A DNA stretch of 64,000 bases from a bacterium. GTDB lineage: Bacteria > Campylobacterota > Campylobacteria > Campylobacterales > Sulfurimonadaceae. The translations under genes and the position numbers were made by a program. Location: contig JAHJJX010000036.1 in the NCBI GenBank assembly GCA_018822665.1, forward strand, positions 1 through 64,000. The letters are read 5' to 3'. The notes under the pieces were generated by a model that was given only the letters and a program-made list of their open reading frames with translations, ran no database searches and was not told the DNA's origin. Below, piece by piece: positions 1 to 64,000 of the stretch. How positions within the stretch are numbered: position 1 is the first letter of the stretch; every line of letters begins with the position of its first letter.

Positions 1-123
<123 letters not shown>

Positions 124-201
124 TAGGTTTTTTACTTGTGAATCATGGTGATATATGTTACACTTGCAGACACAGAGAATTACTTAAGGTGACTGACTAG
201 A

Positions 202-1575
202 ATGTTAACACAAAATATTGAAGATATTAAAGATGCCAAGTCAATTATAATTGATAGTGGAGTGAAAATTGGTAAGATGACGCTTTTGTTTTATCTTATA
301 GAGTCATTGTTTAAAGCGAAGGCAATAGTATTCACGCCACAAGAGGACTATTTGTTTAATAAGCGACTTAAAGGGTTAGGTAAGCAGTTTGAACAATATT
401 CAGATATAGACAAATTTATTACTCCTTATTATTTAAAGGAAGATTGGAATTACTTAAAACAAAGATACGGATATAAGTTTCTTTTAGAAGAAATAGCCCG
501 CATTATGTCTACGTCAGATGAAAAATTGGTAGTTATTCATAAGATAGGGGAATTTTTTGAATTTCAAAATAGATATGAGATAGAAGGCTTTTATAAATCT
601 TTGATTAAACTAACTGCTATGCATGATAAAAAATTAATATGCCTCGTCAATAATCAAAATGAAAATTATGAATTTATAAATAATATTGCAGAGGATTTTT
701 CAGATATTGCAATTTCGATTACTTCGAATGAAAATAACGAGAGACATTTAAGCATAAGAGATTTATTCCATAATCAAGAATATCCGCCTATGAGTTTTAA
801 AATTCATGAAAATAATTTTATGCTTGAACATTTGAATTCATCAAAAAAAATTCACGCAAAAAAAATAAAAAATATTTTAATTGCCGAATTAGAGCCAACA
901 CAAGAAAATACAAAAATAATATGCGAGTATCTGTTTAAACAACCTGAGCAGTTTAATGTAAAAATAGCAAACACCTTACAAAGTATTTTGCAAGAGATTT
1001 TCGTCGTTCCTGAAATAATTATTGTACTGATGAAAAGAACCCAAGACAATTTTAAAACTATTGAATCAATAAAAAAACAATTACCGAATTCCACCATCAT
1101 CGGAATTATTGACCAGTCTTTTATACGAGCAGAAGACAAAAGAGAAGCTTATGGACACGGTTGTGATGAGCTTTTTGGACGTGATATAATATTAGATGAT
1201 TTCATTGTATCTTTGGAAAAAGCGTCAAAGAGTGTTTTTTACAGAGAGAGGTTAGAAAAATTATCTCAATATAAAAACATGCTTGAAAGTTTAGAAGATA
1301 TACAAATGCTTGCAGATATATGTATGGAGAATTCCATTTATTTTACCGCTTTTGTTCTGAAGTCCAATGATGAAATAGATAAAGTCGAGCTTTTAGGAAG
1401 AAAACATGACTATATCTATCAAAAAGACAATATTTTGTATTATGTAGCAATTAATACAAATCCAAAGCATACGGAAAAGATTATAGAAAGCTTAAAAAGA
1501 CAGAATCTAGACTTAGAGATAGTCTGTGCATGTGAATCTACAAATCCTATTTTAGTAAAAGGATGTTTAATATAA
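202..1575 (+). CDS. BcsE-like regulator of exopolysaccharide synthesis (degenerate RecA-REC-GGDEF)
   Basis: 457 residues, no signal peptide or membrane helix. Residues 1-200 look like a RecA/KaiC-type fold with a decayed Walker A (SGVKIGKMT, with S and M where G and T are usual). Residues 225-340 look like a receiver domain without the phospho-Asp pocket, and about 345-457 like a decayed GGDEF domain. This triple degenerate architecture is that of BcsE, the cytosolic c-di-GMP-binding partner of bacterial cellulose synthases. Its stop overlaps the start of the next gene by one base (TAATG), and it heads the polysaccharide cluster. Function is inferred from architecture and context; sequence similarity to BcsE is not obvious by eye. 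Confidence 0.45.
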   Translation: MLTQNIEDIKDAKSIIIDSGVKIGKMTLLFYLIESLFKAKAIVFTPQEDYLFNKRLKGLGKQFEQYSDIDKFITPYYLKEDWNYLKQRYGYKFLLEEIARIMSTSDEKLVVIHKIGEFFEFQNRYEIEGFYKSLIKLTAMHDKKLICLVNNQNENYEFINNIAEDFSDIAISITSNENNERHLSIRDLFHNQEYPPMSFKIHENNFMLEHLNSSKKIHAKKIKNILIAELEPTQENTKIICEYLFKQPEQFNVKIANTLQSILQEIFVVPEIIIVLMKRTQDNFKTIESIKKQLPNSTIIGIIDQSFIRAEDKREAYGHGCDELFGRDIILDDFIVSLEKASKSVFYRERLEKLSQYKNMLESLEDIQMLADICMENSIYFTAFVLKSNDEIDKVELLGRKHDYIYQKDNILYYVAINTNPKHTEKIIESLKRQNLDLEIVCACESTNPILVKGCLI

Positions 1576-4049
1576 TGAAAATATTATTTGTCTTATCTTC
1601 TTTATTTTTGTATTTATTTGCCGTAGAAATTGATCCAAAAATATTAGAAGATATCATTGCAAAAGACCCTGAAAATTATACGGAAAAAGTAATTTTAGCA
1701 AAGTATTATGAGAAAAACGGGAATGATTTAAAAGCAATAAAAATTATAAATGAAGTATTAGAAAAAAATCCAAAAGATGAAACTGCTTTAAATATAAAAA
1801 AGAAACTTGAGCGAAAAGAACATATTAAAGGTGTATTCAAAGAATCCGGTTTGGGACAACCAATAAATATGGAAGATGCGCAAAAAAGATTGGATAGCTA
1901 TTATGACGTAAATAATTATCAATTTTATATTACTCTTTATCAAGCACTCATTGAAGTTGATTCAACACTTGAAGACAAATACCATATAAAAGCCGCATAT
2001 ATTTATCTTTGGGATTCTCGATACGATTATAGTGAAAATGCTTTATTGCGCCTCAAACAACAAGATAATATGGATGCTAAAAAAATAAGAGCAGAAGCAT
2101 GTTATTATACAGGAAGATATAATTGTTCCGCAGAATTATATGAACAATTTTATACGACGAATTCTAGTGTAGATTCTACTGTCAAACTCATCAACAGCTA
2201 TATTTATACAAGACAAACGGAAAAAGCACAAAGACTTTACAGTTTTGTATCTAGAAAAAATCCCAATAATAGCGAAATTATTAAAATAGGCAAAAAGCTT
2301 GATTCTTCAAGAATAGCTTATATGCTTGATAGAAAAAAAGTTTATGAAGAAAATAAAAATATAGATACTCTTGAAGCGTATGTAATAGAGCTATTTGCTT
2401 CTGGAAGAAAAGATGAAGCAACCGATGTAGTAAGTAAATACAATAAAGAAAATCCTTCTAGCAGGTCTTTATTGCTTGAAGCAAAATATCTTATCTGGAC
2501 CGGTAAAAACACTTTGGCATTGGAAGTACTTAAAAAAGGGTATTTAGATAACGACCTGCAAGCAAAACTTATGATTGGGCAAGTATATTCTTGGGAACAA
2601 AAGTTTTATGAATCCGAGATGTACTTGAATGAAGTGATTGTAAACGCACAAGATAAAGAACTTTTATATGAAGCAAAAAAAGCTCGTGCGTATGTACACA
2701 TGTGGAAAAAAGAAAATACACTTGCAAAAAAAGCCTTTGTTGAACTTAACAATGAAGCTCCTTTAGATGAAGATGTAAAAGAAGCATTAATGGAACTCAA
2801 CCATGATTATGCGGGTCTCATTGAAATTTATAAACAAAAAATAAAAGTTTCGTCCAAATCAGCAAATGACAAACGATTAGCTGAGCTGTATATTAGTAAT
2901 AAACAACCGAAAATGGCAATTGAACATTTGAAAAAATATGTACAAGATAATACAGATGATTTGGAAGCAACAAAAAATTTAGCACAGCTGTTAATAGAAA
3001 ATAAAGAGTATTCCCAAGGATTTGGTTATTTGGAGCATTATGCGCAACAAAAAAAGACTGCGCAAAGCAGTTTTATTTTAGCTCAATATTATCACTGGAA
3101 CGGTTTTTCTAAAGAAGCCCTTTATGTCCTTGATGGTTTATTAAAAGAGCATTCCAATAACGAAGAAGCGCTTAAATTAAAAGCGCAAATATTAAAACTA
3201 GAGCCAGTGCATGTTGCTGTTAATAGCGAAGCTACAATTGGAGCATATTTTAATAACATAGGTTCAAAACAGCTGGACATTGCGGATTCTTTGTATTTTA
3301 ATTCTCATTATAGAGCTTCCCTGATGTATTATGAAGATTATCTTGAAAAACATCCTACCGACCATCAAGCAAGGTATAGGTACGCTTTTGCACTTGAATA
3401 TTCTGAAGAATACGGTAAAGCAGAAGGGGAATTTGCACTTATGTTATGGACCGAAGGGTCTGATGAACTTCGATATCATTATGCCTATAATGTAATGAAA
3501 AATAAAAAATTAAAAGAGGCTAAAAAACTTTTTTTAGAACTTAAGAGCAAAGTGTATCAAAAAGCAGATCCTTCTCTACGTGACTTTCTTATGTCTTGGG
3601 AGTTAAGTTGGGAATCCAAAAACTTTAATAAATATGCAAAACATTATGGCGAGTTATTTACAAAAAATAACGCTTGGGTTTCTATGAAACAAGACAATTT
3701 TAATAAACTTCAATTCATAGCCGTAGGGGTTCATGAACCAATATACAAACAAGTTGGTGAAAATCAATATATGGTAAAGTTTTATCAAGAATATAATACG
3801 AATTATCTTAGCGATAAAGGGTATAAAACTCTTCATCTTCAATGTGATGCAAATAAGAGTGAGTGTAAAATAATTAATGAAGACTGGAAAGAAAGCGAGT
3901 ATAGTGAGAATTATTTATTAGTTCCGCAAATTGACCAAAAGCTTCAAGAAATTGATGAGTTGGAGAATGCTCCTCTTGCTGTGAATAATACCAATACAGA
4001 TAGTAAAAAAAAAAGTCTATGTCTAAAAAATATCACGATATTGTCTTAG
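1575..4049 (+). CDS. Exopolysaccharide exporter, signal peptide and TPR part (frameshifted)
   Basis: Starts at the ATG at 1575, giving a clean signal peptide (MKILFVLSSLFLYLFA) coupled to the preceding stop; an ATG at 1563 is less likely. The mature part is a long array of TPR-like helical repeats (for example NPKDETALNIKKKL, GRYNCSAELYEQF, HPTDHQARYRYAFALEYS), as in PgaA, PelB and BcsC, whose periplasmic TPRs feed an outer-membrane barrel. The reading frame leaves this course in a run of ten A at 4005-4014 and stops soon after. The barrel part continues in the -1 frame. Joined, the product would be about 1146 residues, close to BcsC or PelB size. Confidence 0.75.
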   Translation: MKILFVLSSLFLYLFAVEIDPKILEDIIAKDPENYTEKVILAKYYEKNGNDLKAIKIINEVLEKNPKDETALNIKKKLERKEHIKGVFKESGLGQPINMEDAQKRLDSYYDVNNYQFYITLYQALIEVDSTLEDKYHIKAAYIYLWDSRYDYSENALLRLKQQDNMDAKKIRAEACYYTGRYNCSAELYEQFYTTNSSVDSTVKLINSYIYTRQTEKAQRLYSFVSRKNPNNSEIIKIGKKLDSSRIAYMLDRKKVYEENKNIDTLEAYVIELFASGRKDEATDVVSKYNKENPSSRSLLLEAKYLIWTGKNTLALEVLKKGYLDNDLQAKLMIGQVYSWEQKFYESEMYLNEVIVNAQDKELLYEAKKARAYVHMWKKENTLAKKAFVELNNEAPLDEDVKEALMELNHDYAGLIEIYKQKIKVSSKSANDKRLAELYISNKQPKMAIEHLKKYVQDNTDDLEATKNLAQLLIENKEYSQGFGYLEHYAQQKKTAQSSFILAQYYHWNGFSKEALYVLDGLLKEHSNNEEALKLKAQILKLEPVHVAVNSEATIGAYFNNIGSKQLDIADSLYFNSHYRASLMYYEDYLEKHPTDHQARYRYAFALEYSEEYGKAEGEFALMLWTEGSDELRYHYAYNVMKNKKLKEAKKLFLELKSKVYQKADPSLRDFLMSWELSWESKNFNKYAKHYGELFTKNNAWVSMKQDNFNKLQFIAVGVHEPIYKQVGENQYMVKFYQEYNTNYLSDKGYKTLHLQCDANKSECKIINEDWKESEYSENYLLVPQIDQKLQEIDELENAPLAVNNTNTDSKKKSLCLKNITILS
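4005..4014 (+). repeat. A10 homopolymer at the exporter frameshift
   Basis: Ten consecutive A join the TPR frame to the barrel frame. Eleven or eight A would fuse both parts into KKKKSMSKKYHDI. In the present frame two AAA codons (4008, 4011) also make an A-AAA-AAA slip site, so a -1 ribosomal shift or transcriptional slippage could give full-length product from this allele. Contingency tract, programmed slip and sequencing error all remain possible. Confidence 0.6.
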
Positions 4050-5014
4050 ATGAAACTTTAAATGATAATGCAGTTGCAGATGAAGTTTATGCAACTACGC
4101 AAGATGAAGATTTATTGAAAACATCCTCGGAAGAAGTCTCGCCTCTTTATGTGCCGGCTGATTTAAACTCTTTAGCTGCTAAGGGGTATTATTTTGAAGA
4201 TAGTTCAGATATAGTATTTTCATCGCTTGATTTATTTTACAAACGCGCTAAGATTAGTGATAGTATTGATTTAGGTGTAGATAGTGGACTTTTCTTTATA
4301 GAGCAACGAAATATTAACAGATATGAAGGCAACAGGTACGGTGCTTCACTCTTTTATGAAAATTTTTCATTTCGTTTAGGTTTGAATAAATATGATGATT
4401 TTTCAGAAATTGTTCCGACTATTCAATATCAAGATAAATATTATGAACACAATTATTTATTAGAATATACAAGGCAAAATGCACTGTTTTATACATATAG
4501 TCTTTGTTCTTATGAACAACGAATAACTGCAGATCATTTTAGTGTATCAGATTTCATTAACTTTGGAGACGATACGGATTTGTGGGGAAATATTGAAGTG
4601 AACTCATTTAGCAATTCAAATACAGAAATTACGGCTCAGTTTGATTGGAGACTTTATTATGATAGATTGTTTAGCCCTCACTTTTCTTATCATACAGCCC
4701 TAGAAGGGTGGTACACAAAAAATACGAGTACAAATGCCTGTTATTATTCTCCTAGTTTTACGGATACAACTATTTTGAGAATTGATCCGCAATACATATT
4801 CTCAAAGTATTTTGGAGTTCGCGCAAAACTGGGTGTAGGGCATTCGTTTAAAGAACAAACACAACCATATAAATATGGTCTAAAGCTCTTTGGCAATCCA
4901 ACAGAGACTCTTTCGTATTCAGTAGGATGTCAAAACAGCAATGCTGTAAGATTATCTTATGGTCCAACATATAATTACACAGAATGTGAACTTAATTTGG
5001 GGTATAAATGGTAG
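4019..5014 (+). CDS. Outer-membrane beta-barrel part of the exopolysaccharide exporter
   Basis: The 331-residue reading frame has no signal peptide. It opens with an acidic linker and then shows about sixteen alternating amphipathic strands ending in an aromatic residue (LNLGYKW), typical of an outer-membrane barrel of the PgaA/PelB/BcsC C-terminal type. A barrel without a signal peptide cannot be exported alone, which supports its being the C-terminal half of the preceding TPR gene. In its own frame a TAA lies just upstream at 4004, so independent translation would need the ATG at 4019. Its 3' end overlaps the glycosyltransferase start by 7 bases. Confidence 0.65.
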   Translation: MSKKYHDIVLDETLNDNAVADEVYATTQDEDLLKTSSEEVSPLYVPADLNSLAAKGYYFEDSSDIVFSSLDLFYKRAKISDSIDLGVDSGLFFIEQRNINRYEGNRYGASLFYENFSFRLGLNKYDDFSEIVPTIQYQDKYYEHNYLLEYTRQNALFYTYSLCSYEQRITADHFSVSDFINFGDDTDLWGNIEVNSFSNSNTEITAQFDWRLYYDRLFSPHFSYHTALEGWYTKNTSTNACYYSPSFTDTTILRIDPQYIFSKYFGVRAKLGVGHSFKEQTQPYKYGLKLFGNPTETLSYSVGCQNSNAVRLSYGPTYNYTECELNLGYKW

Positions 5015-6327
5015 ATATAATAAAAAAAATATTATTTATTGCGATTATGGTTGGTGCTTTGGTAATAACCTATTTCAGTGTTAATTATCTGCAAACGATT
5101 TATATCGCAACGACAAATACGTTTATCAGATTTGGTGTGATATTAATCTTTGTTTTTACCCTTTTGATTATTATCAGATATTTATTGCTAATATTTTTTT
5201 CCATGATAAAAACTATACAAAGATCTGCAGATGAAAATTTTCACGTCAGTAAAAAAGATATTGTTTCCATTATAGTTCCGTGTTTCAATGAAGAACAAGT
5301 AATTCTTGCTTCATTGAAAAGCATCATGGACCAGACTTATCCGAATATTGAAATAATAGTAATTGATGATGGAAGCACAGACCGGACATATGCACTTGCT
5401 CAATCTCTTATTTTTGATGATGGGCATAGAAGTTTAAAAGTTTTATCAAAAAAAAATGGCGGTAAATCGAGAGCATTAAACTATGCTATTCAAAGATCAA
5501 GAGGAAATTTAATATGCTCGGTTGATGCAGATTCAAAGCTTGATAAATATGCGATAGAATTATTGGTTCAGCACTTTAAAGATCCTAAAGTAGCAGCGAT
5601 TGCCGGGAGTGTGAATGTAATTAATACAGACTCTTTTATAACAAAACTACAAGCCTTAGAATACATTCAAGGTTTGAACATGGTAAAAAATGGTCAGGCA
5701 TTTTTGAAACTAGTAAATATTATTCCTGGTCCTCTGGGGATGTTTAGAAAAAATGCAATGAAAGAAGTTGGATATTATGCGCATGACACATTTGCAGAAG
5801 ATTGTGATATAACACTTGCATTAATTGCAAGAGGTTATAAAGTAGATTTTGAGCCAGATGCCATATCATACACGGAGGCACCAGAGAATTTATTGGATCT
5901 TATTAAGCAACGGTATAGATGGACAAGAGGTATTCTTCAGGCAATTAGAAAAAATAGAAAATACCTATGGACTTTAAAAAAAAGGGCATCACTGTCTCTT
6001 GTTATGTGGTATATGCTATTTGAGTCCGTTTTTTGGCCATTTATGCAAATATGGGGAGATATATTTATGATATATCTCGCCTTGTCAACCGGTACAAGTC
6101 AGTTACTTTTTTTCTGGTGGATAATGTTTACTGTTCTTGATATTATTGGAGCAGTGTACTGTTTATTAATTACAAAAGAAGATTTAAAATTAGCATGGTA
6201 TTCCACAATTTATAGATTGGCTTTTATTACCGTTATTAATATAGCGAAAATATTTGCTACAATAGAAGAATGGTTTAATATAGAAATGGGTTGGGGAAAA
6301 CTTGAAAGAAAAGGAAGAGTAGGATGA
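5008..6327 (+). CDS. PgaC-like family 2 glycosyltransferase, inner membrane
   Basis: 439 residues, the size of PgaC/IcaA. Two N-terminal helices (about 7-27 and 41-66) precede a GT-2 domain with VIDDGSTD (DDGS at 120-123), SVDADS (DxD at 173-175), TFAED (264-265) and QRYRW (301-305), the complete processive-synthase signature. Further membrane helices fill about 330-420. It should polymerise a UDP-sugar, most likely UDP-GlcNAc given the deacetylase downstream, and push the chain into the periplasm. There is no PilZ domain, so c-di-GMP control must come from a partner such as the BcsE-like protein. It overlaps both neighbours, which implies translational coupling. Confidence 0.8.
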   Translation: MVDIIKKILFIAIMVGALVITYFSVNYLQTIYIATTNTFIRFGVILIFVFTLLIIIRYLLLIFFSMIKTIQRSADENFHVSKKDIVSIIVPCFNEEQVILASLKSIMDQTYPNIEIIVIDDGSTDRTYALAQSLIFDDGHRSLKVLSKKNGGKSRALNYAIQRSRGNLICSVDADSKLDKYAIELLVQHFKDPKVAAIAGSVNVINTDSFITKLQALEYIQGLNMVKNGQAFLKLVNIIPGPLGMFRKNAMKEVGYYAHDTFAEDCDITLALIARGYKVDFEPDAISYTEAPENLLDLIKQRYRWTRGILQAIRKNRKYLWTLKKRASLSLVMWYMLFESVFWPFMQIWGDIFMIYLALSTGTSQLLFFWWIMFTVLDIIGAVYCLLITKEDLKLAWYSTIYRLAFITVINIAKIFATIEEWFNIEMGWGKLERKGRVG

Positions 6328-6512
6328 ATTTATTATCGTTTTTGTCGTTTTTAATTTTAGCAATTACATTGCTGACGATGGTATTTGGAGTAATAGCATA
6401 TTTTTTATACAAGGCTAGAGAAAAGAAAAAAAGTGGTTTGGGTATTACCTATGAGCAAGCTTTGGAAGAAGAAAAATCCGATTTAATTTTTTTCAATAGA
6501 AAAAAATCATAA
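6324..6512 (+). CDS. Small single-helix membrane protein of the polysaccharide cluster
   Basis: 62 residues: one hydrophobic helix (about 4-28) followed by a charged tail (YKAREKKKSGLG...EQALEEEK). The start ATGA overlaps the stop of the glycosyltransferase, so the two are translationally coupled. By place and shape it could play the role of PgaD (a small partner of PgaC) or of BcsF (a one-helix partner of BcsE). I see no sequence signature that decides between them, so the role is inference. Confidence 0.6.
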   Translation: MNLLSFLSFLILAITLLTMVFGVIAYFLYKAREKKKSGLGITYEQALEEEKSDLIFFNRKKS

Positions 6513-6519
6513 CATAAAA

Positions 6520-8379
6520 TTGAATATGATAAGCCATAATGCTAGTTTGAATATGAAAAATAATAGAGAAAGTTATGGGCTCAAGCTTTTCATTTATTTA
6601 TTGTTGCTCTTAGTTTTACTTGCGTATACAAGTTTATATTTAATGCAAAATTATTATTCCAAGTCTTTGTTGAGTGATGAAGTCAAAGAAGAGAATGTAT
6701 ATTTTTTAAAGTCTAATACATTGATGAATATGCATGCCTTAAGCAATATGAATTATGATGATTACACTAATAGAATGAAACAATTCAAAGAATTTTGTCA
6801 TAAAAACGGTTATGCAACGCACGACATTGACAGTGACAAGTTATTGAGTTTGGAGAAAAATTCTATACTCGTAGCCTTGGATATGATGGCACTTTCAGAA
6901 GAAGAGATGCGCAGTTTAGAGAGTTTTGTGCAAAACGGCGGCAAGCTTTTATTTAACTATACAAGTGGATTCATAGGACCCACTATGAAGAACAATGAAA
7001 AGAATCTTGTTAGTAGAATAACCGGATTAACTACGAATGAAGATTTTAGCACGGTTAAATTTGACAGTAATAGCACAAGTTTTTTAAGTATGAGGCTGAT
7101 GTCGCCGCTTGCAAAGTATTTACCGCGAGGCAAATCATTAGACTTAACTCTTTATGATTATATTCCACTTTTTGTGACTCCAGAGGGACTAGAAGCTGAT
7201 GCATACGCAACCAACTGGTCCCAAGACACTTATTCGAAGATACCTCAAAACAGGGTGCTCAATAAAAATGAGAGTGGTTTGCTCTGGCATGGAAATAACG
7301 CAAAAGGCAAATGGATATATTTTAGCTTTCCTAGTTATGTTTTTATGGATAGTAGTAAGTATATGTATATAGAATTATTTAGAGCTATGCTTGAGAAATT
7401 AAATAATGATATTGATATTGTTCCCTATACGTATATAGATGCTTTAAATGCTGTATTTGTTTCAGAAGATACGGAATATAAATATGAGAACTTGGAACAA
7501 TTCTATAATGTGGCAATCAAGCACAGTTTTCCTGTGACCGTATTTTGTGTGGCAGGCCTCGCAAAAGAGCACCAAGAATTAATGAAAAAAATCTCTAAAA
7601 ATAAATTTATAGAGATTGGGTCTCACAGCTACACGCATGAAAAAATCATTGGACAAAGCAATGAAGTTTATGAAAAGGAAACACTTGGGGCGAAAAAATA
7701 TTTAGATGAACTGACGCAACAAGATGTAATAGGTTTCAGACCTCCTCGCGAAGAGATAGATGATAAAATGATTGATTACCTCCAAAGAGGCGGCTATAAG
7801 TATATGGTAAGCAATGGGTCTGATTTATTAGCACCTTATTATATGCATGATACCATCGTGATTCCTAGGCATGGTACGGATGATTATGCTTACTTTATTA
7901 ATTTAGACTGGAATACAGATCAAATTTTAAATGAAATGAAAAAACAAGCAAATATGATAACGGGGCTCAATGGAATATATACGATGAGTACGCATTCTCA
8001 TCTAATGGGTTTAGGTTCAAACATTAAAATCATAGATAACTTTTTTGAATATATAAATAATCAAAAAGAGATGACACCTATGAATGGAGAAATGCTATAC
8101 AAACGCATTAAGCAAAAATTAAACTTGCAATTAGAAACAAAAGTTACACTTAAAAAGATAGTTGTTAATATTGCAAATAATAATGAAACCGAAGTTGAAA
8201 ATATGCATTATGATATACATGTTAATTCTGATATTGAGATAACCGGAGTTGAAAGTGAAATTATAGGTATCAAAACTACTATAAAAAAAGTTGGTCTAGG
8301 TAGATATATACTTAAAATAAGCTCTTTACAGCCAAAATCTCAAACCGTCTTGTTTATGAATTATGTTAAGACTCGTTAA
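6520..8379 (+). CDS. Membrane-anchored NodB-type polysaccharide deacetylase
   Basis: 619 residues. One N-terminal anchor helix (about 22-42) leads to a periplasmic body. Residues 60-290 resemble a GATase1-like fold (ALSEEEMRSLESFVQNGGKL). Residues 305-500 are a carbohydrate esterase 4 domain: SEDTE (315-319) in place of the usual TFDD, metal-binding HSYTH (H369, H373), RPPRE (407-411) and a late THSH (H492, H494). The altered first motif keeps one acidic pair but not the standard DD. A beta-sandwich-like tail follows. It likely deacetylates an amino-sugar polymer made by the upstream synthase, as PgaB does. The start is uncertain: TTG at 6520, or ATG at 6526 or 6553, none with a good ribosome site. 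Confidence 0.7.
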   Translation: MNMISHNASLNMKNNRESYGLKLFIYLLLLLVLLAYTSLYLMQNYYSKSLLSDEVKEENVYFLKSNTLMNMHALSNMNYDDYTNRMKQFKEFCHKNGYATHDIDSDKLLSLEKNSILVALDMMALSEEEMRSLESFVQNGGKLLFNYTSGFIGPTMKNNEKNLVSRITGLTTNEDFSTVKFDSNSTSFLSMRLMSPLAKYLPRGKSLDLTLYDYIPLFVTPEGLEADAYATNWSQDTYSKIPQNRVLNKNESGLLWHGNNAKGKWIYFSFPSYVFMDSSKYMYIELFRAMLEKLNNDIDIVPYTYIDALNAVFVSEDTEYKYENLEQFYNVAIKHSFPVTVFCVAGLAKEHQELMKKISKNKFIEIGSHSYTHEKIIGQSNEVYEKETLGAKKYLDELTQQDVIGFRPPREEIDDKMIDYLQRGGYKYMVSNGSDLLAPYYMHDTIVIPRHGTDDYAYFINLDWNTDQILNEMKKQANMITGLNGIYTMSTHSHLMGLGSNIKIIDNFFEYINNQKEMTPMNGEMLYKRIKQKLNLQLETKVTLKKIVVNIANNNETEVENMHYDIHVNSDIEITGVESEIIGIKTTIKKVGLGRYILKISSLQPKSQTVLFMNYVKTR

Positions 8380-9364
8380 TATACTACTGCTCTCGTTTAG
8401 CATATCCGTAGCTTCTACTCTCGTAGGTGCAGGCGGATATGATGTAACGAAAAAAGAGGACACCTATACGTTTAAAGATAAAGAATCTTCCCTCAGTAAT
8501 GCTAATATAACAGAAGTATTACAAAAAAAATCTAAAAATACCAATTCCGTAACAATGTGGATTACGAGGCACTGGGAGGAAGATTGGTACTCTATTGAAA
8601 CAACGCAAAAAGAGATTATAGATAAAGGTTTTACGCCTATTTATATTTTTTACTGGTTTGCGGATGAAATCTCTCCAAAATTCGTGCAAGAAAATGAGGA
8701 AAAATATTTTAAATCATTAAGAAAATTTACACAGTATATGAAAAAACTCAAAGGCAAAAAAATAGTTGTATTAAATCCTGAATACAATATGAGCGAAACG
8801 GGGATGTGGGATGGTATGAATGACCTATTTCTTGAAAGTTTTAAAATGTTAAGAGAAGACAAAGAGGTGCTTGTTGGACCCTGTGTCGGTGATTTTGGAA
8901 ACTATACACTTATAAATGAGGTTGAGGAATGGAAAAGGTTTGATAAATCACTCTTTAGAGCTGCAAAAGAAGCAGATTTTATTGCATTTCAAGAGATGAG
9001 AGCTCTCACTAGAAACTCAAAAGACGATATCTTAAAAACTCCCCAGAGAGCTTTGAACCTTTCTAGATATTTATATAAAACTTATAAAAAGCCGACCATG
9101 CTAGCCTATGTCGCAATATCAAGTTATGGAAAAAATGGGGAAGAAATTCAGGAAAATGTCTATAAAAATTTTGTGGAAACATTTCCAAAAATGAAAAAAG
9201 ATGCAAAATTAATGTTTTTCGGAATCTTTCATTATTTTGATTATCCGGGGCATGTGGGATATTTTAATGAGGCTGAAGAGTTCTTTGGGATTATTCGCAA
9301 AGACGGTACTGTTAAACCGTCTTTTATACATTTTAACAACTTAAATAACATCAACTCTTTGTAA
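8363..9364 (+). CDS. Secreted TIM-barrel glycoside-hydrolase-like protein
   Basis: 333 residues with a signal peptide (to about residue 18). The body reads like a TIM barrel: alternating strands and helices with carboxylates at strand ends, IVVLNPEYN (E140) and FIAFQEMRA (E211), a plausible acid/base and nucleophile pair. I cannot assign a family. Many exopolysaccharide operons carry a periplasmic hydrolase that trims the polymer, and its position, overlapping the deacetylase by 17 bases, fits that. A partial copy of the dispersed word (GGCATGTGG then G) lies at 9249. The last 24 bases overlap the convergent hupE-like gene. Confidence 0.55.
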   Translation: MLRLVNILLLSFSISVASTLVGAGGYDVTKKEDTYTFKDKESSLSNANITEVLQKKSKNTNSVTMWITRHWEEDWYSIETTQKEIIDKGFTPIYIFYWFADEISPKFVQENEEKYFKSLRKFTQYMKKLKGKKIVVLNPEYNMSETGMWDGMNDLFLESFKMLREDKEVLVGPCVGDFGNYTLINEVEEWKRFDKSLFRAAKEADFIAFQEMRALTRNSKDDILKTPQRALNLSRYLYKTYKKPTMLAYVAISSYGKNGEEIQENVYKNFVETFPKMKKDAKLMFFGIFHYFDYPGHVGYFNEAEEFFGIIRKDGTVKPSFIHFNNLNNINSL

Positions 9365-10444
9365 AAACCAAAATAAAGATACCGATACCGCCATAAAGCT
9401 AATGATTTTTATGGCTGAAAAATAGTACTTTGCATTTCTGCTAAAATAAAAAATCGGTATCACAAGCAGTATTACAAGAATTTGACCAACTTCCACACCT
9501 GCATTGAAACCAAATAAAGCGACTAAGAAAGAGCTTGTGTTGTTGATATGTGCTATTTCTAAAACATTTGCAAAGCCAAATCCATGTAAAAGACCAAAAA
9601 ATAAGACTATTTTATAATCTATATGTCTATATTTGCCAAATAAGTTAAGTAATCCAACAACTAAAATGCTCAGAGCAATTGAGCTCTCAATAACTGTTAT
9701 ATTTGGCATCCATAATCCCATTCCTGAAATAAAGAGGGTGAGAGAGTGTGCTATAGAAAATGCAGTGATAATTTTTAGAAGAGAATAGAAAATTCTTTTG
9801 AATTCATGATGATTATTGGAATGATTGAATAATACCGTACTTGGCAGAAGTAGCATGAGTATAAATAGGAGATGGTCCCACCCGTCCAAGATATGAGACA
9901 TGCCTTCTTGAAGAAAGAGAAAGAATCTTTGCATCTGCGATATGTTAAGAGATGAAAATGGATACATTCGAGTAGTGTTGTCAAGTATAAAATCACCTTG
10001 ATTCTCATTTGAATGTATAAGTAATTTATGAATGGATTCCAATTCAAAAAACATGTCATATTCTAAAATTAATCCATCTAATTTCACTGCATCAAATGCT
10101 TTAAAAACCTGCATATAGGTTTGGTCTTGATATCTATGAAAGATAATTTTTGCATCTGAAAGAGAAAGCTTTTGGGTGTTGTAAGAGAGTTTGAAGTGTT
10201 TTTGTACATAAGAAAAAAGATATTCCTGATTCGCTGAGAGCTCGTTAAAAGAGATTATTCCATTTTTATTCTCATCGAGTAAATGATAATTTTCTAGGAG
10301 TCTGGTCTCAACTTCTAAAATTATTTTTAATGTCTGTGCAGTAGAGTTGTAATCAACGCTTAAATAATTTTCTCTGAGTTGATGGGCTTGAATATTTATG
10401 GATAATATGAATAAAATTAGAGATATTTTTTGTAAAAAAGCCAT
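9341..10444 (-). CDS. HupE/UreJ-2 family membrane protein with an EF-hand-like motif
   Basis: About 367 residues from the ATG at 10444, preceded by AAGGAG; an upstream ATG at 10501 is less likely. A signal-like helix ends at AHQLREN. A periplasmic domain follows with an EF-hand-like loop, DENKNGIISFNE. The C-terminal half has six or so helices with the HupE/UreJ signatures DGWDHLLF and LLHGFGFA. Family members are thought to move nickel or cobalt for hydrogenase or urease, but many, as here, stand alone without those genes. It is divergent from the two-component system and convergent with the polysaccharide cluster. Confidence 0.75.
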   Translation of the reverse strand: MAFLQKISLILFILSINIQAHQLRENYLSVDYNSTAQTLKIILEVETRLLENYHLLDENKNGIISFNELSANQEYLFSYVQKHFKLSYNTQKLSLSDAKIIFHRYQDQTYMQVFKAFDAVKLDGLILEYDMFFELESIHKLLIHSNENQGDFILDNTTRMYPFSSLNISQMQRFFLFLQEGMSHILDGWDHLLFILMLLLPSTVLFNHSNNHHEFKRIFYSLLKIITAFSIAHSLTLFISGMGLWMPNITVIESSIALSILVVGLLNLFGKYRHIDYKIVLFFGLLHGFGFANVLEIAHINNTSSFLVALFGFNAGVEVGQILVILLVIPIFYFSRNAKYYFSAIKIISFMAVSVSLFWFLQRVDVI

Positions 10445-10519
10445 TTTGCTCCTTCTCATTTTTGTGTTAACATCGGCAAAAGAATTATGCCATAAAAGCA
10501 AAATCTTACTACATTAGGG

Positions 10520-10525
10520 TACAAT
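10520..10525 (+). promoter_or_regulatory. Candidate -10 box for the two-component operon
   Basis: TACAAT lies 26 bases before the response-regulator start, in the 107-base gap between divergent genes. The -35 region is not clear, as is usual in Campylobacterota. Confidence 0.4.
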
Positions 10526-10551
10526 AATAAAAACAAATTTTAGGAATTTTT

Positions 10552-11226
10552 ATGGGCGCAAAGATAGTTATAGTAGAAGATGAAGAAGATTTATTAGAAC
10601 TTATCGAATATAACCTCTCTAAAGACGGCTTTGATACCATCGGGTTTTTAAATACAAAAACAGTAGCGCAGATACTTGAAGAAGAAGAGATAGATTTACT
10701 GATAATGGACAGAAATCTTCCCGGAATTGAGGGAAGTGAATTTGTTGAGAGTCTTCGTAAAGACGGGATTTTAACTCCTGTTATTTTCCTTAGTGCCAAA
10801 AACAGCGATTTAGATATAGAAGAGGGCTTTATGAGAGGTGCTGATGACTACATAACAAAACCTTTTAATATGAAAGAGCTCACATTAAGAGTCAAAGCGC
10901 TTCTGCGAAGAACTGCAAAAAAATACAATGAAGGGCAGGTCGCCCACAGAGATTTACTCTTGGACAAAAGCACGAGAACGCTCAGCGTGGATGGTCAAAA
11001 TATTGAGATTACCAAGTTGGAATTTGATTTGCTTTATGAATTTATAATTAATAAAAATAGCGTTTTGGAGAGAGATTATTTGCTTGAGAATGTTTGGGGA
11101 GATGGTGAATTGTACCAGTATAGGACTGTGAATGTCGCTATAAATCGTTTAAAAGAGAAAATAGATCCGGATAAAACCAAAGATTATATACAAACAGTTC
11201 GTGGAGTTGGATATAAATTGTGTTAA
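10552..11226 (+). CDS. OmpR/PhoB-family response regulator
   Basis: 224 residues. The receiver domain (1-115) has the acidic pair E9/D10, phospho-acceptor D53 (LLIMDRNLPG), S81 and K103 (ITKPF). The winged-helix DNA-binding domain (about 130-224) ends in the standard TVRGVGYKL. The stop overlaps the GTG start of the histidine kinase, so the two form an operon. The stimulus is unknown; regulators of this type in related species control stress, metal or phosphate genes, and nothing here decides which. Confidence 0.9.
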   Translation: MGAKIVIVEDEEDLLELIEYNLSKDGFDTIGFLNTKTVAQILEEEEIDLLIMDRNLPGIEGSEFVESLRKDGILTPVIFLSAKNSDLDIEEGFMRGADDYITKPFNMKELTLRVKALLRRTAKKYNEGQVAHRDLLLDKSTRTLSVDGQNIEITKLEFDLLYEFIINKNSVLERDYLLENVWGDGELYQYRTVNVAINRLKEKIDPDKTKDYIQTVRGVGYKLC

Positions 11227-12614
11227 AAATCTATCAAATTTTTATAATTAAATTCTCGCTTTTGTTGGTCGGAACCTTAATAATCTCTTCATTTATTAGT
11301 TATATTACAATCAAATCCACTATGATAGACAACAATAGAAATCATTTGCAAAATACTATTTTAATTATGGAATTAAATTTTTTAGATATTGTTGATTTAG
11401 ACAAATATGTTCTTGATGTGGCCGGAAATTCCGGCTTGAGGGTCACTATTATCGATAAAGACGGGATCGTAATTGCTGAGTCGGAAACAGATAAAAATAC
11501 TATGGATAATCACGGTTCAAGATATGAGATTATGCAGGCAAACAAAGATGCGTTTTCTTATATTACAAGGTATTCAAAAACACTTCAGGTAGATTTTTTA
11601 TATGTAGCAAAAAAGAGTGTGTACAGAGGTGAAAAGATTTACATAAGGCTGTCTATGAGTTTAGGGCAAATTATGCATGATTTTTACGATTTATGGTACA
11701 AGCTGGTTCTTGCCTCTGTTTTTATTGTTTTGATTGCATTTTATATATCAAAAAAAATGAGTGAAAAAATAGTATATGATATTGAGCAAATAACAAAATT
11801 TTTAGATGAAATATCGAATAAAAACTATAATGCAGTTGTTAAAACAAAGTATTTTTATGAGTTTTTGCAGATATCTTTGCTGCTTAAAAATCTTGTAAAA
11901 AAGTTAAGCAACCGCGATAAACAAAAACGAAAATATACGGCAAAACTGAGATTGATGAACAAACAAAGAAATGACATACTTTCTGCAATCTCACATGAGT
12001 TTAAAAATCCGGTAGCTTCTATTATGGGCTATGCTCAAACTTTACAAGAAGACCCTGAAATAGCACGAAACGTACGGGAAAAATTTTTAGGAAAGATTCG
12101 CTCAAACGGTGAAAAAATATCTCAAATGCTTGATAGATTGGCACTTTCGGTAAAGCTGGAAAACAATGACTTAGAGATAGTCCCATCTGAATTTGACTTA
12201 AGGGCGTTGAGCGAAGAGGTGATTGCAAACCTCTCTTCGAAATACAGAAACAGAGAGATTCATTTCAGCGGAGAGACCGTTTTCGTAAATGCGGATAAAG
12301 ATATGATGGAAATAGTCATCAATAATCTTATAGATAATGCACTGAAATATTCGGAAAACAGCGTGCAAGTCAGCATCAAAGAGAATGTTTTTAGTGTAAA
12401 AGATAGCGGCATAGGCATCAAAGAAGACCATATACATAAGGTTGTCTCTAAATTTTACAGAGTCCAAAAAAATACTTGGGATAACTCTATGGGAATAGGT
12501 CTGGCTATGGTCAGCTATATACTCAAAGCGCATCAGTCGGCCTTGGATATCGCCTCTGTCTATGGAAAAGGCTCAACATTTAGTTTTAACATAAAAAATA
12601 TAGTAAAAAAATAG
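11220..12614 (+). CDS. Membrane sensor histidine kinase
   Basis: 464 residues from a GTG at 11220. Two helices (about 8-30 and 159-177) enclose a periplasmic sensor loop of about 130 residues (ITIIDKDGIVIAES, a Cache/PAS-like pattern). A HAMP-like segment follows, then the H box AISHEFKNP (H259), N box NLIDNALKYS, G1 DSGIGI, F box KFYRV and G2 MGIGLAMV. All catalytic boxes are present. It overlaps the response regulator gene by 7 bases and is almost certainly its partner. Confidence 0.9.
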   Translation: MLKIYQIFIIKFSLLLVGTLIISSFISYITIKSTMIDNNRNHLQNTILIMELNFLDIVDLDKYVLDVAGNSGLRVTIIDKDGIVIAESETDKNTMDNHGSRYEIMQANKDAFSYITRYSKTLQVDFLYVAKKSVYRGEKIYIRLSMSLGQIMHDFYDLWYKLVLASVFIVLIAFYISKKMSEKIVYDIEQITKFLDEISNKNYNAVVKTKYFYEFLQISLLLKNLVKKLSNRDKQKRKYTAKLRLMNKQRNDILSAISHEFKNPVASIMGYAQTLQEDPEIARNVREKFLGKIRSNGEKISQMLDRLALSVKLENNDLEIVPSEFDLRALSEEVIANLSSKYRNREIHFSGETVFVNADKDMMEIVINNLIDNALKYSENSVQVSIKENVFSVKDSGIGIKEDHIHKVVSKFYRVQKNTWDNSMGIGLAMVSYILKAHQSALDIASVYGKGSTFSFNIKNIVKK

Positions 12615-12680
12615 CACTTTGCAATATTTTTAAATCTCTTGTTTTTCTTGGGGTATATTTTTACTTTACAAGGAGTAACT

Positions 12681-12902
12681 ATGAGAGATTTTCACTCTAT
12701 TATAGAGAAGTTGAAACTATATTTATCGACAAGAAAAAATATAAAAATATTGGACAAAGACGTTGCGCATGCACTTCAAATTTCACAAGCAAACTTTGCT
12801 ACCATAAAGAGAAGAAATTCAATTCCGTATGAAAGCATTTTACATTTTTGCAAAAGAGAGGAACTTTGCTGCAGTGAAATATTTTTTGATAAAAGCAGTT
12901 AA
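12681..12902 (+). CDS. Small helix-turn-helix protein, CI-repressor-like
   Basis: 73 residues from the ATG at 12681, which has AAGGAG seven bases upstream; an in-frame ATG at 12639 would add 14 residues with no ribosome site. The helix-turn-helix reads KDVAHALQISQANFATIKRRNSIPY, like the N-terminal domain of phage CI-type repressors, followed by a short tail with two adjacent Cys. There is no oligomerisation or peptidase domain. It is a probable DNA-binding regulator of unknown target. Its stop overlaps the convergent dnaX stop by four bases. Confidence 0.65.
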   Translation: MRDFHSIIEKLKLYLSTRKNIKILDKDVAHALQISQANFATIKRRNSIPYESILHFCKREELCCSEIFFDKSS

Positions 12903-14584
12903 ATTTTAGACTGTATCGTTATTTTTGTCGCTTCAAATAATTCTATCGCTTTTTTAACCATCGGCTCTTCTTTGATGTTGACTCCATCAATCTCTTTTGT
13001 TGATTCATCGCTTTGAGAGCAGTTTGTCACACAGCTTGCACTTCCTCCAATCTCCGCATCTTCTATCATTGAAGTGCTTTGGGCATGCGCCATGAACGGT
13101 TGTTCATTTTTTTTTTCTTCAAGCTCTTGAGTGCAAGCAATCCCTTTAATCTGGGTTTCAAAGCCAAAAAGTTCTCTAACTAATTGTTTGATAGCAGGAT
13201 AACCATGTTTTAAAACTTGTTTGCACTCTTCGTCCGCACAACTCTCCCAGGTTAAAATGCCGTTTTCATACGAAATAAAATGAACACAGCGGATAAAACA
13301 CTCACCGAGTTCATAATTTCTATCTTTGATATTTGCAATGAGTTTGTGAAACATCTTGGCATGTGGAACTTCTTCGGCATGTGGAACTTCTTTGGCATGT
13401 GGAACTTCTTTGGCATGTGGAACTTCTGCTTCAGTCTTGGCGGGGGCGATGGTTTCGTTAATTGTCTTTGTTTGTGGCGGAGTTTGTATATTTACACGTG
13501 AGAGCTCAGGTCTTTGAATCTCTTTTTGCAAAGATTCTATCATTTGGTCAATCTCTTTGATGCGAAGAGCTTCAACCATTTTAAAAAATATCAATGAAAG
13601 GACAAAAGCACCATCCGCATTGATACTAAAAAGATATTTTGAATCACTAAGAATTCTAAAAAATCTATCTAAAACCAAGGTTGAAAACAGAGCGTCTTGA
13701 TTGTACATACGCTCTTTGAGGTAAGCAATAAGCTCGTCTACAACCATTTCCGCTTCATAATCTTCTAAAGTTTTGGTGTATTGAACAAGAAGGGCATAAT
13801 CTTTTGAAAACACTGCTTTAAAAAGTTCTGTAATAAAGTTAGGGTCAACAAGCCCTAGCATATCTGTAACCGTTTGTACATCCACGTGGTTTTTGGAGTA
13901 AATTATCGCCTGGTCAAGCAAGGTGAGCGTGTCTCTTAAGCTTCCGCTTCCGCTTCTTGCAAGTATCTCCAGCGCATCCGTCTCATACTCTATTTGCTCA
14001 AGATGAAGGATGTGTGCGAGATGCTCAACAATTTTATTCGAAGCGATACTCTTAAATCTGAAATGCTGGGTACGACTTAAAATAGTTGCCGGAAGTTTGA
14101 GCGGGTCTGTTGTCGCCAATATAAATTTAACATATTTTGGCGGTTCTTCAAGCGTTTTAAGCAAAGCATTAAAAGCCTCTTTCGTGAGCATGTGGACTTC
14201 ATCAATGATGAAGATTTTAAATCTTGCAGAAGAGGGTTTGTATTTTGTCTGTTCTATCAAATCTCTAATATCATCTATTTTTCTTGATGATGCGGCATCC
14301 ATCTCTACTATGTCCATGTGACGGTTTTCAAGTGCCAAAGTACAGTTTTGACAAACTCCGCAGGGCTTATGCGTCATACCTTTTTCACAAATGAGAGCTT
14401 TGGCAAATATGCGTGCCGTAGATGTTTTTCCGCTTCCTCGAAGACCTGAGAAAAGATACGCATGAGAGAGTCTGTTGGAATCAAGTGCAAGTGAAAGTGT
14501 TTGTGTTATTGTGTCTTGTCCTATCAGCTCATCAAAGCTGGAGGGTCTGTATTTTCTTGCTAAAACTTGGGAACTTTCTTTCAC
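12899..14584 (-). CDS. dnaX: DNA polymerase III subunit gamma/tau
   Basis: 561 residues. The AAA+ clamp-loader core shows Walker A GLRGSGKT (47-54), the four-Cys zinc site C66/C75/C78/C81, Walker B IIDEVHML (DEVH at 128-131) and sensor-type LATTDP and SRTQHF. After about residue 360 comes a poorly conserved linker and a tau-like tail. The linker carries four tandem hexapeptides EVPHA(K/E), codons 386-409, encoded by four 18-bp units of the dispersed word. Expansion of a repeat in a flexible linker should be tolerated. A further near-copy (GCATGTGGA preceded by A) is at about 14190 in the AAA+ core. No internal frameshift site like that of E. coli dnaX was noticed. Confidence 0.95.
   Translation of the reverse strand: MKESSQVLARKYRPSSFDELIGQDTITQTLSLALDSNRLSHAYLFSGLRGSGKTSTARIFAKALICEKGMTHKPCGVCQNCTLALENRHMDIVEMDAASSRKIDDIRDLIEQTKYKPSSARFKIFIIDEVHMLTKEAFNALLKTLEEPPKYVKFILATTDPLKLPATILSRTQHFRFKSIASNKIVEHLAHILHLEQIEYETDALEILARSGSGSLRDTLTLLDQAIIYSKNHVDVQTVTDMLGLVDPNFITELFKAVFSKDYALLVQYTKTLEDYEAEMVVDELIAYLKERMYNQDALFSTLVLDRFFRILSDSKYLFSINADGAFVLSLIFFKMVEALRIKEIDQMIESLQKEIQRPELSRVNIQTPPQTKTINETIAPAKTEAEVPHAKEVPHAKEVPHAEEVPHAKMFHKLIANIKDRNYELGECFIRCVHFISYENGILTWESCADEECKQVLKHGYPAIKQLVRELFGFETQIKGIACTQELEEKKNEQPFMAHAQSTSMIEDAEIGGSASCVTNCSQSDESTKEIDGVNIKEEPMVKKAIELFEATKITIQSKI
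13358..13429 (+). repeat. Four 18-bp tandem units, each containing GGCATGTGGAA
   Basis: Units start at 13358, 13376, 13394 and 13412 and are nearly identical (the word followed by CTTCTTC, CTTCTTT, CTTCTTT, CTTCTGC). They lie in the dnaX linker and encode EVPHAK repeats on the minus strand. This is local amplification of the dispersed word, not a CRISPR: there are no spacers. Confidence 0.95.
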
Positions 14585-14628
14585 ATGCTACTCCATTTTT
14601 AAGTGGAGTGATTTTATCATATCAAGAG

Positions 14629-14991
14629 TTAAAGGATTATCAAAGATTCAAGAAGAGAACTCATAGCAGTGTTATTTTCAGAATTTTTAGCAACTTTTTT
14701 TTGGAGGGATAAAATAGAATTTATCTCGCTTGCGGATCTGTTTTTTACCGTATTTTGGACAATCAGCAAAGAGGCGCTTACAGTTAAAAGAGGAAAGTTT
14801 TTGGTATTATTGTCCCTGTCTTTTGCCGTGATATAGCCTTTTTGCTGATCTTCTGGTGAATAAAAAGCTCTTACGTCCTGCGTGAATTTTTTTATAATAG
14901 AGGACATTTTTTCTATATATATTTTTTCATTTTGATTTTCATTCTCGTATTTTATCGCTGTAAAAAAGTCATCCCCCCCCAATGTGCGCAT
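14629..14991 (-). pseudogene. C-terminal GGDEF part of the EAL-CBS-GGDEF protein, out of frame
   Basis: This frame opens at the G run and gives GGDDFFTAIKYENENQNEKIYIEK and onward, which is the second half of a GGDEF domain and its C-terminus. It has no ribosome site of its own, and the ATG at 14991 falls inside the GGDEF domain. With one G fewer in the run at 14973-14980 it joins the upstream frame as AHIGGDDFF. Read as a detached fragment it is not functional. Confidence 0.8.
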
Positions 14992-16408
14992 TAAAATAAG
15001 GGTATACCAAATATTTTTTCATCAAAGCGGCAAAAAGTAATATGACTCGGTCTCCGCTTCTAAAGCCGTAAACATCATTAAAAGCTTTGAAGTTGTCCAA
15101 ATCAAAATAGCATAGCAGATAGGAATGAGTGCTATGAGTAACTTCGTCAATGTATTTTTCTATCATTGTGTTTCCGGGAAGTTTTGTAAGGGGGTTTTGT
15201 TCCAGTGCTAACTTGATATTTTGCTCATTCATGATAGAGATAATGGCGCGTGCAGATAAAAAGCCGTAATATCGTGAATCTTTTGTGATGATGAGTCCAA
15301 CCGACACCGGATTATTCGAGAAAAGTTCGATAAGGGTAGAAAGGGTACTGCCTATATCGGCTACCCCGCAGTTCCTAATGAGAGATTTGAGTTTGGATTT
15401 ACTTGCGCTTTCATTTAAAAGAAGCGCTCTTCCGTAAGGAGAATACAAATACGATTTAATCTCACTTTCAAGAAGTATCCCTACAGGCTCATTCATCGAA
15501 TTAATTACGGGCAAGGCGGTTGTTTTTTCATTTTTTTGAAAATATTCTATGACGGAATTCATTTTAGATTTAAAATGTATAGGCTCTTCTTTGTCCAAAT
15601 AGGCTTCTATCTGATATTCACTTTTTTCCATCCGTTTGTCGTTTTGAATTATATATTGTATATGCTCATATTCTTTTGTAATGTCAGCCGTATTGAGTGT
15701 AGGTTTTTTGATGAGATAACCCTGTGCTAAATTACAACCTATATCTTTACATGTTAATAGTTCCGCTTTAGTTTCAATCCCCTCGGCAACAACATTAATC
15801 CCTAGCTGCACGGCGATACTTACAATGTTTTTTACAATGAGTCTTTTTTTGAAATCTTTTTCAATATCCGTTAAAAAAAATCTATCTACTTTGATAATAT
15901 TGGGTGTTGTTTCATAAAGGAGTTTAAAGCCGGAATAACCGACTCCAAAGTCATCGATAGCAATACAAAAATTTTCATCTTGATAATGGCGGATTATTTT
16001 TTCCATGTTACATTCGCCTGATAACTCGTGTCTTTCGGATATCTCAAAGCAAATATTGTCTTTTTTAATATTGCAGTTTTTGAGTATTTGAGTGGTATTT
16101 CCATGTGAAAAATCGGGCATCTCAAAAAGGCGGTTATCCAAATTGTAAAATAATTTTATTTTTTTGTAATGCCCGATGGAGGTAAATTTACGAATTGTTT
16201 TTTCTCTCAGAGCCAAATCAAAAGTATAGAGAATATTATCCTCGTATACTTTGTCAAAGAGATCAAAAATTGATTCAAATCCTACCTCTTGAAAGTTTCT
16301 AAGAAGTGCTTCTACTGCAAAAAGTTTACCGGTATGTATATTGATGATAGGTTGAAAAGCAATATCTAATATTTTTAAATTTTCAATCCATTGTTGCGGT
16401 AATTGCAT
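14969..16408 (-). CDS. EAL-CBS-GGDEF c-di-GMP protein, truncated at a G8 run
   Basis: The N-terminal EAL domain is well kept: VEALLR (EAL 33-35), N90, E122 (FEISER), DDFG (152-155), K173 (IIKVDRFF) and E209 (VAEGIET), so phosphodiesterase activity is plausible. Residues about 265-370 look like a pair of CBS domains. A GGDEF domain begins near residue 405 (NPLTKLPGNTMIEKY) and is cut off at AHIGGG-stop, right in its signature motif, by a run of eight G. Seven G would restore AHIGGDDFF and a protein of about 592 residues. The present allele would make a phosphodiesterase without cyclase domain. The signature is GGDDF, a slight variant of GGDEF. Ribosome site is weak. Confidence 0.8.
   Translation of the reverse strand: MQLPQQWIENLKILDIAFQPIINIHTGKLFAVEALLRNFQEVGFESIFDLFDKVYEDNILYTFDLALREKTIRKFTSIGHYKKIKLFYNLDNRLFEMPDFSHGNTTQILKNCNIKKDNICFEISERHELSGECNMEKIIRHYQDENFCIAIDDFGVGYSGFKLLYETTPNIIKVDRFFLTDIEKDFKKRLIVKNIVSIAVQLGINVVAEGIETKAELLTCKDIGCNLAQGYLIKKPTLNTADITKEYEHIQYIIQNDKRMEKSEYQIEAYLDKEEPIHFKSKMNSVIEYFQKNEKTTALPVINSMNEPVGILLESEIKSYLYSPYGRALLLNESASKSKLKSLIRNCGVADIGSTLSTLIELFSNNPVSVGLIITKDSRYYGFLSARAIISIMNEQNIKLALEQNPLTKLPGNTMIEKYIDEVTHSTHSYLLCYFDLDNFKAFNDVYGFRSGDRVILLFAALMKKYLVYPYFNAHIGGG
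14973..14980 (-). repeat. G8 homopolymer (C8 on plus strand) at the GGDEF frameshift
   Basis: Eight G on the coding strand encode the two Gly of the GGDEF motif plus two surplus bases' worth of frame. G8 stops translation at once (GGA TGA); G7 restores the frame. Poly-G runs of this size are the usual phase-variation switches of Campylobacter and Helicobacter, but a single-base sequencing error would look the same. Confidence 0.7.
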
Positions 16409-16478
16409 TTTTATACCATTCCCTAAATTGGCTTTTAGAACGAAATATTATAGTGTCAATGTTGCATTTAGGTTACAT

Positions 16479-17225
16479 TTATACTAAGTTAAGCCATTTT
16501 TTAGCGACATTTCTAAGCGCTTCAGGATTTTCTGAGGCAAAGAACTTGAGCTCTGGATTTTTGTATCGTTTTGGGAAACTGAACTCTCTTTCCAAGTATT
16601 CAACGATTGCGTCTCCTGAGTGGATTAAAAGTGTATCTTTTCCAAAATATTTTTGTATCTCTTGTGAGATAAGAGGAAAGTGCGTACATCCGAGGATGAT
16701 GGCATGTGGAACTTCTATCTCTTTAAAATAATGCCTAAAGGCCGCCTGAAGAATTTCTCCATTGTAAATTTCTTCTTCAACAATAGGGACAAAAAGTCCG
16801 GTAGCTTTCGTTTGAAGATTTTTATAACCCAGGGCATGAAGACCTATTTCATAAGCTTTGGAATTGATAGTTGCTTTTGTTCCAAGGATAAGAATATTGG
16901 AATTTTTTTCGCTAAGTGCATTGACAGTGGCTAAAACACCTGAATCAACCACTCCGATAATCGGGCATGTGGAATTTTCTCTCATCTCTTCAAGCGCATA
17001 CGCACTTACGGTGTTACATGCGACTATGATGAGGTCAAGTTCAAAATTTTTGAAAAATTCCACTGCTTCGATTGCATAACGAACGATAGTATTTTTATCT
17101 TTTATGCCGTAAGGAACACGCGCGGTGTCTCCAAAGTAGACGATTTCTTCAAAAAGATTATGGCTCAGCAGAGATTTAACAACAGTTAAACCGCCGATAC
17201 CGCTGTCAAATACACCTAGTTTCAT
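16479..17225 (-). CDS. murI: Glutamate racemase
   Basis: 248 residues, the usual length. It makes D-glutamate for peptidoglycan. Signatures: GVFDSGIGGLTV (D6, S7), PYG, catalytic VACNTVSA (C70) and ILGCTHFPLI (C180, H182). Two copies of the dispersed word fall inside it: one giving EVPHA just before the second catalytic motif, the other read as STC at residues 85-87. The stop of rho lies one base upstream of its start, so rho and murI are probably co-transcribed. Confidence 0.95.
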   Translation of the reverse strand: MKLGVFDSGIGGLTVVKSLLSHNLFEEIVYFGDTARVPYGIKDKNTIVRYAIEAVEFFKNFELDLIIVACNTVSAYALEEMRENSTCPIIGVVDSGVLATVNALSEKNSNILILGTKATINSKAYEIGLHALGYKNLQTKATGLFVPIVEEEIYNGEILQAAFRHYFKEIEVPHAIILGCTHFPLISQEIQKYFGKDTLLIHSGDAIVEYLEREFSFPKRYKNPELKFFASENPEALRNVAKKWLNLV

Positions 17226-17226
17226 G

Positions 17227-18564
17227 CTACTGATTCGTATTCATACTTTCTAAAAACTCTTCGTTAGTAGGTTTTTTCTGCATAGTCGTATAAATGAATT
17301 TAAGTGCTTCTATTTCATTATCTTGTTTTTGCATCATTTGGCGAAGAATAAATACTTTTTGAAGTATTTCAGGACCGATAAGAAGTTCCTCTTTTCTTGT
17401 TCCTGATTTAAGAACATCAATAGCAGGAAAGATTCTTCTATCTGCGATTTTTCTATCCAGAACAACTTCCGAGTTGCCGGTACCTTTGAACTCTTCAAAG
17501 ATAACCTCGTCCATTCTGCTTCCTGTGTCTACAAGTGCCGTGGCGATAATCGTTAAGCTTCCGCCATTTTCTATATTTCTAGCCGCTCCGAAAAATCTTT
17601 TTGGTTTGTGAAGCGCATTTGCATCTACACCCCCAGAGAGCACTTTTCCGCTTGAAGGTGTTATGGTATTGTAAGCACGGGCTAAACGGGTGATGGAATC
17701 AAGAAGTATAACAACATCATGACCAAGCTCAACCCTTCTTTTTGCTCTTTCTATTACCATCTCGGCAACTTTAACATGGTTTTTTGCAGGCATATCAAAC
17801 GTGGAGCTGTACACCTCACCTTTGACACTTCTTTCCATGTCCGTTACCTCTTCAGGACGCTCATCCACAAGCAAAACCATCAAATCAATTTCTGGATGAT
17901 TGTGCGAAATACCATGTGCTATCTCTTTTAAAAGTTCCGTTTTACCACTTCTTGGAGGGGCAACGATAAGACCGCGCTGACCCTTGCCGATAGGAGAAAA
18001 AAGGTCCATCATGCGGCCTGTGAGTCTTTTTTCTTTATATTCAAGTTTGATTTGGTCGAGAGCGTAAAGTGGAGTAAGATTTTCAAAAAGAGGTCTTTTT
18101 TTACTTTCTTCTGGCGGAAGGTAGTTGATTGCTTCTATCTTGATGAGCGCGTAGTATCGCTCCTGATCTTTTGGCGGTCGCACCTGTCCCGTTACAACAT
18201 CCCCGTTTCTTAAGGCAAAGCGTTTGATTTGAGTGTTGGATACATACGCATCGTTGATACTCTCATTAAAACTTTGGTCTATGGAGCGAATAAAACCGTA
18301 ACCATCCGCCATTATTTCTAAAATACCGCTAAAGAGTATAAAACCGCCCTGCGCAACCTGCGTCTTTAAAATCTCAAAAATAACATCTTGTCTTTTAAGT
18401 TCGTTTGGATGTTCAATGTTCAGCTCTGTAGCGATTTGAACTAAGTCATAGATGCTTTTTGTTCTAAGTTCTTCTATCGTTGTGCCGTTTACGGGTGTAT
18501 GTGATCTTGTTTTAGCTTTAGAGAGCTTGCGTGGTTGTGGAGCTTGTGAAGTTTGTTCACTCAT
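17227..18564 (-). CDS. rho: Transcription termination factor Rho
   Basis: 445 residues. An N-terminal helical domain (to about 70), a cold-shock-like RNA-binding domain ([15 protein letters not shown]) and the hexameric ATPase core with Walker [10 protein letters not shown] (202-210), Walker [17 protein letters not shown] and the Q/R-loop region [25 protein letters not shown] are all present. The N-terminal extension ([19 protein letters not shown]) is basic and disordered. It is followed immediately by murI on the same strand. Confidence 0.97.
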
Positions 18565-18668
18565 AAAGTATCTACCTTAAAGTATTGGGATTTTGCGTAG
18601 GAGAAAGTTTGGTTAGATTCTTGAAATCTTTTAAGTGGCGCAATTTTACACTATTAAACAAGCGAATG

Positions 18669-20462
18669 TCAAGGCGCATCAATTTTTATATAATCTATTA
18701 AAAATTGTGTCATATCATGTGCGGTCATAGGATGTGCATAAAAATACCCCTGTATAAAATCACAGCCATGCGCAACTAAAAAATCTTTTTGCTCTTTTGT
18801 TTCTACCCCTTGAGCAATAACTTTTAAACTTAAGATAGTGCTGAGGCTTATTATGGTTTTGCTTATCTCGATATCATCCAAGTTTAAAGGCAAAGCCGAA
18901 ACAAAAGATTTGTCGATTTTGAGTTTATTGATAGGGAGTCTTTTGAGATAGGCTAAAGAGGAGTATCCCGTCCCAAAATCATCTATAGTCAAACCTATTC
19001 CAAGTTCACTGATTTGTTGCATCACTTCAATGGACTTGCCGGGATTCTTCATAATATTATTTTCAGTCACTTCAAGTTCCAAGCATTGTGCAATACACTC
19101 TTTATTTTTAATAAGATTCGTTATAAAATCAATAAAATCATCTTCTTGAAGCTGTTTAACCGCTAAATTGATTGCAAGTTTTCCCGGATTTAATCCATCT
19201 TCATGCCATTTTTGAAAGTGGCAGAGAGCTTGTTCCATTACCAGTCTGTCTATCTGCACAATCATCCCTGTTTCTTCTGCAAGGGTTATAAATTTTTCGG
19301 GCGACATCAGACCAATGACGGGATGTTGCCATCGCACTAAGGCTTCCATCCCTACGAGCGTGTTTTCTTTAGCATTGATTTGTGGTTGAAAATAAACTAC
19401 AAATTCTTTATTGTCGATAGCTTCTCTTAATGAATTCTCAAAGTTGGCTCTTTCAAACACTTTTTCTGTCATCTCTTCATCATAAAAGCAGTAGGTGTTG
19501 CGTCCGTCGGATTTAGCTTTGTACATTGCAACATCCGCATGCTGAAGAAGAACGCCGGCTTGTTCCCCGTCGCTCGGATAGATAGAAACACCGACGCTCA
19601 TGCCTATGTGTAAACTGTTTTTATCAATTTCATAGGCGAGTTTATTCAATTCCATGCACTGCGATATAAATTTGCTGATAAAGTCAATGTCGGCAATATC
19701 ATTTAAGATGATGCAAAATTCATCTCCTCCGAGCCTCGAGAGGGTGTCGGATCTTCGTACGACATTTTTTATTCTATTGCTAAACTCAATCAATAGTTTA
19801 TCGCCGATATGATGCCCCAAAGAGTCATTAATCTCTTTAAAATGGTCCAAATCCATAAAAATAACGGCCACTTTGCTTCTTAATCGTCTCGCCATGTGGA
19901 TAGATTGTTGCAATCTGTCAAGAAAAAGAGCACGGTTTGGCAAATCCGTCAAAGAATCATGGTTTGCCTGGTATTCAAACATTTCTTTTTGCTCGTCTAA
20001 TTTTTTTAAACTTTCTTGTAAATCTATTTGTATTTTTTTTAACTCTGTAATATCGCGGCCCGTGCCTACCGTTCCGATAATATTTCCGTCTTTGTCGTAA
20101 AATGGAGCCTTATAAACCTCTAGATAAAACATCTTTCCTTTGATATTGCCAAACTCTTCAAATTTCATAGGCTTATTGTTGAGTATAACAATCCGATCGC
20201 TGTTAAAACAAAGCTCCCCGAATGTATGCCAATAAGGGTTGTTGCTATGCGTTGCTCTTTCTCTTAGTGCAAAAAAGATATCATTTTTTCCGATTGGTTC
20301 TTGCGTGTCTTTTGCCATGAGCAAACCTTCACACAGAGCATTATTAGCATAAATATAATTGCCATTTGTGTCTTTGACCCACAACATGTCAGGAAGATGC
20401 TGCGTTAAGAGGCTTAACAATTCTGCATTGTGTTCATTTATATCTAAAAGTGAGAACGGCAT
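18669..20462 (-). CDS. PAS-GGDEF-EAL c-di-GMP signalling protein
   Basis: 597 residues, cytosolic. A PAS domain (about 15-140, ending TVGTGRDITELKK) leads by a short coiled coil to GGDEF (SRLGGDEF, GGDEF at 245-249, with an inhibitory RRSD site five residues before it) and then EAL (GMEALVRWQHP, LEVTENN, IDDFGTGYSSL, KIDKSFV, AQGVETKEQ). In the last motif E is preceded by V rather than the common E-G-V context, but the domain looks complete. It could both make and break c-di-GMP under control of the PAS input. Single gene, convergent with nothing; divergent from surE. Confidence 0.9.
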   Translation of the reverse strand: MPFSLLDINEHNAELLSLLTQHLPDMLWVKDTNGNYIYANNALCEGLLMAKDTQEPIGKNDIFFALRERATHSNNPYWHTFGELCFNSDRIVILNNKPMKFEEFGNIKGKMFYLEVYKAPFYDKDGNIIGTVGTGRDITELKKIQIDLQESLKKLDEQKEMFEYQANHDSLTDLPNRALFLDRLQQSIHMARRLRSKVAVIFMDLDHFKEINDSLGHHIGDKLLIEFSNRIKNVVRRSDTLSRLGGDEFCIILNDIADIDFISKFISQCMELNKLAYEIDKNSLHIGMSVGVSIYPSDGEQAGVLLQHADVAMYKAKSDGRNTYCFYDEEMTEKVFERANFENSLREAIDNKEFVVYFQPQINAKENTLVGMEALVRWQHPVIGLMSPEKFITLAEETGMIVQIDRLVMEQALCHFQKWHEDGLNPGKLAINLAVKQLQEDDFIDFITNLIKNKECIAQCLELEVTENNIMKNPGKSIEVMQQISELGIGLTIDDFGTGYSSLAYLKRLPINKLKIDKSFVSALPLNLDDIEISKTIISLSTILSLKVIAQGVETKEQKDFLVAHGCDFIQGYFYAHPMTAHDMTQFLIDYIKIDAP

Positions 20463-20615
20463 AAGAAGACCTCTTGAAATTGAATTTTATCAATTCTACA
20501 ATAATTAAAATAAAAATAAAGCTTACCTGCAACGCATTTTTTTTTTGTTTTTATTTTTTATTTTCATCTTTTTTTTGAGGGGCATTGGGAAAAATGGGAA
20601 AATTTTAAGCTTTAA

Positions 20616-20624
20616 TGCTAAAAT
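20616..20624 (+). promoter_or_regulatory. Candidate extended -10 (TG-C-TAAAAT) for surE
   Basis: TGCTAAAAT sits 42 bases before the TTG start of surE, after an unusually T-rich stretch that includes a run of ten T at 20537-20546. If this is the promoter, an upstream in-frame ATG at 20615 cannot be the start. Confidence 0.45.
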
Positions 20625-20665
20625 ACACCTACAAAAATAGGATGCACTACAAAAAAGGAAATACC

Positions 20666-21442
20666 TTGAGGTATAAGATTTTAGTAACAAATGATGATGG
20701 GTATGAAGCAAAAGGTTTGCTGAGTTTAATAGAAGCTTTGCGAGAGTTGGATGATGTGGATGTCACGGTCGTAGCTCCTGCAAACGAGAAGTCGGCATGT
20801 GGACATTCCCTTACTTTGGTACGTCCGCTTCGTTTTGTGAGTGTTGGAGATGATTTTTACAAGCTTGATGATGGAACTCCGAGTGATTGTGTGTATCTTG
20901 CGCTTCACTCTTTGTTTGATGAACAAAAGCCGGATTTGCTTGTCAGCGGGATAAACAGAGGCTCAAACATGGGCGAAGATATCACATACTCGGGAACTGC
21001 CGCCGGAGCGATGGAAGCTGTCTTGCATAATGTTCCGGCAATTGCCATAAGTCAGGTGATGGATTTTACAAATCCAGGCGGAGATTATTCCCTTGCTTGC
21101 AAAACTATAAAAGAGTTGGTGCTTAAGATAAAAAATGGTTCGTTTCCTCTTCCTCACAGAGAATTTTTAAACGTAAACATTCCCGCAGAAGTGGAAGATG
21201 CTCAGATAAAAGTTACGTATGCGGGGTACAGATGTTATGCCAACGATGCCCATCTTCATAGAAATCCAAGAGGGGAGGAGCATTACTGGCTTGGACTTCA
21301 CCCTCTGGAGTTTCGCGCCCGCGATGTAGGATATGAATGGAGCGATTATGAAGCGATAGAAGCAGGATTTATTTCGATAACACCGATTCAGCTAGATATG
21401 AGCGCATACAAAAGTATACAAAAACTTCAAGAGTGGGTTTAA
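20666..21442 (+). CDS. surE: 5'-nucleotidase SurE
   Basis: 258 residues from the TTG at 20666, chosen because AAGGAA lies five bases upstream, a probable promoter lies between it and earlier ATGs, and family members begin right at ILVTNDDG. Metal site NDDG (D10, D11), the conserved loop SACGHSLT, and SGINRGSNMGEDITYSGTAAGAMEA are present. It hydrolyses nucleoside monophosphates. A copy of the dispersed word encodes ACG of SACGHSL. tcdA follows 7 bases later. Confidence 0.95.
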   Translation: MRYKILVTNDDGYEAKGLLSLIEALRELDDVDVTVVAPANEKSACGHSLTLVRPLRFVSVGDDFYKLDDGTPSDCVYLALHSLFDEQKPDLLVSGINRGSNMGEDITYSGTAAGAMEAVLHNVPAIAISQVMDFTNPGGDYSLACKTIKELVLKIKNGSFPLPHREFLNVNIPAEVEDAQIKVTYAGYRCYANDAHLHRNPRGEEHYWLGLHPLEFRARDVGYEWSDYEAIEAGFISITPIQLDMSAYKSIQKLQEWV

Positions 21443-21449
21443 TCAAGCG

Positions 21450-22091
21450 ATGAAATATGACCGTATAAAATTGCTTCTTAAAGACGATTTTGCAAAATTG
21501 AAAAATGCAAAAGTGATACTGCTGGGTGTCGGCGGTGTTGGAAGTTTCTGTCTTGATTGTTTAAGCAGAAGCGGTGTTGCAGATATCACGATAGTAGATT
21601 TTGATACCTATGATGAAACAAATCAAAATCGCCAAATGTGGTCTGAACTTCACGAGGGTTCATTGAAAGTTGAAGCTCTAGTGCAGCATTATCCACATCT
21701 TAAGATAATCAATGTCCGTATTGATGAACAGTGGGTTTGGGATTTTGATTTTGATGTTTATGATGTGGTTTTGGATGCCATCGATGACACGAAAGCAAAA
21801 CTGGCGCTTGCACAAAAATGTCACAAAAAACTTATTTCCTCTTTTGGTTCGGCTAAAAGACTTGACCCGACAAAGGTTGAAGTGGCGGATATCTGGAAAA
21901 CGCATGGAGATAAATTTGGTTCGAAGATACGTTATGAACTGAAAAAAAGAGGATTTAACAAAAAATATACGGCGATATTTTCGAGTGAAGAGATAAAAAC
22001 AAAAGAGAAGGGCAGTTTCATGGGTGTAACTGCTACTTTTGGACTCGTAATGTGCGCTGAGGCCGTTAAAAAATTGACAAAGCAGGCTTAG
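21450..22091 (+). CDS. tcdA: E1-like tRNA threonylcarbamoyladenosine dehydratase
   Basis: 213 residues with a ThiF/E1-like Rossmann fold: LLGVGGVGSFCLDCLSRSG (nucleotide loop about 25-32), IVDFDTYDETNQNRQ and VLDAIDDTKAKLALA. This pattern is typical of TcdA (CsdL/YgdL), which cyclises t6A in tRNA to ct6A. It is a little shorter than the E. coli protein. Co-directional with surE and with the outer-membrane gene that follows after 2 bases. Substrate assignment rests on family likeness. Confidence 0.85.
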   Translation: MKYDRIKLLLKDDFAKLKNAKVILLGVGGVGSFCLDCLSRSGVADITIVDFDTYDETNQNRQMWSELHEGSLKVEALVQHYPHLKIINVRIDEQWVWDFDFDVYDVVLDAIDDTKAKLALAQKCHKKLISSFGSAKRLDPTKVEVADIWKTHGDKFGSKIRYELKKRGFNKKYTAIFSSEEIKTKEKGSFMGVTATFGLVMCAEAVKKLTKQA

Positions 22092-22093
22092 GT

Positions 22094-22993
22094 TTGAAAA
22101 GTTTCATAGTTGTGTTTTTATTGGTTGGCATGTGGAACTCTCTGTATGCGCAACACCTGATAGAGTATGATTATGAACTCGACGCCTATTATACAAACGT
22201 ATCGGCTTTTATTGATTTGGATACGGAGCATGAAGTAACGGATGCAAGCAGTTATTCGGAAGCAAAAATTTATACCGATTTAGTTTTAAATTCTCTCTCC
22301 CCCAATATACTCCTCATTGAAGCCGCCGTACATCCTATGCCTATAGCGGGACTTTATTTTAGACAAAATCATGAAGAGCAGTACGATAAGGCAAAGTTGC
22401 AAAACTTCAACCTTGTTAAAGCTGTCACGGCCGGATTTGAAGAGCCGTATTCGCTTTCGGTTTTTGTTGGAAGAATGATGATTTTTAAAAATAATGAGAG
22501 CGACAGAATTGGGAAAAACAGAGCGTATATGGGTTATCTTGTAAGTGTAGGCGATTATTCTATAAAAGACAATATGGCTCACATCGACAGGTGGATGAAC
22601 TTTGAATTCAAACTCAAAGGTACAAAAGAGAGCCAAGAGAAGGATTTAGACTGGAGTTTTAGAATCGGCTCCCGCATACATGAAAATAAAGATTTTACAA
22701 ACAGTTTTTATATAGGAGCCAGAAGAAGCAGTATCGACTATAAAAAAGGGGTGTGGTCTTTTATCTATAACAGTGCTTTTTCAAGTATGTTTGCCGTGAG
22801 TGCGGATACTTTTGATTTGACAGAAGCGGAGATTATTGTAGAAAAAAAATGGCCCTTGAGTTGGAGTGAAAAGGTAAGTTTTGGACTTGGACTCGGGTAT
22901 CTTTACAATAGTGGCGCCAAGTATAGCGGAGCGCTCAAAGAAGAGGGGATTGATAATCATCAGCTTATTTTTCGTCCAAATTTTAAATGGTAG
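22094..22993 (+). CDS. Outer-membrane beta-barrel-like protein of unknown function
   Basis: 299 residues from a TTG start, with a signal peptide (MKSFIVVFLLVGMWNSLYA) in which the dispersed word encodes GMWN. The mature part alternates polar and aromatic residues in strand-like stretches and ends in a terminal aromatic (LIFRPNFKW), the signal for outer-membrane insertion. No family recognised. It follows tcdA without a gap. Confidence 0.6.
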   Translation: MKSFIVVFLLVGMWNSLYAQHLIEYDYELDAYYTNVSAFIDLDTEHEVTDASSYSEAKIYTDLVLNSLSPNILLIEAAVHPMPIAGLYFRQNHEEQYDKAKLQNFNLVKAVTAGFEEPYSLSVFVGRMMIFKNNESDRIGKNRAYMGYLVSVGDYSIKDNMAHIDRWMNFEFKLKGTKESQEKDLDWSFRIGSRIHENKDFTNSFYIGARRSSIDYKKGVWSFIYNSAFSSMFAVSADTFDLTEAEIIVEKKWPLSWSEKVSFGLGLGYLYNSGAKYSGALKEEGIDNHQLIFRPNFKW

Positions 22994-23033
22994 GAAGTTT
23001 TCATGAATATAAATACGAAAAGAAGGAAGATGC

Positions 23034-23414
23034 GTGTTTGATTTTTTAAGTAGCGACTGGTTTGTCATAAGTTTAGAGATTGTTTTTTTGCTGTTAATTG
23101 CGTATGACATAAGGAAGTATTTCCAGACGAAAAAAAAAGAGTACATTACCAATATAGTGCTCACTTTTGTATTTTTTATTTGGGCGGCGATACCGTTTTA
23201 TAACAGTTATTATACATGGAGCGAGGGTAGTAAAAAAGAGTTCATCGCAGAGTGCTTACTGGAAAATAACGAAACGATTTGTAAATGTTTGGATGAGAAT
23301 ATATTTAAAGAGTACAGCTTTGCAGATTTTAAAAATCTCGATAAAAACAGCAGTGATTTTAAAGAGTTTGTAGAAGAAACGAAAAAGGATTGTTTAGATG
23401 ATTCATGGTTTTGA
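23034..23414 (+). CDS. Small membrane protein of unknown function
   Basis: 126 residues from a GTG preceded by AAGGAAG. Two membrane helices (about 9-25 and 39-57) are followed by a hydrophilic tail rich in acidic residues with four or so Cys (AECLLENNETICKCLDE, KKDCLDD), which would lie outside the membrane. I do not recognise a family. It overlaps the next small gene by 17 bases. Confidence 0.55.
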   Translation: MFDFLSSDWFVISLEIVFLLLIAYDIRKYFQTKKKEYITNIVLTFVFFIWAAIPFYNSYYTWSEGSKKEFIAECLLENNETICKCLDENIFKEYSFADFKNLDKNSSDFKEFVEETKKDCLDDSWF

Positions 23415-23658
23415 TTTGAGCAACCCCCTTATATGCGAAGGAATAGTGGGTGAGGGATGCGGCGGCGGAAGAATTTTTCTCATAGAAGAGAGTATTTTAA
23501 AAGCATACGACCCGCAAACAAATGAAGCTATGACGCTTTTAAAAGATATCCACATGCCAAGAACTCTTCGTAAAAAAGGGTGTATCCTTTATATAGAGTG
23601 TGAAGAAGAAAATATAGAATTTGATTTATCGGCTATGGCGAAGCGCAAAGCAGTTTAG
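23398..23658 (+). CDS. Conserved-looking small cytosolic protein, unknown
   Basis: 86 residues. A glycine-rich segment VGEGCGGGRIF and an acidic C-terminal half (YIECEEENIEFDL) stand out, but I recognise no family. The dispersed word encodes IHMP in the middle. It overlaps the previous gene, which suggests translational coupling, and is the last gene before the greA operon promoter. Confidence 0.5.
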   Translation: MIHGFDLSNPLICEGIVGEGCGGGRIFLIEESILKAYDPQTNEAMTLLKDIHMPRTLRKKGCILYIECEEENIEFDLSAMAKRKAV

Positions 23659-23678
23659 ACACAGTCTCAAAAAAGTTT

Positions 23679-23721
23679 TGATATAATCAGAAAAATAAAA
23701 ATTACCAAGTACCCTTGAGGG
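23679..23721 (+). promoter_or_regulatory. Extended -10 promoter and short inverted repeat before greA
   Basis: TGATATAAT (23679-23687) is a good extended -10 box. Downstream, in the presumed leader, ACCCT and AGGGT flank a TG (23710-23721), a small hairpin or operator. This is the only clear promoter before the eleven-gene run from greA to pepP. Confidence 0.5.
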
Positions 23722-23739
23722 TGTAAAAGAGAATGCAAT

Positions 23740-24237
23740 ATGGACAGAGTGGAACCTATGACGCTTTTTGGTTATGCGAAACTGCAAGCTGAAATGAAAG
23801 ATTTAAAAATGGTAAAAAGACCGCGAACGGTTAAAGATATTGAAGAAGCGCTTGAGCACGGCGACTTAAAAGAAAATGCGGAATATCACGCTGCAAAAGA
23901 GCAGCAAAGACTGATTGATGGGCGTATGATAGAGCTCTCCGAATTGATTGGCTGTGCAAAAATAGTAGACCCAAGAGAGCTTGAACATGCCCGCGTAAGC
24001 TTCGGCTCCACTGTTTTGCTTTGTGATTTATCTACGGATGAAGAGCTTAGATATACTATTGTCGGAGGGTGTGAGAGTAATCCGGATATTGGACTTATCT
24101 CATTTAGTTCTCCTTTGGCAAAACAGCTTCTTGGACGTGAAGAGGGCGATGACCTTAAAGTAAAACTTCCAAACGGCGAAAAAGAGTATGAAATTTTAGA
24201 GGTGAAATATCAGGAGATCGTTTTTGAGTGCAATTAA
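23740..24237 (+). CDS. greA: Transcription elongation factor GreA
   Basis: 165 residues. The N-terminal coiled coil has the invariant tip motif EHGDLKENAEYHAAKEQQ; the C-terminal FKBP-like domain reads GSTVLLCDLSTDEELRYTIVG and ISFSSPLAKQLLGREEGD. It rescues backtracked RNA polymerase by stimulating transcript cleavage. MDRVEPMTLFGY aligns end to end with E. coli MQAIPMTL, supporting this start. It overlaps argC by 14 bases. Confidence 0.97.
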   Translation: MDRVEPMTLFGYAKLQAEMKDLKMVKRPRTVKDIEEALEHGDLKENAEYHAAKEQQRLIDGRMIELSELIGCAKIVDPRELEHARVSFGSTVLLCDLSTDEELRYTIVGGCESNPDIGLISFSSPLAKQLLGREEGDDLKVKLPNGEKEYEILEVKYQEIVFECN

Positions 24238-25228
24238 TGTCGGAATCATAGGAGCAAGCGGATATACAGGGCTTGAACTTGTAAAGATACTTATAAATCA
24301 TCCTCGGTTTAATCTGAATTATGTTGCAAATTCAGAGGGTGAAACAAGGCTTGGCGAACTCCACCCCTCTCTTTGCGGGGTTTATGATTGTGAAGTGAAA
24401 AAAGCGGATGTTTTAGATGCCGCAAAGTATTGTGAGCTTGTTTTTTTGGCATTGCCTCATAAAACAGCTATGGAATATGTAAAACCGCTGATAGAAAATG
24501 GGGTGAAAGTTGTGGATTTATCTGCAGATTATAGACTTCCCCAAGAGATATATGAAGAATTTTACTGCCCTCATACAGATGTGAAAAATTTAGAACAAGC
24601 AGTGTATGGGCTTCCTGAGCTATTTCGTGATGAGCTGAAATCTGCGACACTCGTAGCAAACCCGGGATGTTTTCCAACATCTGCAATTTTGGGAATGCTT
24701 CCGTTTATGTCAAAGAGAATTGCGCATACTCCGGTTATTATTGATTCAAAAACAGGTGTCAGCGGTGCAGGTAAAAAACTGAGCGATGTTACACATTTTG
24801 TGAATGTGAATGATAATCTTTTTGCATACAATCCTTTGATACACAGACATGCTCCGGAGATAGCGCAAAAGCTTGATATCCCTTTTGATGAGGTGAGTTT
24901 TGTGCCGCACCTTGTACCTTTGACTCGAGGAATGCTCTCTAGCATCTATATTCAAGTGAGTCAGGACTTTGATGCAGAAGAAATATTGAGAGAATATTAT
25001 AAGGATGAACCTTTTGTCCGAATAAGTAAAAATCCGGTAGATATGAAAAATGTGGCAGGAACGAATTTTTGCGACATTTATGTAAAACAAAAAGGCAATG
25101 TACTTTTTATCTCCAGTTCCATAGATAATTTAATGCGCGGAGCTTCATCACAAGCTGTCGTAAATGCAAACATTATGATGGGGTTGAATGAGTCTTTGGG
25201 AATTCCAAATATAGCTTATGTTCCATAA
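24224..25228 (+). CDS. argC: N-acetyl-gamma-glutamyl-phosphate reductase
   Basis: 334 residues from a TTG start inside greA. Third step of arginine synthesis: NADPH reduction of N-acetylglutamyl phosphate. NADP loop GIIGASGYTGLEL, catalytic ANPGCFPTS (C149), KTGVSGAG and the late HRHAPEI histidine are all there. It overlaps both greA and the following phosphatase gene, so it is translated as part of the long operon. Confidence 0.96.
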   Translation: MSAINVGIIGASGYTGLELVKILINHPRFNLNYVANSEGETRLGELHPSLCGVYDCEVKKADVLDAAKYCELVFLALPHKTAMEYVKPLIENGVKVVDLSADYRLPQEIYEEFYCPHTDVKNLEQAVYGLPELFRDELKSATLVANPGCFPTSAILGMLPFMSKRIAHTPVIIDSKTGVSGAGKKLSDVTHFVNVNDNLFAYNPLIHRHAPEIAQKLDIPFDEVSFVPHLVPLTRGMLSSIYIQVSQDFDAEEILREYYKDEPFVRISKNPVDMKNVAGTNFCDIYVKQKGNVLFISSSIDNLMRGASSQAVVNANIMMGLNESLGIPNIAYVP

Positions 25229-25961
25229 TATACAAATCAAAGAGGGTGCATTTCTTGTTTCGGATGCACACTACTCTCATCTTCGCCCACACTTTTTAGA
25301 TTTCTTAAAAGAGATACGCTCAAAAAAACTTCTTCCGACGCAGCTGATACTCATGGGTGATATCTTTGATGCGCTTTTTGGAGGAGTTTCATATACTCAA
25401 AAAATCAATGAAGAAGCGATTGAGATTTTAAATGCAATATCTTTGGAAATCGAAGTGATTTATCTTGAGGGAAACCATGATTTTAATTTACAAAAAATAT
25501 TTCCACATGCCAAGATATTTCCTATTGCACAGCAACCTTTGGCATGTGGACTCAATGATAAAAAAGTGATGTTGGCACACGGTGATTACGGAAGCGATTT
25601 AGGATACAGAATCTATACATTTTTAGTGCGAAACCCTGTTGTCTTGTGGATATTAAGCATAATTGATAGGCTGAGCAATCATCTGATTTTAAATAAACTC
25701 GATGCCTATCTCAGTAAAAAAGATGATTGCAAAGAGTTTAAAGGCTTTAAAAAATTTGTGTCAAAAAGAGTAGAAAATAGGTTTATTTGCGATTACTTTG
25801 CAGAGGGGCATTTTCATCAAAACAAGAGTATACATTTTGAAAATTTTACGTATATAAACTTAGGTGCTTTTGCTTGCAATCAAAGATACTTTATTGTAAA
25901 ATCTTCGCCAGAGGTAGAGATATTGGAAGAAAAGATATTCTCTAAAGGGATTAAAAAATGA
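25218..25961 (+). CDS. UDP-2,3-diacylglucosamine diphosphatase-like metallophosphoesterase
   Basis: 247 residues. Calcineurin-like metal motifs: SDAHYS (D16, H18), MGDIFD (D48), EGNHDFN (N86, H87), AHGDYG and EGHFHQNK. This set fits LpxH-type enzymes that make lipid X for lipid A, although the first motif DAH differs from the common DIH, so substrate is less certain. Two copies of the dispersed word lie 40 bases apart in opposite orientation (25501 and 25541), encoding FPHAK and ACG. Confidence 0.75.
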   Translation: MFHNIQIKEGAFLVSDAHYSHLRPHFLDFLKEIRSKKLLPTQLILMGDIFDALFGGVSYTQKINEEAIEILNAISLEIEVIYLEGNHDFNLQKIFPHAKIFPIAQQPLACGLNDKKVMLAHGDYGSDLGYRIYTFLVRNPVVLWILSIIDRLSNHLILNKLDAYLSKKDDCKEFKGFKKFVSKRVENRFICDYFAEGHFHQNKSIHFENFTYINLGAFACNQRYFIVKSSPEVEILEEKIFSKGIKK

Positions 25962-26899
25962 AATTAGACAATTCGTTGAAAGTTGGTTCCAATGAAATGG
26001 AACTGGTGGACTTTAGAATATTTAAAGAAGATGAAGATGGGGTGTATGAAGGAATTTACGGAATAAATGTCTCAAAAGTTCGTGAAATAATTCGCATACC
26101 CTCTTTAACCGAACTTCCTGGAACTCCGGATTTTATAGAAGGCATTTTCGATTTAAGAGGTTTTGTAATTCCGGTTGTTAATTTAGCAAAATGGATGGGG
26201 ATTACTGAACCCGAAATAGCACAAAATAATTCAAGAATCATAATAACGGAGTTCAATAATGTGCTTATCGGCTTTATCGTTCATGAAGCAAAAAGAATCA
26301 GACGAATTAGCTGGAGCAATATAGAACCGGCAACTTTTGTAAGCGGCACGGGGGCAATAGACGGCAGTAAAATTACAGGGGTAACGAAAATAGAAGACGA
26401 CAGCGTTTTATTGATTTTAGACCTTGAAAGCGTTGTTCAGGACTTGGGTCTTTATGAACCTGATACAGGAGATATGCCTATAGAGCTGGAAAGCTTTGTC
26501 GGCTTGGCGCTTGTTTTGGATGACAGCTCAACTGCTAGAAAAATTGTTAAAGATGCTTTGGAAAAAATGGGTTTTAATGTCGTTGAAGCAATAGACGGCA
26601 AAGATGGGCTTGAAAAGTTGAATGATTTATATGAAATGTACGGCGATGCAATATCAGAGCAATTAAAAATAATTGTTTCAGATGTTGAAATGCCGAGAAT
26701 GGATGGTTTCCATTTTGCTTCAAATGTTAAAGGTGATGGAAGATTTAATAATATTCCAATTGTTTTCAACTCGTCTATAAGCGACCATTTTAGTGAAGGC
26801 AGAGGAAAAGAGGCCGGCGGCGAAGCTTACCTGGTGAAGTTTGAAGCGAGTTCATTTTATGATGAAATTGCACGCGTTGTGCGTGAACATAAGAAGTAG
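25958..26899 (+). CDS. cheV: Chemotaxis protein CheV (CheW-receiver)
   Basis: 313 residues. A CheW-like coupling domain (about 15-165: VSKVREIIRIPSLTELPGTPDFIEGIFDLRG) is followed by a receiver domain with D179-type acidic residues (LVLDDSSTARK), phospho-acceptor D242 (IVSDVEMPRMDGF) and a late K (YLVKF). It links chemoreceptors to CheA and tunes adaptation. ATGA overlap with the gene before it; cheA follows after 10 bases. Confidence 0.95.
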   Translation: MKLDNSLKVGSNEMELVDFRIFKEDEDGVYEGIYGINVSKVREIIRIPSLTELPGTPDFIEGIFDLRGFVIPVVNLAKWMGITEPEIAQNNSRIIITEFNNVLIGFIVHEAKRIRRISWSNIEPATFVSGTGAIDGSKITGVTKIEDDSVLLILDLESVVQDLGLYEPDTGDMPIELESFVGLALVLDDSSTARKIVKDALEKMGFNVVEAIDGKDGLEKLNDLYEMYGDAISEQLKIIVSDVEMPRMDGFHFASNVKGDGRFNNIPIVFNSSISDHFSEGRGKEAGGEAYLVKFEASSFYDEIARVVREHKK

Positions 26900-26909
26900 G
26901 AGTGTAAAT

Positions 26910-29312
26910 ATGGATGAGTTTCAAGAAATATTACAAGATTTTTTAATTGAATCTTTTGAGCTTATAGAGCAGCTGGATCAGGATTTGGTGGAGTTAGAGT
27001 CAAGACCGGAAGATTTGGAACTTTTAAACGGAATCTTTCGTGTTGCCCATACGGTCAAGGGTGCTTCATCATTTTTAAACTTTGATGTTTTAACGCATCT
27101 CACGCATCACATGGAAGATGTTCTCAACAAAGCAAGACACGGACAGCTTCTTATAGATGCAAATGTAATGGATGTTATTTTAGAATCGGTAGATTTGATG
27201 AAAGCATTGCTGAGTATTATTCGTGATACCAGTTCTGATGCCGGTGTAAACGTATCTGAATGTGTTGTTCGCCTTGATTTGGTAAGCGGTGGAGACGGGG
27301 ATGTTCCTACTCCTGTTGCATCTGCCGTAAAAGAGATGGAAGATGAAGATTTTATGGATGCAGCAGAAGATGAAGCAGAAGATGATTTAGATTATGACAA
27401 CATGGGTGCAGATGAACTTGAAGCCGAAATAGAGAGACTTTTAAATCAAAGACAAGAGGAAGATAAAGCTAAAAGAGAAGCAAAAAAAACTTCTCCAAAG
27501 AGTGAATCCGCTCCAAAGCCAAGTGAAGATAAAAAAAAGGAAGTAATTCCTCCAAAGCCTGCGGTAAAACCACCTGTTCCAGTAGCTCCCAAAGCAGTAG
27601 CTAAAACACGAACGTATGATAATGAAGATTCTGATGCAAAAGCGGCAGCTCCGACAAAAAGAACCTCGACAACGGTTGAACAAACTATTCGTGTGGATGT
27701 TAAAAGACTCGACCATCTTATGAATCTTATCGGGGAATTGGTTCTTGCTAAAAACCGCCTTATAAAAATTAACGATGATGTTGAAGAACGATATGAAGGA
27801 GAGGAGTTTTTAGAAGAGCTCAATCAGGTTGTTTCTATTGTTTCTCTTGTTACGACCGACCTTCAAATTGCCGTTATGAAAACAAGAATGCTTCCCGTTG
27901 GAAAAGTCTTTAATAAATTTCCTAGAATGATTCGCGATTTAACGAGAGAGTTAAATAAAAAAATAGAACTTGAAATTTCGGGTGAAGATACAGAGCTTGA
28001 CAAGTCTATTGTTGAAGAGATAGGTGACCCTTTGGTTCATATTATCAGAAACTCATGTGACCACGGCATCGAGATGCCAAGTGTGCGTTTGGCGGCTGGA
28101 AAATCTGAAACAGGAACCATAGGCTTAAAAGCGTATAATGAAGGAAACCACATTGTTATCCAAATAGACGATGACGGCAAGGGTCTTGATGTTGATATGC
28201 TCAAAAGTAAATCTCTTGAAAAGGGGATTATTACTGAAAAAGAAGCGGACCTTATGACAGATAAAGAAGCTTTTTCTCTTATCTTTAAACCTGGTTTTTC
28301 AACAGCTGCCGCAGTTACAAATGTAAGTGGACGCGGTGTAGGCATGGATGTTGTAAAAACAAATATAGAAAAGCTTAACGGCATTATAGATATTGAGAGC
28401 GAGCTGGGTGTCGGAACTTCAATGAAGTTAAAAATACCTCTAACGCTTGCGATTATTCAAGCTCTTTTAGTTGGTGTTCAAGAGGAACATTATGCTATCC
28501 CTCTAGCATCTGTTTTAGAAACGGTGCGAATATCAAAAGATGAAATTTATACGGTTGAGAACCGTTCCGTAATGAGGCTTCGTGAAGAGGTTTTATCTTT
28601 AGTGCATATCGGTGATATTTTTGAAGTGGAACGCATTTTAGATTCGAGTGAACATGCCTATGTGGTTGTTTTAGGATTGGGAGCCAGCAAAATCGGCTTA
28701 ATCGTTGATTCTCTTGTAGGCCAAGAAGAGATAGTTATTAAATCTTTAGGAGAATATCTCAAGGGCATTGATGGAATTGCAGGAGCAACCATTCGAGGTG
28801 ATGGCGGAGTGACGCTTATAGTTGATGTTGCGGCAATTATGCAAATGGCAAAAACCGTTAAAGCACGGGTGAAGATTGAAGACGTATCGGCAAAAGCACT
28901 CAATGAGAAAAATAAAGCCAGTGATTATATTGTTATGATAGTGGATGATTCCAAAACAGATAGAATGATTATGAGAAAATCTCTTGAACCTCTGGGGCTT
29001 ACTTTAGTAGAAGCTTCGGATGGACAAGAAGCCCTCAATATTTTAAAACAGGGTGAGAAAAATTTTGATGCCTTGCTTATAGATATTGAAATGCCTCGAA
29101 TGGATGGGTACTCATTGGCCTCTGAAATTAAGAAGTACAACAGATACAAAAACTTGCCGCTGATTGCCGTGACTTCGCGTGCCGGCAAATCAGACCGTAT
29201 GAGAGGGGTTGAATCCGGAATGGTTGAGTATATTACGAAGCCTTATTCTGCTGATTATCTCTCGAGTGTAGTTCAAAGAAATGTTAACTTTAAATCGGAG
29301 TTTTTAAAATGA
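26910..29312 (+). CDS. cheA: Chemotaxis histidine kinase CheA with C-terminal receiver (CheAY)
   Basis: 800 residues from the ATG at 26910, which has TAGGAG upstream and begins at the family start MDEFQEILQDF; an upstream ATG at 26841 inside cheV is unlikely. Hpt domain with H47 (RVAHTVKGASS), an acidic then proline/lysine-rich linker in place of an obvious CheY-binding P2 domain, dimerisation domain, ATPase (VHIIRNSCDHGIE, DDDGKGLD, GRGVGMDVVK), CheW-like domain and a fused receiver (D725 in LLIDIEMPRMDGY). The CheA-receiver fusion is typical of Campylobacterota. Confidence 0.97.
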   Translation: MDEFQEILQDFLIESFELIEQLDQDLVELESRPEDLELLNGIFRVAHTVKGASSFLNFDVLTHLTHHMEDVLNKARHGQLLIDANVMDVILESVDLMKALLSIIRDTSSDAGVNVSECVVRLDLVSGGDGDVPTPVASAVKEMEDEDFMDAAEDEAEDDLDYDNMGADELEAEIERLLNQRQEEDKAKREAKKTSPKSESAPKPSEDKKKEVIPPKPAVKPPVPVAPKAVAKTRTYDNEDSDAKAAAPTKRTSTTVEQTIRVDVKRLDHLMNLIGELVLAKNRLIKINDDVEERYEGEEFLEELNQVVSIVSLVTTDLQIAVMKTRMLPVGKVFNKFPRMIRDLTRELNKKIELEISGEDTELDKSIVEEIGDPLVHIIRNSCDHGIEMPSVRLAAGKSETGTIGLKAYNEGNHIVIQIDDDGKGLDVDMLKSKSLEKGIITEKEADLMTDKEAFSLIFKPGFSTAAAVTNVSGRGVGMDVVKTNIEKLNGIIDIESELGVGTSMKLKIPLTLAIIQALLVGVQEEHYAIPLASVLETVRISKDEIYTVENRSVMRLREEVLSLVHIGDIFEVERILDSSEHAYVVVLGLGASKIGLIVDSLVGQEEIVIKSLGEYLKGIDGIAGATIRGDGGVTLIVDVAAIMQMAKTVKARVKIEDVSAKALNEKNKASDYIVMIVDDSKTDRMIMRKSLEPLGLTLVEASDGQEALNILKQGEKNFDALLIDIEMPRMDGYSLASEIKKYNRYKNLPLIAVTSRAGKSDRMRGVESGMVEYITKPYSADYLSSVVQRNVNFKSEFLK

Positions 29313-29803
29313 GCGATAAATTAAAAGAGATTATTGACAGACAAAACAGCCAGCAAAATTCGGCAATTGAGCAATCGGATAAAATAGTTCAATTGGTTGG
29401 ATTTGTAATAGGAGAGGAAGAATATGCCGTGCCTATCTTGTCTATACAAGAGATTATAAAGCCTATTCGATGGACAAGAGTTCCTCAAACTCCCCAATAT
29501 ATATTGGGTGTATTTAATCTTCGCGGCTCGGTTATTCCTTTGATAGATTTAAGAACAAAGTTTGGTTTAAAACCAAAAAAACATAATGAAGAAACGCGTT
29601 TTATAGTGATGAAAGATGAGGATGATGTTGCCGGATTTGTAATTGACAGACTTACGATGGCGCTTCGATTGAAAAAATCAGATATAGGACCGGCTCCAGA
29701 CACATTAGCAGGCGATGACAGTGCCATAGAAGGCGTGGGTAAGCTAGCGGATAAAATCTTAACAATTTTGAAAGTGAATAAATTGCTAGAGAGAGATTTT
29801 TAG
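29309..29803 (+). CDS. cheW: Chemotaxis coupling protein CheW
   Basis: 164 residues, single CheW domain: QLVGFVIGEEEYAVPILSIQEIIKPIRWTRVPQTPQYILGVFNLRGSVIPLIDLR. It bridges CheA and receptors. ATGA overlap with cheA. No receptor, cheR, cheB or cheY gene is adjacent; a receptor gene lies at 60.3-61.8 kb. Confidence 0.97.
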   Translation: MSDKLKEIIDRQNSQQNSAIEQSDKIVQLVGFVIGEEEYAVPILSIQEIIKPIRWTRVPQTPQYILGVFNLRGSVIPLIDLRTKFGLKPKKHNEETRFIVMKDEDDVAGFVIDRLTMALRLKKSDIGPAPDTLAGDDSAIEGVGKLADKILTILKVNKLLERDF

Positions 29804-29815
29804 TAATACGCCATA

Positions 29816-30931
29816 ATGGAAAGGTCACTTTTAAAAATCACTCATTCCAATGATGAAATTACTCTGATTTTTTCGGGGGAGTTAAGTCTTTATGAAATAT
29901 CGAAGTTTCAAAAGCAAGTGGATGCTCTTGATTTGGATAAAATAAAAAACGTGACTTTAGATTTAAATCAACTCTCTTTTTTAGACACGGCTGCGTCTAT
30001 TTTTATTAATAATTTTCAAAAGTTCTTAGCTTTTAAAAAAATAGATACACAATTGATATGTGACAAAGAAGAGATTCAAGCCAGTCTTGAATTGGTAAAA
30101 AATCAAAAATCAGATGCACTTCCACATGCCAAACAAAAAAATATAATTGAAATAATAGGGAAAGAAACCCATGCAAAATATTTGGGTTTTTTATCTTTTA
30201 TAGCCTTTTTAGGTCTTCTGTTTTCAACTAAAATTTTTTATCTTAAGTCCGTTAAAAATATACGTTTTAGGGAAATAGCCTTTGAAATAAATGAGAGTGC
30301 AATAAAAGCTTTAGGTATAGTTGCGCTCACAAGTTTCTTGATAGGACTTGTTGTCGCCTATCAATCGGCCTACCAGCTGAAAATATACGGTGCGAATATT
30401 TTTATAGTCGATATGCTTGGACTTTCAATATTGCGAGAGCTGGCTCCTCTTATGACGGCAGTTGTCATTGCGGGACGCAGTGGTTCGGCATTTACCGCGC
30501 AAATCGGAGCAATGAAGATAACCGAAGAGCTGGATGCGATGCGAACAATGGGGTTTGACCCCTATATGTTTTTGGTAATACCTCGTATTATTGCGTTGAT
30601 GGTAGCAATGCCGATTCTCATTTTTGTAGCAGATGTTTCCGCGGTTATCGGTGGGATGATTATCGCAAATTTGGATTTAGGTATCACTCCTGAACTCTTT
30701 TTAGACAGATTTAACACGGTGATAGACGTAAAGCATTTCTTTGTAGGCATTACCAAAGGGCCGTTTTTTGCATTTTTAATTGCTTCCATAGGCGTATACA
30801 GAGGACTCATGGTTCAAAATGACACACAAAGTATAGGATTCAATACGACAAAGAGCGTTGTAGAAGCTATATTTGCAGTAATAATCTGCGATGCAATATT
30901 CTCCATAGCCTTTACAAATCTGGGAATATGA
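29816..30931 (+). CDS. mlaE: MlaE-type lipid ABC permease with N-terminal STAS (MlaB-like) domain
   Basis: 371 residues. Residues 1-95 form a STAS domain (KITHSNDEITLIFSGELSLYEI, LDLNQLSFLDTAASIFINNF) like stand-alone MlaB. From about 125 the MlaE/YrbE permease follows with GRSGSAFTAQIGAMKITEELDAMRTMGFDP. In E. coli MlaB is a separate subunit; here it is fused. The linker between the two domains contains LPHAK, encoded by a copy of the dispersed word. It should move phospholipids between membranes with the next three gene products. Confidence 0.92.
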   Translation: MERSLLKITHSNDEITLIFSGELSLYEISKFQKQVDALDLDKIKNVTLDLNQLSFLDTAASIFINNFQKFLAFKKIDTQLICDKEEIQASLELVKNQKSDALPHAKQKNIIEIIGKETHAKYLGFLSFIAFLGLLFSTKIFYLKSVKNIRFREIAFEINESAIKALGIVALTSFLIGLVVAYQSAYQLKIYGANIFIVDMLGLSILRELAPLMTAVVIAGRSGSAFTAQIGAMKITEELDAMRTMGFDPYMFLVIPRIIALMVAMPILIFVADVSAVIGGMIIANLDLGITPELFLDRFNTVIDVKHFFVGITKGPFFAFLIASIGVYRGLMVQNDTQSIGFNTTKSVVEAIFAVIICDAIFSIAFTNLGI

Positions 30932-31659
30932 TGAGCATAATTATAAAAGTTACAGATGTTACTACAATGTTTGAAGACAAAATGGTACACGACAGAATAA
31001 GCCTTAGTATAAACAAGGGTGAGATTTACGGACTTCTTGGTCCAAGCGGATGCGGTAAAACAACACTTCTTCGTGAAATGGTGATGCTTCAAAAATACAA
31101 TAGCGGCTGTATAGAAATTTTAGGAAATAATTTAAATTATATCCAATATGAAAAAGCACAAAAATTAAGAAGAGAGTGGGGTGTTTTATTTCAAGCCGGA
31201 GCTTTGTTTTCTTCGCTGAATATCGCTCAGAATATTGCCCTTCCATTAAAAGAATACACGGATTTGTCCGATAAAATGATAAGTGAGATTGTCAAATTTA
31301 AAATAAATCTTGTTGGACTCAAATCGAGAGATGCTCTGCTTTATCCCTCGCAAATCAGCGGCGGTATGAAGAAAAAAGCTGCTTTGGCGCGCGCTCTTTC
31401 CATGGATCCGAAACTTTTATTTTTGGACGAGCCTACAAGCGGGCTTGACCCTATTTCGGCTAGGGATTTTGATAATTTGATTTTGAGGCTTCGTTCTCTT
31501 TTGGGTTTGAGCATCGTTATCGTTTCACATGATTTAAAATCTATTTATGATACACTCGACAGAGTTGCCATCATAGATAATAAAAAAATAGTTTACGAGG
31601 GTACTTTAGACAATATTGCCTCAGCAAACAGCCATTTTATAAAAACCTTTTTTAAGTAG
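30928..31659 (+). CDS. mlaF: MlaF-type lipid ABC ATPase
   Basis: 243 residues: Walker A LLGPSGCGKTTLL, the ABC signature in the MlaF form QISGGMKKKAALARAL, Walker B LLFLDEPTSGLDP and H-loop VIVSHDL. It energises the lipid transporter. Start overlaps mlaE by ATGA; mlaD follows after 12 bases. Confidence 0.95.
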   Translation: MMSIIIKVTDVTTMFEDKMVHDRISLSINKGEIYGLLGPSGCGKTTLLREMVMLQKYNSGCIEILGNNLNYIQYEKAQKLRREWGVLFQAGALFSSLNIAQNIALPLKEYTDLSDKMISEIVKFKINLVGLKSRDALLYPSQISGGMKKKAALARALSMDPKLLFLDEPTSGLDPISARDFDNLILRLRSLLGLSIVIVSHDLKSIYDTLDRVAIIDNKKIVYEGTLDNIASANSHFIKTFFK

Positions 31660-31671
31660 GATTTATGCAAT

Positions 31672-32634
31672 ATGAATAACAAAGTTAATTATACATTCGT
31701 TGGTTTTATAGTTCTTTTTGGAATAACTTTAATGCTTGGTTTTACGTATTGGCTGTTAAAGCCATCCGCAGAAGATGAAACTAGAAAATATCTCGTATAC
31801 TTTGATGAATCTGTTTTAGGACTAAATATTGATGCGGCCGTAAAATACAGAGGAATAAAAGTGGGAAGTGTTAGCCGAATGAGAATAAATCCTAAAAATT
31901 CTGAGCAGGTTGAAATTCTTATAACTATTTTAAAAACTACACCTATAAAATCGAGCACTGTTGCAACGCTAACATCTCAGGGGATAACAGGACTTAGTTA
32001 CATTAATCTTAATTTAGGAGATAATAATGCCCCATCTCTTGAAGTAGTCGGGGAGGAGAAATATCCGGTTATAAAAACCACTCCATCGCTTTTACAAAGA
32101 TTTGAGACATCGCTTGATGACGTGTCTTCAAAATTATCAAAGACACTCACGAGAACAGAAGAACTGTTGAATGATGAGAATCAGGAGCAGCTCACTTTGC
32201 TTTTAAAAAGAAGTGCAGGTTTCATGGACAAAATGGAGAGGCTTTTTGATGATGAGAGTATAAAGCATTTCCATGCAAGTGCAAAAAATTTGGAATCCAT
32301 TACATTTAAAGTTGATAATTTGATACCTAAAATTGATACTTTTGTAGAGAACAGCGTTGTCTGGGAAGAAAAAATTTCTGCATCTTTATCATCCATCATG
32401 ATAAGTTATTTGGGGGTTAAAAGTTCTATGGAAGAGTTTAAAAGAGCTATTACGAGCGGAGAATTTAATTTAAAAGAGATTACCGCGGATATAGTTCCGA
32501 CGATGAACAATACACTATTAGAAAGTCAAAATCTTATGATAAGAGTGGAGGGCTTTTTAAATAATTACGAAAGAAGTCCAAGTGATATTTTATTTAAAGA
32601 AGAACAAATTAAAAAAGGTCCGGGAGAGAAATAA
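31672..32634 (+). CDS. mlaD: MlaD-type MCE-domain lipid-binding protein
   Basis: 320 residues. One anchor helix (about 8-28) leads to a single MCE domain (about 38-118: YLVYFDESVLGLNIDAAVKYRGIKVGSV, TLTSQGITGLSYINL). A long helical, coiled-coil-like tail (about 130-320) is longer than in E. coli MlaD and resembles the Pqi/LetB or mycobacterial-type tails. It should shuttle lipids across the periplasm. Confidence 0.92.
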   Translation: MNNKVNYTFVGFIVLFGITLMLGFTYWLLKPSAEDETRKYLVYFDESVLGLNIDAAVKYRGIKVGSVSRMRINPKNSEQVEILITILKTTPIKSSTVATLTSQGITGLSYINLNLGDNNAPSLEVVGEEKYPVIKTTPSLLQRFETSLDDVSSKLSKTLTRTEELLNDENQEQLTLLLKRSAGFMDKMERLFDDESIKHFHASAKNLESITFKVDNLIPKIDTFVENSVVWEEKISASLSSIMISYLGVKSSMEEFKRAITSGEFNLKEITADIVPTMNNTLLESQNLMIRVEGFLNNYERSPSDILFKEEQIKKGPGEK

Positions 32635-32635
32635 T

Positions 32636-33235
32636 ATGATAAAAATTATTTTAGCGGTGATGGCGATTTTTTTATTGACAGGCTGCACTACAAGCAGACC
32701 TCCCGTGACAGAGTATGCAATGAATGTACATCTGCCAAAAATAAATTTGGACAAAGGAGTGTGTGCAGAAAAGTCTATAAAAATTGCACATGCCTTTAGT
32801 CGCAATAATCTCATATCTTTGCAGATGCATTATGCTTTGGGAGAACATAAGCAGTTTTCTTATTCTGAATCCCAGTGGACAGATTCTCCGAGCAGTTTAG
32901 TAAGCCTTGAACTTTCAAGGTTTATAAGAGAAACCAACCTCTTTAAAAATGTTCAAATTGCAAAATCAAGAACAAAAAGCGATTGGATACTTGAAACAAA
33001 TATAGAAGATTTTATGCAGTATTACAATGAGGATGCTTCGAGCTCTTATGTGAATGCGGTTATTATCTTTACTTTAATCGATACAAGCAATAACAGAGTG
33101 ATTGCAAGCAAAACATTTAACTCAAAAATACAAACAAAAAGTTTAGACGCAGAGGGCGGAGTCAAGGCCCTCAATGAAGCTTTGTTGAACATTTTTTCTC
33201 AAAGTGCTCCATGGTTTGGCGGAGTTTGCAAATGA
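32636..33235 (+). CDS. ABC-transport auxiliary lipoprotein (PqiC-like) of the Mla cluster
   Basis: 199 residues from the ATG at 32636 (GGGAGA upstream); an ATG at 32582 inside mlaD is unlikely. The lipobox LLTGC gives a lipidated C17. The mature part resembles the auxiliary lipoprotein family (YALGEHKQFSYSESQWTDSPSSLVSLELSRFIRETNLFKNV). It may anchor the lipid path at the outer membrane in place of MlaA, which is not seen here. The stop overlaps the pepP start. Confidence 0.85.
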   Translation: MIKIILAVMAIFLLTGCTTSRPPVTEYAMNVHLPKINLDKGVCAEKSIKIAHAFSRNNLISLQMHYALGEHKQFSYSESQWTDSPSSLVSLELSRFIRETNLFKNVQIAKSRTKSDWILETNIEDFMQYYNEDASSSYVNAVIIFTLIDTSNNRVIASKTFNSKIQTKSLDAEGGVKALNEALLNIFSQSAPWFGGVCK

Positions 33236-34509
33236 TACAAGAAAAAGAGTATAAAAAAAGAAAAGATAAATTAGCAAATAAATTATCTCCTCATTCGGTT
33301 GGCGTGTTGTTAAGTGCAGAGTATAAAACCCGTTCCAACGACACGGAGTATCCATACAGACAAAATAGTAATTTTTATTATATGAGCGGTTTTAAAGAAG
33401 ATAATGCGGCGCTTGTTTTTGTTAAAACAAAAAAATCTTTTAAAACTGTTTTATTTGTTCAAAAAAAAGATGAAACGATTGAACTTTGGAGCGGGAAAAG
33501 GCTGGGTGAGATTGAAGCAAAAAAAAGATTTTCAGTCGATGAGGTTTACACCAGCGATATGTTTGAAGAGAAGCTAAAAGAGTTTATAAAAGATAAAAAC
33601 AATCTTTATTTTGACTTGGACTCTACGGATAAAAGAGTAAGAAATATAAAAAAAATTACTAAAAAACTTTCTTCTCATAAGAACATCGCACTCCTTGTTA
33701 ATGAGATGAGGCTTTTAAAATCAAGCTCAGAAATTTCTCTCATAAAAAAAGCCATCAGCATAACTAAACAAGCACACCATAGAGCAATGCAATGGAATAA
33801 AACAGGTAAAAAAGAGTATGAGCTTCAAGCAGAAATAGAATATGTCTTTAAAAAAAACGGTGCTTACAGTGATGCGTATACTTCCATCGTGGCATGTGGA
33901 AACTCTGCAAATACTCTTCATTATATAGACAATGACAAAGCACTTGTCAAAGATGAGTTGATTTTGATAGATGCAGGTTGTGAGTATGCATATTATGCAA
34001 GTGATATTACAAGAACGATACCCGTAAGCGGAAAATTTTCACAAGCGCAAAAAGAGCTGTATAACATGGTTTTGGAAGTTCAGCTGAAAATTATAAAGAT
34101 GATACAACCAGGCGTAAAAAAAAGTAAAATACAAAGAAAATCTGAAAAATTGCTTTGCAATGGGATGATTCAACTTGGAATTTTAAAGGGTGAGTGTAAA
34201 AAACTTATCAAAGACAAAGAACATAAAAAATACTATCCACATGGCATAGGACACTGGATGGGTTTAGATGTTCATGATGAAGCACCCTACAGAGATAAAA
34301 ATAACAAAGAAATAGCATTGAAAAAAGGGATGGTTTTAACGATAGAACCTGGAATTTACTGCGATAAAAATGATAAAACAATTCCTAAAAAATATCGTGG
34401 AATCGGAATACGAATAGAAGATAATATTCTCGTTACAAAAAAAGGGTGCGAAAATTTATCTTTAAAAATAGCCAAGAGCGTCCAGGAGATAGAAAGTTTT
34501 TCAAAATAA
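33232..34509 (+). CDS. pepP: Xaa-Pro aminopeptidase (M24B)
   Basis: 425 residues from the ATG at 33232, with GGAG seven bases upstream and ATGA overlap with the lipoprotein gene. N-terminal creatinase-like domain, then the pita-bread fold with the five metal ligands: LIDAGCEYAYYASDITRT (two D), HGIGHWMGLDVHD (H), IEPGIY (E) and RIEDNI (E). It removes N-terminal residues before proline. A copy of the dispersed word encodes ACGN in IVACGNSANTLHY. Last gene of the long operon. Confidence 0.93.
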   Translation: MIQEKEYKKRKDKLANKLSPHSVGVLLSAEYKTRSNDTEYPYRQNSNFYYMSGFKEDNAALVFVKTKKSFKTVLFVQKKDETIELWSGKRLGEIEAKKRFSVDEVYTSDMFEEKLKEFIKDKNNLYFDLDSTDKRVRNIKKITKKLSSHKNIALLVNEMRLLKSSSEISLIKKAISITKQAHHRAMQWNKTGKKEYELQAEIEYVFKKNGAYSDAYTSIVACGNSANTLHYIDNDKALVKDELILIDAGCEYAYYASDITRTIPVSGKFSQAQKELYNMVLEVQLKIIKMIQPGVKKSKIQRKSEKLLCNGMIQLGILKGECKKLIKDKEHKKYYPHGIGHWMGLDVHDEAPYRDKNNKEIALKKGMVLTIEPGIYCDKNDKTIPKKYRGIGIRIEDNILVTKKGCENLSLKIAKSVQEIESFSK

Positions 34510-34520
34510 AACCGGGTAAT

Positions 34521-34558
34521 GCTTATAAATAGTCCAGAGAATGGATTTATTTATAAGC
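34521..34558. terminator. Inverted repeat between convergent genes, possible bidirectional terminator
   Basis: Arms of 11 bases, GCTTATAAATA at 34521-34531 and its exact complement at 34548-34558, enclose 16 bases. It follows the pepP stop by 11 bases, and its right arm codes for the last residues (AYK-stop) of the opposing gene. The stem is A/T rich and lacks a strong T run, so terminator activity is uncertain. Confidence 0.4.
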
Positions 34559-35260
34559 TCTCACCAAAACACCTCTTTTATTGTCTTTGGAGAGGATATG
34601 ATAGTTTGTACTGTAAGTGAGAGCATCCACGCTTGCATTTGATTTTATAAGCCAACTTGCCTCAATAGTACGATGTTTAGCCAAACCTGATTCGCTTAAT
34701 TTCTTCATTTTTGCAATTGTATTTTTTGTAATACCTAAATTTTCATATAAGAAATCATTATTTTCAAGGTTTTTATAAAGCTTAAATTCTATATCATCCA
34801 CTATACCTATAATCTCAAAATACTTTGCATCTTTATATTTATTAATGTAAGTTAATATATTTTTTTTACACGTATAATCAATGATGTAGCTTCCAACATC
34901 CATGTTGTAGCATTTTGCAAAATCTTTGACCATGACAGTATTTTGTTTTTGAACAATTTCATTTTCTGTACGCTCTTGATGTTTGAAAAAATCCATTTCT
35001 TCTTGAAGTTTTTGTTTTTGACCGGATATATCAGCAAGTATGTTTTTGAGGTTTTCAAAATCTTCTTTCGTCGCATATTCTAATTGAATGTCCGCCGGCA
35101 AATCTTCAAGTTTTTCACACTTTTCAACTTCTGCCTTTATTTCAATAGGTGCTTCTTTGGGTAAAAAATTGAAATATGCAGATATTGACAAAAAAATAAT
35201 TAATATTGCGTAAACTACATAATGCAATGCATTTGATTTTTCATTTTGTTGGCTGCTCAT
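34547..35260 (-). CDS. Membrane-anchored protein of unknown function
   Basis: 237 residues with AAAGGT before the start. One helix (about 13-31) is followed by a periplasmic part: a coiled-coil stretch (DFENLKNILADISGQKQKLQEEMDFFKHQ) and an alpha/beta C-terminal half with FEIIGIVDDIEF and HRTIEASWLIKS, which recalls OmpA-like peptidoglycan-binding folds but lacks the usual motif. It lies 69 bases after the nap operon genes on the same strand. Confidence 0.5.
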   Translation of the reverse strand: MSSQQNEKSNALHYVVYAILIIFLSISAYFNFLPKEAPIEIKAEVEKCEKLEDLPADIQLEYATKEDFENLKNILADISGQKQKLQEEMDFFKHQERTENEIVQKQNTVMVKDFAKCYNMDVGSYIIDYTCKKNILTYINKYKDAKYFEIIGIVDDIEFKLYKNLENNDFLYENLGITKNTIAKMKKLSESGLAKHRTIEASWLIKSNASVDALTYSTNYHILSKDNKRGVLVRAYK

Positions 35261-35329
35261 AATATACCTTTATTGTGTTTTACTTATTATACACAATTAA
35301 TTTTTATTAGGATAATTTATTTTAATAAA

Positions 35330-35758
35330 TTAATTGTAGCTATAACTCCATCCGGTGAAACTTTTATTTTTTGCTTCGTCAAAGTTGCTTGAATCTGCCA
35401 AAAAATCCATAACAAACATCGGGGCATGTGGAATAGCTTCCCTATCTTGTTGTTTTACTAAAAGCATAGGCATGGGTGTTTCTTGTGTGCTCAGTGCAAA
35501 GCCAACCGGCATTAACTGGCTCATTAGCTCTTTTGCTTCGCCTATCTTCTGCTCTTTTAAAAACTTTTCTAAAACAGCTTCTTGAATCTCTTGCGGGAGA
35601 TTATCTGAAGTGTTTAAAAAAATAGTGAAATGTATCGGGGAATCTTTAAAATGCTCTGGTGCAGGAGCCGCCATAATAATATACTCTACATTCTGTAAAT
35701 GGTTTTGTATCTCATCTCGAGGCATATATTTTTCTGTTTTTATTGCTTGCGTTTGCAT
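35330..35758 (-). CDS. Unknown protein in the nap operon (142 residues)
   Basis: No signal peptide or helix. Segments HFTIFLNTSDNLPQEIQEAVLEKFLKEQ and MPMLLVKQQDRE suggest a small alpha/beta domain. No family recognised. It follows the 89-residue gene by 6 bases, so it belongs to the nap transcript. IPHAP near the C-terminus is encoded by a copy of the dispersed word. Confidence 0.5.
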   Translation of the reverse strand: MQTQAIKTEKYMPRDEIQNHLQNVEYIIMAAPAPEHFKDSPIHFTIFLNTSDNLPQEIQEAVLEKFLKEQKIGEAKELMSQLMPVGFALSTQETPMPMLLVKQQDREAIPHAPMFVMDFLADSSNFDEAKNKSFTGWSYSYN

Positions 35759-35764
35759 TTTAAA

Positions 35765-36034
35765 TTATTTTTCCTTTGTTTTTTCTATCTCTTCTTGATG
35801 CCTTGCCATCTCTAATCTGATTTCATCCATAATGTGCGGCGGGATATTTTCATCTTTATTCCACCTTACTTCATCGATGTGTCCGCCATAAGCGATTCCA
35901 AATTCTTCAACGGTAGCAGAAAATTCATCCAAATCATCACAGCTTGCAATCTTATTTATAACGGTGTCTCTGAGTTCTATATACCATTGGGAGGAATCTT
36001 TCATTTTAATATGTGCTTCAAAAATAACGCCCAT
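35765..36034 (-). CDS. Unknown small protein coupled to napD (89 residues)
   Basis: A soluble, acidic protein (VIFEAHIKMKDSSQWYIELRDTVINKIASCDDLDEF). Its ATG overlaps the napD stop, and AAGGGG precedes it, so it is co-translated with the NapD chaperone. A role in nitrate reductase maturation is a guess from position only. Confidence 0.5.
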   Translation of the reverse strand: MGVIFEAHIKMKDSSQWYIELRDTVINKIASCDDLDEFSATVEEFGIAYGGHIDEVRWNKDENIPPHIMDEIRLEMARHQEEIEKTKEK

Positions 36035-36423
36035 TAATGCCCCTTTTTCTCATCAAAAGTTTTTGCAAATCCTTCTAAATCTTTTTTCTTCAAATCACCG
36101 TTGTAAATGATATCTTTAACGTCTATAGTATCATCATTGAGCATTTTTGGAACAACATCCGCATTGTTTATCACTTCCATATGTGCATCCAGTTCATCTT
36201 CGCTGTATGCCATTTGCATATCAGCTGCAACAACATGCGGAATTTCTTCTATCACTCTTAGTTTAGTAAGCTCCTCGGAAACACTTTCACCTTCAATAGT
36301 GATAATTATTCTGCCTTTTTCATCATGAAAGTGATAATCACAAACCTCACAATTTTTTAGACTTTCAACAACTTCATCGAGATATTTTGGCACAGTCTGC
36401 ACTACAATACTTGAAATATTCAT
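36034..36423 (-). CDS. napD: NapD chaperone for the NapA Tat signal
   Basis: 129 residues. The N-terminal 85 residues match NapD (ISSIVVQTVPKYLDEVVESLKNCEVCDYHFHDEKGRIIITIEGES, ending VVAADMQMAY). NapD binds the twin-arginine signal of NapA and holds it until the cofactor is loaded. An extra 40-residue acidic tail is not part of the core domain. AAGGA precedes the ATG. Separated from napL by the PAS gene. Confidence 0.9.
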   Translation of the reverse strand: MNISSIVVQTVPKYLDEVVESLKNCEVCDYHFHDEKGRIIITIEGESVSEELTKLRVIEEIPHVVAADMQMAYSEDELDAHMEVINNADVVPKMLNDDTIDVKDIIYNGDLKKKDLEGFAKTFDEKKGH

Positions 36424-36438
36424 ATTTTTTCCTTTTTA

Positions 36439-36882
36439 TTAAATGTATGTTATTTTTCTTGTTTTTTCACCATTTTCTACACGCATTTTATCATATAGTT
36501 TTTGATGTTTTAGCTTAGTTTCGTAATTTACAGGCATTCTTAAAGATTTGTATTCAACTAAAACCCCATCTTTGTAAACGCCCGAAACAATAGCTTCAAC
36601 CCAGTAAAATCCTGTATCTTTACGAAGATTTTTAACAACTCCAATCCATTGTTTTTTTGATTGTATCGTTTGCCATAAATCTTTAAAGACAAGACTCGGC
36701 ATGTCAGGATGTCTTACGATATTATGAGATTTTCCAATAAGTTCATCGGACGAATATCCGCTAATTTCACAAAATCCCTCATTGGCATAGGTAATGATGC
36801 CGTTCAAATCTGTTCTAGATACAATTAATTCATCTTGAGGAACAATTGTTTCAATTAAAAATTCACTTGCATTGTATTGCAT
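36439..36882 (-). CDS. Single PAS-domain protein inside the nap operon
   Basis: 147 residues, PAS domain of the Aer type (SRTDLNGIITYANEGFCEISGYSSDELIGKSHNIVRHPDMPSLVFKDLWQTIQSKKQWIGVVKNLRKDTGFYWVEA), which commonly binds FAD or haem to sense redox state. There is no receptor, kinase or cyclase domain; only a short basic tail follows. Its place between napL and napD, on the same strand with small gaps, is unusual and suggests a redox link with nitrate respiration or with energy taxis through a separate receptor. Confidence 0.85.
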   Translation of the reverse strand: MQYNASEFLIETIVPQDELIVSRTDLNGIITYANEGFCEISGYSSDELIGKSHNIVRHPDMPSLVFKDLWQTIQSKKQWIGVVKNLRKDTGFYWVEAIVSGVYKDGVLVEYKSLRMPVNYETKLKHQKLYDKMRVENGEKTRKITYI

Positions 36883-36892
36883 ATATACACCT

Positions 36893-37843
36893 TTATTTAA
36901 TTTTGTAGAGGTTGATGATTTTATCGTCGCTCGAAACTAAAAACTCATTTTCATTAATAAACAGTATATTAGAGAGCGTCATATAATTCTCTCCGAAGAC
37001 ACCTAAAATACTTTGAGTGTTTGTATTAAAGACGGTTACGTTGTTGTTTTCATCGCTTGAATACGCAACTCTTTTCCCGCTTGCCGAAAGACCAACACTG
37101 TAAATTAAAAATTGTGCAGTTTTATAATAAGCTGTGTTGAATCGAGTATCATAAATGACAATTCTTCTATCTTGCCCGGCAGTTGCAATCATATTATTTT
37201 TATAATCAACCTGAAAAACATTGTCTAAGTTTTGACCTTTAAGTAATTTCACAAATGCACCGTCTTTGGTATTATGAATTTTTAAATCACCGCTTTCATC
37301 TGCGATTACAACCTGTGTCTTATCCTCATTTAATGCAAAGCTTGAGAATTTTGATTGTGAAATTTGAATTTTATAGTTTTGTTTTTTGTTTTTTATGTCA
37401 TAAGAAATAAGCTCGTTTCCAAGGAGTGCCAAAAGTAAAGTATTTTCATCTAGAAATTTGGCTTTCGCAATTAAGAGTTTATCGGTATCTGGAATGATTA
37501 GTTCTGTTTTGTTTGCTTTATGGATGTGAACTCTTCTATACCCCTTTTGTGCCTGCGAGAGCAATAACACAGCATTATGATATACATCTACGGAATAAAC
37601 TTTGGAATTAATCACATCCCCCATAAAATCAGTTATCTTATCTACTTTAATCGTATCTATAAGCTGTTTTGTCTTAATATCAAAAATATCAACACAACTG
37701 GCATTTGTTGCGCTATAAAGTTTCCCCTCGGCATATACCAAATCAATTACTCCACCCGCAGATTTAAATTGAGCTACCGGCTGTTGAATAGTTTCGCCGT
37801 ATAAAGAGCTTAGAAGCATAATAAGAAATAAAATATTTTTCAT
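36893..37843 (-). CDS. napL: NapL, periplasmic beta-propeller protein
   Basis: 316 residues from the ATG at 37843, which shares a base with the napF stop and has AAGGTG upstream. Signal peptide (MKNILFLIMLLSSLYG), then WD40-like blades (VIYDTRFNTAYYKTAQF, VAYSSDENNNVTVFNTNTQSILGVFGEN). NapL is found in Campylobacterota nap operons and assists the pathway; its exact role is not settled. Confidence 0.85.
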   Translation of the reverse strand: MKNILFLIMLLSSLYGETIQQPVAQFKSAGGVIDLVYAEGKLYSATNASCVDIFDIKTKQLIDTIKVDKITDFMGDVINSKVYSVDVYHNAVLLLSQAQKGYRRVHIHKANKTELIIPDTDKLLIAKAKFLDENTLLLALLGNELISYDIKNKKQNYKIQISQSKFSSFALNEDKTQVVIADESGDLKIHNTKDGAFVKLLKGQNLDNVFQVDYKNNMIATAGQDRRIVIYDTRFNTAYYKTAQFLIYSVGLSASGKRVAYSSDENNNVTVFNTNTQSILGVFGENYMTLSNILFINENEFLVSSDDKIINLYKIK

Positions 37844-38334
37844 CAAATCACCTTGATATCTATAGCAGATGTTGGACACCTGCTGATGCAAAATCCACAT
37901 GCCGTACATTTTGATGCATCTATGTCTGGCATAAACATCGCCTTAAAATCTATCGCATCTTCCAAGCACGGGTCTTTACACGAAAAACACATGACAGCAT
38001 TCCAACTAAGGCAGTTTGTTTGGTTGATACTAATTACGGCATTTATAAGTTTTTTATCTTCAATATTTAGAACTTCAAATTCACAAGCAATTGCACACGC
38101 ATCACAGTACGTACAACCGCTTTTTGAAAAATTAAGAGAAGGAGTTCCATCCTGCGCAATGATTATAATTTGCTCTTGACACAAAGTGGCACACTTGCCG
38201 TCACATTTTTGGCACTCTGTATCAAATGCATTTATATTTGCAAAATAAGGTGGTCTTAAAACCTTTACCTCTTCAATCTTCTCTTCATTCTTAAACGATG
38301 AAGAGAGAAAGCTAAATAGCTCTCTTCTCTGCAT
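37843..38334 (-). CDS. napF: NapF-type 4Fe-4S ferredoxin protein
   Basis: 163 residues with several Cys clusters (CQKCDGKCATLCQE, CTYCDACAIACE, CFSCKDPCLE, CTACGFCISRCPTSA), enough for about four 4Fe-4S sites. Cytosolic, thought to help NapA maturation. The match to the dispersed word in CTACGFC may be dictated by the protein motif. Overlaps the napL start and follows napB by 5 bases. Confidence 0.88.
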   Translation of the reverse strand: MQRRELFSFLSSSFKNEEKIEEVKVLRPPYFANINAFDTECQKCDGKCATLCQEQIIIIAQDGTPSLNFSKSGCTYCDACAIACEFEVLNIEDKKLINAVISINQTNCLSWNAVMCFSCKDPCLEDAIDFKAMFMPDIDASKCTACGFCISRCPTSAIDIKVI

Positions 38335-38339
38335 AGTGA

Positions 38340-39008
38340 TTATTTACCATGAACGGTATCTATACCTTCCATAAGTTTAGTACCACTCCAGCTAGATGAG
38401 TTCGCACCGTCTTTACTTGTATAATCAGCTTCAAAAGTATTTTTTGGAGCAGGTGAATCACTTTGTGGAGCATGACATTGTGTACAGTTGAATCTTGCAC
38501 CTGCAAGTTTGTCTCCTGTAGATTTTATTGAAATATCTTTCAAAGTTTCATTTGAAGTATTCTCAAGAACTGCACCGTTAATTGTCATATTTCCCTTACT
38601 GTTCATTGCTACAGCAGGTCTAAAGTCGGTAAAGTGAGAACCAGGAATTGCCGTTGCACCAACACCAGTAGCTACTTCTGGCATATGACAGCCTACACAT
38701 TGGTTGTCATTTATAGTAATAGGCAACATGCCCTGCGTGTCATGTGGAATCATTGGAGGAGCGTCTTGAAATGCTCTTTTTATTTTATTGCCACTACCCG
38801 CATAACTTGTTGCGTAGCTCGTTTTATCACCAGTGGTTCCTTTTTCCGTGTAAAGGTTCGTTTTTCTAAGACCAAGCGACTCTTCACTTATAGTTGGGGC
38901 CGGCTTGCTTACCTCTTTAGCCGGTGTTGCACTATCGCTACAACCAACAAATAGGATTGCAGCGGCAGCAGCAGCTAAGCCAATTGTTATTTTACTTATT
39001 GTTTTCAT
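38340..39008 (-). CDS. napB: NapB dihaem cytochrome c subunit
   Basis: 222 residues from the ATG at 39008 (GGGAGA upstream); an ATG at 39038 inside napH is less likely. Two haem sites, CVGCH and CTQCH, plus distal His (MIPHDTQG, GSHFTDFRP) match NapB, the electron donor to NapA. The leader ends ILFVGCSDS, which looks like a lipoprotein site though position -3 is F. If lipidated, this NapB would be membrane-bound, not soluble. Confidence 0.92.
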   Translation of the reverse strand: MKTISKITIGLAAAAAAILFVGCSDSATPAKEVSKPAPTISEESLGLRKTNLYTEKGTTGDKTSYATSYAGSGNKIKRAFQDAPPMIPHDTQGMLPITINDNQCVGCHMPEVATGVGATAIPGSHFTDFRPAVAMNSKGNMTINGAVLENTSNETLKDISIKSTGDKLAGARFNCTQCHAPQSDSPAPKNTFEADYTSKDGANSSSWSGTKLMEGIDTVHGK

Positions 39009-39009
39009 A

Positions 39010-39837
39010 TTATTCTCCCGTTTTTTTATTCTGTGCAAGTTTTCTTATGGAAAACTCTAAAGCATCATCATCACAAACTTCAATACATCTAGCACAGTTG
39101 GTACACTCACCCGATAAAACAGGTAAGCTCTCCTTACCAACCATGTGTAACACTTGATGCTCAGGACATACATTTTTACATTTCATACACAATGTGCAGT
39201 TTGCTTCATTGTGATGCACTCTTAGAAAACTGAACTTTCCTAAAAGAGAGTAAAACCCACCTAGTGGACATATATGCCCACACCATCCATCTTTTAAAAC
39301 AAACAAATCAAAAAGAAAGATTATCAGCATTGCTGCCCAACCAAAGCCTAAGCCAAAAACAATTCCCCTGTGAACCATAGAGATAGGTGAAATAAACTCA
39401 AAAGCCGCTACTCCCATTATTGCAGAGATTATCAAGCTAAGAGCTAAAATCCAGTATCTCATATCTCTCGTTGCAGGTTGCTTCCCCTGAATACGATTTA
39501 TTTCAAGTTTTCTTCTTAAAAAATTCGCCGTATCGGTTATGATATTGACAGGGCAAACCCAACTACAAAAAGCACGACCGCCAATGAGTAGGTAAAACAG
39601 AGTTATAACCCCTACACCAATAAGTAAATCAGCACCGAGCACAGCACCCGCAGCAAGCATTTGCAAAGCGGCATAAGGATCGCTCATCGGCACAAAGTTT
39701 AGGAATCTAGACGAACTCAGGTTTCCCATCAGTATCTTCCATCCCCAAGCATTTGCTCCAAAATAAAGCACAAGCAAACTAATTTGAGTAACTCTTCTTA
39801 AAATAAGATATCTATAATTATTCCAAAGAGTACCCAT
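39010..39837 (-). CDS. napH: NapH membrane ferredoxin-type quinol dehydrogenase subunit
   Basis: 275 residues: four helices, CxxxCP-type motifs on the cytosolic face (FCSWVCPVN, HICPLGG) and two 4Fe-4S clusters (CTLCMKCKNVCP, CTNCARCIEVCD). With NapG it replaces NapC, oxidising menaquinol to feed NapB/NapA. Overlaps napG by one base. Confidence 0.95.
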   Translation of the reverse strand: MGTLWNNYRYLILRRVTQISLLVLYFGANAWGWKILMGNLSSSRFLNFVPMSDPYAALQMLAAGAVLGADLLIGVGVITLFYLLIGGRAFCSWVCPVNIITDTANFLRRKLEINRIQGKQPATRDMRYWILALSLIISAIMGVAAFEFISPISMVHRGIVFGLGFGWAAMLIIFLFDLFVLKDGWCGHICPLGGFYSLLGKFSFLRVHHNEANCTLCMKCKNVCPEHQVLHMVGKESLPVLSGECTNCARCIEVCDDDALEFSIRKLAQNKKTGE

Positions 39838-40628
39838 TAGTATAAATCCTTCATGTCATTATTTAAAGAGTCGACCGCACTTTCTTTACTTATATCTGTT
39901 GTCGTTGTCTGTGAAGTGGCATTTTCTAAACGCTTTTCATCAGACTTATCCCAACCTTTTATGTAGTAATCACCGGCTTTACCCAGAGCAACTTCTCTAG
40001 GAAGCACAAATATAGCCGCTTTTTCGGTTACACAGGCCTTTTCACAAAGCCCACAACCCGTACAAATATCATTTTGAATAACCGGCTTCATAAAAGCATG
40101 TTTTCCAGTTCTTTCATTTTTTGAGTATTCGATTGTTATTGCTTCACCCAAAAGAGGGCAAGCTCTATAACAAGCATCACACTGAATACCCCAAAATGCT
40201 ATACAATTTTGTGAGTCAATAACTGCGACACCCATATCTGCTATATTGATATCTAATTTCCCATTGGTAGTTACACTACTTTCATCAAGAGCACCTGTTG
40301 GACAAACAGGAACACAAGGGATTTCGGGACACATATAGCAAGGTATCTCTCTTGGAACAAAATAAGGTGTTCCAAGAGGTTTGTTGTCACCTGGCTTAGC
40401 AAGTAATAGTGTATCGAATGGGCATGCTAAGACGCAAAGACCACACTTGATACATGTTTTTAGAAAATCATCTTCTTTTATAGCACCAGGCGGGCGAAGA
40501 AGCAAGGTTGATGCTGTAACTTCGTCAACATATGCACTCCAAACGAACCCCCCCAATGAAGCAAGGCCAACACCCCTTGCCATATTGAGAATAAATTTTC
40601 TTCTATCACTTAATGGTTGTTTTTTCAT
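39837..40628 (-). CDS. napG: NapG periplasmic ferredoxin-type subunit
   Basis: 263 residues. A twin-arginine leader (SDRRKFILNMARGVGLASLGG) and four 4Fe-4S motifs (CIKCGLCVLACP, CYMCPEIPCVPVCP, CDACYRACP, CTGCGLCEKAC). Works with NapH. Seven bases after napA. Confidence 0.95.
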   Translation of the reverse strand: MKKQPLSDRRKFILNMARGVGLASLGGFVWSAYVDEVTASTLLLRPPGAIKEDDFLKTCIKCGLCVLACPFDTLLLAKPGDNKPLGTPYFVPREIPCYMCPEIPCVPVCPTGALDESSVTTNGKLDINIADMGVAVIDSQNCIAFWGIQCDACYRACPLLGEAITIEYSKNERTGKHAFMKPVIQNDICTGCGLCEKACVTEKAAIFVLPREVALGKAGDYYIKGWDKSDEKRLENATSQTTTTDISKESAVDSLNNDMKDLY

Positions 40629-40635
40629 TTTCTAT

Positions 40636-43482
40636 CTATGCTTTATAAATTTTAACAGCACATTTTTTAAAGTCAGTCTGTTTTGACTGTGGACATGTCG
40701 CATCTAAACAAACTTTGTTGATAAATACTTTTTCATCAAACCAAGGAACAAACACAAGTCCACGAGACGGTCTATTTCTACCACGTGTTTCAACTCTAGC
40801 TTTCACTTTGCCGCGACGAGACTCAACCCAGCAAAGTTCACCTTGTTTCACATCGTAAGTTTTTGCATCTTCTGGATGCATATAGCAAAGTGCTTCTGGA
40901 ACTGCACGATAAAGTTCAGGTACACGCATTGTCATAGTTCCTGAATGCCAGTGCTCTAAAACACGACCTGTACTTAACCATACCGGATATTTTGCATCTG
41001 GCATTTCTGGTGGATCCATATATGGACGAGCAAATATTTTGGCTTTGTTTGCAAGACCGGTCTTATCTGCCTTTGTAACGCCCATTAAATCGCCATAAGG
41101 AAGAGCTTTCGCCAATGTTCCGTAAAATGCATGAGAATTTCCACTTTCTTGCGTTTCTTTTGCTGCATACGGATCATATTTCGAGTTAAATCTCCACTGT
41201 GTTTCTTTACCGTCAACAACCGGCCATTTAAGTCCACGAACTTTATGGTAAGTTATAAACGGAGCAAGGTCATGCCCATGTCCTCTACCAAATGATGCAT
41301 ATTCTTCAAAAAGGTACTCATGAATCATAAATCCATAACCTTTGAAAACTTTGCCGTCACTGCCTACAACATTTCTGCTGTCGCCGTTACATTCACTATT
41401 ATCATAGCCTTGTTGAGGAAATGAATTTAAATCAACTTTGTATGATTGTGCTTCTTTATTCGCAAATAAAATCTCATACATTGTTGTATCTTCAGTATAA
41501 CCCATCGCTTTTGCTGCTTCAATTACGCTTGGAAGAGAATTTGGCTCACCTTTGTCATTTTTACCTCTAAGCGGCTGTGCACCCCAAACATCTTTAACGG
41601 TAAATCTTTTTGAAAGTTCAACCCATTGCCATGTGTCAGACATCGCATCGCCTACAGGAATAACTTGCTGTCTCCATACTTGAGTACGGCGTTCTGCATT
41701 TCCGTAAGCTCCCCATTTCTCATAAATCATCGCAGATGGCAAGATAAGGTCTGAAACTTTTGCTGAGATACCAGGGTAACCGTCTGAAGTAACAATGAAG
41801 TTATCCATTTCACGCGCAGCCTTAATCCAGTGAGAAGCGCTTGCTGTATCTTGGTAAGGGTTACAAACGTTTACCCACGCAAATTTAACTACACCGTCTT
41901 CAATATCTCTATGAATTTTCATAATGTGTTGATTGCCGATATGGTTAATTGTTCCTTTTGGAACCTTCCATCTGTTTTCCGTAATCTCTCTGTGTTTAGG
42001 GTTTGCTACCATCATGTCAGCAGGTAATCTGTGACAGAATGTTCCAACTTCTCTCGCAGTTCCACATGCCGAAGGCTGTCCTGTCAAACTAAACGCACCA
42101 TCGCCTGGTTTTGCTTGTTTGTTTACTAAAAAGTGAACATTGTAAGCAAGCGTATTACACCATGTACCACGTGTATGTTGGTTCATACCCATTGTCCAGA
42201 ATGAAACTACTTTTCTTCCCTTCTCAATATAAAGGTCTGCCAATGTTTGAAGTTTTTTCTTGAATTCGTTGATATCTTCATCAGGATTACCTTTTGAGAT
42301 TGTCGCAACATAATCAAGTGTGTATGGCTCTAGGAATTTTTTATAATCATCAAAAGAGATTTCCCAGTGCTTAAGTCCAGCATCCTTGTTGACCATAACA
42401 TCGCCTTCTTTATAGCCATAAGGCTTAAGGGCAGGTGCTTCTTTAGCAGAAACTACTTTTTTCATCTCTTTGTTTATGATTTCCATCTCTAGAGCTGAAT
42501 ATTTACCAGCACTGCCATCAGGATTAACAGGTGTTAAAGATTTTTCACCAGCTGTTCTCATACCATAGCCAATATTTACAGGACTTGCTGCAAATACAAT
42601 GTGTTTTTTAACAAAATCCCAGTCAATAGATTCAGGGTTATTGTATACAATTTCTCTAGCAATATAGTTCCATAATGCAAGGTCTGTATTTGGCGAGAAA
42701 ATAATTTCAATATCGGCAAGATCCGAAGTTCTATGTCTGTAAGTTGACATATTTATAACTTTTACACGCTCAGGATCTGAAAGTTTTCTATCTGTTACAC
42801 GAGACCATAAAATAGGGTGCATTTCTGCCATATTTGAACCCCAAGATACGATTGTATCTGTTAGCTCAATATCATCGTAACAGCCAGACGGCTCATCGAT
42901 ACCGAAAGTTTGGTAAAATCCAACAACCGCAGATGCCATACAGTGACGAGCATTTGGATCGATTGCATTGGAGCGGAATCCAGCTTTCATCATTTTTTGA
43001 GCTGCATAACCTTCCATAACAGTGTATTGACCTGATGCAAATACTGCAACTGACTCAGGTCCGGCATGTTTAAGTGCTTTTCTGATATTAAGTTCCATCT
43101 CATCAAAAGCTCTTTTCCATGAAACAGGAGCAAATTTACCCTGTTTGTCAAAGTTTCCGTTAGCATCAACTCTCAAAAGTGGCTGAGTAAGTCTATCTGC
43201 ACCATACATAATCTTCGCATTAAAGTAACCTTTAATACAATTAAGACCTCTATTAACCGGAGCCGCAGGGTCTCCCTTAACGGCAACAATTTTACCATTT
43301 TTGGTTGCCATCATAATACCACAACCGGTACCACAAAAACGGCAAGCCGCCTTGTCCCATCTCCAGTTAGTCTCAGCACTCTCAGCTTGTGCTAGAACAT
43401 CACTCGGCACACTCATACCGATTGCTGCTGCTGCAGATGCTGCTGCTGAACTCTTAAGAAATTCTCTTCTTGAAAGTGACAT
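40636..43482 (-). CDS. napA: Periplasmic nitrate reductase catalytic subunit
   Basis: 948 residues from the ATG at 43482 (AGGAGA upstream); a further upstream ATG at 43536 lacks a Tat-compatible start. Twin-arginine signal SRREFLK, one 4Fe-4S cluster (C47, C50, C54, C82), molybdenum ligand C181 ([10 protein letters not shown]) and the molybdopterin dinucleotide domains. It is the longer NapA form found in Campylobacterota. The dispersed word coincides with the conserved [10 protein letters not shown] here and may be forced by protein sequence. Confidence 0.98.
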
Positions 43483-43570
43483 AATTTCTCCTCTTAGATA
43501 ATTTTTGAAAAAGCAACAACCTTTAACAGCCATCACTTTTCAACTTTGTTTAAGTTCCTATTTACAGCTT

Positions 43571-43614
43571 AAATGTTATCACTTTGAGCCAATAAAATCT
43601 TTGACTTGCGTCAA
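43571..43614 (-). promoter_or_regulatory. Crp/Fnr-type operator and -10 candidate for the nap operon
   Basis: TTGACTTGCGTCAA (43601-43614) is a TTGA-N6-TCAA dyad with arms TTGAC/GTCAA, 119 bases before the napA start. A -10-like TAACAT (minus strand, 43571-43576) would put the start point about 42 bases from the dyad centre, a class II activator position. The Crp/Fnr protein encoded nearby has the E-x-x-S-R recognition helix that reads TGA half-sites. Confidence 0.6.
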
Positions 43615-43674
43615 GAGTTTAATAATTTTAATTAAGTAAATTTTTATATATCAAAAAAGTTACTAGAAATTACA

Positions 43675-44682
43675 TTACATACTCGCACTGTTGCAAGATT
43701 TCGTGAGCTTTTCGAGCTCTAGTTTTAAATTTTGCAATCTTCTTGTAGAATTTATTAAATCCTCAGTGGATTCAATAACTATATTTTCACTGTTGTTCAA
43801 ATGCTTTGATGCTAATGATTTATCTTTAAGTTCATCTAAGATAGTGTCAAACTCATCTGTCAATTCTTCTAATTTTTGTGATGCCTTTTGTGATTGGAGC
43901 AAAGCTTCGTTTGAATGGTCCATAGCAGAATTGATTTTCTTGATAAAACAGTTGATTGTATCGCTGACTTCAATAATTTCACTCTCTGCTTCTATGCTTA
44001 TAGGGGTTAGTTTTAGTCCATTTCCGTCATTCATAAGCATTTTTGAGTATTCCATAAATTCATCCACATGAGATTCTATCACTCTTAATTGTAAAAGCGA
44101 ATAGAGAAAAAGTATTGCTAGTGTCGCCGCGGATGAGTATTGAAAGGTTTTGATATATTCAGTTTTACTTTCACTGTAATCCGTATACATAGTTACAAGT
44201 TTATCTACGTTATCAAGTAAAATAGTGTTGTCCTTATATATGGATGTTACAATTGCATTGAGTTGAGCCTCTTTGTGTATATCATTGGAGTTGCTGTAAA
44301 GCTTAAAGTTTTGTATCTCTTCATAAAACATATTCCACAATGTACTTACTTCTGTTAGTTGGGCAGCTATTTTTTGTGTTGGAACCGGTGATATTCCCTT
44401 ATAAGGGCTCCCGTGTTTTAAAATATTTAATCCATTTATAAATTCATCGACTGCAGAATTCAACTCATAATAATCTTTATTAGAACTATAGTGAATATAA
44501 AAGATATTTTTAGATATTTTTTGAGTTAGCATTCTTTGCTTTCCAACGATATTGACCACCAAAGCATCTTTTACGTTCTGCTGGTTGAGATAGATAGTAG
44601 TGATAATAACACTGAGCATTAAAGCAAGGAGCAGGGCACCGAGTATTTTTATTTTGGTACTTATTTTATTAAATTTTTTCAT
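43675..44682 (-). CDS. PilJ-type (nitrate-sensor-like) membrane protein without output domain
   Basis: 335 residues. Helices at about 13-31 and 184-200 enclose a periplasmic PilJ-like domain with VVNIVGKQRMLTQKISKN, like the P-box that binds nitrate in NarX and NarQ. A HAMP-like and coiled-coil region (to 335) follows, but no kinase, cyclase or methyl-accepting signalling domain. It is co-transcribed with the upstream Crp/Fnr-type gene (3-base gap) and sits next to nap, so nitrate or nitrite sensing is a fair inference. It ends only 61 bases from the operator. Confidence 0.65.
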   Translation of the reverse strand: MKKFNKISTKIKILGALLLALMLSVIITTIYLNQQNVKDALVVNIVGKQRMLTQKISKNIFYIHYSSNKDYYELNSAVDEFINGLNILKHGSPYKGISPVPTQKIAAQLTEVSTLWNMFYEEIQNFKLYSNSNDIHKEAQLNAIVTSIYKDNTILLDNVDKLVTMYTDYSESKTEYIKTFQYSSAATLAILFLYSLLQLRVIESHVDEFMEYSKMLMNDGNGLKLTPISIEAESEIIEVSDTINCFIKKINSAMDHSNEALLQSQKASQKLEELTDEFDTILDELKDKSLASKHLNNSENIVIESTEDLINSTRRLQNLKLELEKLTKSCNSASM

Positions 44683-44685
44683 AAT

Positions 44686-45348
44686 TTATTGTCCTGTATA
44701 TATAGCTTTTAATGCTTCTGAATTTAGAATGACTATATCTGAATTTTCAAGTTCTATAATATTTCCTCTTTTTAATTTATTTAATACACGTGAAAGAGTT
44801 TCCGGCTGTATATGCAGCATAAAAGAAGCCTCTTGTCTTTTGAGTTTGTTAAACATTATTAAGTCATCATTGAGCATAAAAGCAACCTTCGCGGTTGCGT
44901 CAAAAACCAATTCTCTGTTTACTACACAATGCAGTTGCTGAGTTTTTAAAAGAATTTCATTGACGAACTGATTGTTTAGTTTATTTTTAGATAAAAACTG
45001 ATTTTTAAATTCTACAAAATCTATTTCTAAAATGATACTGTCTTCCATAAATTCTGCATTTGAAAAGCAGTAGATAGTGTCGTTGTCTAGTGTGGTAAAT
45101 TCTGAAATAAGTGAATTTTCGTGTATATGATATAAGAAGATTTCATTTTCAAACTTATCGATTTTATAAACTTTTAAAAGTCCTGAAGCAAGAAAAAAAA
45201 TCTTATTATATGAATCATTTTCATAATACAGCGTAGAACCCTTAGGGTATTTTATTATATTAGAAATGTCATGTACTATCGTTAAATCGTCATCATTAAG
45301 TGATTTGAAAAAATCAAGTTTTTTAATATGGTCGAGCTTTGTATCCAT
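44686..45348 (-). CDS. Crp/Fnr-family transcription regulator
   Basis: 220 residues: cyclic-nucleotide-binding fold (about 20-130) and a C-terminal winged helix with the recognition helix QPETLSRVLNKLK, in which E, S and R match the residues that contact TTGA in FNR and CRP. No N-terminal Cys cluster, so it is not an oxygen sensor of FNR type; it is more like NssR-type regulators. The TTGA-N6-TCAA dyad before napA is the obvious target. First of a two- or three-gene operon. Confidence 0.88.
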   Translation of the reverse strand: MDTKLDHIKKLDFFKSLNDDDLTIVHDISNIIKYPKGSTLYYENDSYNKIFFLASGLLKVYKIDKFENEIFLYHIHENSLISEFTTLDNDTIYCFSNAEFMEDSIILEIDFVEFKNQFLSKNKLNNQFVNEILLKTQQLHCVVNRELVFDATAKVAFMLNDDLIMFNKLKRQEASFMLHIQPETLSRVLNKLKRGNIIELENSDIVILNSEALKAIYTGQ

Positions 45349-45367
45349 TTTTATATTCTCTTCAATA

Positions 45368-45685
45368 TTATTTTTTTAAAAAATCTTTTAATTCAATATA
45401 TTCTTCTTCTATTGTTTTCATATTTTGAAGCATCTTTATCTCATCTATGCCGGCATTATCTTGTAAAAATTCTTCTCGCCATTGTATATTTTTACTAAGT
45501 TCTTCCAGACCGGTTGTTACATATTCAAACATTTTATCAATCTCCGTTCCATTGATGATGCCTGTCGTATCTGCTTTATAAAATAAAAGTGCATACTCAT
45601 TCATTTCTCCTGAATAACGAAAATCATCGGCTATATTTTTGATGACTTCCTTCATCCTCTTGTTTTTAAATTCTCTTTTTGCCAT
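45368..45685 (-). CDS. Small helical protein of unknown function
   Basis: About 105 residues from the ATG at 45685 (an upstream start at 45727 would add a basic stretch encoded by repetitive AAATT-rich DNA). Almost entirely helical and charged (KREFKNKRMKEVIKNIADDFRYSG, EIKMLQNMKTIEEEYIELKDFLKK). No family recognised. Directly upstream of the Crp/Fnr gene by 19 bases on the same strand, so probably co-transcribed. Confidence 0.5.
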   Translation of the reverse strand: MAKREFKNKRMKEVIKNIADDFRYSGEMNEYALLFYKADTTGIINGTEIDKMFEYVTTGLEELSKNIQWREEFLQDNAGIDEIKMLQNMKTIEEEYIELKDFLKK

Positions 45686-45834
45686 TGCATGCTGCCTAAT
45701 TTTTAATTTAATTTTTAATTTTAGCATAAAATAGATTTTACATAGTAGTTATACTCTTCATCGCTTAAGCAAATTTGGAGCAACAGCTAAATGGTATATA
45801 TATTGCTTAGAGTGTGATACTAAGAGGGAGTCGA

Positions 45835-47091
45835 ATGCAATTTATAGAAGCTTTAAGGTTGAGAAGTAAGCTTTTTTTTCTTTTTGTCCTTATCACCGTG
45901 GGTTTAATAACTGTCGGCATTATGGGTACTTTAAACATTGATTCTATGAAAAGAAATCTTGATTCTTTGTATTTTGGTTCATTAGTCCCCGTTACAGAGC
46001 TCAATGAAATTTTGCAGACATATCATGGCGATTTAACAAGCACGATTTACAAAGCTAAAAATTATGAGATAAGTCCAAGTCAAACAAATTTACAACTAAA
46101 TAATTCATTGCTTAAAATAGAGAAGTACTGGAAAAGCTACGAGTCGCATTTTAAAAGAGCAGATGAGTTGGAATATGTAGAATATGTAGCCATAGAAATT
46201 CAGGGTACAAATGATTATTTTAAAAAGGTATTGCAGGCGAACATTGATGGAAAAGATTTAAAAAATATATCTATCGAGTTACTAGAGAAACATGTTTTAC
46301 ACATCCATAATATTCTGAAAAAACTCATTAAATATGAAATTGGCATGGCGAAGTATGAAAGAAATAGATTTTTAGAAAAATACAACTCTACTTTAACTGA
46401 AGTCGGCATATTTTTGATTGTCATTATTCTTGCTGTCTTAGTTATCTCTTTTTATGTTTTTAAAAGCATACAGAATGATCACACAAGATTGGAAATAATC
46501 ACCAAAAAACTCAAAAGAGTAAATAAAAAGCTTGAAAATGTTTCCTATACCGATTCTTTGACATCTTTACACAACAGACGGTATTTCAACTTTATCTACG
46601 ACAGAGAACTCAAAAGAGCAAAAAGGATACACAGCTATATAACCTTTATGATGCTGGATATAGATTATTTTAAGCAGTATAATGACAGATACGGACATAT
46701 AGAGGGTGATTATGCTCTTAAATCTGTTGCCAAAGTTTTAAACGACACATTAAAAAGACCGAGTGATTTTGTTTTTAGGCTTGGAGGAGAAGAATTTGGC
46801 GTGCTGCTAGTAGATACCGATGAGGCAAGCAGCATTGCCTTGGCTCAAAAGATATGTGATTCGGTGAGAGAGAGACAAATAGTTCATGAGTGGAGCAAGG
46901 TTAATGACTTTGTAACCATTTCTATCGGCCTTGTTTGCTGTATTGCCGATGATGCTCTGGATGAAAATGCTTTGATTTCACGTGCAGATAAAATGCTTTA
47001 TGAAGCAAAAGAGGGTGGAAGAAACCGTTATGTTATTGCTACTGATATCACAGAAGCCAATACTAAGGTTATAGAGGCACTAAGCGCTTAG
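45835..47091 (+). CDS. Membrane diguanylate cyclase with four-helix-bundle sensor
   Basis: 418 residues from the ATG at 45835, which has GAGGGAG upstream (a GTG at 45814 is less likely). Two helices (about 12-33 and 194-217) enclose an all-helical periplasmic domain like the 4HB_MCP sensor. A GGDEF domain follows with GGEEF in RLGGEEFG and an RPSD inhibitory site five residues before it, so it should be active and product-inhibited. It is divergent from the Crp/Fnr operon. Confidence 0.9.
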   Translation: MQFIEALRLRSKLFFLFVLITVGLITVGIMGTLNIDSMKRNLDSLYFGSLVPVTELNEILQTYHGDLTSTIYKAKNYEISPSQTNLQLNNSLLKIEKYWKSYESHFKRADELEYVEYVAIEIQGTNDYFKKVLQANIDGKDLKNISIELLEKHVLHIHNILKKLIKYEIGMAKYERNRFLEKYNSTLTEVGIFLIVIILAVLVISFYVFKSIQNDHTRLEIITKKLKRVNKKLENVSYTDSLTSLHNRRYFNFIYDRELKRAKRIHSYITFMMLDIDYFKQYNDRYGHIEGDYALKSVAKVLNDTLKRPSDFVFRLGGEEFGVLLVDTDEASSIALAQKICDSVRERQIVHEWSKVNDFVTISIGLVCCIADDALDENALISRADKMLYEAKEGGRNRYVIATDITEANTKVIEALSA

Positions 47092-47432
47092 TGCCCGTGT
47101 TTGAATCTAAAGCCCGAATCCACTAAAATTTCTCTTAGTTTATCTTTGAGTTCTCCTTGAAATTCCATCCATCCGTCTTTAAAAGTTCCGCCACAGCCAA
47201 GCTTTTTTTTCAATGTTTTTAAAATTGCGGCCGTATCTGTGCTTGGCATGTGGAACTCTCCCACTAAAGTCACAGTTTTACCTCTTCTTTTTTCTTTTTT
47301 AAAAAATAAAAAGTGCTTCGAAGGTTCTAAAATTTCATTTGAAACGGTTGTTCTTCTTTCACTATGAAGCTCACTCCAGCTGTCGTCTATATCCGCACCT
47401 ATAAAAATATCCAGTTTTTTGCCTCTGCTCAT
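47088..47432 (-). CDS. SUI1/YciH-like translation factor
   Basis: 114 residues from the ATG at 47432; an alternative ATG lies at 47459. The C-terminal 70 residues are an eIF1/SUI1 fold (KRRGKTVTLVGEF, LKKKLGCGGTFKDGWMEFQGEL, GFRFKHGH). Bacterial YciH proteins are proposed to act in start-codon choice, without firm proof. FHMP is encoded by a copy of the dispersed word. Overlaps the next gene's stop region and the convergent GGDEF gene by four bases. Confidence 0.85.
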   Translation of the reverse strand: MSRGKKLDIFIGADIDDSWSELHSERRTTVSNEILEPSKHFLFFKKEKRRGKTVTLVGEFHMPSTDTAAILKTLKKKLGCGGTFKDGWMEFQGELKDKLREILVDSGFRFKHGH

Positions 47433-47433
47433 G

Positions 47434-48273
47434 TTAGAGAACTTTTTGTGCCAAAACACTCATATCTTTTTTGTCATAGTTACTGTCTTTTACGCTTTTT
47501 TCTACATCTTGTGCTGAGATTTTGTTTCTATTATAAACAACGATTATTACTTCATCGTTGGCTTTTAAAAATGTGCTTTCCCCGTATTTCGTATATCTGG
47601 TTGCACCTATGCTTATAAGAGCCTGCGTCGGATTTCCACATGCCGAGATATATTCGCTTAAAGGCTCCAGTGGTCCGAAATCTTTTTGTGTATTTATTTG
47701 ATGAACCATCCAATCAAGCAGTTTTTCATAAAAATAACTATAGCCGTTGAGCTCAACATCTTCACCATAAGAATGAACCTGCGACTCACGGCGCAAAAAA
47801 CTGCAAATGGAGTAATTGTCCATAATCCCGCCATCGCTGAATGTATCTATAGCGATAAGATGAGCACTGATTCCTTTGCTTTGTTCACCCCAGTTTTTTT
47901 TATCACTTATTTTTTTTGCTCCCTCTTTGCGAATAGAACAGTCATTGTAGGCAGTAAAATGGGTGGGAATGATTTTTGACAGCTTGTTGTTTGCATACTC
48001 AAGCCTGCAGACAAGTCCGACTTCGGGTTCAGCCTGAACATGAAGGTCGGCATGTGGAAGTTTGATAATAGAACTTGAAAGAGGGTATGTTCCCAAGATT
48101 TCTTTGGCATGTGGAATATTTGTTTTTGGCAGATAAAAAGGAAACATCCCTTTGGGTGCTGCTTCATCTGCTGTAATAATATCTTTGAAATCTTCCAGTT
48201 CACCGGCTTGTGCAAGGTGAAGCGCAAAGTTTCCGGCTATTCCGAGGCCGAGAAAGTTTTTATATGCGTCCAT
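47434..48273 (-). CDS. DUF5718-like protein of unknown function
   Basis: 280 residues from the ATG at 48273, supported by AAAGAGA just upstream and the typical start YKNFLGLGIAGNFALHLAQAGE; a frame extension to 48477 runs inside ybiT and is ignored. It resembles DUF5718 proteins and distantly fumarylacetoacetase-like folds (VQAEPEVGLVCRLEY). Three copies of the dispersed word lie in it, giving IPHAK, LPHAD and SACGN, the highest density in the window outside dnaX. Confidence 0.65.
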   Translation of the reverse strand: MDAYKNFLGLGIAGNFALHLAQAGELEDFKDIITADEAAPKGMFPFYLPKTNIPHAKEILGTYPLSSSIIKLPHADLHVQAEPEVGLVCRLEYANNKLSKIIPTHFTAYNDCSIRKEGAKKISDKKNWGEQSKGISAHLIAIDTFSDGGIMDNYSICSFLRRESQVHSYGEDVELNGYSYFYEKLLDWMVHQINTQKDFGPLEPLSEYISACGNPTQALISIGATRYTKYGESTFLKANDEVIIVVYNRNKISAQDVEKSVKDSNYDKKDMSVLAQKVL

Positions 48274-49864
48274 TCTCTTTTGCCTCAGCAAACTCTTCGT
48301 ACGTCCCTTTGAAATCCGTATAGCTCCCATCCGCATGAAGTTCGATGATGCGGTTGGCAAAAGCATCCAGTAACTCACGGTCATGAGAAACACAGATAAC
48401 ATTTCCTTTAAAGTTGTAAAGTGCTTCACCGAGTGCGACGATAGCTTCAAGGTCAAGGTGATTTGAAGGCTCATCAAGAACTAAAAAGTTTCCGCCCTCA
48501 AGCATCATTTTGCTTAGCATCATTCTGTGTTTTTCTCCACCTGAGATACTGACAACAGATTTTTCCTGCTGTTCTCCGTTGAAAAGCATACGGCCAAGAC
48601 AGTTCCTCACCTCTGCCATATCACCCTTAGGATTGAAAGACTTTAACCAGTCATAAAGAGTTCCGTTTCCTTTAATGATGTCGGCAGTATCTTGAGGAAA
48701 GTAACTATTCTCAATCGTCGCACCCCAGTGAATTTCTCCTGAAGTCGGTTTTAATTCTTCCATAATAATTTTTACAAGCGTAGTTTTACCGGCACCGTTT
48801 GGACCGATTAGTGCGACTTTTTCACCCGGCTCAAATTTTAGAGTGATGTTTTTTATAACTTCATTCGTGCCATAAGCGTGATTAATATTCACTATACTTA
48901 GCGCTTCGTCACCCATAGATCTTTTTGCCTTGAAAACAATGCTCGGGTCTCTGCGAGAGGAAGGTTTAATATCGTCAATAACAAGTTTTTCAAGTTTTTT
49001 CTGTCTGGATGTTGCCTGTTTTGCTTTAGAAGCATTGGCGCTAAATCTTCTGACGAAGGCTTCAAGCTCATCTTTTTCTTTCTCTTTTTTAGCATTGTTT
49101 AGTTCATTTTGTTTTGCTATGACGTTTGCAGCAATATACCAGTCATCAAAATTGCCGGTAAATTCACGGATTTTTTGATAATCAACATCCAGTATGTTTG
49201 TTACGACAGCATTTAAAAAGTGTCTATCGTGGGAGATGACGACCATCGTTCCCTCGTGGCGTTTGAGCTCGTTTTCCAACCAGCTGATAGTTTCGATGTC
49301 AAGGTTATTGGTAGGCTCATCGAGGAAGAGTACATCAGGTTTAGGGTATAAAACCTGAGCCAATAAAACTTTAAATTTATCCGCACTGTCGAGCGTCGAC
49401 ATAAGTTCATTGTGTTTGTTTGCGGGGATACCTACATTCTCAAGAATTTTCGCTATGTTTACATCATACTCATAAGTCGGATCTTCTTCAACGCAGATAA
49501 CTTCTAAATCTGCTAAACGATTGTTTACCGCATCGTCTTCAAAATCTCCGGTTGCATAAAGAATCTCTTTTTCTTTTATGGCATCATAAAGTCTTTTGTT
49601 CCCGTATAAAACAGCATCGGCAATGGTGAAGTTTTCGTATGCATATTGATTTTGACCCAATACGCCCACTTTGAGGCCATTTTCTACGTGGATATCGCCT
49701 TCCCATTCATTAATCTGTCCGCTGAGGATTCTTAAAAATGTTGTTTTTCCGGCACCATTTGCACCAATAAGACCGTATCTTTTATGACGGTCGAGCTTAA
49801 GATTTATGTTTTCAAACAGAATTCTGCTTCCAAAACGCATAATTAAATTTTGTACAGTTACCAT
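48260..49864 (-). CDS. ybiT: ABC-F family ATPase (YbiT-like)
   Basis: 534 residues, two ABC cassettes without membrane part: Walker A GANGAGKTT and GPNGAGKTT, signatures in LLAQVL-type and SISGGEKHRMMLS form, Walker B LFLDEPTNNLD and LVLDEPSNHLD. The length and opening (VTVQNLIMRFGSRILFENINLKLDRHKRYGLIGANGAGKTT) match YbiT among ABC-F ribosome-associated factors. It overlaps the DUF5718 gene by 14 bases. Confidence 0.9.
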   Translation of the reverse strand: MVTVQNLIMRFGSRILFENINLKLDRHKRYGLIGANGAGKTTFLRILSGQINEWEGDIHVENGLKVGVLGQNQYAYENFTIADAVLYGNKRLYDAIKEKEILYATGDFEDDAVNNRLADLEVICVEEDPTYEYDVNIAKILENVGIPANKHNELMSTLDSADKFKVLLAQVLYPKPDVLFLDEPTNNLDIETISWLENELKRHEGTMVVISHDRHFLNAVVTNILDVDYQKIREFTGNFDDWYIAANVIAKQNELNNAKKEKEKDELEAFVRRFSANASKAKQATSRQKKLEKLVIDDIKPSSRRDPSIVFKAKRSMGDEALSIVNINHAYGTNEVIKNITLKFEPGEKVALIGPNGAGKTTLVKIIMEELKPTSGEIHWGATIENSYFPQDTADIIKGNGTLYDWLKSFNPKGDMAEVRNCLGRMLFNGEQQEKSVVSISGGEKHRMMLSKMMLEGGNFLVLDEPSNHLDLEAIVALGEALYNFKGNVICVSHDRELLDAFANRIIELHADGSYTDFKGTYEEFAEAKENGRI

Positions 49865-49944
49865 GATTATTTCTCTTGTGTAGGCGTTAAAAGAGTATGC
49901 CTATTATTTTTCGCGATTATAGCTGATAGTAGTTTAAAAGACGA

Positions 49945-50100
49945 TTATTTGTTTGCTTCATTAGACTCAGATTTGTCTCGTGAATTCTCAAACGCTTCCG
50001 AAACGTCACTCGTGATACTCTCAACTCCTTCATTAAACTCTTTTGTGCTGCAACCGCTTAAGATAATAATTGTTGCCACGGCAAATAAAAATGATTTCAT
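49945..50100 (-). CDS. Short lipoprotein of 51 residues
   Basis: The minus strand encodes MKSFLFAVATIIILSGCSTK followed by an acidic, hydrophilic tail. AGGAG lies seven bases before the ATG, and LSGC is a proper lipobox (C17). The gene is easily missed because of its size; the opposite strand holds a longer but unconvincing open frame. It lies between gltA and ybiT, entericidin-like in form only. Function unknown. Confidence 0.7.
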   Translation of the reverse strand: MKSFLFAVATIIILSGCSTKEFNEGVESITSDVSEAFENSRDKSESNEANK

Positions 50101-50145
50101 TTTAACTCCTTGTTTTTCGGAATTATAACGAATTAGTATTTACCG

Positions 50146-51426
50146 TTAATTACCAAGATAAAGTTGTCTCGGTCTTGCTATCTTCATTGTTTTGTCTTTT
50201 TTGAACTCTATCCATTGCGTTATCCATCCAACAGTTCTTCCAATAACAAAAACAGGAGTGAACATTGATTTTGGTATTTTGAGGGCGCTTAAGATAACAC
50301 CTGAGTAAAAATCTATGTTAGGATAAAGTTTTCTGCTTATAAAATACTCGTCATTTAAGGCTATTTCTTCAATTTTGTTTGCTATTTTCATCAGGTTTGA
50401 ATCCAGCTCAAGTTCATCTTTAAGCTGATCTTGAAGTTCTTTTAAAATTTTTGCTCTTGGGTCAAAGTTTTTGTAAACTCTATGCCCAAAACCCATCAGT
50501 TTAAAATCGTCATTGGGGTCTTTAGCTCTTGCTATAAATTTTTCGACATTTTCGACACTTCCTATCATCTCGAGTTGCGCTATCACCGATTCGTTCGCTC
50601 CTCCATGTGCTCTTCCCCAAAGTGCCGAAATACCTGCGCTTATAGCTACATAAGGGTGTGCCCCTGTTGAAGCTACACTTCTTACTGTTGTTGTTGAAGC
50701 ATTTTGTTCATGGTCGGCATGCAGAGTGAAAATGGTATCAAGCGCTTTGATTTCTATCTCTTTGATTGAATCTTCCCCATCTGCATTTCTATGCATTTTT
50801 CCACCAGGATAAGCACGAAGCATATATAAAAAGTTTTCACTAAAACCTCTGTCTACATCCGGCTGAATAAATGGAGCACCAATAGAATGTCTGTATGCAA
50901 ATGCAGCAATAGTAGGCATTTTGGCAATGATTCTTCTTGCCATCTCTTGATACTCTTTTTCATTTGAAATAGTTAAGTGGTCAAAGTAAAAAGAGGATAA
51001 TGCGGATGTCGCAGAAGAGAGTGTTGCCATAGGGTGCGCATCGGAGGGAAAAGCATGAAATAAATTTCTCAATCCCTCGTGTATAAAGGAGCGGTGTCGT
51101 ATTTCCAAATCAAAATCTTTTACTTCCTTTTGAGTAGGAAGTTTTGAGTTGAGGAGCAGATAGCAAACATCTAAAAAATTGTATTTTTGCGCCAGCTCTT
51201 CTATGGGCATCCCTCTGTATCGAAGTTCCCCTTTTGCTCCGTCAATAAAAGTGATGTAGGATTTACAGCTGGCAGTGGAGGTATAGCCGTTATCATAGGT
51301 AAACATACCCGTTTGCGTGTAAAAATTTGATATATCCACGACACTCGGACCTCGCGTTGCATCAAGAATATCAAACTCAAAATCTTTTCCTGTTCTGTTG
51401 TCTGTAATTGTGATTGTATTTTTCAT
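50146..51426 (-). CDS. gltA: Citrate synthase
   Basis: 426 residues, the length of the hexameric type II enzymes. Active-site stretches LHADHEQNASTTTVRSVASTGAHPYVAISAGISALWGRAHGGANE, LMGFGHRVYKNFDPRAK and FYSGVILSALKIP carry the catalytic His and Asp. It condenses oxaloacetate and acetyl-CoA. Single gene with a 125-base A/T-rich upstream region. Confidence 0.97.
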   Translation of the reverse strand: MKNTITITDNRTGKDFEFDILDATRGPSVVDISNFYTQTGMFTYDNGYTSTASCKSYITFIDGAKGELRYRGMPIEELAQKYNFLDVCYLLLNSKLPTQKEVKDFDLEIRHRSFIHEGLRNLFHAFPSDAHPMATLSSATSALSSFYFDHLTISNEKEYQEMARRIIAKMPTIAAFAYRHSIGAPFIQPDVDRGFSENFLYMLRAYPGGKMHRNADGEDSIKEIEIKALDTIFTLHADHEQNASTTTVRSVASTGAHPYVAISAGISALWGRAHGGANESVIAQLEMIGSVENVEKFIARAKDPNDDFKLMGFGHRVYKNFDPRAKILKELQDQLKDELELDSNLMKIANKIEEIALNDEYFISRKLYPNIDFYSGVILSALKIPKSMFTPVFVIGRTVGWITQWIEFKKDKTMKIARPRQLYLGN

Positions 51427-51551
51427 ATTCTGACTCCTGCATGTAAAATAACGACAATTTCAAATATTATAGTGGTATATTATTTGTTATTATATAAACT
51501 ATGAAGTTAAAATATCAATTTTACTTTTTTTTATAAAAAAAGAGATTCCAC

Positions 51552-51983
51552 ATGCCGAGGTTTTGGATGCAGATACGAGAACTTGACTTGAGAGAACTTT
51601 TGAGTGCGTATGAGCTTGTAGTTCAGTTGCGTAGCGAGCTTTCTTATAAAGAATTTGAAGATTTAATTTATGATATGCGTTGTATGGAATATAAGATGTT
51701 TGGTGTTTTTGAAGGTGAAAATCTTATGACGTATGCAGGTGCGGCGATACAAACCAACCTCTATCATAAAAGACATTTATATGTGTATGATTTGATTACA
51801 GATAAAGATTGCAGAAGAAAAAAATATGCTACGTTAATGCTTGAATATCTTCATGATTATGCAAAGATGGGGATGTGCGAAAATATAGTGCTTTCCTCCG
51901 GAATTTCCAGAGAAGAAGCACATATATTTTATGAGAAAAATATATTTTCAAAACTGAGCTATCTTTTTGTAAAAAATGTTTAA
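51552..51983 (+). CDS. GNAT-family acetyltransferase
   Basis: 143 residues. Acetyl-CoA fold with LYVYDLITDKDCRRKKYATLMLEYLHDYAK and a C-terminal EAHIFYEKNIF, the usual GNAT pattern, though the Q/RxxGxG loop is altered to RRKKYA. The ATG at 51552 lies inside a copy of the dispersed word, five bases after an AAAGAGA; an in-frame ATG at 51567 is an alternative. Substrate unknown. Ends convergent with and overlapping the YchJ-like gene by four bases. Confidence 0.75.
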   Translation: MPRFWMQIRELDLRELLSAYELVVQLRSELSYKEFEDLIYDMRCMEYKMFGVFEGENLMTYAGAAIQTNLYHKRHLYVYDLITDKDCRRKKYATLMLEYLHDYAKMGMCENIVLSSGISREEAHIFYEKNIFSKLSYLFVKNV

Positions 51984-52429
51984 CCACAGCACTTTTTATA
52001 TTTTTTTCCGCTTGCGCACGGACAACTTTCATTTCTCTCAACCTTAGAATTGTAAAGCTCTCCGCTTGCATAAAGCCAGATGCCGTCTTTGTTTTTAAAC
52101 TTGCTTTTTTCATGTAAAACTTTTATATTTTTATTTTCTTTGTAATACGCTTTGAACTCAACCGTATCATCTTTAACATTTAAAATATCAAGTTTTAACC
52201 ACTCAACTGAGTTGCTGAAATTTTGTATTAGCTCCACATCTTCATCATAACGGTTTTCTTCAACAGCGCTGAGAACCAAATATCTCCCGTTTCCTTGAAC
52301 GTACGCGCTGTATCTACTTCTCATCAGCTCCTCCGGAGTAAAAGCTGCTTTTTTGTTTTCTATTATCGCTCCACAACACTCTTTATAGTCTTTTTCAAGT
52401 CCGCAAATACAAGGCATATAATTTTCCAT
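51980..52429 (-). CDS. YchJ-like SEC-C zinc-motif protein
   Basis: 149 residues with an N-terminal CICGLEKDYKECCG and a C-terminal CPCASGKKYKKCCG, both SEC-C metal-binding motifs, around an NTF2-like middle (MRSRYSAYVQGNGRYLV). This is the UPF0225/YchJ arrangement. Function unknown. Divergent from pta. Confidence 0.9.
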   Translation of the reverse strand: MENYMPCICGLEKDYKECCGAIIENKKAAFTPEELMRSRYSAYVQGNGRYLVLSAVEENRYDEDVELIQNFSNSVEWLKLDILNVKDDTVEFKAYYKENKNIKVLHEKSKFKNKDGIWLYASGELYNSKVERNESCPCASGKKYKKCCG

Positions 52430-52513
52430 TTTTTTTGTAATCCTATCACAACACAGCCATTTTTAACAAAAATAACTCTATCATTTAGCATATTTTATGT
52501 TCGGGAGAAGTTT

Positions 52514-54598
52514 GTGAAAATTAAATCTCTTTTTATTGCTGCTCAAGAAAAAAATGCCGGAACTTTGTTTGTTTCTATGGGAATGATGGAAATATTAAAA
52601 CGAAATATTCACAGAGTCGCTTTTTTCCGTCCCGTTATCTCATCCAAGAATGTCAAAGACGGCGATATCAGCTTTATTTTAGGGAGATATAATTTAGATA
52701 TGCGGTATGAAGATGCGTATGGATTTGACATAGAATATGTTGAAAATATGATAGCTTTGCATAAAACGGATGAGCTTATGAACCAGCTTATATCAAAGTA
52801 TAAAAAATTGGAAAAAGAGTATGATTTTGTTTTATGCGAAGGGATACGCCGTTCATTTATAAGTAATACTATCAATTACGATTTAAATATAAAAATAGCG
52901 CAAAATTTCGGATCGCCATATATAAATATTATTAATGCCAAAGAGAGTACGGTCCAAGAAGTTTATGAGAGTATTTTAATTGAAAATGAAAATACGGTAT
53001 GTGAAGGATGTACCCATTTTGCGACGTTTATAAATAGGCTTGATGATGAAAAATATGCGCAGCTTCAAGAAAAGCTAAAGAATTATAAAGTAACAACCTA
53101 CCTTTTAAAAGAGATAGCAGAATTAAATATGCCTACAATTGAAGATGTCATGGAAGCATTAGATGCAAAACCTGTTATCCTCGGAGCTGAAGATCACACT
53201 CGTATTATCAGACATGTGAAAGTTGCGGCTCTTAGTTTGAATAATTTTTTGGAACATATAGAAGAGGATGATTTGGTTGTGGTTCCCGCAGATAGGTCAG
53301 AAATAATTTTGGGAGTTCTTGGAGCCTTGTATTCCAATGCTTATCCAAATATTTCGGGAATTATTTTTCCACTCCACATGCCGGCGCATCCAAATATTCA
53401 AAAGTTGGTTTTGGGGCTTGATGGGTTTAAAATACCTGTCTTGTCCGTTGAAACCGACACCTATGAAACGGCGAAAAATCTTTCAAAAGTTCACTCAAGA
53501 CTGAGAGTGAGCAGTGAGAGAAAAATAGCTCTGGCGCATGGTTTATTTAATGCGAGTGTCAATACTAAAGCCATTGAAGAAAAAATAGCAAATGCCATAA
53601 GCAACGTTATGACACCTATGATGTTTCAGTATCAGCTTTTTGAAAAAGCACGTTCAAATAAAAAGAGAATTGTTTTACCCGAGAGCAGTGATGAAAGAAT
53701 TCTCAGAGCCGCAGAAATAATTCTCTTAAGAGATGTTGCAGATATTATTCTTTTAGGCAAAGAGCTTGATATTAAAGCAAATTATATGAGACTGGGACTT
53801 GATTTAAGCAAGGCCACCATTATAAACCATCTTGATTCCACGCTAAGAGAAGAATTTGTCAATCTGTTTTTTGAGATGAGAAAAGAAAAAGGTTTAAGTC
53901 ATCAGGCAGCTGAAGATACAATGACACATGTAAACTATTTCGCAACCATGATGGTTCATTTGGGATATGCGGATGGAATGGTTAGCGGAGCCATTCATTC
54001 AACGGGGGACACTATTCGGCCTGCGCTTCAAATAATCAAAACAACTCCGGAAGTTTCAGTCGTTTCAAGCGTATTTTTTATGTGTTTAAAAACAAAGGTT
54101 TTAGTATATGGAGATTGTGCGGTTAATCAAGACCCTGACGCGGCGACACTGGCAGATATCGCTATCGCCTCTGCCAAAACAGCCTTATCTTTTGGGATAG
54201 AGCCAAAAGTGGCAATGCTTTCTTATTCTACGGGGGATAGCGGAAGCGGTGCGGATGTTGATAAGGTGAGAGAAGCTACAAAAATAGCAAAAATAAAAAA
54301 TCCAAATTTACTTATAGATGGTCCGATACAGTATGACGCAGCCATAGACAAGCAAGTTGCTTCTGCAAAATTGCCAAATTCCAAGGTTGCAGGAGAAGCA
54401 AGTGTCTTCATATTTCCGGATTTAAATACAGGAAACAACACCTATAAAGCTGTTCAGCGTTCCAGTGATGCTGTTGCAATCGGTCCGGTGCTTCAAGGAC
54501 TTCGTAAACCAATAAATGACCTGAGCCGCGGGTGTTTGGTAGCAGATATAGTGAATACAGTGGCAATTACAGCCATTCAAGCAGGACAAAATTTATGA
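52514..54598 (+). CDS. pta: Phosphate acetyltransferase, long form
   Basis: 694 residues from a GTG at 52514 with GGAG six bases upstream; the open frame extends further left but overlaps the divergent YchJ-like gene. N-terminal P-loop-like domain (VKIKSLFIAAQEKNAGTLFVSMGMM), a DRTGG regulatory domain, then the catalytic PTA domain (RIVLPESSDERILRAAEI, GMVSGAIHSTGDTIRPALQIIKT, VAMLSYSTGDSGSG). It converts acetyl-CoA and acetyl phosphate. ATGA overlap with ackA. The dispersed word encodes LHMP at 53373. Confidence 0.96.
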   Translation: MKIKSLFIAAQEKNAGTLFVSMGMMEILKRNIHRVAFFRPVISSKNVKDGDISFILGRYNLDMRYEDAYGFDIEYVENMIALHKTDELMNQLISKYKKLEKEYDFVLCEGIRRSFISNTINYDLNIKIAQNFGSPYINIINAKESTVQEVYESILIENENTVCEGCTHFATFINRLDDEKYAQLQEKLKNYKVTTYLLKEIAELNMPTIEDVMEALDAKPVILGAEDHTRIIRHVKVAALSLNNFLEHIEEDDLVVVPADRSEIILGVLGALYSNAYPNISGIIFPLHMPAHPNIQKLVLGLDGFKIPVLSVETDTYETAKNLSKVHSRLRVSSERKIALAHGLFNASVNTKAIEEKIANAISNVMTPMMFQYQLFEKARSNKKRIVLPESSDERILRAAEIILLRDVADIILLGKELDIKANYMRLGLDLSKATIINHLDSTLREEFVNLFFEMRKEKGLSHQAAEDTMTHVNYFATMMVHLGYADGMVSGAIHSTGDTIRPALQIIKTTPEVSVVSSVFFMCLKTKVLVYGDCAVNQDPDAATLADIAIASAKTALSFGIEPKVAMLSYSTGDSGSGADVDKVREATKIAKIKNPNLLIDGPIQYDAAIDKQVASAKLPNSKVAGEASVFIFPDLNTGNNTYKAVQRSSDAVAIGPVLQGLRKPINDLSRGCLVADIVNTVAITAIQAGQNL

Positions 54599-55761
54599 AT
54601 ATAGCCGTTATAAACTCCGGAAGTTCTTCTATAAAGTTTCAGCTTTTTTGTATGGAAAAAGAGGAAGTTTTAGCACATATTTTAGTTGAAAAGATTGGAG
54701 AATTTAGTTCTGAAACCTTTTTTGAATATGGCGATAAAAAGACGAGTATAAGGTCTGTTATTAAAAATCATCATGATGGATTGGAAAAAATAATCGCTCT
54801 TTTATCAGAATATGAAATATTAAAAGATTTTTCATCTCTTGGCGCAATTGGACATAGAGTAGTCCACGGCGGAGAAGATTTTCAAAAGGCAACTTTGATA
54901 AATGAAAGTGTTCTCAAAAAAATTGAAGCTCTCATTCCCTTAGCTCCGCTCCACAATGAAGCAAATCTAGAAGGTATTTTGGTTGCCAGAAAAAAAGCAC
55001 CGTTTACTCCCCAAATAGCCGTTTTTGACACAGCCTTTCATTCCCACATGCCAAAAGAGGCTTTTCTTTATGCCCTTGATTATAAGATGTATGAAAAATA
55101 TAAAATCAGAAGATACGGTTTTCATGGAACGTCCCATTCTTATATTTTAAAACAAACAGCAAAATATTTACAAAAAAATGTAAAGGAACTCAATGTTATA
55201 ACTCTTCATCTTGGAAACGGTTCAAGTGCCTGTGCGATAGAAAAAGGGATAAGCATAGATACCTCTATGGGATTTACTCCGCTTGAAGGGCTTGTGATGG
55301 GAACAAGATGCGGAGATATAGACCCTGAAATTATTTTATATATGCAAAGAGCGTTGGGGTTGAGTGTGGATGAGGTAGATACGATTTTGAATAAAAAATC
55401 TGGTTTAGTCGGTATCTGCGGCAAAAATGATATGAGAGCTATTTTAGCCTCGGATGAAGAAAACGCAAAGTTGGCGATAAGCATAATGGTAAGAAGAATA
55501 AAGAAATATATTGGTGCATACATGGCACTTCTTGGAAGGGTGGATGCAATAGTTTTCACAGGCGGAATAGGGGAAAACGCATCTCTCATCAGAGAAAAAG
55601 TAATGCAAAATCTGGCATGTGGAATTGAGATAGATATCTCTCTCAATGAAAAAAATTCGCTTTTTATCTCTTCGAAAAAAAGTAGTGTAAAAATAATGGT
55701 TATTCAAACAAATGAAGAGTTGGAAATTGCAAGAGAATGTATGCAGTTTTTGAATATTTAA
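54595..55761 (+). CDS. ackA: Acetate kinase
   Basis: 388 residues from the ATG at 54595. ASKHA fold: INSGSSSIKFQLF, GHRVVHGGE, FDTAFHSHMP, YGFHGTSH (phosphoryl transfer), HLGNGSSACAI, DTSMGFTPLEGLVMGTRCGDIDP and FTGGIGENA. Makes ATP from acetyl phosphate or activates acetate. A copy of the dispersed word encodes LACGI near the C-terminus. Confidence 0.97.
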   Translation: MNIAVINSGSSSIKFQLFCMEKEEVLAHILVEKIGEFSSETFFEYGDKKTSIRSVIKNHHDGLEKIIALLSEYEILKDFSSLGAIGHRVVHGGEDFQKATLINESVLKKIEALIPLAPLHNEANLEGILVARKKAPFTPQIAVFDTAFHSHMPKEAFLYALDYKMYEKYKIRRYGFHGTSHSYILKQTAKYLQKNVKELNVITLHLGNGSSACAIEKGISIDTSMGFTPLEGLVMGTRCGDIDPEIILYMQRALGLSVDEVDTILNKKSGLVGICGKNDMRAILASDEENAKLAISIMVRRIKKYIGAYMALLGRVDAIVFTGGIGENASLIREKVMQNLACGIEIDISLNEKNSLFISSKKSSVKIMVIQTNEELEIARECMQFLNI

Positions 55762-55787
55762 GTGGATTTTGTGATTGAAGTTCTTTT

Positions 55788-55818
55788 GAAAAAATAAATA
55801 TTACAGGCCGAAGCCTGC
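55788..55818 (-). terminator. Intrinsic terminator of the first cold-shock gene
   Basis: On the minus strand CAGGC-TTCG-GCCTG forms a stem with a TTCG tetraloop, followed after a few bases by a run of T (ATTTATTTTTT). It lies 11 bases after the csp stop and also faces the ackA 3' end. Confidence 0.75.
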
Positions 55819-55828
55819 AAAGAGGTAA

Positions 55829-56047
55829 CTATAGTGGAGTTACGTTCTCAGCTTGAGGGCCTTTTTGACCTTCGCCTAGTTCGTAAGTAACTTTTTGACC
55901 TTCAGCTAAAGACACACGACCGTGTCCTGAGTTGTTTACTTGGCGAAAGTGTACGAATACATCTTTACCGCCATTATCTTGTTGGATAAATCCATAACCT
56001 TTTTCTTCGTTGAACCATTTTACAGTTCCGTCTAGCAATTGCGCCAT
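55829..56047 (-). CDS. Cold-shock protein (copy 1)
   Basis: 72 residues from the ATG at 56047 (GAGGT upstream). Single OB-fold with RNP1 KGYGFIQ and RNP2 VFVHF, ends [13 protein letters not shown] chaperone. It differs from copy 2 by only two residues (Y18/F, L57/I), and the upstream leader is also shared, so the pair is a recent tandem duplication. Confidence 0.95.
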
Positions 56048-56181
56048 TATAATACCTCTATGGTGGAAAATACACTTCATTACAAAGTGGAATCAAAATC
56101 GGAGAGTTTTTCGGTCTAATAGAGTATATATATACACACTAAAGATGAACTCGAACCTCATCTTTCATCGGAGGTATTATA
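56048..56181 (-). promoter_or_regulatory. Promoter and conserved structured leader of csp copy 1
   Basis: TATAAT (minus strand, 56176-56181) is a perfect -10. The leader of about 120 bases starts with a stem AAAGATGA/TCATCTTT (56141-56148 with 56158-56165) and later has CACTT/AAGTG (56073-56077 with 56085-56089). Both stems recur in copy 2 while intervening bases differ, which points to a functional cold-shock leader. Confidence 0.65.
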
Positions 56182-56292
56182 TCTTATATTTTGTAAAATA
56201 AGTATTTTTAAAAAAGAAATTGTAAGAAAGTTGTGCTATTTGTTATTAATATGTTAAAAAATGGTAGATTTTTAAAATTTGGAAAAGAATCA

Positions 56293-56307
56293 CAGGCAAA
56301 AGGCCTG
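56293..56307 (-). terminator. Intrinsic terminator of the second cold-shock gene
   Basis: CAGGC and GCCTG arms around a five-base loop, followed on the minus strand by TGATTCTTTTCC. Same design as the terminator of copy 1 with a different loop. Confidence 0.6.
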
Positions 56308-56318
56308 CGATAAGTCAC

Positions 56319-56537
56319 TTATAGTGGAGTTACGTTCTCAGCTTGAGGGCCTTTTTGACCTTCACCAATTTCGTAAGTTACTTTTTGACCTTCAGCTAAA
56401 GACACACGACCGTGTCCTGAGTTGTTTACTTGGCGAAAGTGTACGAATACATCTTTGCCGCCATTATCTTGTTGAATAAATCCAAAACCTTTTTCTTCGT
56501 TGAACCATTTTACAGTTCCGTCAAGCAATTGTGCCAT
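56319..56537 (-). CDS. Cold-shock protein (copy 2)
   Basis: 72 residues from the ATG at 56537 (AAGGT upstream), with RNP1 KGFGFIQ and RNP2 VFVHF. Nearly identical to copy 1. Each copy has its own promoter, leader and terminator, so they can be regulated separately. Confidence 0.95.
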
Positions 56538-56675
56538 TGTAATACCTTTTAAGGGAAAAATACACTTCATTATAAAGTGGAATCAAAATCTAGGGGTTTG
56601 AGTTTTGGTCTAGCAGAATACATTCATACACACTAAAGATGAACTCGATCCTCATCTTTCATCAGCAGAAGTATA
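56538..56675 (-). promoter_or_regulatory. Promoter and conserved structured leader of csp copy 2
   Basis: -10 TATACT (minus strand, 56670-56675). The same two stems as in copy 1: AAAGATGA/TCATCTTT (56635-56642 with 56652-56659) and CACTT/AAGTG (56563-56567 with 56575-56579). Confidence 0.6.
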
Positions 56676-56805
56676 GCTGTATATTCTATATTTAAACTTA
56701 AATTACGTTTAAATGTTTTTGCTTAGAGTTAATTATTTCAGGGAGTTTGACGATATGTAATGCAGATATTGTTTATTTAATAATATATCTTAGGAGGAGG
56801 AGAGG

Positions 56806-57348
56806 ATGCAAATATCGTCTGTAAATAGTCCTATGAGTCAAACAGATACATGGGCGCAGGTTAAGAATCTATATACGGGTAAGTTGTCTCAAAGTGAAGC
56901 AAAAGAGTTGAGGGAAATCGTAACTCAAAATGCGAATGTTTTTACTTTTAAGTCAATCGGTGTTCAAAGCAACTCTTTAAGTTTGGAAAATAAATTTGAA
57001 AAAGATTATAAAGAGTTTCAAGATTTTTTAAATAATATTGGTTATGAAGGTAAAAATATAGCAGAGCTTTCACAAAATGAAGCAGCCGCCCTTGTCAGCG
57101 AAGATGGTTTTTTTGGTATATCTAAAACTTCACAAAGAATTGCTGATTTTGTTCTTAGTGGGGCAAATGGAAATGAAGATTTACTCCGCGCGGGACGAGA
57201 AGGTGTTTTGCGTGGTTTTAATGAAGCCCAAGCGCTATGGGGTGAAAAACTACCGGATATTTCTCAAATTACTATGGCAAAAACTATTGAAATGATAGAT
57301 ATGGCGATAAATGAATTGGGATTTTCTATTTTAAATAAAGAAGTTTAA
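56806..57348 (+). CDS. Conserved Campylobacterota protein, unknown function
   Basis: 180 residues with an unusually strong ribosome site (AGGAGGAGGAGAGG). The C-terminal half, DGFFGISKTSQRIADFVLSGANGNEDLLRAGREGVLRGFNEAQALWGEKLPDIS, is a recognisable conserved block; such proteins in Campylobacter are often labelled hydrogenase-4 component G, a label with no support from this context. No signal peptide; secreted or flagellum-associated roles are possible for an N-terminus of the form MQISSVNSPMSQT. Single gene with a hairpin right after the stop. Confidence 0.6.
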   Translation: MQISSVNSPMSQTDTWAQVKNLYTGKLSQSEAKELREIVTQNANVFTFKSIGVQSNSLSLENKFEKDYKEFQDFLNNIGYEGKNIAELSQNEAAALVSEDGFFGISKTSQRIADFVLSGANGNEDLLRAGREGVLRGFNEAQALWGEKLPDISQITMAKTIEMIDMAINELGFSILNKEV

Positions 57349-57350
57349 AT

Positions 57351-57383
57351 GGCTCAATTCGCTTGATCGAATCCATGTGAGCC
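57351..57383 (+). terminator. Hairpin after the 180-residue gene
   Basis: Nested arms GGCTCA/TGAGCC and ATTCG/CGAAT around CTTGAT begin two bases after the stop codon. The following T-rich stretch is interrupted (GTCTTGTATTTCTCTT), so it is a plausible but imperfect terminator. The rest of the gap to 57560 holds nothing I recognise. Confidence 0.5.
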
Positions 57384-57564
57384 GTCTTGTATTTCTCTTA
57401 TCTGCTCTAAAATTTGAATCAAAATAAGATTTTATTAAATTCAGTGGGCATGACGATTATAGTCAAGTTTAATTGTCGTGTTTATTGATAGTAAAATAGT
57501 TGTGTTTAGAATATTCCTTTGTATGCAATGCTTTATCGTAGTAAATTCAATTCTAATTAAATAC

Positions 57565-57604
57565 AAGTAAATTACTTTACATTGATTTTAAATGCGTGTA
57601 TACT
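57565..57604 (+). promoter_or_regulatory. rrf2 promoter with a dyad over the -35
   Basis: TTTACA (57576-57581) and TATACT (57599-57604) are 17 bases apart. The dyad AAGTAA-A-TTACTT (57565-57577) overlaps the -35, which suits autorepression by the Rrf2 protein. Confidence 0.5.
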
Positions 57605-57636
57605 TACATCATTAGAAATTTATAAAAGGATTTAAG

Positions 57637-58041
57637 ATGCCGCTTATATCAACAAAAGGAGCGTATGGTTTGGCTGCTATATGTGAGTTGAGCAAACGCA
57701 CACAAGACGCACCGATGCAGATAAAAGAGATAGCTTTAAATGCTAAAGTCCCTCAAAATTATCTTGAACAGTTGCTTGGAAAACTAAGACGTGCCGGAAT
57801 TGTTAAAAGTGTAAGAGGCGCCAAAGGCGGATATATTTTGGCACGTTCCCCGGAAGAGATTAAAGTATTGGATATATTGCTTGCACTTGAAGATACGTTG
57901 AAGGTTGTTGACATACATGTAGAGCATCCAATCATAAATCTTTTTTTTGAAGATACAAAAGAGAGTGTAAACAGCCTTTTTGATATCAGTATTACAAAAC
58001 TTGCGGGATATAAAAATAAATTTTTAAACTATAGCATATAA
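57637..58041 (+). CDS. Rrf2-family transcription regulator without Fe-S cysteines
   Basis: 134 residues, AAGGA before the ATG. Winged helix with the Rrf2 pattern KGAYGLAAICELSKR, IALNAKVPQNYLEQLLGKLRRAGIVKSVRGAKGGYILAR. IscR/NsrR-type cysteines are absent from the usual 90-106 loop, so it does not carry a cluster and senses something else, as CymR does. It precedes a DUF4395 membrane gene by 9 bases. Confidence 0.9.
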   Translation: MPLISTKGAYGLAAICELSKRTQDAPMQIKEIALNAKVPQNYLEQLLGKLRRAGIVKSVRGAKGGYILARSPEEIKVLDILLALEDTLKVVDIHVEHPIINLFFEDTKESVNSLFDISITKLAGYKNKFLNYSI

Positions 58042-58050
58042 GGAAAAAGA

Positions 58051-58515
58051 GTGAAATCATGCCCCATAATATATAAAAAAGTAGATCAAAATGCAGCGAG
58101 AGTTCTTGCAGGTTTGGTAACGACTTTAGGAATCTTGTTTATTCAAGCCCCACAACTTAGTATAGTACTCATTTTAGTATATGATTTTTCAATACGTGTT
58201 TCAGGATACCCGAAAATGAGCATCCTTTTTCACATAAGCAAGTTTTTGGCAAAATTTATGAAATTAAAAAAACAGGAAGTAGATGCAGGGCCAAAAGTAT
58301 TTGCTTCGAAACTAGGATTTTTATTTGTTATTAGCATTTTAGTTGCGTTTTTGTTTGGGTACGCGTTGACCTCAGTTTTACTAATGGGTGCACTTGCGGC
58401 ATGTGCATTTTTGGAAGCGGCATTTGCTTTTTGTATCGGATGTGAAATTTATGCGATATTTCATAAACTGATTCATAAAGTTTTGGTGCGAGAGTTTGTT
58501 TTTTTTAGAAAGTAG
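58051..58515 (+). CDS. DUF4395-like membrane protein
   Basis: 154 residues from a GTG. Four helices; opening CPIIYKKVDQNAARVLAG and closing FCIGCEIYAIFHKL with a CxxC-like FCIGC. DUF4395 proteins are commonly near sulfur-transfer or Rrf2 genes. Co-transcribed with rrf2. Confidence 0.75.
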   Translation: MKSCPIIYKKVDQNAARVLAGLVTTLGILFIQAPQLSIVLILVYDFSIRVSGYPKMSILFHISKFLAKFMKLKKQEVDAGPKVFASKLGFLFVISILVAFLFGYALTSVLLMGALAACAFLEAAFAFCIGCEIYAIFHKLIHKVLVREFVFFRK

Positions 58516-58545
58516 TCAGATAAAAAATTACATTTACAGCAGTCA

Positions 58546-59112
58546 TTAAAGAATTGTTTTATCGGCTTCATTTTTATATATTTTTTTTCCTGTCATCTCT
58601 GCTTGCTGCTCCTTTGCCAGTTGTTGCAAAGCTTTCATCTCCATTACTTTGGCGCTAGAAGCAACAGAATAATCTTGCGGGCTTGGATTGCCGGCTGCCA
58701 TAGCCGCTGCTGCAATCTGTCTTGCATTTCGAAGGGTTTCTTCAGGGCTAGAGCCTGATTGCATTGAAATGGACACTTCCCCGCCGATGGCATACATTTT
58801 CCCATCCGGACCTTGCCGGTAGGTGAAAGAAGCCGCTCCAGTCATTCCTCCTCCGGCTGCTTGATGGGCTGATTCATGGGAACGAACTTCAGAGTCACGT
58901 GATTGAAGCTCTCTTACAAGTCTCTCTTCGTCCGGACTCAGCTTTTCTTTGGAGCGAGAACCCTCTTGAGCTTTTTCTTGTTTTTTTTGGAGTTTTGCTT
59001 CGTCTGGAGTTTTTCCGGTTTCATCATCTTCATAAACAAGATACTCACCCTCCTTAAGCTTTATGGAATAATTTGAACCGATATCATAGAGTATATTTGA
59101 GCTTATCTGCAT
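58546..59112 (-). CDS. SprA-related putative metalloprotease
   Basis: About 188 residues (ATG at 59112, or at 59130). The core SRDSEVRSHESAHQAAGGGMTG carries an HExxH zinc-protease motif (HESAH), followed by ASFTYRQGPDGKMYAIGGEVSI, the typical SprA-related family pattern. The N-terminus is polar and rich in charged residues. No signal peptide; function unknown. Confidence 0.8.
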   Translation of the reverse strand: MQISSNILYDIGSNYSIKLKEGEYLVYEDDETGKTPDEAKLQKKQEKAQEGSRSKEKLSPDEERLVRELQSRDSEVRSHESAHQAAGGGMTGAASFTYRQGPDGKMYAIGGEVSISMQSGSSPEETLRNARQIAAAAMAAGNPSPQDYSVASSAKVMEMKALQQLAKEQQAEMTGKKIYKNEADKTIL

Positions 59113-59188
59113 AATGCAAGATTGTATCACTAAGGATTTTAAAGATTACTTGTACAGAAAAACTACTTTTTCTCTTTTTATTTTTGAA

Positions 59189-60340
59189 CTAATCTATTAG
59201 TTTTGTTCTTGCCAACTTATAAAAAAGTTTTTGGGTTGAGAGCTCTTTGGGTATCGGAGTGTCACGGATTATATTTTCACTTAATATTTTTGCAAGATAT
59301 GGACCAAACACAAAACCTCTCGAACCTAGAGCGTTGATAACATAGAGATTCGGATAGTATTCTAATGTATCTGCTGAAATTTTCGTGCCGTTTTTTATAG
59401 ATGGATATTTTTTCATAGATTTTTCATAATCTATGATTTTTCCAATGACAGGAAAATAGCTTTTAATGGTTGCCCTTGCCCCTTTATATATTTTTACTAT
59501 CTCTAAATCTTCGAGTTTCATCAGCGCATCTGCTTGATTTAAAAGAGTTTTAATCTGCACCTCTTCTGTATTTATATAAAATTGACATTTATCACATGTG
59601 GTTGAACAATTTGTCTTCGCCGTATCGTGCCTTTCATGCGTTGCTCCGAGCGATATCGTACCGTCTTGTTTGTTTGTTGAGACAGAAATAGATTTATGAA
59701 TATTAAAGGGGACGGCAGTTGTTGTTTTGACATCAATTCTAAGCCCAAAGATTGGAGATATCTGCATATAAGGAAGTGCTACCAAAGGGTTGCTCACCCC
59801 TTGCGCTAAAATGATATTTTTTACTTTAATATCTTCTATTGTGTAAAAATCGTTTTCAAAAGTGAACTCTTTTACATCTTTGGTGTAATAATCACATCCT
59901 TCTATGAGTTTTTTACAGAATTTCATAGGCTCTAAAACAGCTGCATTTTTATAAAAATAACCGTCTATTTCTCTAAAATTCTTCGATATCTTTTGGAGTT
60001 TTTTTGCATCTAAATAATCATACTTTATATTATTGTCTTTGAGCTTCTCTTCTTTAAAATGAGCATTTATAACTCTAAGTACACCTTTTTTATCGATGGC
60101 ATCGGGTATTAGTTTTTGATAAAAATCTAGTGAAAACTTAAGCGCCTCATTGACACAAGTATTGTAAAGATTTTGTTTACCCGCAAGAGGCGACAAAAAA
60201 GCTCCGGCTGCTCCGCTGGCTCCTCCTGCTATCCCTTCTCTGTCTACAACGGCTACTGTTTTACCCTCTTGGTGTAAGAAATGAGCGATATTACACCCCG
60301 CACTTCCCGCCCCGATTATTAAAAAATCATATATTTTCAT
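59189..60340 (-). CDS. FAD-dependent oxidoreductase, MnmC C-terminal domain type
   Basis: 383 residues. FAD loop [17 protein letters not shown], then [17 protein letters not shown] and a C-terminal [21 protein letters not shown], which match the MnmC2 domain that converts cmnm5s2U to nm5s2U in tRNA; here it stands alone as in other Campylobacterota. A cluster of Cys ([10 protein letters not shown]) in the middle is unusual. ATGA overlap with the upstream chemoreceptor gene. Confidence 0.8.
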
Positions 60341-61779
60341 TTTTTATTTGAAGTTGGCATTAACTCTAGTATTATGTCATCAAGAATATGGAAAAGCTTT
60401 TCACTCTCTTTTTCCATCTCCGTAAAGTTGCTGATAATAGCGTGTTCATTTTGTGGATGCATTGCCGTGCCTTGTTTAACAAAGGCTGCATTTTTAAGTA
60501 CATTGTCATGTACTTTGGCATGTGGAGCATCAATGAGTTTGTACCCGCTGGTGTGCCCGTAATGTTCTTTGCCTGCACTAAGATACCATTGCCCGAGACG
60601 GCAATTTGTATGATTAGAAAATTCCGCTTCTTTTTTTTCTGCAATAACTGCCGAATAAGCATTTGATTTAAACAAAATATGGTCTATTTTTACCAAAACC
60701 ATAAAGAGTGAACTGCGAATATAAAGCGCGTACTCTGCAGATTCTTTTGCGTTGATTTGAAAATTTCCAAGCGTATTTGCAAATTCGTCAATGGTCTGTG
60801 TCACATCTTGCGCAATATTTGACATCTCTTCGGAGTTGCTTTGGATATCGCGTGTTTCTTGCTGAAGCGTTGAAATGGTAATAGATATCTCCTGCGTTGC
60901 TTTTTGTGTTCTTTCTGCAAGCTTGCGAACCTCATCTGCTACTACTGCAAATCCTCTTCCGTGTTCACCCGCCCGAGCTGCTTCTATTGCTGCGTTGAGA
61001 GCAAGTAAATTTGTTTGTTCCGCAATATCTTTAATTAATCCTGCAATCGTGGAAATCTCGCTTGAACGCTCTGAGAGCCCGTTAATATTTTGATGTGTCG
61101 CATCAATTTTTTCAATCATATCACGGAAAAGTTCGGTTACATTTTGCATAGACTCCATGCTGTTGGTTGCTTCATCGGAAGTGCTTTGGGACATTTTAGA
61201 TATCTTTTCTACTTCTTGTGAATTATGAAGCAGGTTGTTTTGAATGACTTGCAAGCCCTGCGCGATTCCTCCGCCTAAATCATGAAGTTTTTCGGTAAAA
61301 TCCCCGCGAATTTGGAGAACATAGCCTTTTTCGATAGCTCTTACGGATTCATTAATATTTTCTACGGCATTTGCAAGGGTAGGATTGAGATTTTCACTTT
61401 TGCCATAATACGTTCTCGTGTTGTCTCCGGCGATATCAATTGTCTTGCTTGTTTCAGAGATATAGTGAGTAACTTGTGAGAGAAGAGAATTGAACTCCGT
61501 AGAGAGTGTTTTAATCTCACCCTCACCGATAACAGGTGCTATAACTTCAAAATCTCCCGCTGATGCCTGAGTAATGGTTTGTGTTAGTTCTTCAATCGCA
61601 CGTTTTGCCAGCATAAGCTGTGAGCGAAGATGCAAAGCAAGTGCAATATGAAGGACGGTAAGCGCAACAATATAGATGGAAAAACCAAAAACATAAATCG
61701 CAACAGGAAAACTTAAAACAAAGATAACAACCTGTAAAAGATTTAGAAGTGCAATATTTTGAAGGGTAGAAGAGTTCAT
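60337..61779 (-). CDS. Methyl-accepting chemotaxis protein with C-terminal CZB domain
   Basis: About 480 residues from the ATG at 61779 (AGGA six bases upstream; an ATG at 61797 is possible). Two close N-terminal helices, almost no periplasmic loop, then a HAMP-like and helical region, the signalling tip [44 protein letters not shown], and a zinc-binding CZB domain ([26 protein letters not shown]). Such receptors sense internal or membrane signals, with CZB reported to react to zinc or oxidants. A copy of the dispersed word encodes APHAK in the CZB domain. Confidence 0.92.
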
Positions 61780-61960
61780 TCTGAATCCTAAATTCATAAT
61801 TTCTTTTTTGTCAAATGTTAAGCCCCAAATATTACTCTATTGTGAATGCAAAGTCAATATTTTTTTTGCAAATGAGATGTGCAATAATTTCTTTTTTGAA
61901 TCTCTTATTTTGGTGTATCCAATTCTAATTTAGCTATGATTGCAAGATTAAAAAATAGGT

Positions 61961-62170
61961 ATGAAAATGAAATTTGAACTTCAAGATGATTATATAGAAT
62001 TGTTTAAACTTTTAAAAGTTTTAGACTTGGTTGACAGCGGTGCTCAGGCTAAAATGCTTATCGCTGAGGGGTATGTAAAAAGAAATGCAGAGGTTGAGCT
62101 TCGAAAAAGAGCTAAGATAATTTCCGGAGATACGATAGAAATAGCAGATGTTATTATAGAAGTTGAGTAA
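61961..62170 (+). CDS. S4-domain RNA-binding protein (YbcJ-like)
   Basis: 69 residues, essentially one S4 domain (LFKLLKVLDLVDSGAQAKMLIAEGYVKRNAEVELRKRAKIISGDTIEI). Likely binds structured RNA. The start could also be the second ATG six bases on. Overlaps the next gene by one base. Confidence 0.85.
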   Translation: MKMKFELQDDYIELFKLLKVLDLVDSGAQAKMLIAEGYVKRNAEVELRKRAKIISGDTIEIADVIIEVE

Positions 62171-62769
62171 TGAGAGTTTTAGTATTTTTAACACTCTTTT
62201 TTAGTTTTGTATTTGCCGACTTTTTTATAGTCAGTGAAGACAAGAAGGTGAAGATGACATCACTTGCAACCGGAAAGATAGATTTTTCCACATTCTCTGC
62301 AATCGCAAAAGTGGAGCGCGGAAATAAAGAACTTCATGCCATGGGCGATGAAATAGCTTTCAATCACAGACATCTGAATTTTCGCTTAGCTACGATTGAT
62401 TTGGTACAGTCAAACTATACTATTACGGAGTGGAGTGAAAAAGCGCAAGACAGCAGTAACGATTATTATATAAATTTTGCAGATTATACGCGTGAAGACG
62501 GAGTGATGCTTCAGCTTTTTTATAAAAACAAGTGGTATGCAGTGGTTCTTGGCGAGCCTTTGGAAATTTTACAAAAACTTTTTTCTCAAGATGGTTTAGA
62601 GGCAAAAGTTGCATTAGAGAAAATCAAAAGAGCAAGACTTGCATTTAAAGAGGATGAAATGCTTCAAAAGCTTGAGGCTAAGTTTGAGAGTTTAGCATTA
62701 AAGCAGATAGATAAAAATGCCAAATATAAAAAACAAGAGGCTGTTGACTTTAGCAATTTGAAAAAATAG
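62170..62769 (+). CDS. Exported protein of unknown function
   Basis: 199 residues with a signal peptide (MRVLVFLTLFFSFVFA). The mature part has strands then a charged helical tail (KIKRARLAFKEDEMLQKLEAKFESLALKQIDK). No family recognised. It ends 1 base before the paired-word hairpin. Confidence 0.55.
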   Translation: MRVLVFLTLFFSFVFADFFIVSEDKKVKMTSLATGKIDFSTFSAIAKVERGNKELHAMGDEIAFNHRHLNFRLATIDLVQSNYTITEWSEKAQDSSNDYYINFADYTREDGVMLQLFYKNKWYAVVLGEPLEILQKLFSQDGLEAKVALEKIKRARLAFKEDEMLQKLEAKFESLALKQIDKNAKYKKQEAVDFSNLKK

Positions 62770-62797
62770 TCGGCATGTGGAAAGTTCCACATGCCGA
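62770..62797. terminator. Terminator made of two facing copies of the dispersed word
   Basis: Thirteen-base arms (62770-62782 and 62785-62797) containing GGCATGTGGAA and TTCCACATGCC are perfectly complementary with AG between. On the minus strand the stem is followed by CTATTTTTTC, an intrinsic terminator for the DUF445 gene; on the plus strand it follows the stop of the opposing gene by one codon's distance. Confidence 0.85.
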
Positions 62798-62814
62798 GAT
62801 ATTTAACAATGCAA

Positions 62815-63525
62815 TTACAATATCCTTGAGCTCAAGAGCCCGATAACTCCACCAAAAACTCCACCCCAGACAACAAGCCAGTCAAGATGTTCTTTGATTA
62901 ATTTTTGAACTATCTCTTTTACCATTTGAGAAGTGAGTTCATTCAGTCTTGCGTCAATTACATTTTCTATCGACAGAATCATGTCATCACTCAGAGATGA
63001 GTTTTGCATGTGTGCTTGCAGGGTGTCATTGAAGGCATCCGAATTTACTATCTTAATAACAGCATGTTTCATCTTTAAAGAAAACGGCTCACGAAGCCCA
63101 TTAAGAGCACTTTCTCCTCCAAACATTCCCAGCATCCCGCCAAAAGAGGATTCCATAACCGTTTTGCTGAGTGCATCAAAAGCAGGTGAGAAATCTGTTT
63201 CTTCTATAATTGGGGCGAGGTTTATTTTCTTTTCTTCACTTTTAAAGAAATTGTCCAGCTGTTCTCTTGTGAAAAATTCATTCATCATAAGTTTTTTTAT
63301 AGCACTTTTAAATGCTTCAAATCTTGCGGGAATCACCCCTGAACCATAAAGAAAAGGCACCTTTTCAAAGAGCATGTGGATTGCAAGTTGGTTCGTAAGC
63401 GCGCCCGAGAGAGCAAACAATCCGATGAAAAGCAAAGCGGAAGAAAACTCACCTTTTAATACAAATGACAAACCTATACAAACGACTGCTGTAAGGTTCG
63501 TTATAAAACTTTTATTGAATTTCAA
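62815..63525 (-). CDS. DUF445-like membrane protein
   Basis: 236 residues. Helices near both ends and a middle with LIGLFALSGALTNQLAIHMLFEKVPFLYGSGVIPARFEAFKSAIKKLMMNEFF, which is the DUF445 pattern; ends WGGVFGGVIGLLSSRIL. Unknown function. Terminated by the paired-word hairpin. Confidence 0.8.
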   Translation of the reverse strand: MKFNKSFITNLTAVVCIGLSFVLKGEFSSALLFIGLFALSGALTNQLAIHMLFEKVPFLYGSGVIPARFEAFKSAIKKLMMNEFFTREQLDNFFKSEEKKINLAPIIEETDFSPAFDALSKTVMESSFGGMLGMFGGESALNGLREPFSLKMKHAVIKIVNSDAFNDTLQAHMQNSSLSDDMILSIENVIDARLNELTSQMVKEIVQKLIKEHLDWLVVWGGVFGGVIGLLSSRIL

Positions 63526-63597
63526 AGTATATCTCCTGATTTAAAAGCAACATTATACAAAAAGGGTATCATTATGCAAAAATAAATGGAAATAATT

Positions 63598-64000
63598 ATG
63601 AAACAAGAGAGTTACGAGCTTTTTAAAAGCGCAAATAGAGATGAAATACTCAATGTTCTCGAAGCAGAATTGAAAACGAGAAATGAATCTCCGTTTTGGG
63701 CAGATAAAATAGTGCCTTTTAGCCGTGCTATTTTAAGTGTTTTAATCCCTTTGAGAGATAATAATATGTTATTTAATCCTGAGGGTACGGCAGTTGATGA
63801 TTTAACTCCGGAACTGTTTTTAAAATGGAGCGATTTTGTAAGTTTAAAAACCTTGGCTTTTACCCTGCAAAAATCCAATGAAGCACAAACATTGCTCAGA
63901 ACAAAACTTGAGAGTTCCACATGCCAAAGATATGAAAAAATTGATTTGAAACTTTTAGGAGATTATCTTAGCAGATACACCGTGAATCTTGAAAACGAGT
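63598..64000 (+). CDS. Start of an unknown gene running off the right edge
   Basis: An ATG with GGA upstream opens a frame of at least 134 codons with no stop to the window end. The segment FWADKIVPFSRAILSVLIPLRDNNMLFNPEG faintly recalls the all-alpha region of conjugative coupling ATPases (TraD/VirD4 type), but no catalytic motif is visible yet. A copy of the dispersed word at 63915 is read here as SSTC. Codon use fits the neighbours. Confidence 0.5.
   Translation, partial: MKQESYELFKSANRDEILNVLEAELKTRNESPFWADKIVPFSRAILSVLIPLRDNNMLFNPEGTAVDDLTPELFLKWSDFVSLKTLAFTLQKSNEAQTLLRTKLESSTCQRYEKIDLKLLGDYLSRYTVNLENE

Follow-up and report, generated by a model that had tools for sequence, protein, structure and literature searches.

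A run of eight G at the GGDEF motif splits an EAL-CBS-GGDEF gene: a probable accident of synonymous codons and slippage

Introduction

Within the 64,000 nucleotides of bacterial DNA that we analysed (hereafter, the window), a minus-strand gene flanked by murI (16479-17225) and dnaX (12899-14584) occupies two reading frames, and the frames part at a run of G residues inside the codons of a GGDEF motif. Does such a run mark a switch that selection has built into a c-di-GMP enzyme, or is it an ordinary frameshift, or an error in the assembly? An earlier note on this DNA had favoured the first of these answers. If true, phase variation at a homopolymer would here act within the catalytic motif of a second-messenger enzyme, which would be rare, and in a free-living relative of Campylobacter.

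Results

The frame break and its arithmetic

The join reads GCG CAC ATT GGGGGGGG ATGAC on the minus strand, with exactly eight G and no more. This G8 (14973-14980; Table 1) lies inside the gene and is as long as the runs of at least 7-8 G/C, in or just before a gene, that characterise poly-G contingency loci. After the first frame closes, the second frame of the gene, ending at 14629, reads on as GGDDFFTAIKYEN. With seven G, the join would become CAC ATT GGG GGG GAT GAC and would encode HIGGDD(FF), as does the intact orthologue in L031, a MAG from a sulfidic cave that bears the label Sulfuricurvum and is the nearest relative identified. The length of the run sets the frame: G8 closes it, and the intact relative has a length equivalent to G7. 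That this otherwise conserved gene is split by G8 is real in the assembly, and on these points the earlier note was accurate: it had described a frame ending AHIGGG-stop with GGDDFF continuing in another frame, had placed the run correctly, and had calculated that G7 would reopen the frame (as G10 would too). The domain order that it proposed, EAL-CBS-GGDEF, is also supported.

Table 1. Positions of the split gene, its domains and the surrounding high-identity tract in the window
Feature	Position	Strand	Description
G8 homopolymer within GGDEF motif codons	14973..14980	minus	exactly eight G, ATT GGGGGGGG ATGAC
First frame: EAL domain, CBS region and first half of GGDEF	14969..16408	minus	479 aa, C-terminal NAHIGGG-stop (ORF list)
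Second frame: remaining half of GGDEF, GGDDFF onward	14629..14991	minus	120-aa ORF with GGDDFFTAIK; frame other than the first
EAL phosphodiesterase domain	15701..16369	minus	Pfam match, residues 14-236, E 2.3e-44
CBS (Bateman-like) region between EAL and GGDEF	15250..15620	minus	approximate boundaries; Pfam CBS at 285-321 and predicted fold
High-identity tract shared with L031	~14635..16508	minus	gene and upstream region; mostly 94-100%, 87-89% over last ~150 bases

Domains and the predicted product

All the signature residues of an EAL domain are present (AVEALLR, NLDNR, FEISER, AIDDFG, IKVD, VVAEG and QGY), and in an alignment of 21 orthologues the corresponding columns are invariant or nearly so. 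One CBS match exceeds the Pfam cut-off in the window protein. In L031, too, CBS is recognised above the cut-off, alongside EAL and a GGDEF match that extends further. A structure model of the intact L031 orthologue (591 residues, built with the 21 orthologues; mean pLDDT 79, pTM 0.55) contains two CBS-like strand-strand-helix units and a GGDEF fold, and the window protein, by this model, may have a second CBS unit as well. When the fold of the model was searched against the PDB, the 50 matches listed were essentially all EAL-domain structures.

The GGDEF match of the window protein covers residues 406-467, corresponding to only positions 5-70 of the 161 in the Pfam profile; the polypeptide thus carries no complete GGDEF domain, which L031 and the other aligned orthologues do have in one frame. 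In the L031 model, the hairpin carrying the GGDEF motif is formed by strands 472-477 and 480-487. The stop in the window gene is predicted to fall at this hairpin, such that the short protein would lack the second strand and everything beyond it. Both FDLDNFKA-ND and GGDDF are invariant in the GGDEF domains of the aligned orthologues, and the motif takes the form GGDDF, neither GGDEF nor GGEEF, in 21 of 21. We know of no assay of c-di-GMP synthesis by GGDDF-type enzymes. The genome as a whole encodes a set of c-di-GMP proteins that is large for its size, with 48 matches to the GGDEF domain in 2.5 Mb.

Motif codons across the genus

Relatives of the protein are encoded at thirteen loci in named genomes, and nearly all of the complete orthologues that were read are intact. 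At the DNA level, L031 shares 95.9% identity with the window gene on the upstream side of the run and 94.2% on the downstream side. Its join reads CAC ATA GGG GGA GAT GAC, so that the run has the length of G7 but is broken by an A (GGGGGAG, i.e., G5-A-G). We then surveyed 135 genomes of the window's genus with a motif pattern that allowed for an optional extra base, and obtained 72 occurrences in 71 genomes. An extra base was found in 1 of the 72, that of the window; the codons GGG GGG, or an uninterrupted run, occur in 0 of the remaining 71 in the genus. From codon use, 0.85 occurrences of GGG GGG would be expected at those 71 places, as compared to the one seen among 72, and the run thus needs no selection to explain it. 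More generally, GGN-GGN-GAN motifs can reach G7 through synonymous codons alone, and finding G in a row at a GGDEF motif does not on its own point to a contingency locus.

Lesions of other kinds occur in orthologues from other species: one genome (G055) has two frameshifts and another (G011) an in-frame TAG. These independent lesions suggest a dispensable gene, subject to the same caveat of assembly error that applies to the window.

G runs in the genome

Genome-wide counts of runs were obtained by pattern searches. In the 64-kb window, G8 has a mean of 0.15 in shuffled sequences, and 11 of 100 shuffles contained at least one. In the 2.5-Mb genome (G000), G/C runs of 7 bases or more number six (four G8 and two G7), as against about 22 expected at G = C = 0.177; the four G8 compare with an expectation of 3.98 from base composition, and the searches of the 2.5-Mb genome returned no run of G9 or longer. 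As such, the G8 run is not beyond chance. The remaining three G8 runs are intergenic, making that of the window the only coding G8 in the genome, and the two G7 runs sit in frame inside purH and a napG-like gene (names that are our own reading of the translations), both of which are unbroken. The ratio of G8 to G7 (4:2) is above that predicted from base composition (P about 0.01, a post hoc and weak result), which hints at a tendency of G7 runs to grow in this genome.

The genome has no Pfam match to MutL, and its sole match to MutS_I is a protein of 1022 residues (L128, 841-3909; G000 C14) that ends in an HNH-like stretch and that we take to resemble MutS7. Given the absence of a MutL match and the presence of only this MutS7-like protein, ordinary MutSL repair seems to be lacking, and slippage may perhaps escape correction by such a system.

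Runs of G9 and longer do exist in some other members of the genus. Those inspected are mostly outside recognisable genes, the majority lying outside open frames, beside stretches of N, or near contig ends, and a genus-wide system of poly-G contingency loci was rejected on these grounds. In G025, one G11 run is shared by contigs L135 (~1786) and L136 (~1527), near their ends and in an identical context (ACTTAATTAAAAATATG11TTTGAAAACCC), indicating either a repeated element or an assembly break.

A tract shared with another species

The similarity to L031 extends over the gene and its upstream region (Table 1) and has sharp edges, one at the end of murI and the other at the stop codon of the gene; the flanking murI and dnaX are about 75-80% identical to their L031 counterparts in DNA and 76-78% in protein. 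The gene and its promoter apparently lie on an interspecies recombination tract, and the simplest reading of these identities is that homologous recombination carried the gene from one species to another. The tract suggests that whole c-di-GMP genes pass between the species of this group. In G055, an 87-base direct repeat of the 3' end of murI, 85% identical between copies, flanks the orthologous gene (L149, 1-87 and 1953-2039), as if the gene had been inserted by recombination at murI. The neighbouring dnaX contains an in-frame tandem repeat, EVPHAKEVPHAKEVPHAEEVPHAK, at about 13400-13500 of the window, where there are gaps in the alignment to L031.

Age of the break

Relative to L031, dN/dS is 0.06 in the upstream part and 0.19 in the downstream part, with dS equal in both (0.18). 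The downstream frame is 93% identical to the corresponding part of L031. It shows 9 replacement and 11 silent changes, and over 115 codons there are no stops or indels relative to L031. Its dN exceeds that of the upstream part by a factor of 3.1, which is above the median for other pairs of orthologues (1.7) but within their range (1.0-3.7), and long relaxation of the downstream half was rejected. These values point to purifying selection that still acts on the downstream part, and with that half conserved, the break is either young or a read error. The conservation fits a recent frameshift, a frequently reverting frameshift or a miscall alike.

Discussion

The most probable reading of this locus, to which we assign a probability of roughly 0.55, is that a G7 run arising by chance from synonymous codons gained one G, and that the result is an accidental break and not an evolved switch. 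The Gly-Gly-Asp of the GGDEF motif would by coincidence have come to be spelt GGG GGG GAT, which creates G7, and the sequenced clone would then have acquired one further G through the kind of slippage error that is typical of homopolymers. With the resulting frameshift, translation would stop where the GGDEF hairpin turns at its tip, and 479 residues out of about 592 would be made. This product retains the EAL phosphodiesterase and the CBS region, whereas over half of the GGDEF domain is lost, the acidic half of the motif with it. It might act as a phosphodiesterase that has escaped regulation, or it might be too unstable to persist. Loss of a G could in principle revert the break, and the gene might therefore behave as an accidental on/off site operating at a low rate. 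We infer that G8 is present in the cells and that slippage of a G7 produced it; how the truncated protein fares is inferred as well.

The length of the run is within the range that slips in C. jejuni (PMC8224891), where the rates per division are about 1e-4 for changes from 7 to 8 and about 4e-5 for changes from 8 to 7 (PMC8224891, Table 2). If a rate like the latter applies here, any large culture would contain revertants at low frequency; these, however, are a property of any such run and no sign of an evolved switch. Two observations count against this reading: the run is in the sole broken c-di-GMP gene that we found and is also the sole coding G8, and a single contingency gene would look just the same; and G8 outnumbers G7 in the genome, as described above.

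Alternatively, the eighth G may be an error of sequencing or assembly, in which case the cells carry G7 and make the whole EAL-CBS-GGDEF protein, about 592 residues long. The site of the break coincides with a G run of the greatest length that this genome has, conservation persists in the downstream half, no internal stop is reported for any other GGDEF match, and the genome is a draft in 44 contigs for which the sequencing method is unknown. On the other hand, an 8-base run is short to provoke an error under common short-read methods, the assembly kept the frame at the G7 runs of purH and the napG-like gene, and it is 99.99% complete with low contamination. We lean toward a real frameshift and regard a miscall as rather unlikely.

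It is improbable, in our estimation, that the run is a contingency locus in which slippage toggles between full-length (G7, G10) and truncated (G8, G9) proteins and thereby spreads c-di-GMP levels. The frame logic fits, G8 is long enough for switching by the standard of C. jejuni (PMC6321876), ordinary MutSL repair seems to be lacking, and c-di-GMP enzymes of C. difficile are phase-varied, albeit by a different mechanism (PMC9286219). Against it, the run is conserved neither in the genus nor in L031, the genome is not enriched in G runs, the long runs inspected in other members of the genus are mostly outside recognisable genes, and the run is distant from the 5' end, the place at which a frameshift could silence the whole protein. 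The evolved switch put forward in the earlier note is unsupported in light of the absence of the run from the 71 other occurrences in the genus, its interruption in L031 and the lack of any excess of G runs. Likewise unproven is its view of the two states as phosphodiesterase-only and phosphodiesterase plus cyclase, considering the GGDDF motif of all 21 orthologues and the effect of a C-terminal tag on PA3258 (see below). That this free-living sulfur oxidiser has newly made the Gly-Gly codons of its GGDEF motif into a slippage switch, alternating between full and EAL-CBS forms and spreading c-di-GMP levels, is very doubtful.

Transcriptional slippage at homopolymers is established in bacteria, and the conserved downstream half would be accounted for if G8 were fixed and full-length protein were still partly made, through slippage of RNA polymerase or ribosomal frameshifting, yielding a constant mix of long and short forms. 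A young break explains the conservation equally well; the arrangement is found in no relative, which leaves no conserved recoding site, and by inspection there is no slippery-site logic apart from the run itself. We consider this very improbable. Programmed ribosomal frameshifting as a conserved device was rejected, the stop being GGA TGA C, at which the tRNA reading GGA would pair poorly after a +1 slip to GAT, and the site being present in no relative. Separate translation of the 120-aa frame from the ATG at 14991 is unlikely, with no ribosome-binding sequence seen upstream, and translation resuming from the ATG that shares bases with the stop (ATGA) would run into a stop within seven codons.

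Among known proteins, Pseudomonas PA3258 and its homologue RapA provide the nearest architecture, the window gene having the EAL-CBS-GGDEF order of PA3258 (PMC12900916); neither is frameshifted, and their likeness to the Sulfurimonas proteins is at the level of architecture. The phenotypes of PA3258 are consistent with a phosphodiesterase that has residual activity as a cyclase, and a C-terminal tag led to aberrant behaviour that its authors attributed to impaired function or stability (PMC12900916). Because a mere tag already disturbed a protein of the same architecture, truncation of the window protein might, by analogy, not yield a clean phosphodiesterase. Bordetella DdpB also has two CBS domains between its GGDEF and EAL domains, and a GGDDF motif as here; it has no reported activity, and its EAL is changed to ESL, whereas the window protein keeps a proper EAL (PMC12805831).

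With respect to switching, the poly-G loci of C. jejuni resemble the window gene in that G8 inside a reading frame falls in the same toggling range (PMC6321876, PMC8224891). In Campylobacter, however, such runs are many, beyond chance and mostly of 9-10 G (PMC6321876), and those of C. jejuni recur across strains with demonstrated variation in length (PMC6321876, PMC8224891); in the window genome, both an excess of runs and recurrence at the site were looked for and not found. The closest parallel to the population effect that the earlier note imagined is PdcB of C. difficile, a c-di-GMP phosphodiesterase whose switching on and off spreads levels across a population; its mechanism, an invertible promoter that involves no homopolymer, has been demonstrated experimentally (PMC9286219).

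Follow-up and report, generated by a model that had tools for sequence, protein, structure and literature searches.

The locus studied here poses the question of what two copies of an abundant sequence word do when they face each other just behind a gene. It lies near the end of the window (the whole stretch of DNA analysed, 64,000 nucleotides long), which is part of a genome of 2,507,095 bases in 44 contigs (G000), and a sequence-only reading had taken it for an intrinsic terminator made of two uptake-type words. The window bears out the geometry of that proposal, namely a perfect 13-bp palindrome with word copies starting at 62772 and 62785 in the 45-base gap between two convergent genes. 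The inverted pair occupies positions 62770-62797, without a strand of its own, and consists of two perfect 13-base arms, TCGGCATGTGGAA AG TTCCACATGCCGA, each containing one copy of the word, written here TTCCACATGCC or GGCATGTGGAA; a search of the window with the latter placed the copies at 62772-62782 on the plus strand and at 62785-62795 on the minus strand. To the left, a 199-aa ORF on the plus strand (62170-62769) ends at the hairpin with its TAG at 62767-62769 and has no match in Pfam at E 0.01; its start is at 62254 according to our home-made codon-score gene caller, whose stops are more reliable than its starts, and at 62170 according to the ORF tool. To the right, a convergent ORF of the DUF445 family (PF04286) occupies 62815-63525 on the minus strand, with its stop end at 62815.

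The RNA of either strand is predicted to fold into a stem of 12 bp closed by a loop of 4 nt (-21.2 kcal/mol; z -7.6 relative to 200 shuffled sequences), a stable, GC-containing hairpin that sits after a gene and at which no Rfam family was found. On the minus strand the hairpin continues, as had been claimed, into CTATTTTTTC (62760-62769), a T-run that is the antisense of the last Lys-Lys codons of the plus-strand gene and overlaps its stop. A simple terminator scan flagged this strand only, leaving the plus-strand GATATTTAAC unflagged, and the U-tract of a Rho-independent terminator is likewise present on the minus strand only. At this site, the minus strand fits the definition of an intrinsic terminator as a hairpin plus T-run, and the plus strand does not. 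The DUF445 gene was located in 25 of 25 chosen genomes, and the pair was absent from all 21 other loci that gave a readable 3' flank of this gene, for which reason an argument from orthology was dropped for the site.

Beyond this site, the word is found throughout the genome. TTCCACATGCC occurs 334 times on the forward and 328 times on the reverse strand of G000, where the reversed control gives 0 and 1, and the window alone contains 21 copies of GGCATGTGGAA where 0.02 were expected. In the wider consensus, an A or G comes after TTCCACATGCC, often with a further A behind it. In a 284-kb sample of G000 we counted 93 ten-mer copies, 75 of them in genes and 18 outside, the latter fraction making up 9.5% of the sequence. 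A scan of the genus found at least 33 copies in 17 of 135 genomes (range 33 to 946) and at most 15 in all others; of 397 genomes sampled across the class, 31 belong to the genus, and none of the 366 outside it had more than five. The named records that carry the pair are, among the matches listed, mostly Sulfurimonas, Sulfuricurvum, Helicobacteraceae and Campylobacterales MAGs. Copy excess, equality of strands, lack of polarity and restriction to a clade are properties that the word has in common with DUS and USS.

Close inverted pairs are far more numerous than chance would provide, 39 being present in G000 against about two expected (about 0.9 per orientation, reckoned from the 93 ten-mer copies in 284 kb). 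They are evenly split between the order GGCATGTGGA..TCCACATGCC (20 pairs) and its opposite (19), with the copies 0-12 bp apart, and the reversed control gave none; direct pairs occupy five separate places (10 hits), two of which are tandem arrays. Thirty-seven of the 39 pairs are intergenic and two of the 39 are no more than 20 nt away from a stop codon, the median distance from stop to pair being 14 nt. The intergenic pairs fall into 18 convergent, 16 tandem and 3 divergent gaps, where 2.4, 24.2 and 10.4 were expected by length (chi-square p=6e-25, with gap lengths scaled up from the 284-kb sample). Pairs of the first order occur in 12 of the 135 genus genomes, 11 of them word-bearing; the genome G009 has one pair although it is almost wordless. 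The proposed habit of pairing words at gene ends is therefore genome-wide, and the finding that would have refuted the sequence-only reading, a lack of further inverted pairs at gene ends, did not occur. It parallels the USS and DUS pairs described as terminators in Neisseria and Pasteurellaceae (Kingsford 2007, PMC1852404), with which it shares close inversion of an abundant word, rarity of direct pairs, enrichment in convergent gaps and formation of hairpins.

Several observations suggest selection on the hairpin itself. In G000, stems extend outward past the word by 2.30 and 2.53 bp, depending on the order, compared with 0.82 and 1.08 bp in random pairs of single word copies (p about 0.002 per order). 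For comparison we used other loci (L039-L118, at least 80) matching GGCATGTGGAA N0-6 TTCCACATGCC, including L039 (Chitinophagales) and L051 (Kineothrix), which are not Campylobacterota and were kept. Among the matches listed, their pairs in the order GG..CC extend by 1.94 bp against 0.79 (n=81, p<1e-4), and the few in the order CC..GG show no significant extension (n=6, p=0.17). Furthermore, the pairs recur behind the same genes: for genes at the 3' side of G000 pairs, 12 of 15 matches in other pair loci have a pair at the gene end, and for 5'-side genes 0 of 7 do (both among the matches listed), counts that express a shared place and not a rate of conservation, as these loci were fetched for having a pair. 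At 7 of the 39 G000 sites a related genome has a pair after the same gene (among the matches listed); these seven vary in stop distance, loop or flanks, and for the gene at L011 one relative carries the pair in the opposite orientation. Because stems reach beyond the word and pairs recur after the same genes with altered spacing, loop or orientation, the gene-end hairpins look selected.

Whether they are selected as classic intrinsic terminators, each a hairpin plus U-tract, can be judged from what follows them. We defined a T-run as five of six within 12 nt, excluded pairs within called genes and five pairs less than 250 bases from a locus end, and scored gene sides more than 100 nt from a stop as other sides. 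Gene-side T-runs were counted behind 7 of 48 hairpins of G000 and behind 12 of 108 of the other loci (among the matches listed), and other-side T-runs behind 2 of 26 and 7 of 58, respectively (the latter among the matches listed); matched gene ends used as controls have them in 12.9% and 13.0% of cases. A second measure gave 8 of 52 against 13.8% (p=0.90) in G000 and 10 of 118 against 10.6% (p=0.83) among the matches listed for the other loci. When the view was widened to 15 nt, G000 showed a weak trend towards tails (10 of 48 gene sides against 2 of 26 other sides, p=0.19). Such a reading also draws on the position of the pairs after stops, on the focal minus strand, where the 12-bp stem runs into CTATTTTTTC and which is among the few hairpin sides with a T-run, and on gene ends free of the word: 8 of 102 of these have a stem of at least 7 bp, and four of the eight carry a T-run past a similar short spacer, a tail that the focal minus strand resembles. 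Against it, T-runs are at background and the orientations are equal (20:19), so the pairs as a class are not classic intrinsic terminators. The difference from the pairs of Kingsford 2007 is considerable: gene-side A before or T after the pair number 2.75-3.33 of five bases in N. meningitidis Z2491 (PMC1852404, Table 4) and its pair orientations are 226:5 (Table 5), whereas here the tails amount to 0.56-1.33 of five bases in convergent and tandem sites of both sets (other loci among the matches listed). Intrinsic termination as the general function, as first proposed, is accordingly unlikely.

A role outside RNA would also account for part of these findings. Uptake drive together with palindrome-correcting mutation could create the pairs, with 3' gaps merely tolerating palindromes; this would agree with the missing U-tracts, and correction by template switching would be expected to extend stems past the word as well. 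It does not sit easily with the long divergent gaps, which hold 3 pairs where 10.4 were expected by length, or with the recurrence, among the matches listed, at the same gene ends of other species in differing sequence, and we consider it slightly less plausible still than general intrinsic termination. Another alternative is a function of the pair at the DNA level, for instance as an uptake site that is two-sided or bound by a dimer; recognition by a dimer would favour inverted pairs, and PMC3630211 takes up overlapping dyads in S. muelleri. Spacing, loop and orientation vary freely here, however, and in Neisseria an inverted arrangement leaves transformation unchanged, according to PMC2397512, which makes such a function highly improbable. 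A wider doubt concerns the word itself, which might be some other genome-wide signal (Chi-like, KOPS-like or protein-binding) or a mobile palindrome of the REP type. The literature searched gave no uptake experiment on this organism and no report linking uptake sequences with Sulfurimonas or Epsilonproteobacteria, in a search that covered few subscription papers; the best 20 of 379 matches to the letters of the word appear unrelated. The strands are nevertheless equal (334:328) and mixed along the sampled stretches of G000, G031 and G034, unlike those of polar signals, and replication polarity was rejected on this basis. A REP or BIME element was likewise discarded, as 75 of the 93 copies lie within genes and the paired form alone is extragenic. 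Moreover, 11-12 bases are long for a Chi site. We regard this alternative as doubtful, if the least improbable of the four.

The explanation that we prefer, with a probability of about 0.55, is that pairs of an uptake-type word have been recruited as hairpins of mRNA 3' ends, probably working with Rho, and that a minority may terminate transcription intrinsically. The many selected copies of the word in the Sulfurimonas-type genus would provide ready stem arms, and two copies lying inverted to one another behind a stop codon would be retained as strong RNA hairpins, which may form or protect mRNA 3' ends and keep convergent genes apart. Since most hairpins have no U-tract, transcription would most likely be terminated by Rho farther downstream and the RNA then trimmed 3'-to-5' as far as the hairpin; the minority with a T-run, the focal minus strand included, may additionally terminate intrinsically. 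Base composition behind the pairs is in line with this route. At tandem sites the 80 nt beyond the pair are C-rich and G-poor in G000 (p=0.047) and, among the matches listed, in the other loci (p=0.0003). C also exceeds G beyond the convergent pairs of the other loci (p=0.039, among the matches listed), the corresponding signal at the convergent sites of G000 being non-significant (p=0.19). Such C-rich downstream sequence speaks for hairpins at 3' ends that act together with Rho and, in a minority of cases, terminate intrinsically.

The nearest parallel outside the uptake systems is found in E. coli, where, according to PMC13289151, REP and other hairpins that protect Rho-dependent ends are also GC-rich, placed after genes and devoid of a U-tract, with C-rich, G-poor sequence downstream of the Rho-dependent ends; unlike these, the hairpins described here are pairs of a word whose single copies are mostly intragenic. 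For some tandem hairpins (3 of 16 in G000 and, among the matches listed, 10 of 37 in the other loci), the next start follows at a distance of less than 50 nt. As termination there would leave little room for a promoter, termination at every tandem site is doubtful, and such hairpins may instead stabilise intercistronic ends. Rho itself is encoded in the window, in a 449-aa open frame with the RNA-binding domain PF07497 at 18109-18330.

The origin of the word is a separate matter. Its abundance, strand symmetry, clade restriction, presence in genes and pair habit, together with ComEC and with the fact that species lacking it can have abundant words of another kind (for example CTCACGCA in G017 and G012), favour its reading as an uptake sequence. 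A wider reading is that Sulfurimonas-type Campylobacterota evolved an uptake system of their own, separate from those of Neisseria and Pasteurellaceae, with different words in different species and U-tract-free 3'-end hairpins that re-arise at the same gene ends; we hold this as a tentative proposal, a little short of even odds. G000 has competence machinery in the form of ComEC, prepilin-type proteins and a pilin cluster nearby. ComEC was found in G000 and in 123 of the 135 genus genomes and does not discriminate, being equally common in wordless ones. In the neighbourhood of comEC there are two or three genes for prepilin-like proteins (L257, 6525-8010, with matching places in L258-L275), and those of G000 are just upstream of what we take to be a PriA-like gene. 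In the sequences compared, the first pilin near comEC varies past its N-terminal part, and this variable pilin beside comEC is a possible candidate for the receptor.

Among the words of other species, CTCACGCA is a candidate second dialect, being present 57 times in 120 kb of G017, where 2.7 copies would be expected, and abundant in G012 too (loci L172, L173, L182, L183 and L291-L294). It seldom forms inverted pairs (17 in 11 of the 135 genomes), and in G017 these do not exceed the chance estimate, so that the pair habit was not borne out for other words, a point that counts against the uptake reading. Seven wordless genomes have many copies of words with ACATGTA, such as TTACATGTAA in G011 (loci L166, L167, L170, L171, L180, L181, L185, L187, L191, L199 and L295-L297); these words are near-palindromic and perhaps protein sites rather than uptake words. 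The weak-word genomes G067, G132 and G026 have no other strong word. The DUS dialects of Neisseriaceae (Frye 2013, PMC3630211) offer a similar picture, with an abundant, clade-restricted word that is missing in other species of the group, some of which have other abundant words. Those dialects share a CTG core and several were tested by transformation (PMC3630211), whereas the candidate words CTCACGCA (G017, G012) and TTACATGTAA (G011 and others) have little in common with TTCCACATGCC.

If the uptake reading is true, free-living, sulfur-oxidising Campylobacterota would represent a further origin of such words, besides the Neisseriaceae and Pasteurellaceae in which they are known, and would allow independent tests of how words spread. 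Furthermore, gene-end pairs without T-tails split two ideas that are confounded in Neisseria, namely that the flanks of the word supply the tail of a terminator and that a hairpin at a gene end is useful by itself.

The word is also found in short tandem arrays. At 13358-13422 of the window, four copies follow one another with an 18-base period and code for EVPHAK repeats, within an ORF on the minus strand (12899-14584) that, judging by its sequence, is presumably dnaX-like; similar arrays of 17-18 bases are present in G031 and G034.
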